From: Candidatus Krumholzibacteriia bacterium
GTDB taxonomy: Bacteria > Krumholzibacteriota > Krumholzibacteriia > JAJRXK01
NCBI GenBank assembly: GCA_035268685.1
Contig: DATFKK010000043.1
Location: forward strand, 1-37,240
Length of the DNA: 37,240 bases
Reading direction: 5' to 3'
In this document: positions 1 through 37,240 of the stretch, one piece after another
Position numbering within the stretch: position 1 is the first letter of the stretch
Layout of the letters: every line of letters begins with the position of its first letter
Translations under genes and position numbers: made by a program
Notes under the pieces: generated by a model
What the model was told of the DNA's origin: nothing
Databases searched by the model: none
Seen by the model: only the letters and a program-made list of their open reading frames with translations

Positions 1-1992
1 CGCCTCGAGCCGATCGACCACCGCAGAGTGCAGCGCGCGCTCCGCTTCGTCGGTGAAGGCGCCGGGGTCGAAGGCGGCACCGGCCGCGGTCCCCCCGGTA
101 CTCCGCCAGCGCTCCCATCGGATCGCGGCCGTCTCCCGCAGCGCGGCCGCGCGGGCCGGCCCCTCGAGCGCTTCCTCGGCGAGTCGGTCTTCCTTCACCA
201 GGATGTTCCGGCACCGCTTCGCTCCGTCGAGCAGACGTCCGAAGGCCTCCGACTCCCTGAGGCCCGCGAGGGCACGCGCCGCGCGGACGTTCTCGACCGG
301 GTCGAGGTCGGAGACCGAGAGCACTCCACGCACGATCTCGGCCGGCAGGTCCGACAGCACGGTCTCGAGGCGTCCCCAGAAGAGGTCGACGACGATCCGC
401 GCGGCTTCGTCTCGGCCCACCTCGCGCTCGGGATGGGCCGACAGAGCGCGGTCGCTCCACTCCTCCACCCGCAGGTTCCAGCCCCGGTCCTGAAGGATCC
501 GGATCACGGCGAGAGCCTGCCGCCGCAGGGCGTAGGGATCCTGTCCACCCGTCGGCGCGAAGCCGGCGAGGACGCAGCCAGCGATGCTGTCGAGGCGGTC
601 GGCCACGGCGATCAGGGTCCCGATCGGTCCCTCGGGCAGGCGATCGGTCGCCGAGCGCGGGAACAGGTGCTCGCGGATGGCGTCGGCGACCTCGACGGGC
701 TCGTCGGCCTCGAGCGCGTAGTACCGCCCGATCGTCCCCTGCAGCCGGGTGAACTCCTTGCCGTCGCGGATCATCTCGGTGGCGAGGTCGGTCTTGCACA
801 GACGGGCGCCACGACGCAGCAGTTCGGCGTCGACGTCCACGCCGATCTCGGCGGCCAGGTCCACCGCCAGGCGGGACACACGCTCGCACTTGTCGCGGAT
901 GCTCCCGAAACCCTCCAGCCAGACGACGCGTCCCAGGCGATCGACCTTGTCGTCGCTGCTCAGGGCCCGGTCCTCGTTCCAGTAGAACAGGGCGTCGTCG
1001 AGCCGCGCGCGCAGCACGCGCTCGTTGCCCTCGGCCACGTTGTCGAGTCCGCGATCGCCGCCGTCGCGGAAGGTGATGAAGTTCGGCAGCAGGGATCCGT
1101 CCTCGCGCTCCACGCTGAAGTAGCGCTGGTGGCTGCGCATGGCGGTCACGATCACCTCGGGCGGCAACTGCTCGACGCGCTCGGTCTGGATCGAGCCCAG
1201 GACGGCTGTGGGGTGCTCGACGAGATGCGTGACCTCGTCGAGCAGGTCCTCGGCCTCGTGCAGGCGTCCCCCGGCTTCGGCGGCCACGCGCCGGGCCTCG
1301 GTGTCGATCGTCGACCGACGCACCCGCGGATCCACGATCACACCGGCGGTCTCGAGCGCTCGCTCGTACACACCGGGCTCGTCGAGCTCCACCGGATCGG
1401 GGGCGAGGGTCCGATGTCCGCGACTCACGCGATCGGCCTCCAGGTGGGCCAGCCGCAACGGTACGACCTCGCTCCCCAACAGACACACCAACCAACGGAT
1501 CGGCCGTGCGTAGCGCAGTTCGTCGCCCGGGATCCAGCGCATGGTCTTGGGGAAGCCGAGCTGCACGAGCTCGCGCAGGTCCAGCTGTTCGAGCAGGAGA
1601 TCGCGGGTGCGCGCTCCCCCGGTGGTGACCTCTGCCGCGATCCGCTCGCCCTTGTCGGTGTCGACGCGTTGCAGCTCGCTCGGATCGATCCCCGCACTGC
1701 GCGCGAAACCGATCGCGGCCTTGGTGGGGTTGCCGTCGGCGTCGAAGGCGGCTCGGACCGGAGGACCGGTTCGCGTCTCGGTGCGGCGCGGCTGCTCCAG
1801 CTCGACGCCGTGCACACGCACGGTGAGTCGCCGCGGCGTGGCGAAGGTGGCCGTGCGGTCGCGTTCGAAGTCGAGACCGTGATCGGTCAGGAAGGACTCG
1901 AGACGACGACGCAGTTCGTCCAGAGCGGGGCCGACGTATCCCGCGGGCAGCTCCTCGCTGCCGATCTCGAGCAGCAGATCAGCCCTGGCCAT
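1..1992 (-). CDS. glyS: Glycine--tRNA ligase beta subunit (3' end outside window)
   Basis: Beta subunit of the bacterial heterotetrameric glycyl-tRNA synthetase, which charges tRNA-Gly in the cytoplasm together with GlyQ. The frame is open for 664 codons from the ATG at 1992 to the window edge with no stop, so the C-terminal end (DALR-type anticodon-binding part) is cut off; the family is usually near 690 residues. The N-terminus reads [20 protein letters not shown], and the SEELP block is the usual start of GlyS. Further family-like blocks are 'KTMRW' and 'DKLDRL'-type segments through the middle. The start lies inside the end of glyQ (14-base overlap), so the two subunits are translationally coupled and made in equal amounts. 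It is the most distal gene seen in the phoH operon. Confidence 0.95.
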
Positions 1993-2878
1993 GTCCCGCC
2001 CCCTCCGTCGCCTCGCGCAGGAGCGGGAATCCCATCTCCTCGCGCTTCTGGTGATAGGCCCTGGCCGCCATGCGTGCGAGTCGACGCACGCGGCCGATGT
2101 ATCCGGTGCGCTCGGTCACGCTGATCGCCCCGCGCGCCTCGAGCACGTTGAAGAGATGGCTGCACTTGCAGACGGCGTCGTAGCCCGGGAAGACCAGGCC
2201 GTCGCGCAGGAGCGACTCGGCCTCGCGCTCGCGTTCCTCGAACCAGCGGAAGTACAGGTCGGTGTCGGCGGCCTTGAAGTTGAACTCGCTGAACTCGCGC
2301 TCGAACTGACCGTTGACCTCGCCCCAGGTGTAGCCACCGCCCCAGTCCAGGTCCATGACGTGGTCGCAGCGCTGGAGGAACATGGCCAGCCGCAGCAGTC
2401 CGTAGGTCAGCTCGCAGCTCACGACCTCGAGCTCCAGACCCCCGGCCTGCTGGAAGTAGGTGAACTGCGTCACCTCCATGCCGTCGAGCCACACCTCCCA
2501 GCCCAGACCCGCGGCCCCGAGCGTGGGCGATTCCCAGTCGTCCTCGACGAAGCGGATGTCGTGGTCGGCCGGATCGAAACCGATCGCGCGCAGCGACTCC
2601 AGGTAGAGGTCCTGAACCCTCTCGGGGGCCGGCTTCAGCAGGACCTGGTACTGCAGGAACTGGTGCACCCGGTTGGGGTTCTCGCCGTAGCGGCCGTCCT
2701 TGGGACGCTTGCTCGGCTCCACGTACGCGACCTTCCAGGGCTCGGGACCGAGACAGCGCAGGAAGGTGTTCGGATTGAAGGTCCCCGCCCCGACCTCGGA
2801 GTTGTAGGGCTGGGTGACCACGCAGCCATGGTCCATCCAGAATCCCTGGAGGCGATGGATCATCTCCTGGTAGTTCAT
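1979..2878 (-). CDS. glyQ: Glycine--tRNA ligase alpha subunit
   Basis: Catalytic alpha subunit of heterotetrameric GlyRS, 299 residues, which is normal for the family. The protein starts [20 protein letters not shown] and contains '[19 protein letters not shown]', '[19 protein letters not shown]' and '[19 protein letters not shown]', all hallmarks of GlyQ. The ATG start overlaps the recO stop (ATGA), and the stop lies inside glyS. The C-terminal 35 residues are charged and end in a Gly/His-rich tail. The alpha2-beta2 form of GlyRS is typical of bacteria and uses tRNA-Gly only. Function is assigned by motif recognition and by the adjacent glyS. Confidence 0.97.
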
Positions 2879-3660
2879 GGTCGCTCGCTCGCCGCCGCGC
2901 GCTCCGGGGTCATCCAGTAGAGGGATGTCGGGAGGCGGTAGTGGGACAGGTGGAAGGTCATGTGTTCGTGCAGGAGCCGACCGACGTCGCGCTTCTGCGT
3001 GGCGTCGAGTTCCGGCACCGTACCGGGTTCGTCGAAGTCCGCCGCGACCACCGCGCGCAGACCGTCCAGGGCTGCCGCCTCGATCCACCGACCGCCACTC
3101 GCCGCGCAACCGGCACAGACGATCGCGCCCTCGGCCACGCGGAACTGGGCGCGGTCGACGTCGCGGAGATCGACACCGCAGTCGGCGCACTCGTGGGGAT
3201 CCAGACCGAGGCCCGCGGCCGCGAGCCACTGCACCTCGAAGGCGAAGAACAGCGCGGGCATCCGGACGTCGCCGCTCGCGTGCCACGCCTCGAGGAATCC
3301 GTTCACCAGCGTGTCGAACTCCTCGACGGTCTCACGCTCGGGGAGCAGACGGTCGGTGAGTTCCAGCGCGGCGAACAGGTGGGAGAGCTTAGAGAGCGTC
3401 CCGCCCCCCGTCAAGGCGGCCCGGCGCAGTCCCGCCTCCTTCAGGGTCCACAGCTCGCGGTCGTGGTGCGGATAGAAGACCAGATCGAGTTCGTTGCCCG
3501 GTTCGAGCAGGGGACCGAGGCGCGAACCGATCTTCCGGCTGCCCTTGGCCACCAGCTTGACGCGCCCGTATCCGGTGCTGAGCACACTGACGATCCGGCT
3601 GGTGTCACCGAGCGAGATGTTGCGCAGCACCACGCCGCGATCGCGGGTCGGCCCGGCCAT
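2875..3660 (-). CDS. recO: DNA repair protein RecO
   Basis: Recombination mediator that helps load RecA on SSB-coated DNA with RecR/RecF; 261 residues. The N-terminus '[32 protein letters not shown]' is the OB-fold opening typical of RecO. A zinc finger is visible as C158-x2-C161 and C182-x2-C185. Start at the ATG of MAGPTRDRG, 13 bases after the mgtE stop. The stop overlaps the glyQ start by 4 bases. The link between recO and glyQS is seen in several bacterial phyla, so the context is ordinary. Confidence 0.93.
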
Positions 3661-3673
3661 GGATGCCTCTCCC

Positions 3674-5035
3674 CTATCCGCCCTGCAGCAGCGAGTGCGC
3701 GATCCACAGGTAGGCCATCAGACCGAGCACGTCGTTCGTCGTGGTGATGAAGGGCCCGGTGGCGAGCGTGGGGTCGACGTCGATCCGCGCGCACAACAGC
3801 GGCACCAGGCTGCCCACCATGGCCGACATGACCACGACCGTCATCAACGACACCCCGATGATCACACCCACCGTGGGATCCTGCTTCCACAGCGTCAGGA
3901 CGCCCACCATCAGCCCGCCCAGGACCGCACCGAGCAGAAGACTCACTCCCAGCTCGCGTGCGAGGTGACGTCCGGCACGGATACGGTCGAACTCGTGGGT
4001 GACCAGTGCGCGGATCATGATGCTGCTCGTCTGGATCCCGGTGTTCCCACCGGTGGCCATGACCATGGGAATGAAGAAGGTGAGGATCACACGAGCGCGC
4101 AGGCTCTCCTCGAAACCGCTCATGATCAGCGCGGCGAAGAGCTGGCCCACGAGTCCGAGCATGAGCCAGGGCAGGCGCGCACGGCTGATCCGCCACACGG
4201 AGGTCTCGCCGAATTCCTCGGCGCTCGACCCCGCCAGACGGGCGACGTCCTCGGTGGCCTCCTCGGTGAGGACGTCCATGGCGTCGTCCACGGTCACGCG
4301 CCCCACCAGGCGGTGGCCGGCGTCGACGATCGGCAGCGACAACAGGTCGTGCCACAGGAAGAGGTTGGCCACCTCCTCCTGGTCGTCGCTCACGTGTGCG
4401 ACCAGGGGGTCGGGCTCCATGACCTCGTGCAGGGGCTTCTCGGTCGGACTGAGCATCAACTTCAACAGCCCCACCTGCCCGACCAACCGGCCCGCCTCGT
4501 CCACCACGAAGCAGAAGTGCATGGACGCGAGTTCCTCGTCGGGAAGTTTGCGCACGAGGTGCTGCACCGTGCCGACGGACTGGTCGCGACGGGCGGCCAG
4601 GTACTCCTTGGCCATGACGCCGCCGGCGGTGTCCTCGGGATAGCGGAGCAGCTCCTGCAACTCGACTGCATCCTGGTGATCGACCTCGCGCAGGAGTTGG
4701 ATCAACCGGTCCTGGTCGTCGGTGTCCATGTACCCCACGAGATCGGCCGCGTCGTCCGACGGCAGGGTGTCGAGCATGCCGACGATCTCGTCGTCCTGCA
4801 GGATCTCGAGCACCTCGACCAGGCTGCGATCGTCGATCTCGGCCAGGACCTCGGCCGCGCGTTCGGCCGGCATGGCGCGCACCAGGGCGATGCGCTCGTC
4901 GCCTTCGAGCGAGCGGAAGAGGTCGGCGACGTCGCTCGGAGTCACCTCTTCGAGGCGCTCGACCGCCTTGCGGGGGTCGTCGCGCTCGAGATCCGATCGT
5001 ACGGCCTCGTACAGAACGATGAGATCGTCGGTCAA
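3674..5035 (-). CDS. mgtE: MgtE-type magnesium transporter
   Basis: Inner-membrane Mg2+ channel of 453 residues with the standard layout: alpha-helical MgtE_N domain (about 20-130), CBS pair (about 140-255), connecting helix, then five membrane helices (about 285-450). The conserved membrane motifs are present: GGNTG at 329-333 and DPTLATGPFITTTNDVLG at 421-438, whose Asp (D435) corresponds to the pore Asp of the family. In characterised members the cytosolic N and CBS domains bind Mg2+ and close the pore, so regulation is expected to be allosteric. The start is TTG (MTDDLIVLYEA), chosen because a GGGGGA ribosome site lies about 5 bases upstream and no in-frame ATG fits. It sits 61 bases after the DUF502 gene. 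Confidence 0.93.
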   Translation of the reverse strand: MTDDLIVLYEAVRSDLERDDPRKAVERLEEVTPSDVADLFRSLEGDERIALVRAMPAERAAEVLAEIDDRSLVEVLEILQDDEIVGMLDTLPSDDAADLVGYMDTDDQDRLIQLLREVDHQDAVELQELLRYPEDTAGGVMAKEYLAARRDQSVGTVQHLVRKLPDEELASMHFCFVVDEAGRLVGQVGLLKLMLSPTEKPLHEVMEPDPLVAHVSDDQEEVANLFLWHDLLSLPIVDAGHRLVGRVTVDDAMDVLTEEATEDVARLAGSSAEEFGETSVWRISRARLPWLMLGLVGQLFAALIMSGFEESLRARVILTFFIPMVMATGGNTGIQTSSIMIRALVTHEFDRIRAGRHLARELGVSLLLGAVLGGLMVGVLTLWKQDPTVGVIIGVSLMTVVVMSAMVGSLVPLLCARIDVDPTLATGPFITTTNDVLGLMAYLWIAHSLLQGG

Positions 5036-5096
5036 CGCGGTCCCCCGTCGGAAGGGCGCCGGGTAGGAGCGGTCCCGCCGTCCGGGGCCGTGCGGA

Positions 5097-5753
5097 TCAC
5101 ACGCGGCGCAGGCGCGTGAGCGCTTCGTCGATCGAGTCGCGTCCCGCCGTCGAGACCACCGAGCCGCCCGATACGATCAGCTTCAGTCCCTCTTCCACCG
5201 TCATCGGCAGCGGGACCAGGTCGGCGCGCGGCACCAGCAGGAAGTACCCACTGGTCGGGTTCGGGCTCGTCGGAAGGAACACGTGATAGTAGTCGTTCTG
5301 CAGCTCCGCGTCCTCGGCCGGCTCGAGCGTGACGAAGCCGATCGAGTAGGTGCCCCGGCGCGGGTACTCGAAGAGCACCACGCGGCGGAAGGCACGCCCC
5401 TTGTCGCTGAAGACGACGCCGGCGATCTCCTTGCTGGCCCCGTAGACCCCCTTGATCCAGGGGATCCGGTTGATCAGCCGGTCGAGATTGCCGAAGAAGG
5501 TCCGGCCGAGCAGGTTGTTGGCGAAGAAGCCCACCAGCACGACCACGATGATCGAGGCCACGACCCCGATCCCGGTGATTCCCTCCTCCGGCAGATTGCG
5601 CGCGATGGCCGGGATCTGCAAGAGCAGGGGACGGGCGAAATCGTCGATGGAGCGGAACAACCAGTAGAAGACCCACCCCGTCACCCCGAGGGGAGCCAGG
5701 ACGAGCAGTCCGGTGAGGAAGGCCCGCCGGAAGGTCGGCATCTCGAACTTCAT
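5097..5753 (-). CDS. DUF502 family membrane protein
   Basis: Protein of 218 residues with two N-terminal membrane helices (about 11-31 and 57-80) and a soluble C-terminal domain. Family-typical blocks are 'RIPWIKGVYGASKEI' and 'PTSPNPTSGYFLLVP', which identify DUF502; its biochemical role is not established. The ATG start overlaps the stop of the CorC-like gene (ATGA), so it is translationally coupled to a CBS/CorC protein and followed by mgtE. That grouping suggests an envelope or ion-homeostasis role, but this is inference from context only. Confidence 0.85.
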   Translation of the reverse strand: MKFEMPTFRRAFLTGLLVLAPLGVTGWVFYWLFRSIDDFARPLLLQIPAIARNLPEEGITGIGVVASIIVVVLVGFFANNLLGRTFFGNLDRLINRIPWIKGVYGASKEIAGVVFSDKGRAFRRVVLFEYPRRGTYSIGFVTLEPAEDAELQNDYYHVFLPTSPNPTSGYFLLVPRADLVPLPMTVEEGLKLIVSGGSVVSTAGRDSIDEALTRLRRV

Positions 5754-7066
5754 TCCCGCGTCTCCGCCGTCGTCATCGTATCGCCGTTGGCCGGCGACAG
5801 GGGTCGGGGCGACCGCAGCGTGACCTGGCGGATCCGCTGGCGCTCGACCCGATCGATGGTGAAGCGCAGCTCGCCGTGCTCGACCATGTCACCCCGCACC
5901 GGGACCCTGCCGCACAACTGGTACAACAGACCTCCGAGCGTGTCGCTCTCGTCGGCCGGCAGATCGAGTCCGAGCAGTGCGTTCAGGTCGTCGATGTCCA
6001 CACGCGGATCGATCACGACCACGCGCGGGTCGACCATGCGCACCAGCTCCCCCTCCTGGTCGAACTCGTCGCGGATCTCACCCACGATCTCCTCGAGGAT
6101 GTCCTCGAGCGTGACGATGCCGGCCGTCCCACCGTACTCGTCCACCACCACCGCGAGGTGGATCCTCCCTTCACGGAACTCGACCAGGGCCTCGTCGATC
6201 GGCTTGCTCTCGGGAAGGAAGTGCACAGGACGCAGGAGTTCGCGCAGCGTGGCCTGTTCTCCGCGGACCGATGCCGCCAGGAGGTCCTTGGTGTGCAGAA
6301 CGCCCAGGATGCGGTCGGGGTTCTCCTCGTAGACGGGCAGCCGCGTGAAGCTGGCACCGGCCGCGAAGCGCAGTGCCTCCTCGAAGCTGGTCCGGACGTC
6401 GAGCGAGACCATGTCGATCCGGGGGACCATGATCTCGCGGATCTCGGTCTCGGACAGTTCGAAGACCGAGCGCGCCCATGCCACCTCGTCGCGTTCCATG
6501 TGGGCCGACGCCTCTTCGTCGGCCAGGAGACCCCGGATCTCCGAGCCGCTCAGGGGCGGCGAGAAGTCCAGGGTCCAGATCGCCGGCACCACGCGATCCA
6601 TGACCGACTCGAGCGCGAGCGTGAGCGGTCGCAGGACCAGGTACAGCGGCCAGACGAAGGCTCGCACACCGATCAGGTAACCGAGCGGCCGGGCCAGGGC
6701 CAGGGCCTTGAGGGCCACCGATCCCAGGAAGAGCAGGGTGAAATAGGCGAACCAAGCCAGGATCCAGGTCCACGTCGCCGGCGTGGTGTCGGGGGCCCGG
6801 ACCAGGGCCGGGACCTCGGCGGCGGCGAAGGACGCAGCGGCGAGGTAGGCCACGGTGAGCGACAGCAGCACCGACCGTGCGCGGTCCAGTAGACCTTCCG
6901 CGGGCAGAGGTGCCTCGTCGCCTCCGATCAGCCCGCTGCGTTTCATGCGCTGGACCGTGGTGAGCGCGGTGATCGCACCGGCGATCACCAACGCGATCAG
7001 CAGGGCGCCCGCGAGGCGCAGGGAGATCCCCAGGAGCAGGGAACTCGAAGGGTCGCCTTCGTTCAC
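5750..7066 (-). CDS. CNNM/CorC (HlyC) family CBS-domain membrane protein
   Basis: Protein of 438 residues: N-terminal membrane region with helices near 10-35, 66-85, 100-122 and 130-155 (DUF21/CNNM part), CBS pair (about 210-335, with 'REIMVPRIDMVSLD' and 'VVVDEYGGTAGIVTLEDILEEIVGEI'), then a CorC_HlyC domain (about 345-420). The 'VPRxDM' and 'DEYGGTAGIVTLED' blocks are diagnostic. Members act in Mg2+/Co2+ efflux or homeostasis, not haemolysis. The start is GTG, overlapping the ybeY stop (GTGA). A position directly after ybeY and close to mgtE fits a shared Mg2+-handling theme. Confidence 0.9.
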   Translation of the reverse strand: MNEGDPSSSLLLGISLRLAGALLIALVIAGAITALTTVQRMKRSGLIGGDEAPLPAEGLLDRARSVLLSLTVAYLAAASFAAAEVPALVRAPDTTPATWTWILAWFAYFTLLFLGSVALKALALARPLGYLIGVRAFVWPLYLVLRPLTLALESVMDRVVPAIWTLDFSPPLSGSEIRGLLADEEASAHMERDEVAWARSVFELSETEIREIMVPRIDMVSLDVRTSFEEALRFAAGASFTRLPVYEENPDRILGVLHTKDLLAASVRGEQATLRELLRPVHFLPESKPIDEALVEFREGRIHLAVVVDEYGGTAGIVTLEDILEEIVGEIRDEFDQEGELVRMVDPRVVVIDPRVDIDDLNALLGLDLPADESDTLGGLLYQLCGRVPVRGDMVEHGELRFTIDRVERQRIRQVTLRSPRPLSPANGDTMTTAETRE

Positions 7067-7614
7067 GACCGCGCACCTCCCGTCTCCTCCGACGGCCGGT
7101 TCCCGGCGAGGGCGAAGCCGGCGGTCTCCATGAGTTCGCGTTCCGCGGCTCGCATGCTCGCACCTCCGGCTTCGTCGTGGTGGTCGTGGCCGAGCACGTG
7201 GAGCACTCCGTGGGCGAGCATGAAGGCGATCTCGGCGTCCAGGTCACCGGTGTGTCGCGCACCACGGCCCACGACCGTCTCGACGCTCACCAGCACTTGA
7301 CCGGCGAGGGGCGGCTCGCCGTCGGGAACGGGCTCCTCGAGGTAGTCCTCGATCGGGATCTCACCGCGGCGCAGCTCCTCGGCACGTTCCTCGTGCCCCT
7401 CGTCGAGATAGGAGAACGACAGGACATCGGTCGCCCGGTCGAGACCGCGGTACTCGCGATTGTGTTCGCGTAGCGTGTCGTCGTCGGTCAGTACCACCTG
7501 CAGAACGACCGACGACGAGGCGACCGACGACAGCAAGGACTCCACGCGTGCAACCCACTCAGGGGTTGGACGCCACGGGAGCTGCACCTCGTCGAGAACG
7601 AGATCGAGCTTCAC
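7063..7614 (-). CDS. ybeY: Endoribonuclease YbeY
   Basis: Single-strand-specific metallo-RNase involved in 16S rRNA 3' maturation and ribosome quality control. 183 residues, with the signature H135-G-V-L-H139-V-L-G-H-D-H145 that holds the zinc. The GTG start (MKLDLVLDEVQLPW) was chosen because it matches the family's short N-terminal strand and has AGGAG about 5 bases upstream. This makes the gene overlap the end of pgpH by 56 bases, more than at other junctions here; a later start would lose the first strand. The pgpH-ybeY-corC order is a common bacterial arrangement. Confidence 0.93.
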   Translation of the reverse strand: MKLDLVLDEVQLPWRPTPEWVARVESLLSSVASSSVVLQVVLTDDDTLREHNREYRGLDRATDVLSFSYLDEGHEERAEELRRGEIPIEDYLEEPVPDGEPPLAGQVLVSVETVVGRGARHTGDLDAEIAFMLAHGVLHVLGHDHHDEAGGASMRAAERELMETAGFALAGNRPSEETGGARS

Positions 7615-9853
7615 GGCTCTCCTGTTCCTTCTTCTCTTCGTGTTCGCGCTGCCCCGGATAGGCCACGCGCTGGTGATGGATGCCGACGAGGATGGGGATG
7701 AACGCATTGCGCACGCCGGCCAGCTCACTCACGGTCAGCCCGCACTCGTCGAGCTCGCCCTCGGCCAGCTTCTGGTCGAAGATCTTGCGCACCATCTCGC
7801 GCACGCGGCTCGCCGTCGGCCGGCGCAGCGACCGGACCGAGGCCTCGCACCCGTCGGCCAGCATGAGGATCGCCGTCTCGCGCGTCTGCGGCTTCGGTCC
7901 CGGGTACCGGAAGTCGTCGACCTTGATCGCGCCACCGTCCTCGCGCTCGAGCGCCTTCTTGTAGAAGAACTGCATGACGCTGGTCCCGTGGTGCTCGGGA
8001 ATGAAGGCCAGCACCGACGGCGGCAGACCCCACTGACGACCGAGTTCGATCCCTTCCTTCACGTGGCTGGCGATCACCAGCGCGCTCATCTGCGGCGTGA
8101 GTTCGTCGTGGAGGTTCTCCGGCCCCTGGTTCTCGGCGAAGTACCGCGGCTTGAGCATCTTCCCGATGTCGTGGAAGTTCGCCCCCACCCGCGTCAAGAG
8201 ACTGTTGGCCCCGATGGCGCGTGCCCCTGCCTCGGCCAGCGTCCCCACCACCTGGCTGTGGTGGAAGGTCCCGGGCGACTCCAGGGACATGCGGCGCAAC
8301 AGCGGATGATTCAGGTCGCTCAGCTCGAGCAGCGTGAGCTCGGTGGTGACACCGAACGAGGCCTCGAGCAGGGGGAGCAGGAAGAGCGTGAGCGCAGTGC
8401 AGACCGCCGCCGAGGCCACGGCCAGACCCGCGTTCTGCAGCACGGTGGTCGCCGTGGCCGCCCCACTGAACTCGACGGCCGCCACCACCACGATCGCGGT
8501 CGCGGCCACGGCTCCGAGAGCCCGGTAGAACTGGTTGCGGTTGCGCACACGCCGCAGCATTCGCACCGACACCACGCCGATCGCCGCCCAGGCCAGCATC
8601 ATGGGGCCGGCGTGCTCGGGCACGATCGCCAGCATGAGCACACCCGCGGCGATCACCCGGTACGCCGTCGCCTCTCCGAAGACGATCACCGAGAGCATGG
8701 CCAGCAGGGCGACCGGCACGATCACCGGCCCACCCCACTCCGGTCTCGCGAGCGTGAGCGCACTCAACGCCAGGAACATGGCCCACAGCACGTGCAGCAG
8801 CAGGTAACGATTGGTCTGCCCGACCAGCATCGGATCGGCCTGTCGCACCAGCCGCACCGCACCGAACAGGACCAACAGCAGCAGTAGCGCACGTCCGCCG
8901 CGGATCTTCTGGTCGAGTGTACGGTCCTGGCGGCGTTGCTCGTCGAAGCGCTCCTGCTCCATGGCCTCGATCACGTCGAGATGCTCGCGCTCGATCCGCA
9001 TGCCCCGGTCGACGATGCGCTCGTTGCGCGCGAAGGTCCGCTCGACGGGCACGGCGTCCTGCGCCGCGATCCGCATCCGTTGCGTGCGTGCTTCGTCGAA
9101 GTCGAGGTTCGGCAGGAGGAAGTAGGTCCCCAGATCGACGGCGGCCTCGAGTTCGGAGCGGTCGGGGAGTTCGTCCCGCAGGGCCTCGAGCAGTTCGTCC
9201 TCGAAACGGTAACCCAGGAAGAGTCTCCGGGCGGGAACGAGGACTTCTTCCTCGGAGCCCGGCTCGGCGATGCGGACGAACTCGTAGGTCCCCCGCGGGA
9301 AGACGTCGACCACCCCCGCGTCGAGCTGGGAGGCCAGCACGGTGTCGAGGGCCGCGCGCACGCGGTCCAGACGCTCGGCGTCGAGGACGACCCGCAAGGT
9401 GGTCGCCCGCAGCCCGGGGTGCAGCTGCTGGAGTTCGGCCACCCGCTCGCCCCTGGGGACCGAGTCGACCGCGGCCAGCGAGGCCGCTCGATCGAAGAAG
9501 TTCCGCAGACTCAGTTCGGTCCGGCGACGCGCGTCGGGGTCCCGGCGGTACACCGGCTCGACCTTCTGTTCGGCCTCGCGCCGCAGGCGCTCCAGCTCCG
9601 CCGCCGATCTCGGCGCGCTGAACTCGAAGGGAGCCCGGATGTCCTGCTCGGCGATCTCGCCCACGTCGATCCGTACCCGTTCCACCACGTGGTGTGGGGG
9701 GAACAGGGCCTGGTGCAGGAGCACCATGCCCAGCGCCGGTAGCACCAGCACGAGGCGCCGACGCCAGAGCGCGGCCCGGGTCTTCGGCCGTCGGGCCGGA
9801 TCGAGGGTCACCGTCGGGTCACGGCGTGGAGCTCGGAATCGCGCGAAGCGCAT
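7559..9853 (-). CDS. pgpH: PgpH-like membrane HD phosphohydrolase (7TM-7TMR_HDED)
   Basis: Membrane protein of 764 residues with a first helix (about 33-50), a large extracytoplasmic HDED domain (about 55-335), a bundle of about seven helices (about 340-540), and a cytoplasmic HD domain. The HD pair is H561-D562 in 'VGANFHDIGKM', preceded by 'HHSQVVGTLAEAGAR' and followed by 'ASHVKEGIELGRQWGLP' and 'IPEHHGT', so the metal ligands look intact. Characterised members of this architecture hydrolyse the second messenger c-di-AMP. No diadenylate cyclase (cdaA) is in the window, although the YbbR gene, often next to cdaA, is. The ATG overlaps the phoH stop by one base (TGATG). The tail is Arg/Ser-rich and encoded within the ybeY overlap. 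Confidence 0.92.
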   Translation of the reverse strand: MRFARFRAPRRDPTVTLDPARRPKTRAALWRRRLVLVLPALGMVLLHQALFPPHHVVERVRIDVGEIAEQDIRAPFEFSAPRSAAELERLRREAEQKVEPVYRRDPDARRRTELSLRNFFDRAASLAAVDSVPRGERVAELQQLHPGLRATTLRVVLDAERLDRVRAALDTVLASQLDAGVVDVFPRGTYEFVRIAEPGSEEEVLVPARRLFLGYRFEDELLEALRDELPDRSELEAAVDLGTYFLLPNLDFDEARTQRMRIAAQDAVPVERTFARNERIVDRGMRIEREHLDVIEAMEQERFDEQRRQDRTLDQKIRGGRALLLLLVLFGAVRLVRQADPMLVGQTNRYLLLHVLWAMFLALSALTLARPEWGGPVIVPVALLAMLSVIVFGEATAYRVIAAGVLMLAIVPEHAGPMMLAWAAIGVVSVRMLRRVRNRNQFYRALGAVAATAIVVVAAVEFSGAATATTVLQNAGLAVASAAVCTALTLFLLPLLEASFGVTTELTLLELSDLNHPLLRRMSLESPGTFHHSQVVGTLAEAGARAIGANSLLTRVGANFHDIGKMLKPRYFAENQGPENLHDELTPQMSALVIASHVKEGIELGRQWGLPPSVLAFIPEHHGTSVMQFFYKKALEREDGGAIKVDDFRYPGPKPQTRETAILMLADGCEASVRSLRRPTASRVREMVRKIFDQKLAEGELDECGLTVSELAGVRNAFIPILVGIHHQRVAYPGQREHEEKKEQESREARSRSRRGAAPVASNP

Positions 9854-10863
9854 CAGTCCTCCGCGGAGCCGGCACGCTCGTCCTCGACGGCCGCCTCCGG
9901 GATCTCGCCCGCGTCGAGGTCGCCGACCGGAGCGTCGAAGGCCTCCACGATGGCTCGTACCAGACGATGACGCACGACGTCCCGATCGGCCAGGTGCACG
10001 AACGCGATACCACCGACCCCCCGCAGGATCGACTGCACGCGGATCAGGCCGCTGGCCGAGGTCTCGGGCAGGTCGATCTGGGTCACGTCGCCGGTCACGA
10101 CCGCCTGCGTACCCTCGCCGATGCGCGTCAGGAACATCTTCATCTGCGTGAGCGTCGTGTTCTGTCCCTCGTCGAGGATGACGAAGGAGCGGTTCAGGGT
10201 GCGCCCGCGCATGTAGGCCAGCGGAGCCACCTCGATCGTGCCGTTCGCCACCAGCCGGGCCACCCGCGACGAGCCCAGACAGTCGGTGAGCGCGTCGTAG
10301 AGCGGCCTCAGGTACGGGTCGATCTTCTCCTGCAGATCCCCGGGCAGGAAGCCCAGCTGCTCGCCCGCCTCCACCGCGGGCCGCACGAGGACGATGCGGT
10401 CGACCTCGTGGCGCAGCAGGGCCCGTACGGCCGACGCAACGGCCAGGTAGGTCTTGCCGGTCCCCGCGGGCCCGATCGAGAAGACGACGTCGTGGTCCTG
10501 GATCGCCTGCAGGTACCGAGCCTGCCCGGGCGTCCGGGCGTGCACCTGTTCGCGCGCTCCACCCGTCAGCTCGACCCGGGTGCGGTCGTCGTCCTCGGGG
10601 GCCACCGCTTCGTCGGCCACGAATCGCTCGATGGCCGCCGGGTCCAACGGCCGGCCCTGGCGCGCCCACGCCACCATCCGGCGCAGAGCGTTGCCGATCC
10701 GCTCCACGTCGGCCTCGTCGCCGCGGAGCACGAGCTCGTCGCCGCGGAGCACCAGCTGCCCGGGGAATGCGTCCTCGAGCCGACGCAGATGGCTGTCCTG
10801 GGGACCCAGGAACGAGAGGAGGTCGATCCCCGCGAGGGAGATACTGGTCTGGTGTTCACTCAT
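9853..10863 (-). CDS. phoH: PhoH-like ATPase
   Basis: Cytoplasmic P-loop ATPase of 336 residues related to helicase superfamily 1, probably acting on RNA together with YbeY. Walker A is GPAGTGKT at 131-138; Walker B is VILDE at 228-232 in '[24 protein letters not shown]', a PhoH hallmark. An N-terminal KH-like region (about 20-70) carries a duplicated heptapeptide, LVLRGDE at 37-43 and 44-50, encoded by a tandem 21-base repeat. The C-terminal 30 residues are acidic. It is the first gene of the operon, with a sigma-70 promoter about 90 bases upstream of the ATG. No strong ribosome site is visible just before the start. Confidence 0.93.
10714..10755. repeat. Tandem 21-base repeat inside phoH
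   Basis: Two adjacent 21-base units (10714-10734 and 10735-10755) differ at one position only. They encode LVLRGDE twice, in frame, in the KH-like N-terminal part of PhoH. The family normally has two similar strands here, so the protein may tolerate it; the near-identity in DNA suggests recent duplication. Confidence 0.8.
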
Positions 10864-10907
10864 CGAAGGTCGGAGTCAGCCTCCCGGGCGGCCCGCTCGG
10901 AGCCTGC

Positions 10908-10925
10908 GGGATCGTCAACGATCCC
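10908..10925. promoter_or_regulatory. Palindrome in phoH leader
   Basis: GGGATCGT-CA-ACGATCCC is an 18-base inverted repeat with 8-base perfect arms and a 2-base centre. It lies about 22-40 bases after the predicted start of phoH transcription and 45 bases before the ATG. It could be a repressor operator or, in RNA, a short hairpin. I do not recognise it as a known operator. Confidence 0.5.
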
Positions 10926-10954
10926 AAGGGGTTGCGCGACCTGGAGCCCCCGCG

Positions 10955-10983
10955 AATGTATCCCTGCCACCGCGGGGCGGCAA
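10955..10983 (-). promoter_or_regulatory. Sigma-70 promoter of the phoH operon
   Basis: On the - strand, TTGCCG (10983-10978), a 17-base spacer, then TACATT (10960-10955). The match to the consensus is good and the position is right for phoH, giving a leader of roughly 85 bases that contains the palindrome. Confidence 0.7.
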
Positions 10984-11025
10984 GCGTCCCGCCGAGAGTG
11001 CTCCCCACGGACGGAGAACGCAAGA

Positions 11026-11049
11026 CCCCCGCCGGGGTTCCGGCGGGGG
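11026..11049 (-). terminator. Hairpin terminator after the LysM lipoprotein gene
   Basis: Perfect 10-bp GC stem (arms 11026-11035 and 11040-11049, 4-base loop), 31 bases after the stop at 11081. On the - strand it is followed by TCTTGCGTTCT, which is only moderately T-rich. It separates the lipoprotein unit from the phoH promoter. Confidence 0.75.
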
Positions 11050-11080
11050 CTCGCGTGGGTCCGGTGTCGATCGCCACCGC

Positions 11081-11776
11081 TCAGTCGCGAGGGATCGAGA
11101 GCTCCCAGTCGGGCCAGATCATGTCGGGGTCGTCGATCTGGTCGCGGTTGGCCTCGTAGATCCGCGGCCACTCCAGACCGTTCCCGTAGACTTCCCAGTA
11201 ACTGGCGATGCGGCTCAGGTACTCGTCCTGCGCGACGGTCCAGTTGCTCGGCCAGTCACGGGGGACGACCAGCTCCCAACCCGGGTAGATCAGGTTCGGG
11301 TCGTCGATCTTGTCCTTGTTGGCGCGATAGATCCGCGGCCACTTGGTCGGATCGGCGTAGATCCGCTCGTACTCCGAGATCATCTGCAGGAACTCGCCGT
11401 CCGACACGACGTGGGTCTGCGGCAGACCCTCGAAGTAGTCGACCTCCTCCTGCACCGCGTCGACCTCGCTCTTCTCGCGGTCGTAGCGGCTCTGCAGCGA
11501 GCGGATCTCGTCCTGCAGTCCGGCGAGGTCGCTCTGCACGCTGTTGGCCTGACCCTCGGTGGAGTTGGCCTCGCTCTGCAGGCGCTCGAGCTCGGCATCG
11601 AGCTCGGCACAGTACTCTTCGTACTGTTCCTCGGACAGGTTCTTGAATTCTTCGGCCGTGTAGTACTCGCCATCGCTGACGTCCACGTCACGGGCGACCT
11701 TCGGCGAGCACCCCGCCGCGAAGAGGATCGTCACGGCGGCCAGCGCGAATCCGCAGCGCGCGATGAAGTTCGTCAT
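11081..11776 (-). CDS. Lipoprotein with coiled coil and two LysM-like repeats
   Basis: Predicted lipoprotein of 231 residues. The start MTNFIARCGFALAAVTILFA leads into lipobox AAGC with Cys23. Residues about 45-118 are a charged, heptad-like coiled coil. Two related C-terminal repeats follow (about 122-172 and 178-231), each of the form 'W-P-R-I-Y-x-A-N-x-D-x-I-D-D-P-x-x-I-x-P' then 'W-E-L-x-x-P', which resemble LysM modules with extra Trp residues. LysM binds peptidoglycan glycans, so a link between membrane and cell wall is likely. The last residue lies in the second repeat, so the protein ends in the wall-binding module. It follows another coiled-coil lipoprotein gene by 20 bases. Confidence 0.8.
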   Translation of the reverse strand: MTNFIARCGFALAAVTILFAAGCSPKVARDVDVSDGEYYTAEEFKNLSEEQYEEYCAELDAELERLQSEANSTEGQANSVQSDLAGLQDEIRSLQSRYDREKSEVDAVQEEVDYFEGLPQTHVVSDGEFLQMISEYERIYADPTKWPRIYRANKDKIDDPNLIYPGWELVVPRDWPSNWTVAQDEYLSRIASYWEVYGNGLEWPRIYEANRDQIDDPDMIWPDWELSIPRD

Positions 11777-11796
11777 GATCGCAACCTTTCCGGGGC

Positions 11797-12084
11797 CTAT
11801 CGCCCGCTGCCCTTCTTGAGGATCTCGAGACGGGCTTCGAGGTCGGCCGCGTCGGGCAGGGAATCGATGCGATTCTCCAGCTGCGTCTTCTGCTGACGCG
11901 CGTCGGCGAGCTCGGTCCGGGCAGACTCGAGGTTCTGCTCGGCGCTCTGCAGCTCGGTCCGCGCGCTCTCGATCTGCGACGGATCGGTGTTGCACGGCTC
12001 GTTGTTCCGAGCGCAGCCGGTCGTGGTCACGATGGCCACGGTGCTGACGATCAGGGCCATGCTTCGCAGTGCCTTGGACTTCAA
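11797..12084 (-). CDS. Small coiled-coil lipoprotein
   Basis: 95-residue predicted lipoprotein. I chose the TTG start because it gives a proper signal sequence (MKSKALRSMALIVSTVAIVT then TTGC lipobox, Cys24) and has GGAGG about 10 bases upstream; the in-frame ATG at 12060 would remove the positive N-terminus. After the lipobox the chain is almost all charged helix ('ARTELQSAEQNLESARTEL', 'LENRIDSL'), resembling Lpp-like or YgdR-like wall lipoproteins in form, not by clear homology. It is the first gene of a two-gene unit with the LysM lipoprotein. Function unknown; an envelope spacer or tether is a guess. Confidence 0.7.
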   Translation of the reverse strand: MKSKALRSMALIVSTVAIVTTTGCARNNEPCNTDPSQIESARTELQSAEQNLESARTELADARQQKTQLENRIDSLPDAADLEARLEILKKGSGR

Positions 12085-12181
12085 GGTGCGAAAGCCTCCT
12101 TCTGTGCCCACGCACGCCGTAGCGAACGCCAGGGGCAGGAACAAATTTCCGTGCGCCGGAACCAGCCTGCGCACGGCGGGC

Positions 12182-12209
12182 AATGTACACCCGACCGACG
12201 GCGAGTCAA
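12182..12209 (-). promoter_or_regulatory. Sigma-70 promoter of the lipoprotein pair
   Basis: On the - strand, TTGACT (12209-12204), 16-base spacer, TACATT (12187-12182). The expected start near 12175 gives a leader of about 90 bases before the TTG start codon. Confidence 0.75.
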
Positions 12210-12276
12210 GCACTGATTGGGCCAGATCGGGCACCTGGGCGGTACCACGAACGGGACTTCGGGCGTTTCCCGACCA

Positions 12277-14052
12277 TCACTCCTCGGAGTCGTCGGCCGG
12301 AGCGAGCCGCAGGTGCAGCTCCTCGAGCTGGGCTTCGGACACCGTGGACGGCGCACCGTCGAGCGGATTCGTCGCGGTGGTGGTCTTGGGGAAGGCGATC
12401 ACGTCGCGGATGCTCTCGCCCCCGACGAGGACCGTCACGAAACGGTCCAACCCCAGAGCGATCCCGGCGTGGGGCGGCGCCCCGTACTCGAGCGCCCGCA
12501 GGAACCATCCGAACTTCGACTCGGCCTCGGTCTCGCCGACACCGCAGATACGCAGCACCCGCTCCTGGACGTCGCGCCGGTGGATCCTGACACTGCCGCT
12601 GCCCAGCTCCACGCCGTTGCAGACGAGGTCGTAGAGGGTCGCGTAGACCTTCCCCGGATCGGACTCCATGTCGTCGAGGTGCTCGGCGTCGGGCATGGTG
12701 AACATGTGATGCATGGCGGTCCAGCCGCCCTCGTCGGTCTGTTCGAAGAGCGGGAAGCGGTGCACCCAGGCGAAGCGCAACTCCTCGCCTTCGGTGTAGC
12801 CGAGACGCCGCCCGACCTCCAACCGAAGCTGCCCGAGAACGGTGTTCGCGCGCATGCGCTCGTCGGCGATCACGAGCAGCAGATCGCCCGGCCGGGCTCC
12901 GAGACGCTCGGCGAACTGCTCCAGCACCGCCGGCTCGAAGAACTTGGCGAAGCTCCCGGTGATCCCGTCGTCGCCGACCTTGAGCCAGGCCATGCCCTTG
13001 GCCCCGTAGCGCTTGGCGACTTCCTCGATCGCACCGATCTCCTTGCGGCTCGACCCGCCGAGGCCGCGGCCGAGCACGCCCTTGACCACACCGCCGGTGC
13101 CGAGCACCGACCGGAACACCCCGAACTCCCCGCGCGCGGCGAGGTCGGAGAGATCGGTCAGCTCGAGGTCGAAGCGCAGATCGGGCTTGTCGCTTCCGAA
13201 GGTGTCCATGGCGTCGTCGTAGCTCAGGCGCAGGAAGGGCGTCTCGAGGTCCACGCCGCGCGTGCGCAGGACGATGTTGCGGACCATGCCCTCGACGAGC
13301 TCGAACACGTCCTCCTCGCCGGCGAAGCTCATCTCCAGATCGATCTGGGTGTGCTCGGGCTGACGGTCGGCCCGCAGGTCCTCGTCGCGCAGACAGCGCG
13401 CGAGCTGGAAGTAGCGATCCACACCACTGATCATCAGGGTCTGCTTGTAGAGCTGCGGGCTCTGGGGGAGCGCGTAGAACATGTTCGGGTGCACCCGGCT
13501 GGGCACGACGTAGTCACGGGCTCCCTCGGGCGTGGTCCGGATCAGCAGCGGCGTCTCGACCTCGAGGAAGTCCTGCTCGTCGAGGTGCTCGCGCGCGGCC
13601 TGCACCGTTCGATGCCGCACGCGCAGGTTCTCCTGCATCCGCGGCGTGCGCAGGTGCAGGTAGCGGTGCTTGAACTTGAGTTCGTCGGTCGCGCTCTCGG
13701 CTTCGTCCAGCGTGAAGGGCAGGACCTTGCACCGGTTCAGGATCTCGATGCGCTGGATCACGACCTCGATTCCTCCGGTCGTGCGATCGGGATTCACCAT
13801 CTCGGCTGGCCGCTCGCGCACCGTCCCCACGACGGCGATCACGTCCTCCATGCGCAGGGTCCGCGCGGTCTCCAGGAGCTCCCCTTCGTCCTCGACCACC
13901 GTCTGGGTGATGCCGTAGCGATCGCGCAGGTCGACGAAGACCAGACCGCCGTGGTCGCGCCGCGAATCGACCCAACCGTTCAGGACGACCTCACGTCCGC
14001 TGACCGAGGGGGTGAGTTCGCCACAGGTGTGCGTGCGTCGCAGAGAGTTCAT
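12277..14052 (-). CDS. aspS: Aspartate--tRNA(Asp/Asn) ligase
   Basis: Class IIb aminoacyl-tRNA synthetase of 591 residues with N-terminal OB anticodon-binding domain (about 1-110), catalytic core, bacterial GAD insertion (about 290-420) and class II motif 3 near 'GIALGLDRFVTVLVGG'. Other family blocks are 'YVVPSRVHPNMFYALPQSPQLYKQ' (motif region) and 'RCLRDEDLRADRQPEHTQID'. Position 34 is His in 'SRRDHGGLVF'; discriminating enzymes such as that of E. coli have Leu here, while non-discriminating ones have His. This suggests that the enzyme also makes Asp-tRNA-Asn for conversion by GatCAB. It is the last gene of the envelope run, 40 bases after the VanZ-like gene. Confidence 0.97.
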   Translation of the reverse strand: MNSLRRTHTCGELTPSVSGREVVLNGWVDSRRDHGGLVFVDLRDRYGITQTVVEDEGELLETARTLRMEDVIAVVGTVRERPAEMVNPDRTTGGIEVVIQRIEILNRCKVLPFTLDEAESATDELKFKHRYLHLRTPRMQENLRVRHRTVQAAREHLDEQDFLEVETPLLIRTTPEGARDYVVPSRVHPNMFYALPQSPQLYKQTLMISGVDRYFQLARCLRDEDLRADRQPEHTQIDLEMSFAGEEDVFELVEGMVRNIVLRTRGVDLETPFLRLSYDDAMDTFGSDKPDLRFDLELTDLSDLAARGEFGVFRSVLGTGGVVKGVLGRGLGGSSRKEIGAIEEVAKRYGAKGMAWLKVGDDGITGSFAKFFEPAVLEQFAERLGARPGDLLLVIADERMRANTVLGQLRLEVGRRLGYTEGEELRFAWVHRFPLFEQTDEGGWTAMHHMFTMPDAEHLDDMESDPGKVYATLYDLVCNGVELGSGSVRIHRRDVQERVLRICGVGETEAESKFGWFLRALEYGAPPHAGIALGLDRFVTVLVGGESIRDVIAFPKTTTATNPLDGAPSTVSEAQLEELHLRLAPADDSEE

Positions 14053-14092
14053 GGGAATCCTCGTGACCGCGGCAGCGGTCGGAGCGGGAAAT

Positions 14093-14473
14093 TCAACGGG
14101 AACGGAACCAGCGGGTGGCGACCCACGCGCCGAGTGTCCCGCCGACTACGTCGGCGATCCAGTCCGCCACCGACGGTGTGCGGTGCGGGACGAACCCCTG
14201 CCAGGTCTCGTCGACCGCGCCGAGCACGGCCACGACGGCCACGGCCACGGCGATCGCACGGACGGCGCCGGGCCCGGCCACCGCGGCCCGCTGCCGGACC
14301 ACGAGGAGCCCGAGGACCGCGTACTCGCCGGCGTGCACCAGCTTGTCGGGGACCTCGATCCCGACGTCGTCGAGCCTTCGACCCGAGATCGACGACACCG
14401 CCAGGATGACGGCATACCAGACCAGAACGGGAGACCAGCGCAGGATGGTAGGAAGCGGTGCCGAGGGTGTCAA
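14093..14473 (-). CDS. VanZ-like membrane protein
   Basis: 126-residue protein with about four membrane helices and the VanZ pattern 'DKLVHAGEYAVLGLLVVR' plus 'DETWQGFVPHRTPSVADWIADVVGG'. VanZ gives low-level teicoplanin resistance in enterococci; the function of chromosomal homologues is unclear. The start is uncertain: TTG at 14473 (MTPSAPLPTILRW) gives the expected N-terminal helix, but the same TTGACA is also a perfect -35 element of a putative promoter. No ATG or GTG precedes the first helix. It sits 37 bases after the PhnD-like gene and 40 before aspS. Confidence 0.8.
   Translation of the reverse strand: MTPSAPLPTILRWSPVLVWYAVILAVSSISGRRLDDVGIEVPDKLVHAGEYAVLGLLVVRQRAAVAGPGAVRAIAVAVAVVAVLGAVDETWQGFVPHRTPSVADWIADVVGGTLGAWVATRWFRSR
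14445..14473 (-). promoter_or_regulatory. Possible internal sigma-70 promoter ahead of aspS
   Basis: TTGACA (14473-14468), 17-base spacer, TACCAT (14450-14445) on the - strand. It overlaps the chosen VanZ start codon, so it could feed aspS with a long leader rather than VanZ itself, or it is chance. Confidence 0.45.
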
Positions 14474-14510
14474 CGCGACCTGCGGGACGGGGGATGGGTT
14501 CGACCGCGAC

Positions 14511-15359
14511 TCACGGCCGCAGGTTCGGGAAGGGTTCCAGGGGAGCGAATCCCCCGATACCGACGTGGGCGAGCGACAACGCGACCGCCTTGGCCTGCCC
14601 GTGGTTCGGATTCAGGCGCAGGTGGTCCAGCGTCAGTGCCCGGGACCGCAGTTCGCGCCGGGCGGGTTCCGACAGCGACGGCCCGGCGACCAGGGCGAAG
14701 CGAGGCGACGCCTCGCCCAGAGACTCGATCCGGAGCGTCTCGCCTTCCAGCAACCCCGCGCCCAGCGCGCGATCCAGATCCGTGCGCCGGACGACGATCG
14801 CATCGACGGCGCCGTGGGCGAAGGCGGCGATCATCTCGTCGTGACAGTAGGGGGAGGTCCCCACCGTGGCCTCGTCGCCAACGGTCATTCCGCCTTCCCG
14901 GAGCCGGCGCACGCCGGCCGCGGGACCACCGAGCACGTCGCGGTCGCCCAGGCCGAGCCGCAGGGGCTCGCCCACCGTTCCGCGACGCCGCACGAGCACC
15001 AGCTCGGTGCGGACGCCGACCCGGCCGACGGGCTTCGTCCAGGCCAGGACCTCGTAACCGTCGCGCTGGATCCGTCCGGGGGGGACCAGCAGGAGATCGG
15101 CACCGTGTTCACCACCGTCGATCTCTTCGGCGGTGAGCACCTGGACCACGCCGCTGCGCCGCACCGACCGTCCCAGGAACGACACCAGAGGCCGGAAGGA
15201 TCGGTCGAGGACCGGCGGGTCCTCGCCGCCGATCACACCGAGATGCAGGATCCCCGGCAGTTGTGGCTCGTGCAGTGGGAACAGGGCCCACACCGTGGTC
15301 ACGAGGACCACGAGCAGAAGGATCGACCCCGGCAGCAGCGAACGGACACGACCGCTCAA
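14511..15359 (-). CDS. PhnD/SsuA-type substrate-binding protein
   Basis: 282-residue exported protein. The start is TTG overlapping the YbbR stop (TTGA), with GAGGA 9 bases upstream, giving 'MSGRVRSLLPG' followed by a hydrophobic segment (about 10-28) that is a signal anchor or signal peptide. The mature part has the order of a periplasmic binding protein: 'LHLGVIGGEDPPVLDRSFRP', 'GADLLLVPP', 'VGTSPYCHDEMIAAFAHGAVDAIVVRRTDLD' and 'LRLNPNHGQAKAV'. This resembles the phosphonate/sulfonate-binding (PhnD-like) family. No permease or ATPase gene is nearby, and the neighbours make or remodel the cell wall, so the ligand and purpose are unknown. Family call moderate. Confidence 0.6.
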   Translation of the reverse strand: MSGRVRSLLPGSILLLVVLVTTVWALFPLHEPQLPGILHLGVIGGEDPPVLDRSFRPLVSFLGRSVRRSGVVQVLTAEEIDGGEHGADLLLVPPGRIQRDGYEVLAWTKPVGRVGVRTELVLVRRRGTVGEPLRLGLGDRDVLGGPAAGVRRLREGGMTVGDEATVGTSPYCHDEMIAAFAHGAVDAIVVRRTDLDRALGAGLLEGETLRIESLGEASPRFALVAGPSLSEPARRELRSRALTLDHLRLNPNHGQAKAVALSLAHVGIGGFAPLEPFPNLRP

Positions 15360-16321
15360 CGCCGACCATCCTCGTCGGAACCGGCCGCATCGACCGCCGA
15401 GGTGTCGGAGACGTCGGCCACCACCTGGATGGACCGCGGTTCCACCACCGTGCGCGTCACCCCGTCGATCGCCACCACCTCGACCTCGACCTCGTCGACC
15501 CCCCGCATGCCGGGCTCGATCGGCACCCGCACCGAGATGTCCTCCGGGCCCAGGTTCTTCACGACGCTCTCGGCCCCGAACACACGCACCCGCACCTCGG
15601 TCGGATCCAGCCGGAAGCGCTCTTCGGTCTCGGCCCCGTCGGTGAACACGGTCACGAGCACGCGGTCGAAGGCGCGCGGCACCACCCGTTCGATCGCCGC
15701 GGTCACGTCGACCTCCACCGGACGGAGGTCGACGTCGGGATCCGGCGGGATCAGGGCCACGCGCTCGCGGAAACTCGAGCGACGACGGTCGAGCCGCACC
15801 GGCACGGTGTCGATGGCCTCGATGCCGGCGACGACGTCCTCGGGTCCGGAGACGTTCACGATCTCGGGTGTGAGTTCGGGACGCCCCACGGCGGCGTATC
15901 CCTCGGGGATCGACCCCTCGGTCCGGAGCCGCACGGGAACGGCGCGCTCGGCGCGACGCTGCACCTGCACGTCGACCCATTGCGGTGAAAGGACCTTCAG
16001 CGGCGTGGCGTTCACCTTGGCGTCGGAGCGCGAGAGGGTGATCCGGTGCCGACCGGGACCGGCGCGGTCGAGGTCGAGTTCGAGGTGTCCGAAGTCGCGC
16101 CCGAAGACGTCGGCCATGAGCAACTGCAGCCGGCTGCTGCGGACGCTCAGGTCCGCTGTCGAGGGAATCCGACTCTCGGCCACGGCCAGGGTGTCGGCCA
16201 GGCCCACGATCTCGAGATCGACCGCCACGCTGCGCTCGACGTCGGCGTCACTCGCCACCTTCGTCCACGACAGCAGCGCGACGAGCAGGCAGAGGATCTT
16301 CGCACCGGTGTTCCGGAACAT
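15356..16321 (-). CDS. YbbR-domain membrane-anchored protein
   Basis: 321 residues: one N-terminal membrane helix (about 7-24, 'AKILCLLVALLSWTKVASD'), then several repeats of the beta-rich YbbR domain, visible as 'PEIVNVSGPEDVVAGIEAIDTVPVRLD' (about 150-176) and 'PTEVRVRVFGAESVVKNL' (about 240-258). In many bacteria YbbR (CdaR) binds and tunes the diadenylate cyclase CdaA; cdaA is not in this window, but a probable c-di-AMP phosphodiesterase (pgpH) is. The stop overlaps the next start by 4 bases. The C-terminal 20 residues are acidic. Confidence 0.82.
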   Translation of the reverse strand: MFRNTGAKILCLLVALLSWTKVASDADVERSVAVDLEIVGLADTLAVAESRIPSTADLSVRSSRLQLLMADVFGRDFGHLELDLDRAGPGRHRITLSRSDAKVNATPLKVLSPQWVDVQVQRRAERAVPVRLRTEGSIPEGYAAVGRPELTPEIVNVSGPEDVVAGIEAIDTVPVRLDRRRSSFRERVALIPPDPDVDLRPVEVDVTAAIERVVPRAFDRVLVTVFTDGAETEERFRLDPTEVRVRVFGAESVVKNLGPEDISVRVPIEPGMRGVDEVEVEVVAIDGVTRTVVEPRSIQVVADVSDTSAVDAAGSDEDGRR

Positions 16322-16366
16322 GCGTCCCCTCGGATCCGCGCGCCAGGGCGAGCGGCCGGTCCGGGT

Positions 16367-17359
16367 TCAGGGAATCAACAGACGCTGACCGACGCGCAGG
16401 CTGGCGTCGGGCAGCGCATTGGCCCACTGCAGGCGCTCGGCGGACCATCCACCCTGCGCCGCCAGCCTCCACAGCGTATCTCCTCGTTCGACGGTGTGCA
16501 CGCGCAGGACGGGCAGCGGTTCGATCGAAGTCCGCGCACCGGTGCTCTCGAAGTACTCGAGCACCGCGCGCGCCAGGGAACGCCCCAGCCGGCGCTGTCC
16601 GCCCGGCTCGGCGAGGAGACGCGCTTCGCCGGTGTGGCTCAGGAACCCGGCCTCGACCAGGATCGACGGCATGGACAGCGTCCGGAGCACCGCGAAGTTC
16701 GCCTGTTTCACACTCCGACCGGCGACCACGCCGTCGGCCCGGAAGCGCTCGAGCGTCAGCTCGGCGAACACCGCACTCCGCTGCAGGGCGTGGGTGCCCC
16801 TAAGGTCGAGCAGGATCCCGAGCACGTCGTCGCCCGCCTCGCCCGCGCCCCGCGATCCGACCAGCATGGCCGCGTTCTCACGATCCTCGCTCGCGGCCGC
16901 GGTCTCGTCGCTCGCCCCGTCCAGGCTCAGGTAATAGACCTCCGCACCGCGCGCGCGCGGATCGGACGCGGAGTTCACGTGGATGCTGACGAAGAGATCG
17001 GCCCGGACCTCACGGGCGATGTGGACGCGCCCGCGCAACGGCACGAAGCGGTCGTCGTCGCGCGTGAGCACGACGCGGACGTCGGGATGGCCCTCGAGGT
17101 GGGCGGCCACCGAGCGCGCGATGCCGAGCACGACGTCCTTCTCACGCGCGATCCCACAGCCCAGCGTACCGGGGTCGCGTCCACCGTGTCCGGCGTCGAC
17201 CACCACGACGAAGGGGTCGGACACCGGAGCGGTCTCGACGTCGGCCAGGACGTCGCGACGCGGTGAGGCACGTTCCCCGCTCGCGCACACGGCGTCGACG
17301 GGGCCGAGCCCGGCGATCAGGGCGACGATGATGGGGAACAGCCGCGGCCAGCTGACCAT
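16367..17359 (-). CDS. N-acetylmuramoyl-L-alanine amidase with C-terminal LysM
   Basis: 330-residue exported cell-wall hydrolase that cuts the bond between MurNAc and the stem peptide. Signal peptide about 1-26; Amidase_3 catalytic domain about 49-270 with H58 ('VVDAGHGGRDPG'), E73, H127 ('SIHVNS') and E236 ('ILVEAGFLSH'), the expected zinc and catalytic residues. One LysM module (about 287-330, 'HTVERGDTLWRLAAQGGWSAERLQWAN') anchors it to glycan. It has its own promoter (17399-17427) between it and the M23 gene and is followed by ybbR after 45 bases. Probably acts in daughter-cell separation; the AmiC type is the closest description. Confidence 0.92.
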   Translation of the reverse strand: MVSWPRLFPIIVALIAGLGPVDAVCASGERASPRRDVLADVETAPVSDPFVVVVDAGHGGRDPGTLGCGIAREKDVVLGIARSVAAHLEGHPDVRVVLTRDDDRFVPLRGRVHIAREVRADLFVSIHVNSASDPRARGAEVYYLSLDGASDETAAASEDRENAAMLVGSRGAGEAGDDVLGILLDLRGTHALQRSAVFAELTLERFRADGVVAGRSVKQANFAVLRTLSMPSILVEAGFLSHTGEARLLAEPGGQRRLGRSLARAVLEYFESTGARTSIEPLPVLRVHTVERGDTLWRLAAQGGWSAERLQWANALPDASLRVGQRLLIP

Positions 17360-17398
17360 GGACGGTCCTCGTTGCTCGGGCGGCGCGGGGTCGGTCGC

Positions 17399-17427
17399 AC
17401 CCTAGGCAGCGGAGGCCGGGGTGTCAA
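17399..17427 (-). promoter_or_regulatory. Sigma-70 promoter of the amidase gene
   Basis: TTGACA (17427-17422), 17-base spacer, TAGGGT (17404-17399) on the - strand. The -35 is perfect; the expected start near 17392 leaves a leader of about 33 bases. Confidence 0.7.
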
Positions 17428-17436
17428 TCGTACCGG

Positions 17437-18354
17437 TCAGTCGCGAATGATGTAGAGCCAGGGATTCTCGGACCGACCGTTCGAGACGACCTCGTAGTGC
17501 AGGTGCGGCCCGGTACTGCGACCGGTGTTGCCCACCCGCGCCACGATCTGGCCGCGCTCCACCCGATCGCCCTTCTCGACGAGGATGGCATCGAGGTGGC
17601 CGTAGCGGGTGATGATCCCGTTGGCGTGCTCGACCTCGAGCAACAACCCCAACGAGCCCTTGCGCGAGGCGCGCTTGACCCGGCCGTTGGCCGGCGCGAG
17701 CACGGGCGTGCCCACCGACGCGGCGAAGTCGAGGCCCCGGTGGAAGGTCATCGCACCGGTGAAGGGATCCGGGCGACGGCCGTAGCGACTCGACACGTAG
17801 CCGCTCTGGATCGGCCGGATGCTCGGCGTGCCGTCACGCAGGTCCTGGTCCGCCCGCAAGGCCTCGAGGACCTGCTCGTAGCTCACGCGCTCGAGTTCGG
17901 CCTGCCGGAGCAGGCGGTCGAGCTGGACGCGGAGTTCGCGGATCCGCTCGCGACTGACGTCGTCCATGAGCCCGACACTCGGCTCGGCGTAGGGCTCCTG
18001 CCCCCCGCGTCCGAATCGGGAACCGAACTCGTCGTCGATCGGACCCAGGCCGGCGATCAGGCTCGCCCGCTCCTGCAGGATCCGGTTCTCGGCCATGCGC
18101 CGCTCGTAGTCGCTCACGGCGTCCTCGAGTTCGCCGATCCGTTCGCGCAGCGTCACGACCTCGAGATCACGCTGTTCGACCGACCGCACCACCGCACCCT
18201 GTCGGACGTAGCTGGCGGTCACGAGTGCGACCCCCACCAGGAACAGGCCGACCAGTCCCGCGAAGGCGTACACGAGGCGCTTCTGCACGTTGACCGTGCG
18301 TACGCCCCCCTCGCCGTGCGGAACGTAGAGGAATGTCCAGTGGGACTGCTTCAT
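17437..18354 (-). CDS. M23 (LytM) family peptidase with coiled coil
   Basis: 305 residues: short cytoplasmic N-terminus (MKQSHWTFLYVPHGEGGVRT, typical for this family), membrane helix about 29-48, coiled coil about 55-165, and LytM domain about 180-300. Zinc and catalytic residues are H205 and D209 ('FHRGLDF'), H253 ('RYGHLD') and H284-x-H286 ('GPHLHYE'), so it looks active. EnvC/NlpD-like proteins of this build can activate amidases, but those lack the zinc residues; this one may cut peptidoglycan cross-links itself. The gene immediately precedes the amidase. I chose the ATG at 18354 over one 36 bases upstream because of the family N-terminus and the promoter spacing. Confidence 0.9.
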   Translation of the reverse strand: MKQSHWTFLYVPHGEGGVRTVNVQKRLVYAFAGLVGLFLVGVALVTASYVRQGAVVRSVEQRDLEVVTLRERIGELEDAVSDYERRMAENRILQERASLIAGLGPIDDEFGSRFGRGGQEPYAEPSVGLMDDVSRERIRELRVQLDRLLRQAELERVSYEQVLEALRADQDLRDGTPSIRPIQSGYVSSRYGRRPDPFTGAMTFHRGLDFAASVGTPVLAPANGRVKRASRKGSLGLLLEVEHANGIITRYGHLDAILVEKGDRVERGQIVARVGNTGRSTGPHLHYEVVSNGRSENPWLYIIRD

Positions 18355-18399
18355 TCGGGTCCGGATCTCGAGGTGATGGCTTCCGGGCAACGGCCGAGA

Positions 18400-18428
18400 A
18401 GGCTACGAACGGGCCCTCGATGTGTCAA
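18400..18428 (-). promoter_or_regulatory. Sigma-70 promoter of the M23 peptidase gene
   Basis: TTGACA (18428-18423), 17-base spacer, TAGCCT (18405-18400) on the - strand; expected start near 18393, about 40 bases before the ATG. This also argues against the upstream ATG at 18390 as the start codon. Confidence 0.7.
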
Positions 18429-18482
18429 GAAGACCCGCGATCCGGGTTGCAAGACACGTTCCAGCCGCGCCGGGAAGGAAGA

Positions 18483-18514
18483 GGAGCCGGTCCCCGCGGC
18501 GGGGAACCGGCTCC
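18483..18514 (-). terminator. Hairpin terminator after the sigma factor gene
   Basis: Long GC stem (arms 18483-18496 and 18500-18514) with one bulged base, 27 bases after the sigma gene stop, followed on the - strand by TCTTCCTTCC. It insulates the M23 promoter. Confidence 0.75.
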
Positions 18515-18540
18515 GGATCGCGCGAAGTCCTTGGGGGGAC

Positions 18541-19410
18541 TCAGCTTTCCCGATAGTGGTCCATGAGCGCGTCCGCGTGTTCCTGCTCCCGGAGACGCCC
18601 CAGTGCCCGTTCCTTGAGCTGCCGGATCCGCTCGCGGGTGAGACCGAACCGACCGCCGATCTCCTCCAGCGTGAGCGAATGCGGCTGCCCCAGCCCGTAG
18701 TAGAGACGCAGGATCTCGGCCTCGCGTTCGGGCAGCGTGGCCAGCGACCGTTCCAACGCCTCGGTGCGGGTGCGATCCATGACCCCGGCGTCGGCCCGCG
18801 CCGACTCGGTGTGGTCGGCCAGGGAATCCCCCAGCGTACGGCCGTCCTCCTCGGAGAGCACCTCGTCGAGGTACATCTCGGGCTGACCGATGCGCAGGGC
18901 TTCACGCACCTCCTCGACCTTCAGTTCGGCGACCGCGGCCACCTCTTCGGCGGTCGGGACCCGGCCGTTCTCCTGTTGCAGACGAGCGAAGGTCCGCTGC
19001 ACCCGGTGCAGGACCACGGTGCGGTTCTGCGGCAGCCGTACGGTGCGCGACTGGTCGGCGATCGCCTGCAGGATCGCCTGGCGCACCCACCACACGGCGT
19101 AGCTGATGAACTTGAAGCCGCGGCGCTCGTCGAAACGACGCCCGGCCTTCATCAGTCCGATGTTGCCCTCGTTGATCAGGTCCTCGAGCGAGAGACCCTG
19201 ACCGAGGTACTGCTTGGCGATGGTGACCACGAAGCGGAGGTTCCCGCGGACGAGATCGTGCAGTGCCTCGTCGTCACCCTCACGGATCCGGCAAGCCAGT
19301 TCGCACTCTTCCTGCCGCGTCAGCAGGGGGTAGCGACCGATCTCCCGGAGATAACACTCGAGGCTGCGTTCGAAGCCGCCTCGGGACGATTGATTGATCC
19401 GGCGAATCAT
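18541..19410 (-). CDS. Sigma-70 family RNA polymerase sigma factor (RpoD/RpoS type)
   Basis: 289 residues with region 1.2 (about 13-45), region 2 (about 52-121, 'LVRGNLRFVVTIAKQYLGQG', 'DLINEGNIGLMKA', 'FKFISYAVWWVRQAI'), region 3 (about 130-205) and region 4 with the HTH 'SLTLEEIGGRFGLTRERIRQ' (245-264). Region 1.1 is absent, so this is a short primary-like or group 2 factor; some phyla use such a short form as the housekeeping sigma. All core-binding and -10/-35 reading segments look intact. The ATG overlaps the stop of a 25-codon upstream ORF (ATGA), and the start codon itself has only a weak ribosome site, so coupling to that ORF may control it. Confidence 0.9.
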   Translation of the reverse strand: MIRRINQSSRGGFERSLECYLREIGRYPLLTRQEECELACRIREGDDEALHDLVRGNLRFVVTIAKQYLGQGLSLEDLINEGNIGLMKAGRRFDERRGFKFISYAVWWVRQAILQAIADQSRTVRLPQNRTVVLHRVQRTFARLQQENGRVPTAEEVAAVAELKVEEVREALRIGQPEMYLDEVLSEEDGRTLGDSLADHTESARADAGVMDRTRTEALERSLATLPEREAEILRLYYGLGQPHSLTLEEIGGRFGLTRERIRQLKERALGRLREQEHADALMDHYRES

Positions 19411-19484
19411 GGCAAGGCTTCCAGGCCTGGGGAAGAGTCACGGCGACCGGCTCGCCGTCGTCGTGATGGAAGTCCTCCTTTCAT
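19407..19484 (-). CDS. Possible 25-codon leader ORF coupled to the sigma factor
   Basis: ATG at 19484 to TGA at 19407, with its stop overlapping the sigma ATG (ATGA). It encodes a basic peptide beginning MKGGLPSRRRRAGRR and ending in PGLEALP. There is no clear ribosome site before its ATG; the only GGAGG is inside its codons 3-4. An Arg run at codons 8-11 and 14-15 could make ribosomes pause. It may be a leader peptide that sets sigma translation, or a chance ORF; codon bias alone cannot decide. Confidence 0.35.
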   Translation of the reverse strand: MKGGLPSRRRRAGRRDSSPGLEALP

Positions 19485-19519
19485 ACGTGCAGTCGGGTGA
19501 TCGTGTGCCGGCGGCGCCG

Positions 19520-19540
19520 CGGGGTATGGCGAGTACCCCG
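19520..19540 (-). terminator. Short hairpin after the htrA gene
   Basis: Perfect 7-bp inverted repeat CGGGGTA / TACCCCG with a 7-base loop, 25 bases past the htrA stop. No T-run follows, so it may be a weak terminator or an operator for the sigma gene. Confidence 0.4.
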
Positions 19541-19564
19541 AGACGCGACCGCCGGTCTCCACGG

Positions 19565-21097
19565 CTAGGGGTTCGTTCCGTCCTCCTGCAGCGGGTCCAC
19601 GGTCGCATAGCCCGTGACGTCCCCACCGCGGCGGTATCCGATGGCGATCTTGCGCGTGCGATCGACATACCGCCGCTGCGCGTCGCGGAAGTCGTCGATG
19701 GAATCGACCGGGCGGTCGACCACCTCGAAGATCACGTCGCCCGGCTGGAGTCGCGCCATCTCGGCCGGACTGCCCTCTTCGACGTCGAGGATCAACACGC
19801 CCTTGGTGTCGCGGATGTCGTACATGTCGATCAGTTCGCCCACGCGGGGATCTTCGGTGTCGTCCAGCGAGGTGACGGTGATGCCCAGCCAGGTCTCGTC
19901 GTCGATCCCGCGGATGTCGCCCTCCGGCATCACGGCCATCGTGGTCTGGGCCAGGTCGAGTTCGTCGAGCACCACCTCGACCGTCAGGTCACTGCCGTCG
20001 CGATGGACCCTCAACTCGGCGCGCTCGCCGACGGGCGAGTCGGCCACCTTCCACTGCAGATCGGTGCCGTTGCGCACGCGGTCACCGTTGAACTCGTAGA
20101 CCACGTCCCCGATCTCGACGCCGCCGCGCTCGGCCGGGCTGTCGTCCATCACCTCGCGGATGATCACGCCGTAGTCGATGTCCAGGTCGCGGCCCTCGGC
20201 CAGATCCCGCGTCATGTCGTCCATGCGCACGCCGAGGTAACCGCGCACGACGCGCCCCGTCGTCCGCAGCTGCTCGGTGATGCTCACGGCCAGGTTGCTC
20301 GGAATCGTGAACCCGATGTTCTGCCCGCTGGCATTGATGGCGGTGTTCACGCCGATGACGCGCCCGTGGATGTCGACGAGGGGCCCTCCGCTGTTGCCGA
20401 AGTTGATCGCGGCGTCGGTCTGCAGGAAGTCCTGGTAGCGCGGTGTCCCGCCCTGGATCTGGAGGTCGCTGCGGCCCTTCGCACTGATCACCCCGACGGT
20501 CAGGCTGCCCGCGAGCTCGCCCAGGGGATTGCCGATGGCGATCGCGTAGTCACCGACGCGGACGCCTTCGCTGTCGGTGAAGACGAGGTAGTCGAGGCGC
20601 TCGCCCTGGGTGTCGATCTTCAGCAGAGCGAGGTCCGTGCTCGGATCCTGCCCGACGATCTCGGCGGGATGGCTGGCGTCGTCGCCGGGGAACTGGACCT
20701 CGATCTCGGTCGCGTCGGCGATCACGTGGTTGTTCGTGAGGATGTATCCGTCGGCGCTGATCACGAAGCCACTGCCGGCACCCGGCATCTGCATGTCGCG
20801 GCGCATGCCGCGCTCGCGCGGGAAGAAGCGGAACAGGTCCTCGCCCTCGACGGGCGGGTGCTCGAAACTCTTCGAAGCGGTGATCGAGACCACGGCGGGC
20901 ATCACCCGCTGGGCCACCCGGGCGAAGGGACTGCTCATCCCCGGATTCAGATCCTGGTCGTCGGAGAACTCCTGACCAGAGGCCGGCCCGCCGAGTCCGA
21001 CCATGGCGACGAGGGCGATGCCGAAGAGCACGCGACCGGTCGCGGACCACGCGGGGGCGCAGCGCAGAATCGAGAGATGTGGACGAGCCATCGTCAT
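19565..21097 (-). CDS. htrA: Periplasmic serine endoprotease, DegP/DegQ (HtrA) family
   Basis: 510 residues: signal sequence (about 1-42, ending ASGQ), trypsin-like protease domain with the triad H124 ('TNNHVIADA'), D155 ('STDLALLKID') and S236 ('INFGNSGGPL'), then two PDZ domains (about 290-390, 'VRGYLGVRMDDM', and about 400-500, 'TWLGITVTSLDD'). It degrades or refolds damaged envelope proteins. The ATG of MTMARPHLS was chosen because of a strong GAGGAG 6 bases upstream. A sigma-70 promoter lies about 175 bases upstream, leaving an unusually long leader. The gene is directly upstream of the sigma factor gene and divergent from lpxH. Confidence 0.93.
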   Translation of the reverse strand: MTMARPHLSILRCAPAWSATGRVLFGIALVAMVGLGGPASGQEFSDDQDLNPGMSSPFARVAQRVMPAVVSITASKSFEHPPVEGEDLFRFFPRERGMRRDMQMPGAGSGFVISADGYILTNNHVIADATEIEVQFPGDDASHPAEIVGQDPSTDLALLKIDTQGERLDYLVFTDSEGVRVGDYAIAIGNPLGELAGSLTVGVISAKGRSDLQIQGGTPRYQDFLQTDAAINFGNSGGPLVDIHGRVIGVNTAINASGQNIGFTIPSNLAVSITEQLRTTGRVVRGYLGVRMDDMTRDLAEGRDLDIDYGVIIREVMDDSPAERGGVEIGDVVYEFNGDRVRNGTDLQWKVADSPVGERAELRVHRDGSDLTVEVVLDELDLAQTTMAVMPEGDIRGIDDETWLGITVTSLDDTEDPRVGELIDMYDIRDTKGVLILDVEEGSPAEMARLQPGDVIFEVVDRPVDSIDDFRDAQRRYVDRTRKIAIGYRRGGDVTGYATVDPLQEDGTNP

Positions 21098-21279
21098 AGC
21101 GTACTCCTCAGGGATCCGATCCCATCCGGGGTGACCCGTGAGTGGAGCGCCACGCCAACGGCAGCTCGACGATCCGACGTCCAGCGAGCGAACCGCTCCG
21201 CGGCGAGACGGATGAGGGCCCTTCGACCCTCCGGAGCGCACACTCCGAGCCTGTGGGGCAGGCTGCGGTCCGCTCCGCG

Positions 21280-21308
21280 AGTGTATCCGTGACCTCGACT
21301 CACGTCAA
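21280..21308 (-). promoter_or_regulatory. Sigma-70 promoter of htrA
   Basis: TTGACG (21308-21303), 17-base spacer, TACACT (21285-21280) on the - strand. Start expected near 21273, so the htrA leader is about 175 bases. The rest of 21098-21279 shows no ORF or clear structure that I can name. Confidence 0.75.
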
Positions 21309-21361
21309 CGAATCGGCGCCGAGGGCCTCCGAGGGCGCCCGCGCGCCGGGAAGCGGCCGAC

Positions 21362-21390
21362 TTGCCGCTCCCGGGGGTGTGCACTAAGGT
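21362..21390 (+). promoter_or_regulatory. Sigma-70 promoter of lpxH
   Basis: TTGCCG (21362-21367), 17-base spacer, TAAGGT (21385-21390) on the + strand. Start near 21397 gives a leader of about 65 bases before the ATG. It is divergent from and about 53 bases away from the htrA promoter. Confidence 0.65.
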
Positions 21391-21462
21391 CGTTTCGCCC
21401 CGTCCTCGTGCCCTGGATGCGTGTCTACGCCACCGGCCCGACCCGGTTCCCGCGGTGAATCC

Positions 21463-22236
21463 ATGAGCCAGAGCGTCTATTTCGTCAGCGACGCCCATTT
21501 CGGCGCCGGAACCGCCGCGAGCCAGGCCGAACGGGTCCGGCGCTTCACGAGGTGGCTCGAGGTCCTCGCCGACGCCGAGCACCTCTACCTGGTCGGCGAC
21601 GTCTTCGACTTCTGGTTCGACTACCCGAACTACATGCCCAAGGCCCACATGGAGGTCCTCTACGGCCTGCGCCGGCTGCAGGACCACGGCGTGGCCATGA
21701 CCTTCGTCGGCGGCAACCACGACGCCTGGTGCGAGTCCTTCTTCGAGGACACCCTCGGGGTGCCCACGCTGCCCTCCGGTGCGGTGGTCGAGCACCAGGG
21801 GCAGCGACTGATGCTGCACCACGGCGACGGGCTCCTGGCCTCGGAACGCTCGTACGCGGTGTTCAAGGCGATCACGCGCCACCCGGTGCCCGTGTTCCTG
21901 GCGAGGCTGATCCATCCCGAGGCCCTGTACGCCTTCGCCATGTGGCTGTCGCGCCGTTCCCGCGCCCGGGAACGCGACGACGCATCGCGGATCGTGGGGA
22001 TGATCGACCACTACGGGCACAGCCACGATCACTCCGACGTCGACCACGTCGTGATCGGTCACGTGCACACGCCCGTGCGGCGGGATTTCGACGGTTGGAG
22101 CCTGACCTGTCTGGGCGACTGGATCGGCCACTTCACGGCCGGACGCCTGCACGAGGGCCGGCTCGGCCTCGTGCGCGTCGACGCCGAGGGCGCCATGCAC
22201 CCGATCGAGGCCCCCCCGACCGCCGTGGGCGGCTGA
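21463..22236 (+). CDS. lpxH: UDP-2,3-diacylglucosamine hydrolase-like metallophosphatase
   Basis: 257-residue calcineurin-like phosphoesterase that in LpxH cleaves UDP-diacylglucosamine to lipid X in lipid A synthesis, at the cytoplasmic face of the inner membrane. All metal motifs are present: D10-x-H12 ('SDAHFG'), D46 ('VGDVFDFW'), N85-H86 ('GGNHDAW'), H120 ('LHHGDG') and H200-x-H202 ('IGHVHTP'). The ATG of MSQSVYFVSDAHFG was chosen because it puts the first motif at the usual distance; a GTG 42 bases upstream would add a Pro/Arg-rich stretch. It could also be a paralogue such as LpxI-independent 'LpxH2'; no other lpx gene is nearby. It is one of only two + strand genes. Confidence 0.85.
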   Translation: MSQSVYFVSDAHFGAGTAASQAERVRRFTRWLEVLADAEHLYLVGDVFDFWFDYPNYMPKAHMEVLYGLRRLQDHGVAMTFVGGNHDAWCESFFEDTLGVPTLPSGAVVEHQGQRLMLHHGDGLLASERSYAVFKAITRHPVPVFLARLIHPEALYAFAMWLSRRSRARERDDASRIVGMIDHYGHSHDHSDVDHVVIGHVHTPVRRDFDGWSLTCLGDWIGHFTAGRLHEGRLGLVRVDAEGAMHPIEAPPTAVGG

Positions 22237-22248
22237 GGCGCGGCTGCA

Positions 22249-23199
22249 TCAGGGCAGATAGGCCAGGCGCAGTGAGATCCGGTGCGTGGTGTCGAAGGCG
22301 TCGACACTGTTGTCCATGAACGCGTAGTCGAGCACCAGCGGCCCACGGCGGAAGCCCGCGCCGAAGGTCGCGCCCCAGACGTCGTAGTTGAAACGGTGGC
22401 CGGCGCGCACGGCGAAGCTCTCGTGGATCCGGACCTCGGCGCCGGCGTGCAGACGGCTGTTGCCGTCGTTCGGTGCGACGACCTCGGCCGCGAACTGGAA
22501 GCGCTCGAGCCACGCCTGCCCCGGGACCACCGGTCGGTAGCTCGCTCCACCCCGGATGGTGCGCGGGAGCGCGGTGTCCTCCTCGTTCAGCGTCACCGCC
22601 GGCCCGAGGTTCTGGACGGAAGCCGCGAGACGCAGACCCTCGATGGTCGCCTCGTGCGCGATCCCGAGATCGAACGCGTAGCTCGAACCGTTGAAGGCGT
22701 CGATGTTCTCGTGCACGAACTTCACGGTGGCGCCGAGCGTGAAGGCCGGGAAGGATCGGGCGAAGCTCAGGCCGGCCGCCGCCCCGTAGGGCCGGAAGGT
22801 GCCCGCGGCCGCGCCGCTGCCCTCGATCTCGGTACGGTCGAGCTCGTCGCTGTAGAAGCCGTTCAGGCTCAGACCGAAGGTCCCGATCCGGGTGGCATGG
22901 CTCAGGGCCAGACTCTCGCGCCGGAACAGGCCGAGGTACTCCGCGTGCTGCACCGCCATCTCGGTGCCCTCGACGTCGGCGAGGTTCGCGGGATTCCAGT
23001 GGACGGCGGTGACGTCGACGGCCGACGCGACACCGGTCTCGCCCATGGCGCCGGCCCTCGCCCCGACACCGAAGCGCAGCCAGAGCAGTCCGGCGTCCCC
23101 GGGTTCACCGGCCGTCGCCGCGACGGGGGCGAACAGGGTCGACAGCGTGAGCGCGAGCGCGAGCACGGCCCCGCGGCGGGCGGAGAGCGTGGGATGCAT
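22249..23199 (-). CDS. PorV/PorQ family outer-membrane beta-barrel protein
   Basis: 316 residues: signal peptide (about 1-31, ending TAG), then an all-beta sequence with the family opening 'GLLWLRFGVGARAGAMGETGVASAVDVTAVHWNPANLADVEG', and a C-terminal aromatic pattern ending RLAYLP. This matches the PorV/PorQ (UPF0164) group of FadL-like barrels; PorV shuttles type IX cargo to the attachment complex in Bacteroidota. It lies directly downstream of the giant M6-like protein, which ends in a sorting-type domain, so cargo handling is a reasonable idea. It has its own promoter. SD GGAG lies 7 bases before the ATG. Convergent with lpxH, 12 bases apart. Confidence 0.82.
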   Translation of the reverse strand: MHPTLSARRGAVLALALTLSTLFAPVAATAGEPGDAGLLWLRFGVGARAGAMGETGVASAVDVTAVHWNPANLADVEGTEMAVQHAEYLGLFRRESLALSHATRIGTFGLSLNGFYSDELDRTEIEGSGAAAGTFRPYGAAAGLSFARSFPAFTLGATVKFVHENIDAFNGSSYAFDLGIAHEATIEGLRLAASVQNLGPAVTLNEEDTALPRTIRGGASYRPVVPGQAWLERFQFAAEVVAPNDGNSRLHAGAEVRIHESFAVRAGHRFNYDVWGATFGAGFRRGPLVLDYAFMDNSVDAFDTTHRISLRLAYLP

Positions 23200-23267
23200 G
23201 GAGGATCTCCCGGTGTGCGCCGCGACCGGCGCCGTTTCGGAGGGGGGTCGACAGGGGCCGCCCCGTG

Positions 23268-23297
23268 AGTATACGCAGGCCGCGTGCCGGCCTTCAA
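23268..23297 (-). promoter_or_regulatory. Sigma-70 promoter of the PorV-like gene
   Basis: TTGAAG (23297-23292), 18-base spacer, TATACT (23273-23268) on the - strand; start near 23261, about 60 bases before the ATG. It lies just after the M6-like gene. Confidence 0.7.
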
Positions 23298-23312
23298 ATG
23301 CCGCGCGGAAGT

Positions 23313-26300
23313 TCATCGGACCACCGTCAGCACGGCGCGTTCCTCGCCGTGCTCGGTCTCGACCGCACACAGGTACATGCCCGCGGCCACGTCCCCGAGT
23401 TCGATCTCCTCCTCGAAGAAGGCCCCGGCCGGCGTCGCCACCGGCCCGACGGACACGACTTCCTGTCCTTCGAGCGAGTAGACGGTCACCGTGACCGTCG
23501 CGAAGCGGTCCACCCGCATCCGGACACGGAAGCGGCCGTCGACCGTGGGATTGGGATACACGACCAGCCCGGGATCGGCACCGAAGGATCCGCTCGCGGG
23601 CTCGAGCCGGGCCCGGGTGAAGTTGTCCACGCCGTTGCCCCCTTGCGTCCAGGGCGCGTAGGCGGAGACCGGGACGTCGAGGTCGAAGACCCGGAGGTCG
23701 CCGGTGATCGTCGTCTCGACGTCGCGCGCGGGAGCATCGATCGAGTCCAGGCGCTCGAAGCGTCCGATCACGGCCAGGTCGAGGTCACCGTCCCCGTCGA
23801 GGTCGGCCACGACCGGCGTCGACACCGGTTCGGCCGGACCCGCGACCGGCCACCCGGGGACCACGCGGCCCTGGAGGTCGACGGCGTGCACCGACCCCGC
23901 GGGCTCGTGCCACAGGACCTCGGCGGTGCCGTCGGCATCGAGGTCGACCAGCACCGGGGCGACCGCGCGGCTGCCCACCGGCGGCTCGACACCGCCGCGT
24001 TCGGGCCTGTACGGGAAGCCGGGTAGCGAGCGGAGATTGCGATCGAAGACGTGCAGCGCGCCCCCGAGCGTGACCGCCAGCACCGTCGGTCCGCCGTCGC
24101 TCGCGCGGGCCACCGCCGGGGCAGAAGCCGGGAGACCGGCTTCCAGCGAACTCCGCGCAGGAACCGCGGCAGGATCCACGGCCGCCGTGAGGTGCAGACG
24201 GCCCTCGCCGTCGACCCAGGTCACCGCCGGAGAACCGTCGCCGAAGACGACCGGGGCGAGCGTCCGCGGCATCACACCCGCGTCGAGCGTCGACCGGCGG
24301 CGGACCTCGCCTTCGACGTCGAAGGTCAGCAGGGTCGTCGCGGTCGAGTCCCGCCGGACCCCCACCACCCACGCGACGTCGGTCGTCACGAACACCGCCT
24401 CGTCGAGACGGTCCTCCGCCGTCCAGAGCACGGCCGCCGTCGGGTCCGGTGCGGCCGGGCCGAGGCCGACGAGCTCGGTTCCCGTCCCCCCGGATCGGAC
24501 GAAGGCCCCCAGGCCGGCGATGCCCGACTCCGACGGTGTGGCCAGGAAGGCACTCACGCCGCGGCCGACCGCTCCGCTCACCAGGGTCGGGTCGGCGATC
24601 CCCGCCGCCTGCAGGGCGCTCTCGCCGACGACCACCACGTCGAGTCGATCGTCTCCGTCGACGTCGACCACCGCGGGCGCGCCCCGCGGACCGTCGCTCG
24701 CCGGGAGCGTGACCCAGGCCGGGGTGATGCCGAAGGGCTCGACCCCGTTGCGCCACGCGAGCACGCGCCCCGCGTCGGCCGCGGCCACGAGTTCGGGCAC
24801 ACCGTCGGGGCTCCGGTCGGCCGCCGAGGTCCCGAGGTCGGCCGCGCGCAGGTCGAAGTCCGGCGCCAGTCCGACCGTGCGGGCCCGGCCGAGTTCACGC
24901 GGTCCGTCGCTCGCCGCATCGAATTCCACCGAGAAGGTCATGGCCCGGTGGTAGACGAACCCACTGCAGAACAACTGGCCCTGGAACTCGAACTTCGGCA
25001 GCGAGTCCTGCACGACCGTCGACACGTCGAACATGCGGACCCCGGTCCTCAGGCCGTCGTTCGTCCGGGTGTCCGGCAGCGTATCGGGACCGAACTCTGT
25101 GGCCCCCTCGCCCCGCCAGGCGTCGTCGTCGGAACCGAGCAGGTACAGGCCACCGGCGAGGGAGTCGAGGTCCTGGATCCCGTCGGCCTCCTCGACGTCC
25201 ACGCCCTTGCGGGTGGCGTCGGAGTTGATCGTGTTCGTCCCCGCGAGCACCGCGTCCTGGATCACACGCTCGTCCACGTGCCAGATGTACAACCCGCTGC
25301 CTCCGGCCCGTTGGCAACCGTCGGGCGTGCGAGCGGAGTTCTCGCTCATGAACCAGTCCCACTCGGCACCGAGTTCGTCCTCCCAGGTGTCGGTGGCAGG
25401 ATCGAAGGTCGAGGTCGGCGTGCCGTCTCCGCGCGCGCTGTCGGCGTCGAAGTAATCGGGCACGTTGTTGCCGTTGCCTCCGCCTTCGGGAGTCTTGCCC
25501 GGGAACGAGTAGAACAGGTCCCCGTCGGGATCCTGCAGTCTGTACTCGACGAGCCAGTACTCGCGTTCGTTGATCGGGACGCGCACGAGCAGCGTGTCAC
25601 TGACGGCCGCACCGACCGAATCCATGGCCCCGATCCGCAGATCCGCGTCGACGGTCACGTCGACCGGATCGACCCATCCCATCAGGTAGCGGTTCATCGC
25701 GCTCGGTGCCGACGGCACCGTCGACAGACCCGTGAACAGTCCGAAGCCCATCAGACCGAAGTTCCCGATCCCCTGACTGTCGGGGAAACTCGAAGGCGTG
25801 AAGTCGGGCAGACTGAGCATCCCCAGACGCAGCCCGATCTCGAAGGCGTAGACCCCACGCACGTCGAAGAAGCCCGCCAGGCCGTTGCTCTCGGGTGGGT
25901 CCTGGGCCTGGGCCTCGGGCAGCACCAGCACGTGCTCGATCGCGGCTTCGTCGCTCGGGACGAAGGCCTGTTCGAGGTAGTCGGCCTCGACCGCGTTCTC
26001 GAAGTCGCGAACGTCGAGATAGTTGCTGAAGATCTGCGCCGGGCTGTCGCCGTTCACGTCGGTCTCCTGGCCGGCGCCGGCGTGGATCAACACCAGGGTG
26101 TCGTAGGACGAGAAGTCGACGTCGTCGTCGATCGCCGCGACGACCTGCTTCGCCATGCGAACCGCCCGCACGCTCGAGCTGTCGTCGTCCCCGTAGTAGC
26201 CCATGCCCTCGGGCAGGTTCACGATGTCGCCGTGCACGTCCCACTGCAGGTCGAGCCGACCGAAGCTCACCGTCCGGAAGTAGTCGTCGACCCGCTGCAT

Positions 26301-26705
26301 CTGCAGATCGAAGTAGGTGGAGTCGTGGGCGGCGAAGATCGGGGTCCCGCCGTAGGGATCGTCCGGCGTCGCCGGTGGGATCACCTGCGAGCCGCGACGC
26401 CCCTCGGGCCAACCCGGGAAGTCCGACCGGTCCCGGCCGACCATGAGACTGTCGGCGAAGTCGCATCCGACCACGAGCATCGACAGCGACGTCGGGGCCG
26501 CGCGGCGGGCCAACGCGATCCCTGCGTCGAAGCGCAGCGGCGGCTTCGCGGGCAGCGCCTCGCGGACCGCACGGATCCGCTCCGGGATCGACGGATGGGA
26601 ACGCGTTTCGGGGATCGCCGCCTGCGCCCGTCCGCCGGCGAGGACGAGCGAAGCCAGCAGCAGGACGCGGACCAGCGACGCGCGCGAAGGGATCGGGAGG
26701 TTCAT
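23313..26705 (-). CDS. Exported M6 metalloprotease-like protein with FG-GAP repeats and sorting-type C-terminus; zinc motif lost
   Basis: 1130 residues. Signal peptide about 1-29. The next 350 residues follow M6/InhA proteins ('TPIFAAHDSTYFDLQMQRVDDYFRTVSFGRLDL' style region, 'SSYDTLVLIHAGAGQETD', 'GIGNFGLMGFG'). Where active members have HExxH the sequence reads F288-E289-I-G-L292: the Glu stays but both His are replaced by Phe and Leu, with 'LSLPDF' following. The centre to C-terminus has calcium-type FG-GAP/VCBS motifs ('VVDVDGDDRLDVVVVG', 'VLVDLDADGTAEVLW', 'VVADLDGDGDLDLAVIG'). The last 90 residues ('VVYPNPTVDGRFRVRMRV', 'VTVTVYSLEGQEVVSV', 'AGMYLC') resemble type IX sorting or FlgD-like Ig domains. 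Likely a secreted binding protein or pseudoprotease. It has its own promoter. Confidence 0.85.
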   Translation of the reverse strand: MNLPIPSRASLVRVLLLASLVLAGGRAQAAIPETRSHPSIPERIRAVREALPAKPPLRFDAGIALARRAAPTSLSMLVVGCDFADSLMVGRDRSDFPGWPEGRRGSQVIPPATPDDPYGGTPIFAAHDSTYFDLQMQRVDDYFRTVSFGRLDLQWDVHGDIVNLPEGMGYYGDDDSSSVRAVRMAKQVVAAIDDDVDFSSYDTLVLIHAGAGQETDVNGDSPAQIFSNYLDVRDFENAVEADYLEQAFVPSDEAAIEHVLVLPEAQAQDPPESNGLAGFFDVRGVYAFEIGLRLGMLSLPDFTPSSFPDSQGIGNFGLMGFGLFTGLSTVPSAPSAMNRYLMGWVDPVDVTVDADLRIGAMDSVGAAVSDTLLVRVPINEREYWLVEYRLQDPDGDLFYSFPGKTPEGGGNGNNVPDYFDADSARGDGTPTSTFDPATDTWEDELGAEWDWFMSENSARTPDGCQRAGGSGLYIWHVDERVIQDAVLAGTNTINSDATRKGVDVEEADGIQDLDSLAGGLYLLGSDDDAWRGEGATEFGPDTLPDTRTNDGLRTGVRMFDVSTVVQDSLPKFEFQGQLFCSGFVYHRAMTFSVEFDAASDGPRELGRARTVGLAPDFDLRAADLGTSAADRSPDGVPELVAAADAGRVLAWRNGVEPFGITPAWVTLPASDGPRGAPAVVDVDGDDRLDVVVVGESALQAAGIADPTLVSGAVGRGVSAFLATPSESGIAGLGAFVRSGGTGTELVGLGPAAPDPTAAVLWTAEDRLDEAVFVTTDVAWVVGVRRDSTATTLLTFDVEGEVRRRSTLDAGVMPRTLAPVVFGDGSPAVTWVDGEGRLHLTAAVDPAAVPARSSLEAGLPASAPAVARASDGGPTVLAVTLGGALHVFDRNLRSLPGFPYRPERGGVEPPVGSRAVAPVLVDLDADGTAEVLWHEPAGSVHAVDLQGRVVPGWPVAGPAEPVSTPVVADLDGDGDLDLAVIGRFERLDSIDAPARDVETTITGDLRVFDLDVPVSAYAPWTQGGNGVDNFTRARLEPASGSFGADPGLVVYPNPTVDGRFRVRMRVDRFATVTVTVYSLEGQEVVSVGPVATPAGAFFEEEIELGDVAAGMYLCAVETEHGEERAVLTVVR

Positions 26706-26785
26706 GGAAGGCGGATCTCCGTCGCTGGCTTCCGTCGCCGCCCGCGCGGCGGCCCCGGACGATACGGATCGGGAGAGGGCGCGGC

Positions 26786-26815
26786 AGTATAGGAACGGCC
26801 CCGAACCACGGTCAA
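26786..26815 (-). promoter_or_regulatory. Sigma-70 promoter of the M6-like gene
   Basis: TTGACC (26815-26810), 18-base spacer, TATACT (26791-26786) on the - strand; start near 26779, about 75 bases before the ATG. Confidence 0.7.
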
Positions 26816-26840
26816 CCGCGGTCGGGGCCGCTCGAAGGTC

Positions 26841-26909
26841 GGGAAGGGGAACTCGGGCCCTCCATCGTCGCCCCTGATCGACTGAGTCCGGCCCTTCGTT
26901 CCCCTTCCC
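26841..26909. repeat. 11-base inverted repeat in the 26706-27029 gap
   Basis: GGGAAGGGGAA (26841-26851) and its exact complement (26899-26909) flank 47 bases. It lies 120 bases after the DUF4384-like gene and just upstream of the M6 promoter. It could end the upstream transcript by folding, or act as an operator; no T-run is seen. The remainder of this 324-base gap shows only the M6 promoter. Confidence 0.45.
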
Positions 26910-27029
26910 CGTCGAGATCGGACCAACGCCACCGACTTCTCCCGCTACCGGCTGCCAACCATGTCGGAGAGGCCGACGACGCTGCCCGTTGACCGGGCCG
27001 ATCCGATCTCGTCTTCGCGTGACGGTGCG

Positions 27030-28802
27030 TCAACCGCGACCGCCACCTCCTCCTCGTTCGCGCGAGCGCGACGACCCACCGCCGCCACGGTTGCGCGAGG
27101 GTTCACTCCGCCGCGTCGGCGTCGACCGCTGGGGCGCGGCCCGCTCACGGCTCGGGCGCGACGGGCGGCTGCGCTCGACCTTGCGCTCGGGTCGGCGGGG
27201 ACGCTCGCGCTCCACCTTGCGCTCGGGTCGACTCGGACGGTTGCGTTCCACGTTGCGCTCGGGTCGCGTCGGGCGGTTGCGCTCGACGTTCCGTTCCGGA
27301 CGCGAGGGACGGCTGCGTTCGACGTTCGACGGTGCACGCCGTGTCGGTCGGTCCCGGTCCTCCCGGATCCGGCTCCGATCGGCTGCCCGGCCCGAAGAAC
27401 CACCCTCGTTGCGGATCACCGGCCGCGTCCAGCGACGCTCGGTGCGCGTGCCGCGATCGCCACTGCGGTCGCGCGGTGGCGCGACCCCGGAGCGCTCCAT
27501 GCTCGAGCGTGATCTCTCGCCACGGGATCGATCGGGAGCGAGGCTCGTCAGGCGCCGCTCGTTCCTCGGCCCCCGGTCCTCGCGCAGACCCGTGCGCGCC
27601 GGCCGTTCGTTCCGATCGCGACCACGGGGTGCGAGCTCGGCCCGCTCACGCGTCGGCGCGCGGTCACGCACCAACTCACTCGCCTCGACACGACTCCGTA
27701 CGTTCTCCCGCTGCCGGACGGCAGCGATGCTCACCGGCGCGTTGCCCGACGCGACGTCGCCCAGACCCGGTACGCGCCGCGTGCGGCGCTTGGGACCGTC
27801 GAAGTCGTAGAGCGTGTGCGTGTTCACGGATCCCTTGCTGTAGCGGACCCGGAAGTCCCCGCCGTACCACGGGGAGTCGTGCCACGCGTACCATGCATGG
27901 GGCCGTGCGTAGACGGGATAGCTCGGCCACGAGTAGTAGACCGGGTAGTACGAGAACCAGTAGGGACGCCCGTAGTAGGGGTCCCAGTAGTAGTAGGCCG
28001 GCTCGTAGTACAGCGGGTACCAACCGAAGCTCACCCGCCAGCGTCGCTGCCAGCCCCAGTCGGAGTAGACGTTGATCGTCGTGCACTCGTCGACGTAGGG
28101 ATGCACGGACTCCGTCGTGGCCGTTGCATCGCCCCCACCGTGGCACTGGGTGCAGGTGTAGCGGGCATGATCGACCTGCGATTCGACGTACAGGTGCGCC
28201 CAGTCCGTCACCACGTAGTCGACGTCCTCCTCGAGACCGGTGATCGCGTAGTTGATGTCGTTCACCGCGAGGAAGGGATCACCGGCGATCCGGTAGTCGT
28301 AGCCGCGCTCGTCACCGAGGTCGAAGCGGAAGTCGACGGCCAGGCCGCGCAGGTCGAAGGGCACCTCACTGGCGATCACCTGCACGTACTCGACACCCTT
28401 GCGTTCGCCTGCGGTCAGCCGCACCGGGCTGCCCGGACGCGGCAGGGTGTAGGTGTGGTTGCCGTAGACGAAACCGTCGTCGTAACGCGATGTCGGCCAC
28501 AGGACCTCGACGTAACCGTCGACGTCGATACGGTAGACCACGACGTAGGAATCGCCGTTCGTGCGGAAGTACATCTCGTAGGGCTCGCCACGGCGGTACG
28601 GCCGTTCGTCCTCGGTCCGCTCGTGCCAGAGCTGCACGCGGATGTCGCGCGCGGGCGCCTCGAGGTCCTCGTAGACCTGGTCGACCGATGCGCCCTGCAC
28701 CCAGCGATCGCCGGCGGTGGACTCGGGTCCCTGCGCCCCGGCGGCGGGCGGCAGCAGCAGCGCCAGCGCCGCGGCGGTCACGATCGTGCGCATGGTGTTC
28801 AT
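27030..28802 (-). CDS. Secreted DUF4384-like protein with one CXXCH, aromatic tract and Arg-rich RGG tail
   Basis: 590 residues with signal peptide (1-23, ending AGAQ). Residues about 50-165 resemble DUF4384 ('VQLWHERTEDERPYRRGEPYEMYFRTNGDSYVVVYRIDVDGYVEVLWPT'-like start of that domain in short pieces). CTQCH at 217-221 is a c-type haem motif; only one other Cys (C240) exists. Residues about 246-314 are dominated by Tyr, Trp and Pro. From about 337 on the chain is very basic, with five 12-residue repeats at 492-551 and a C-terminal Gly/Arg tail (RGGGG, RGGGGG). Function unknown. The ATG overlaps the stop of the upstream lipoprotein gene (ATGA), and the pair has a sigma-54 type promoter. A long disordered Arg tail on a secreted haem-motif protein is unusual. 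Confidence 0.8.
   Translation of the reverse strand: MNTMRTIVTAAALALLLPPAAGAQGPESTAGDRWVQGASVDQVYEDLEAPARDIRVQLWHERTEDERPYRRGEPYEMYFRTNGDSYVVVYRIDVDGYVEVLWPTSRYDDGFVYGNHTYTLPRPGSPVRLTAGERKGVEYVQVIASEVPFDLRGLAVDFRFDLGDERGYDYRIAGDPFLAVNDINYAITGLEEDVDYVVTDWAHLYVESQVDHARYTCTQCHGGGDATATTESVHPYVDECTTINVYSDWGWQRRWRVSFGWYPLYYEPAYYYWDPYYGRPYWFSYYPVYYSWPSYPVYARPHAWYAWHDSPWYGGDFRVRYSKGSVNTHTLYDFDGPKRRTRRVPGLGDVASGNAPVSIAAVRQRENVRSRVEASELVRDRAPTRERAELAPRGRDRNERPARTGLREDRGPRNERRLTSLAPDRSRGERSRSSMERSGVAPPRDRSGDRGTRTERRWTRPVIRNEGGSSGRAADRSRIREDRDRPTRRAPSNVERSRPSRPERNVERNRPTRPERNVERNRPSRPERKVERERPRRPERKVERSRPSRPSRERAAPQRSTPTRRSEPSRNRGGGGSSRSRERGGGGGRG
27150..27329. repeat. Five tandem 36-base coding repeats
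   Basis: Encodes residues 492-551 of the DUF4384-like protein as five 12-residue units of the form [S/R][N/K]VER[S/N/E]RP[S/T/R]RP[E/S]. The units are similar but not identical in DNA, so they are old enough to have drifted while keeping the basic pattern. Confidence 0.85.
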
Positions 28803-29737
28803 CGCGCCCCTCCTTCGGTCGGAACCCCGTCCGTGTCGGGCCGGTCGCCCGCCGGACGCAGCTCACGCTCGCCGTCGACTTCCTGGTAACCCCAGAAGAT
28901 GCCGGCGTCGTCGGCGGTCATGTCGAGGATCTCGAACTTGGCGTAGTTGTCGTCGGCGCCGAAGTCACCCGGGCCCTGCGCGATCCGGAAGATGTAGGTG
29001 TGGCCCGGGATCGCCTCGACACGTCCCGTGGCCGAATACCCCGTCGTGGGGGCGAAACTGGCCACGTCGAAGCCGACGAAGCCGAAATCCTGGACGCGCA
29101 CGCGATCGTTCGGAACGACCAGGAAGGGCACGCCCTGCCCGTCGCGTTCGAAGTAGACGTCGGTCGACGCGTCGTCGAAGGCCTGCCCCTGACTCACCCC
29201 GTCGCTGAAGTCGAAGCCCGCGCGGGTGGCGTCGGCATCGCGGAAGAAGACGACCGCCTCGCCCTCGGGGCGCGGCACGTCGATCACCAGCTCGAAGCTC
29301 AGGTCACTCTCGTTGCCGGCGTCGTCGAAGGCACTCACCGCGTACGAGTAGAAGACGCCGTTGACGAGCGGGAAGTCCTCGAAGCGCAGGAAGTCGTCGG
29401 AAACGTCTTCGGGTGTGCCGTTGTCCTGGTAGACGCCCTCCTCGAACGGCGCCAGTACGGCGAGTTCGTCGAAGGTCTCGCTCAGGTCCTCGTTCACCCA
29501 CACCCGGTACCCGGCGAGATCGTCTTCGCGGTTCGGGTTCCACGTGAGGAAGACGGCCTGGTCCCCGGTGATCGAGAAGACCCCGTTGGGAATCGCCGGC
29601 GGCGTCACGTCCACGAACTCGGGAGAGTCGTCGTCGTCGCAACCGGCCATCAGGACCAGACCCGCGACGATCAGCAGTGGAGCCAGCCGAGCTGGCTTCC
29701 AGCGACGATGGATCGGATTCGCACTCCTGGACGACAT
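28799..29737 (-). CDS. Lipoprotein with fibronectin type III-like domain
   Basis: 312-residue predicted lipoprotein: basic N-terminus, hydrophobic stretch, lipobox LMAGC with Cys33, then an Asp run (CDDDD). Residues about 45-155 look like an Fn3 domain ('TPPAIPNGVFSITGDQAVFLTWNPNREDDLAGYRVWVNED', 'YSYAVSAFDDAGNESDLS'); residues about 160-290 are a further beta-rich domain of unknown type. It is acidic overall, unlike its very basic partner downstream, so a charge-based complex between the two is possible. SD GGAGGTGA lies 6-13 bases before the ATG. A sigma-54 type promoter is 58 bases upstream; the stop overlaps the next start by 4 bases. Confidence 0.8.
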   Translation of the reverse strand: MSSRSANPIHRRWKPARLAPLLIVAGLVLMAGCDDDDSPEFVDVTPPAIPNGVFSITGDQAVFLTWNPNREDDLAGYRVWVNEDLSETFDELAVLAPFEEGVYQDNGTPEDVSDDFLRFEDFPLVNGVFYSYAVSAFDDAGNESDLSFELVIDVPRPEGEAVVFFRDADATRAGFDFSDGVSQGQAFDDASTDVYFERDGQGVPFLVVPNDRVRVQDFGFVGFDVASFAPTTGYSATGRVEAIPGHTYIFRIAQGPGDFGADDNYAKFEILDMTADDAGIFWGYQEVDGERELRPAGDRPDTDGVPTEGGAR

Positions 29738-29794
29738 CGGGCCTCACCTCCAGTGACGGCGCGACGCCGGGGATCGGGCGCCGTCGATTGGTAC

Positions 29795-29813
29795 AACGCA
29801 CCCCGCGTGCCAG
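29795..29813 (-). promoter_or_regulatory. Sigma-54 type promoter of the Fn3 lipoprotein/DUF4384 pair
   Basis: On the - strand, CTGGCACGCGGGGTGCGTT: GG at -24, exactly 10 bases, then GC at -12, with the TGGCACG half perfect against the sigma-54 consensus. Start near 29785 gives a leader of about 48 bases. Two sigma-54 activator genes lie upstream in the same region. Confidence 0.65.
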
Positions 29814-29932
29814 TCCCAGGATACGGACGGGTGCCCCGAACAGCCATCGGCCCGCGGACCGACGGCACGCGGAATCCCCTGTGGACGAACGAGGTACGGA
29901 TGTGTCACGACGGTGTCGGGGGCGACGTCGAG

Positions 29933-29991
29933 TGTCCTCCAGGGGACATCGCGGCCCGTCCGTCGTCACGGGGGGACAGGGACTTGTCCCC
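29933..29991. promoter_or_regulatory. Candidate activator sites (TGTCC/GGACA dyads)
   Basis: GGGGACA-N6-TGTCCCC (29972-29991) is a perfect 7-base dyad; TGTCC-N6-GGACA (29933-29948) is a weaker second copy, and a half site TGGGGAC follows at 29995. They are centred about 130-180 bases upstream of the sigma-54 promoter at 29795-29813, the usual range for enhancer-like activator sites. Confidence 0.5.
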
Positions 29992-30064
29992 GACTGGGGA
30001 CGTGGCCCGGCTGCCATCGAGCGTCGGCGCCGCGACCGGGGCGAGGGAAGACGCGAGGGAATAC

Positions 30065-30429
30065 GAGAACGGGCCGCACCGGAGTGCGGCCCGTAGCGCC
30101 AAGTTCCCTCCCGCCCCGTGACGGGACCCTGCCCTTCGCGGTCCACGGAAGTCTCGCCATCTCCCGTGGTCCAGGCGCGGTCCCTGCGGAGCGGTCGGAT
30201 TCTCGCCGCGAAGCGACTCAGGAGGACGGGGAAGAGCCGTGCTTTTCACTCATGCCGCCGATTGCTCCCCCGGAACCCCACCTTCCGGACGATCGATCGG
30301 AGACCCCACTTCGGAAAAGCTCCTCGTTCAGCCGGTGAGCGGAGAGGTCGATCTCCCCACTCCCCCCGAGTCGATCGGGCCGAAGCCCGACTGGACGATC
30401 GGATCACGACTGCCAGTGACCGATCACGG
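30065..30429 (-). ncRNA. Candidate sigma-54-driven structured small RNA, about 360 nt
   Basis: The limits are set by a sigma-54 type promoter (30439-30454) and a hairpin terminator (30069-30094) on the same strand, with no convincing gene between. The predicted 5' end is itself a hairpin, GACCG-TGAT-CGGTC (30431-30418). Next is TCGGGC-TTCG-GCCCGA, a stem with a UUCG tetraloop closed by C-G, in 30361-30400. GGACCACGG pairs with CCGTGGACC (one mismatch) further along. A pyrimidine run TCCTCC at 30222-30227 is complementary to ribosome binding sites. Only an 11-codon ORF (30218-30253) and two frames that run through the terminator exist. It is not RNase P, tmRNA, 6S or SRP RNA by their conserved blocks. 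Confidence 0.5.
30069..30094 (-). terminator. Perfect 10-bp terminator hairpin of the candidate RNA
   Basis: Arms ACGGGCCGCA (30069-30078) and TGCGGCCCGT (30085-30094), 6-base loop. On the - strand the stem is followed by TCTCGTATTCCC, modestly T-rich. No coding gene ends here: the nearest - strand stop upstream is 560 bases away. Confidence 0.7.
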
Positions 30430-30438
30430 TCCCGGAAG

Positions 30439-30454
30439 AGCACCCTTCGTGCCA
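30439..30454 (-). promoter_or_regulatory. Sigma-54 type promoter of the candidate RNA
   Basis: TGGCACGAAGGGTGCT on the - strand: GG, exactly 10 bases, GC. It shares TGGCACG-N2-GGGTGC with the promoter at 29795-29813, which supports both. Start expected near 30429. Confidence 0.65.
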
Positions 30455-30557
30455 TGGGAGCAACGGCAGATGTGAATCCACAAACCATTGTAATTGAACA
30501 GGTTACGACACCCGGCCGAACAGCATCCCGACGAGCTCCCCACGGGGTCTCGCCGAC

Positions 30558-30574
30558 TGTGAAGCGAGTTCACA
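30558..30574. promoter_or_regulatory. TGTGAA-N5-TTCACA dyad
   Basis: Perfect 6-base inverted repeat with a 5-base centre, about 105-120 bases upstream of the sigma-54 promoter at 30439. Candidate binding site for an activator or another dimeric regulator. Confidence 0.5.
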
Positions 30575-30596
30575 ACCACACCGCGCAGAAATGGCA

Positions 30597-30621
30597 CAAC
30601 CCCATGCAATGCAAGGGGTTG
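30597..30621. promoter_or_regulatory. 25-base near-perfect dyad (CAACCCC...GGGGTTG)
   Basis: Arms CAACCCC (30597-30603) and GGGGTTG (30615-30621) enclose TGCA-A-TGCA; only the central base and one base pair break symmetry. It lies 36 bases after the stop of the TPR activator and about 145-165 bases upstream of the candidate RNA promoter. It could be an enhancer-type site, or a terminator for the activator gene (no T-run follows). Confidence 0.55.
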
Positions 30622-30656
30622 CGTGATCATAAAGAATCTTTACAGAGTAGAGGCGA

Positions 30657-33600
30657 TCAGGAATCCGGCGATAGCCCGAAGATGCGGATCTTCTGCAGGA
30701 GCGTCGGATAGCTCACCTTGAGCCGACGCGCCGCTTCCGAACGGTTCCAGCCCGACTCGTCGAGTGCGGTCTGGATCGCGCGGCGTTCGAGTTCCGCGAT
30801 CTGCTCACGGAGCGGACGCATCGAGGTCCGCTCGCGTTCGTCGACCACACCATCCCCTGCCGCACGGACCTCCGGGGGCAGGTGCTGGTCCCTGAGACGC
30901 TCGTCGTCGGCGGCCAGGATCAATGCCCGTCGGATCGCCTTCTCCAGCTCACGCACGTTTCCCGGCCACCGATGGGCGTCGAGCCGCTGCGCCGCGGACC
31001 GGGTCATGCGTGGCACCGGACGCCCCAGTTCCTCACAGGTCCTGCGGAGGAAGGTGTCGGCCAGCAGCAGGACGTCGCCTCCCCGATCGCGCAGAGGCGG
31101 AACCTCGATGGGGAAGTCCATGAGCCGGTAGTAGAGGTCCTCGAGGAAATCACCCTGCTCGACCATGCGGCGCAGATCGCGCTTGGTCGCGCACACCACC
31201 CGCACGTCGACCACGCGGGCCTTGCGACCGCCGACCGGCCGCACCTGACGATCGTCGAGGAAGTGCAGGAGCTTCGCCTGCATGGTGACCGGCATCTTGC
31301 CGACCTCGTCGAGGAACAGGGTCCCGCCGTCGGCCGACGCGATCAGACCCTCCTCGTCCCGTTCGGCCCCGGTGAAGGCACCGCGGACGTGACCGAAGAG
31401 CTCGCTCTCCAGCAGCGTCTCGGGAATCGCGGCACAGTTGACCGAGATCAGGGGCTCGCCGTGGCGCGGGCTGAGTTCGTGGATCACCTGGGCCAACAGG
31501 CCCTTGCCCGTCCCCGTCTCGCCACTGAGGAGGACGGTGTAGGGACTCGGGGCGACCTTCGAACAGAGCCCCAGGACCTCTTCGACGCACGCACTCCCCG
31601 TGACCACCCTCGACGCCGGACCGCCGTCCGTGTTCGGCCGCGAATCACCGGACGGCCGGGAGAGCTCACCGTAGAGAACGCCCACGGTCGTCGACACGAC
31701 GGCGAGGGCCTCGGCGTCGAAGGGCAACAGGCGCTCCGCGGCAGCCGGAGCATCGAAGTACAGGACACCGGCGATCGACGGATCTTCGGATCCGCGATCG
31801 ACCAGCGGGAAGGCCACGGCGCTCGCCAGGGGTCCGCGTCGGGTCCCGAAGGCCTCGCTCCAGTCGGGATCGTGTTCCATGTCGCTCCACACGCGGGCCG
31901 CGGGAGCGTGTTCGCGCCGGAGCAGGGCATGGGCACGGGCGCAGAGTTCGCGCGCCGTCACGCTCGGCACGGATCGCGTCGCCAGGACGTCGGTGCGCCC
32001 ACGCTCGCTCACCAGGGCCAGGGCACCCCGCTCGGCACCGAGCTGCTCGGCCGACGCGTCGAGCAGACGCTGCAACGACGCTCGCCCGGAATCGGTGGCG
32101 GCCGACAGCCCCGATACGTGGTCCGGAAGGTCGACGAGATCGCTCAGCGATGCCCGCTCACGATCCACGCGGCGGGTCATGCCGTCCTCGATCTCGCGAC
32201 GGAGGATCTCGGCCGCCCGCACGGCCTCGCCCGCGTCCCCGCCGGCGAGACGCTCGAGTTCGAAGAGGGCGATCATCGCCTCGTCGTGGTGATCCAGAGC
32301 GAGCTCCGCGCGGGCCAGGGCCAGGTGGAGCGACACGGCGTCGACGTCACCCTCGGTGTCGCGCAGCCGCAGAGCCTCCTGGAGCCGCGCCCGGGCGAGC
32401 AGGGCGTCCTCGGACGAACCGCGGCGCAGGTGCAGCTCCGCGAGTTCGCGCAGGGTCTGCGCTGCCTCCGCCGTCAGGCGGTGGTCCCCGAAGGCATCGA
32501 TGGCACGGCGGAACGACTCGACGGCCGTGTCCGTTTCGCCCGAGAGCGCGTGTGCACGGGCCAGAGCCCGGCACAAGAAGCCTCGCTCGAAGTCCTCGCC
32601 CACGCGAGAGGCCACGGCGAGCCCTTCTTCGGCGATCTCGATCGCCTGCTCGGAGCGCCCCAGGTCGAGGGCCAGCTCGGCCTGCCGCCGACGCACCTCG
32701 GCGACGATGTCGTTCTCGTCGCTCAACGCTCGCGCGCGCTCGATCGCCAGATCGTAGTTGGCCGCCGCCTCGGCGAAGCGCTCGCTCGCGCGCATGAGAT
32801 CACCGAGGAACTCGTCGGCGAGCGCCATCTCGCGAATCATCTCCTGGCGCTCGGCCAGGACCTTCGACTCGAGGAGAGCCCGCTCCGCTTCGACGAAGCG
32901 TCGGTCCTCGATGTCGAGCTGGCCGCTGAGGAGCAGGAGCCGCGTGAGGTCCGCCTGGTCGCCGCGGCTGCGTGCGCGCGCGATGCCCCGGACGGCCGTG
33001 GCACGGGCCTCGGCGCGCTGTCCCATCTTGCGGTACAGGACGGCCTTGTTCAGGAGGAGGACGTCACACTCGTAGGTCGCACCGTGCGCGTGGAAGAGCT
33101 CCTCGGCGCGCTCGTAGAGCTGCAGGGCCCGAGTCCATCGACAGGCCCGCTTCGCCAGCAGCGCCAGGTTGTTGAAGACGTGCGCCTGCGAGACGGCGTC
33201 GTCGATGCGGCGGAAGGTCCCGAGCGCGTCCTCGAAGAACTCCTGGGCCTTCTGTACGCGTCCGGTGCAGGCATGGGCGATCCCGAGGACGATCTGGGCC
33301 GATCCGACGTCGGCATGCCGATCGGTGATCGAGAGGACTCCGAAGGCCTGCAGGGCCAGGTCACGGGCTTCGACGAATCGGCCCTGACTCTGGCGCACAC
33401 GCGCCAGGCGCACTTCGACGATCGCCCGTCCGACGTCATCGTCGGAGGACGTGTTCCCGCGCGCCAGCTCGAGTTCGCGCGCGGCCTCGTCGAAGGCACC
33501 CTGTAGACGGTGACAGTCGGCCAGCTTCACGCGAAGGCCGACCTCGGCGCTCGCGACGCCGTCCGGCCGCCGCCCCCTCAATGCCGAGCGGTAGTAGTCC

Positions 33601-33743
33601 ACGGCGGAGGAATACGCCGCCGCGTGGAAGTGGAGATCCCCGACTTCTTCGAGTCGGGCCGACGACGTGGTCGGATCGTTCTCGGCACGGGGTCGAGGCG
33701 GTGTGGGTCGCCGCCTGTCGTCCCCGTCGCGGAATCCATCCAT
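30657..33743 (-). CDS. Sigma-54 activator with TPR sensor, GAF-like, AAA+ and Fis HTH domains
   Basis: 1028-residue cytoplasmic transcription activator. Residues about 30-500 are TPR-like helix pairs ('AVDYYRSALRG', 'AQEFFEDALGTFRRIDD', 'ALQLYERAEELFHAHG'); about 530-690 is a GAF-like domain; the AAA+ domain has Walker A GETGTGKG at 741-748 and an intact GAFTGA loop at 788-793 that contacts sigma-54; the C-terminus is a Fis-type HTH ('NRSEAARRLKVSYPTLLQKI'). There is no receiver domain, so input comes from TPR/GAF ligands or partners, not phosphorylation. Walker A ends in KG, where most members have KE. The ATG was chosen for AAGGGA 6 bases upstream. It is followed by dyads and sigma-54 type promoters that it may control. 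Confidence 0.92.
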   Translation of the reverse strand: MDGFRDGDDRRRPTPPRPRAENDPTTSSARLEEVGDLHFHAAAYSSAVDYYRSALRGRRPDGVASAEVGLRVKLADCHRLQGAFDEAARELELARGNTSSDDDVGRAIVEVRLARVRQSQGRFVEARDLALQAFGVLSITDRHADVGSAQIVLGIAHACTGRVQKAQEFFEDALGTFRRIDDAVSQAHVFNNLALLAKRACRWTRALQLYERAEELFHAHGATYECDVLLLNKAVLYRKMGQRAEARATAVRGIARARSRGDQADLTRLLLLSGQLDIEDRRFVEAERALLESKVLAERQEMIREMALADEFLGDLMRASERFAEAAANYDLAIERARALSDENDIVAEVRRRQAELALDLGRSEQAIEIAEEGLAVASRVGEDFERGFLCRALARAHALSGETDTAVESFRRAIDAFGDHRLTAEAAQTLRELAELHLRRGSSEDALLARARLQEALRLRDTEGDVDAVSLHLALARAELALDHHDEAMIALFELERLAGGDAGEAVRAAEILRREIEDGMTRRVDRERASLSDLVDLPDHVSGLSAATDSGRASLQRLLDASAEQLGAERGALALVSERGRTDVLATRSVPSVTARELCARAHALLRREHAPAARVWSDMEHDPDWSEAFGTRRGPLASAVAFPLVDRGSEDPSIAGVLYFDAPAAAERLLPFDAEALAVVSTTVGVLYGELSRPSGDSRPNTDGGPASRVVTGSACVEEVLGLCSKVAPSPYTVLLSGETGTGKGLLAQVIHELSPRHGEPLISVNCAAIPETLLESELFGHVRGAFTGAERDEEGLIASADGGTLFLDEVGKMPVTMQAKLLHFLDDRQVRPVGGRKARVVDVRVVCATKRDLRRMVEQGDFLEDLYYRLMDFPIEVPPLRDRGGDVLLLADTFLRRTCEELGRPVPRMTRSAAQRLDAHRWPGNVRELEKAIRRALILAADDERLRDQHLPPEVRAAGDGVVDERERTSMRPLREQIAELERRAIQTALDESGWNRSEAARRLKVSYPTLLQKIRIFGLSPDS

Positions 33744-33814
33744 TGGGCGTCCCTTGGGCGAGAAGGGGTTCAAGGTAGCCGAGGCACGCTCCGGGAATTC
33801 CGGGAGCTCGTCGC

Positions 33815-33833
33815 GCGTGTCGGCGAAACACGC
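33815..33833. repeat. Inverted repeat between the small secreted gene and the TPR activator
   Basis: GCGTGT-N7-ACACGC, 13 bases after the stop at 33846 on the - strand. It could be a weak terminator or an attenuator in front of the activator gene; no T-run. Confidence 0.35.
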
Positions 33834-33845
33834 ACTGCGGAGCTC

Positions 33846-34157
33846 CTAGCGGAACCAACCGAAGGTGAGAATTCGGATCAGGTCGGCGAACCAGTCCGCG
33901 AAGACCCAGGGATCGTCGCCGGACGTGTCGTCGGCCGGGCGGTTCTGACCGCCCAACCAGTTCTCGGGGTCACCTTCCGTGTCGACCGGAGGACCGTCGG
34001 ACCCGTCGTCGGACCCGCTACCCGGCGGGGAAACCGCCGACTTGCCCGACATCGACCACGCGAAGTCGTCGACGTCGGCCGCTGCCGGCGTGACCATCGC
34101 CCCTCCGAGCGCCAGACCCAGAACCAGAGCCATGACCACCAAAACGCGGCTCTTCAT
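33846..34157 (-). CDS. Small secreted protein of unknown function
   Basis: 103 residues with a clear signal peptide (MKSRVLVVMALVLGLALGGA, cleavage after PAAA), a short acidic Gly/Ser/Asp-rich linker ('GSGSDDGSDG'), and an aromatic C-terminus ('WVFADWFADLIRILTFGWFR') that could insert into or bind a membrane. Start ATG with AGGAG about 10 bases upstream; a sigma-70 promoter lies about 160 bases upstream at the end of the ntrX-like gene. It sits between two sigma-54 activator genes. I recognise no family. It may be a partner or signal for the TPR activator; this is only context. Confidence 0.7.
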   Translation of the reverse strand: MKSRVLVVMALVLGLALGGAMVTPAAADVDDFAWSMSGKSAVSPPGSGSDDGSDGPPVDTEGDPENWLGGQNRPADDTSGDDPWVFADWFADLIRILTFGWFR

Positions 34158-34315
34158 GTTGACCGTGCTCCTCGTGACAGGACAGGGGTGGCGGCAGACC
34201 AAGCCGCTTCCCGTACCGGACGGGCCTCCTGGATCGCGGGGCGAGTGGGCGCTGTACAGGGAGAGGGGGCCCCGGGAGCGCGATCCCGTCGACGTTCCGT
34301 CCGGTCTGGATGTTC

Positions 34316-34341
34316 AACGTACGTCCACCGTCCCGACGATG

Positions 34342-34345
<4 letters not shown>
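34316..34345 (-). promoter_or_regulatory. Sigma-70 promoter of the small secreted gene
   Basis: TTGACA (34345-34340), 18-base spacer, TACGTT (34321-34316) on the - strand. The -35 covers the stop codon of the ntrX-like gene. Leader of about 150 bases. Confidence 0.65.
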
Positions 34346-35763
<1,418 letters not shown>

Positions 35764-35764
35764 G

Positions 35765-35778
35765 CGAGGTCGACCTCG
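35765..35778. promoter_or_regulatory. 14-base palindrome at the ntrX-like start
   Basis: CGAGGTCGACCTCG, a perfect palindrome one base before the ATG. In the mRNA it would pair the likely GAGG ribosome site with CCTC, or in DNA it may be an operator. Confidence 0.45.
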
Positions 35779-35851
35779 TCTATATCGTGGGTGGGCCGGG
35801 CGGAACCTTCCCGCTCCGGCCGCGATCCTGTCAAGAAAGCGCGACAGCACG

Positions 35852-36931
35852 ATGAAGCGAAACACCCTGGTCGGCATGAGCCCGCGCGAGCTCCAGGAGC
35901 TCGCCGTGGCCCACGGACAGCCGCGCTACCGCGGCCGTCAGCTGGCGCAGTGGATCTACGGCCGTCGCATCGCGAGCCTCCGGGACGCCACCAACCTCCC
36001 TCGTGCGCTGCGCGAGGAACTCGACGCGGCGTACGGTCTTCCGCGTCTGGAACCCGTGGAACGTTCGGTGTCGCCCGACGGGACCGCCAAGCTTCTCTTC
36101 GAACTGCACGACGGGGCCCGGATCGAGAGCGTGGCCATGCCGCGCCCCACCGGCCGCACCACGTACTGTCTGTCGAGCCAGGTGGGCTGCCGCATGGCCT
36201 GCGTGTTCTGCGCCACCGGTCGCATGGGAATCGTACGCCAGCTCTCGCCCGGCGAGATCGTCGGACAGGTCCTGGCCCTCCAGCGCCTGTTCCCCGAATC
36301 GACCCATCCGAACCTCGTGTTCATGGGCATGGGCGAACCTCTCGACAACCTCGACGCCTTGCTGCCCGCCCTGGAGATCCTCATGGATCCCGAAGCCATC
36401 GGGCTGTCGGCGCGGCGGATCACCGTGAGCACGTCGGGGCTCGTCGACGGCATCCGGCGTCTGTCGGACTGGGGCCGACCCGTCGGATTGGCCGTCTCGC
36501 TCACGACCGGCGATCCCGAGGAGCGCGAGCGCCTCATGCCCGTGGCCGGACGGGTCCCGCTCGACGAATTGCTCGCCGTCGCCGCCGACCACGGCCGCCG
36601 CGTGAAGCGGAAGGTCACGCTGGAGTGCGCGATCATCGCCGGTCGCAACGACACCGTCGACGAGGCCGAGCGCCTGCTGTCGCTCGCGCGGACGGGTCCC
36701 TTCAAGGTCAACCTCATCCCGCTCAATCCCATCCACGACTTCGAGGGCGGGCGGCCCGACCTCTCGAGCATCGACGCCATGGCCGACGTGCTCTGGCGCG
36801 GCGGCGTGGTGGCCACCGTGCGCGACAGTCAGGGACGCGAGGTCGATGCGGCCTGCGGTCAACTGGTCCGTCGTCAGGAACGGCGGCCCGACGGTGCTCC
36901 GCGCGGACCAGCGGTGGCGCGCCGGCGCTGA
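35852..36931 (+). CDS. rlmN: Dual-specificity RNA methyltransferase RlmN
   Basis: 359-residue radical SAM enzyme that methylates C2 of A2503 in 23S rRNA and A37 in some tRNAs. The 4Fe-4S cysteines are C113, C117 and C120 in 'SSQVGCRMACVFCATGRMG'. The two catalytic cysteines of the RlmN mechanism are C106 and C335 ('VDAACGQL'), so it is an RlmN, not Cfr by context. 'MGMGEPLDN' is also typical. The ATG (MKRNTLVGMSPRELQ) was chosen because it gives the family length; a longer upstream frame would overlap the ntrX-like gene. No clear ribosome site. Convergent with the last gene, 3 bases apart. Confidence 0.95.
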   Translation: MKRNTLVGMSPRELQELAVAHGQPRYRGRQLAQWIYGRRIASLRDATNLPRALREELDAAYGLPRLEPVERSVSPDGTAKLLFELHDGARIESVAMPRPTGRTTYCLSSQVGCRMACVFCATGRMGIVRQLSPGEIVGQVLALQRLFPESTHPNLVFMGMGEPLDNLDALLPALEILMDPEAIGLSARRITVSTSGLVDGIRRLSDWGRPVGLAVSLTTGDPEERERLMPVAGRVPLDELLAVAADHGRRVKRKVTLECAIIAGRNDTVDEAERLLSLARTGPFKVNLIPLNPIHDFEGGRPDLSSIDAMADVLWRGGVVATVRDSQGREVDAACGQLVRRQERRPDGAPRGPAVARRR

Positions 36932-36934
36932 GCG

Positions 36935-37240
36935 TCAGTCGCCGCGGGCGGGCAGGGCGAGGCTCACGTCGGGCTCCGGAGTCGGTTCGCCGTCCTCGGC
37001 CCCACCCCGCGTGGCCACCATTGCACCGATCCCGACCGACAGGGCCGCGTACTTGAGCAGGAAGTCGAGGGCACGGAAGGCCACGGCGGCCCCGGTCCCC
37101 GGATCGGTCGAGGCGAAGGCCAGGGAGACGAGCGCGGGGATCTCGAGCACGACCATGCCGAGCAGAGCGGCCTGCCAGGCGCGGTGCCCCTGCCCCGCTC
37201 CCGAGTGCATCGTCAACAGACGTTCGCCGACCACGTGGCA
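36935..37240 (-). CDS. Membrane protein, 5' end outside window
   Basis: At least 100 codons open to the right edge with no upstream stop, so the N-terminus is probably missing. Visible are two hydrophobic segments ('WQAALLGMVVLEIPALVSLAFA' in pieces, and 'FLLKYAALSVGIGAMVA') and a charged, Pro-rich tail (GEPTPEPDVSLALPARGD). A GTG at 37234 could be a start, but this is uncertain. I recognise no family. Confidence 0.55.
   Translation of the reverse strand, partial: CHVVGERLLTMHSGAGQGHRAWQAALLGMVVLEIPALVSLAFASTDPGTGAAVAFRALDFLLKYAALSVGIGAMVATRGGAEDGEPTPEPDVSLALPARGD

Follow-up and report, generated by a model that had tools for sequence, protein, structure and literature searches.

Gene neighbourhood of the RNA interval

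The window, by which we mean the whole stretch of DNA that was analysed (37,240 nucleotides), contains an interval for a predicted RNA that sits on the minus strand between the gene encoding a TPR-type sigma-54 activator and a lipoprotein-like gene (Table 1). The order of the genes is rlmN, response regulator, small secreted protein, TPR activator, RNA, lipoprotein, DUF4384 protein, M6-like/FG-GAP secreted protein with a type IX tail, PorV-family protein and phosphoesterase, and this order is largely retained from rlmN to the phosphoesterase among the representative genomes compared. Full-length orthologues of the TPR activator are present in most genomes of the phylum (58 of 80 at E<1e-120), and relatives also have a gene encoding an NtrC-type response regulator upstream. 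The match of the M6-like protein to NF052323 (E 9e-60) is below the family cut-off. The type IX-type proteins hint at kinship with the FCB group, though this is no more than a guess. Comparable small proteins to the one encoded between the two activator genes were seen at the loci of relatives. Additionally, one genome encodes the TPR activator twice: its second copy, also full-length, is at G044:C1:2050696-2053761, and the locus downstream of it (L048) has neither P1 nor the RNA motifs.

Table 1. Positions of the genes, promoter elements, dyads and RNA parts in the window.
Feature	Position	Strand	Remarks
NtrC-type response regulator, second candidate activator	34342..35877	-	Pfam Response_reg, Sigma54_activat and HTH_8
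Small secreted-looking protein	33846-34202		no family; between response regulator and TPR activator
TPR / AAA+ sigma-54 activator / Fis-type HTH protein	30657..33773	-	Pfam Sigma54_activat, TPR_12 and HTH_8
Distal P1 dyad, CAACCCCTTGCATTGCATGGGGTTG	30597..30621	-	may double as terminator hairpin of the activator mRNA in relatives
Proximal P1 operator dyad (putative), TAACCTGTTCAATTACAATGGTTTG	30481..30505	-	
P1, sigma-54 -24/-12 element, TGGCACGAAGGGTGC	30440..30454	-	exact match; predicted +1 about 30428
Structured non-coding RNA, ~360 nt, predicted transcript	30066..30428	-	fold, covariance model, covariation
5' hairpin	30425-30397	-	confirmed
C(UUCG)G stem	30391-30374	-	confirmed
Helix 2 (long-range, closes first domain), 5' arm	30352..30373	-	MFE pairs
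CCUC..ACCGGC..GAGG conserved element (helices 4/5 of family model)	30322..30347	-	model alignment, covariation
Hairpin E, loop GGUGGGG at 30282-30276	30270..30288	-	loop in 52/66 loci, stem varies
Helix 2, 3' arm	30214..30235	-	MFE pairs; includes TCCTCC (30226-30221)
Hairpin F, loop with GGCGAGA at 30158-30152	30143..30169	-	9-bp stem in window
Intrinsic terminator hairpin, 11 bp, around GGGCCGCACTCCGGTGCGGCCC	30069..30094	-	sequence and MFE pairs
P2 enhancer-like dyads	29961..30002	-	CGTCCCCAGTCGGGGACA at 30002-29985; weaker one at 29978-29961
P2, second sigma-54 promoter, TGGCACGCGGGGTGC	29798..29812	-	exact match; upstream of lipoprotein gene
Lipoprotein-like gene, first after P2	28799..29737	-	no Pfam family; kept as next gene in relatives
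DUF4384 protein	27030..28802	-	
M6-like protein, FG-GAP repeats, type IX sorting tail	23313..26705	-	NF052323, E 9e-60 (below family cut-off)
PorV/PorQ-family outer-membrane protein	22249..23370	-	NF033709, 148 bits against a cut-off of 90; conserved

Fold and conservation of the RNA

The minimum free energy (MFE) of the predicted transcript is -198.7 kcal/mol, and the near-identical interval 30429-30065 folds with a z of -4.2, a level reached by none of 100 shuffles. The first domain of the predicted fold is made up of helix 2, the CCUC..ACCGGC..GAGG element and hairpin E, and the second domain consists of hairpin F, followed by the terminator. An initial annotation of this DNA had described a 5' hairpin at the predicted +1, a C(UUCG)G tetraloop stem and a second long stem (helix 2), all of which were recovered here, as well as a perfect 10-bp terminator; the terminator hairpin is present, and its stem is 11 bp long. 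The same annotation had suggested that the TCCTCC run could pair with ribosome binding sites. Within the long stem the run falls in a stretch of 13 bp, so that it is paired in the predicted fold, and since it is buried in this helix and not free, such pairing is unlikely. The absence of a convincing ORF was borne out when tblastn of seven ORFs gave no conserved coding frame, the matches all being weak, located on both strands and in some cases interrupted by internal stops; a conserved small protein was rejected on this basis. ARAGORN found no tRNA or tmRNA.

With a DNA similarity search by itself the RNA was convincingly found in only one close relative, so synteny and structure were needed to trace it. 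Covarying stems, which the initial annotation had proposed to seek in relatives, were found in family f5, where 19 RNAs share a 92-pair fold in which 90.8% of the cells are standard pairs; a slide of the alignment by one column lowers the pairing to 56% and 52%. Double-sided changes occur at 47 of the 92 pairs, and the cells with double changes number 158 versus 58 +/- 6.5 after shuffling, a value that 0 of 500 shuffles reach. The counterpart of helix 2 covaries in this family, and RNAalifold gives -163 versus -48 +/- 5 for shuffled columns. A covariance model (R1) that was built from family f5 alone, with the family of the window excluded, matches the window RNA at 30241-30348 with a modest score of 26.6 bits (E 9.2e-4 for the whole 4.6-Mb genome), and this is its only match in that genome; the weakest member of family f1, L006, scores 15.9 bits. 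In 31 genomes the model finds a single copy each. When the f1 and f5 RNAs (32 sequences) were aligned to the model, double changes were seen at 27 of 31 pairs; as these sequences were themselves fitted to the model, the unfitted alignment A1 is the cleaner test of covariation. No significant match to R1 was obtained in families f2, f3, f4, f6, f7 and f8, where the case consists of P1, synteny and the common loops; family f4 retains P1, and its loops are absent or changed.

The loops GGUGGGG and GGCGAGA are nearly invariant and their stems vary, with the GGCGAGA loop carried on altered stems in families f1, f2, f3, f5 and f7. Hairpins equivalent to the terminator are likewise found in relatives with altered stems. 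A search of Rfam returned nothing at gathering cut-offs in the window, permissive searches gave only weak matches far below cut-off, and no published account of this RNA was found in the literature. That the interval specifies a structured RNA, in contrast to chance hairpins or a coding gene, is nearly certain, and we are similarly confident that it represents a new family of structured regulatory RNAs, encoded by a gene present in one copy. It is uncommon for a structured RNA of this size to show synteny throughout a phylum, and the RNA provides a ready covariance model as well as a sharp prediction of two constant loops, one sigma-54 promoter and one operator.

The arrangement of the two domains differs among the families. 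Family f6 has RNA1 only, and families f3 and f7 have the two domains on distinct units that differ in their promoters. A terminator-like helix of its own, in most cases with a T-run, ends RNA1 of f3/f7. RNA2 carries the GGCGAGA hairpin and a conserved CCCCUCC loop, and the folds of both RNAs are well above those of shuffled columns. In 16 of 17 f3/f7 loci (L038, L042, L047 and others) RNA2 is preceded by a sigma-70-type promoter candidate, which lies upstream of the GGCGAGA loop by about 60-65 nt, and several candidates are near consensus, for example TTGACT-N19-TATAAT. It therefore appears that one f3/f7 locus yields two RNAs, and the separation of the domains means that they need not work as one molecule.

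Promoters and operators of the locus

The initial annotation had placed a -24/-12 promoter with exact spacing in front of the RNA, and this element (P1) holds up in the comparison, as its -24 GG and -12 GC are conserved in relatives; RpoN is present in the genome. Exact matches to TGGCACN6TGC occur only twice in the 37-kb window, at P1 and at P2. When one mismatch is allowed, the window has 11 sigma-54 motifs versus 8.4 expected, which is no enrichment, so that the evidence for P1 is its conservation. In 66 of 69 loci, from all eight families of the phylum, the stop codon of the activator is followed after 200-460 nt by a P1-like element, which bears out the synteny of the RNA with the TPR activator that was to be checked, and the positions GG, A and TGC are 98-100% conserved among these 66. 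P1 was taken in each locus as the best-scoring site in the stretch, and in 49 of the 66 its score is at a level reached by 1.5% of shuffled segments; with scores that go down to 16.7, some of the sites are weak, and for these the position is the main argument. A convincing P1 was not found in L048, which lies behind the second activator copy of G044, in L049, which follows a truncated activator match (G026), or in L053, which follows a non-orthologous activator (G025). The assignment of P1 as a predicted sigma-54-type promoter is supported by these comparisons of sequence.

The dyad pattern TAACnnnTTG-N5-CAAnnnGTTA occurs in the window only at the proximal and distal positions upstream of P1 (0.02 expected). 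Among the loci of the phylum the TAAC dyad lies at about -50 or -60 from the P1 element with a near-fixed spacing, a second copy is often present at about -150 to -175, and the best match is at least 11/14 in 76% of loci versus 5% in shuffles. The distal dyad overlaps a terminator-like hairpin in some relatives, so the proximal one alone is taken as the putative operator. A genome-wide search with three mismatches gave 21 sites in the genome of the window versus 28 for the reversed control and is thus not specific at this setting; with two mismatches, the dyad was clearly above the control only in some relatives (G011, 17 versus 2; G021, 23 versus 6). A second repeated dyad, TGTAAA-N5-TTTATAG, was seen to alternate with the TAAC dyad upstream of P1 (30629-30644 and in relatives). 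At two other loci in the genome of the window, a TAAC-type dyad lies ~60 nt ahead of a sigma-54-like element: in L101 the dyad is at 1501 and the sigma-54-like site at 1562, before fliP/fliR-looking genes, and in L103 (G000:C2, minus strand) the dyad is at 1501 and the promoter-like site at 1561, downstream of another activator. In relatives, TAAC-type dyads were also seen upstream of genes with pilin-like signal peptides (L107 and L116).

The P2 element was found in 56 loci, 439-785 nt after P1 and ahead of the next operon. In several families TGTCC-N8-GGACA is located at about -182/-160 of P2; the dyad of the window is degenerate and not rare there by itself. The sequence TGGCACNNNNNNTGCNTTG has a single occurrence in the whole genome, at this locus. 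With its two different operators and two activator genes, the secretion locus probably has a two-branch circuit, a compact arrangement in which the conserved P1/P2 pair would serve two activators. The RNA had been proposed as the main output of the TPR activator, which it is not clearly, because the locus has two activators and two types of operator.

Possible modes of action and related systems

It is proposed that an enhancer-binding protein binds the TAACnnnTTG-N5-CAAnnnGTTA dyad upstream of P1 and activates sigma-54 polymerase, which would make the ~360-nt RNA from P1. The RNA would fold into two domains, the first with a long-range helix and the GGUGGGG loop and the second being the GGCGAGA hairpin by the terminator, and would act in trans by binding a protein. 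With its two loops it may hold an RNA-binding protein other than Hfq or CsrA, titrating or recruiting it in a mode resembling that of CrcZ or RsmZ, and the RNA would thereby adjust envelope or secretion genes, which the same locus would control at transcription through P2. Loops that stay constant while their stems vary suggest that the partner is constant too, the simplest candidate being a protein, and the terminator before P2 together with the separate operators argues for an independent RNA. Hfq was not found in 12 genomes, and a search of 23 genomes gave no CsrA in 8, among them G005, G012, G013, G015 and G016, which carry the RNA locus; this favours another RNA-binding protein. We infer a trans-acting, protein-titrating role with moderate confidence; the whole explanation, that of a sigma-54-induced, trans-acting RNA that titrates or recruits a protein, is tentative and falls somewhat short of an even chance. 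The wider picture of an Hfq- and CsrA-independent, sigma-54-induced RNA-protein regulator within a two-activator circuit coupled to type IX-type secretion, split in two families into sigma-54- and sigma-70-driven RNAs that cooperate, is decidedly doubtful. As there is no Rfam match and Hfq was not found in the lineage, the RNA may offer a route to the protein that serves RNA regulation there.

The main rival to protein titration is base pairing, in which the exposed GGUGGGG and GGCGAGA loops would pair without Hfq to C-rich mRNA sites or to a conserved RNA and alter the translation of envelope genes, in a role like that of Qrr or GlmY/Z. Sigma-54-driven sRNAs of such a type are known, the loops are G-rich and exposed in the predicted fold, the CCCCUCC loop of RNA2 in f3/f7 resembles an anti-Shine-Dalgarno seed, and a conserved RNA, for example rRNA, could equally be the pairing partner of the constant loops. 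However, the complement of neither loop is enriched in P2 leaders, the only targets examined, pairing between RNA1 and RNA2 in f3/f7 is not above shuffles, and the TCCTCC run of the window is in a stem. The failure to find Hfq in the 12 genomes also speaks against base pairing, and loops constant throughout a phylum are unusual for mRNA seeds; we consider this mode possible, though on the unlikely side. The RNA is upstream of the operon on the same strand in the loci compared, and the terminator stem encloses the F hairpin in f5 and f3, as an expression platform might, which would suit a cis-acting leader: read-through from P1 into the lipoprotein/PorV operon, with the RNA as a ligand- or protein-sensing attenuator. 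This is less likely because P2 provides the operon with its own sigma-54 promoter and enhancer-type dyads past the terminator; additionally, a conserved alternative antiterminator fold was not seen and the first RNA has its own terminator in f6 and f3/f7, and we regard such a leader as improbable.

The strict synteny with the TPR activator (66/69 loci) would also fit an RNA that binds one of the two enhancer-binding proteins of the locus in a local feedback. This conjecture is quite improbable, as Pfam recognises no RNA-binding domain in either activator. The initial annotation had counted about 11 GGA triplets without clear enrichment and had judged a CsrA sponge unsupported. Both points agree with the present analysis, in which the 11 triplets compare with 7.7 +/- 2.4 expected, slightly above composition. 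A CsrA gene is present in the genome of the window, and the 5' hairpin loop of f5, ACAGGGA, resembles the CsrA consensus, which counts in favour of a sponge. On the other hand, the constant loops are not GGA loops and CsrA is missing from the five named genomes with the RNA locus. A sponge was set aside because CsrA does not track with the RNA, and of the readings weighed it is very improbable indeed.

The protein-titration reading can be compared with several known systems. The Qrr sRNAs of Vibrio, under LuxO, are sigma-54-driven RNAs of ~100 nt that are present in multiple copies, one adjoining the activator gene, and act by Hfq-dependent base-pairing, whereas the RNA described here is single copy, ~360 nt long and of another fold, in a lineage where Hfq was not found. 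GlmY acts by titrating a protein, and the involvement of sigma-54 is shared with GlmY/GlmZ (GlrR), but no Rfam relation was found and the neighbourhood differs. The CsrA sponges of the RsmZ/CsrB type are structured RNAs whose loop motifs titrate a protein; unlike these, the present RNA has one loop each of GGUGGGG and GGCGAGA. In Pseudomonadaceae, the non-coding RNA gene crcZ is directly downstream of the enhancer-binding-protein gene cbrB, with its own sigma-54 promoter and conserved synteny (PMC8871633). By analogy, cbrB-crcZ is the closest architecture, as the window RNA is also predicted to be a sigma-54-promoter RNA gene downstream of an enhancer-binding-protein gene, with synteny kept. 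CrcZ binds Hfq/Crc, in contrast to the present case with Hfq not found in the 12 genomes, and the CrcZ-type A-rich Hfq/Crc motif, AANAANAA, does not occur in the window RNA; only 13 of 66 loci have it. The window RNA further differs from CrcZ in having its own conserved, covarying fold.
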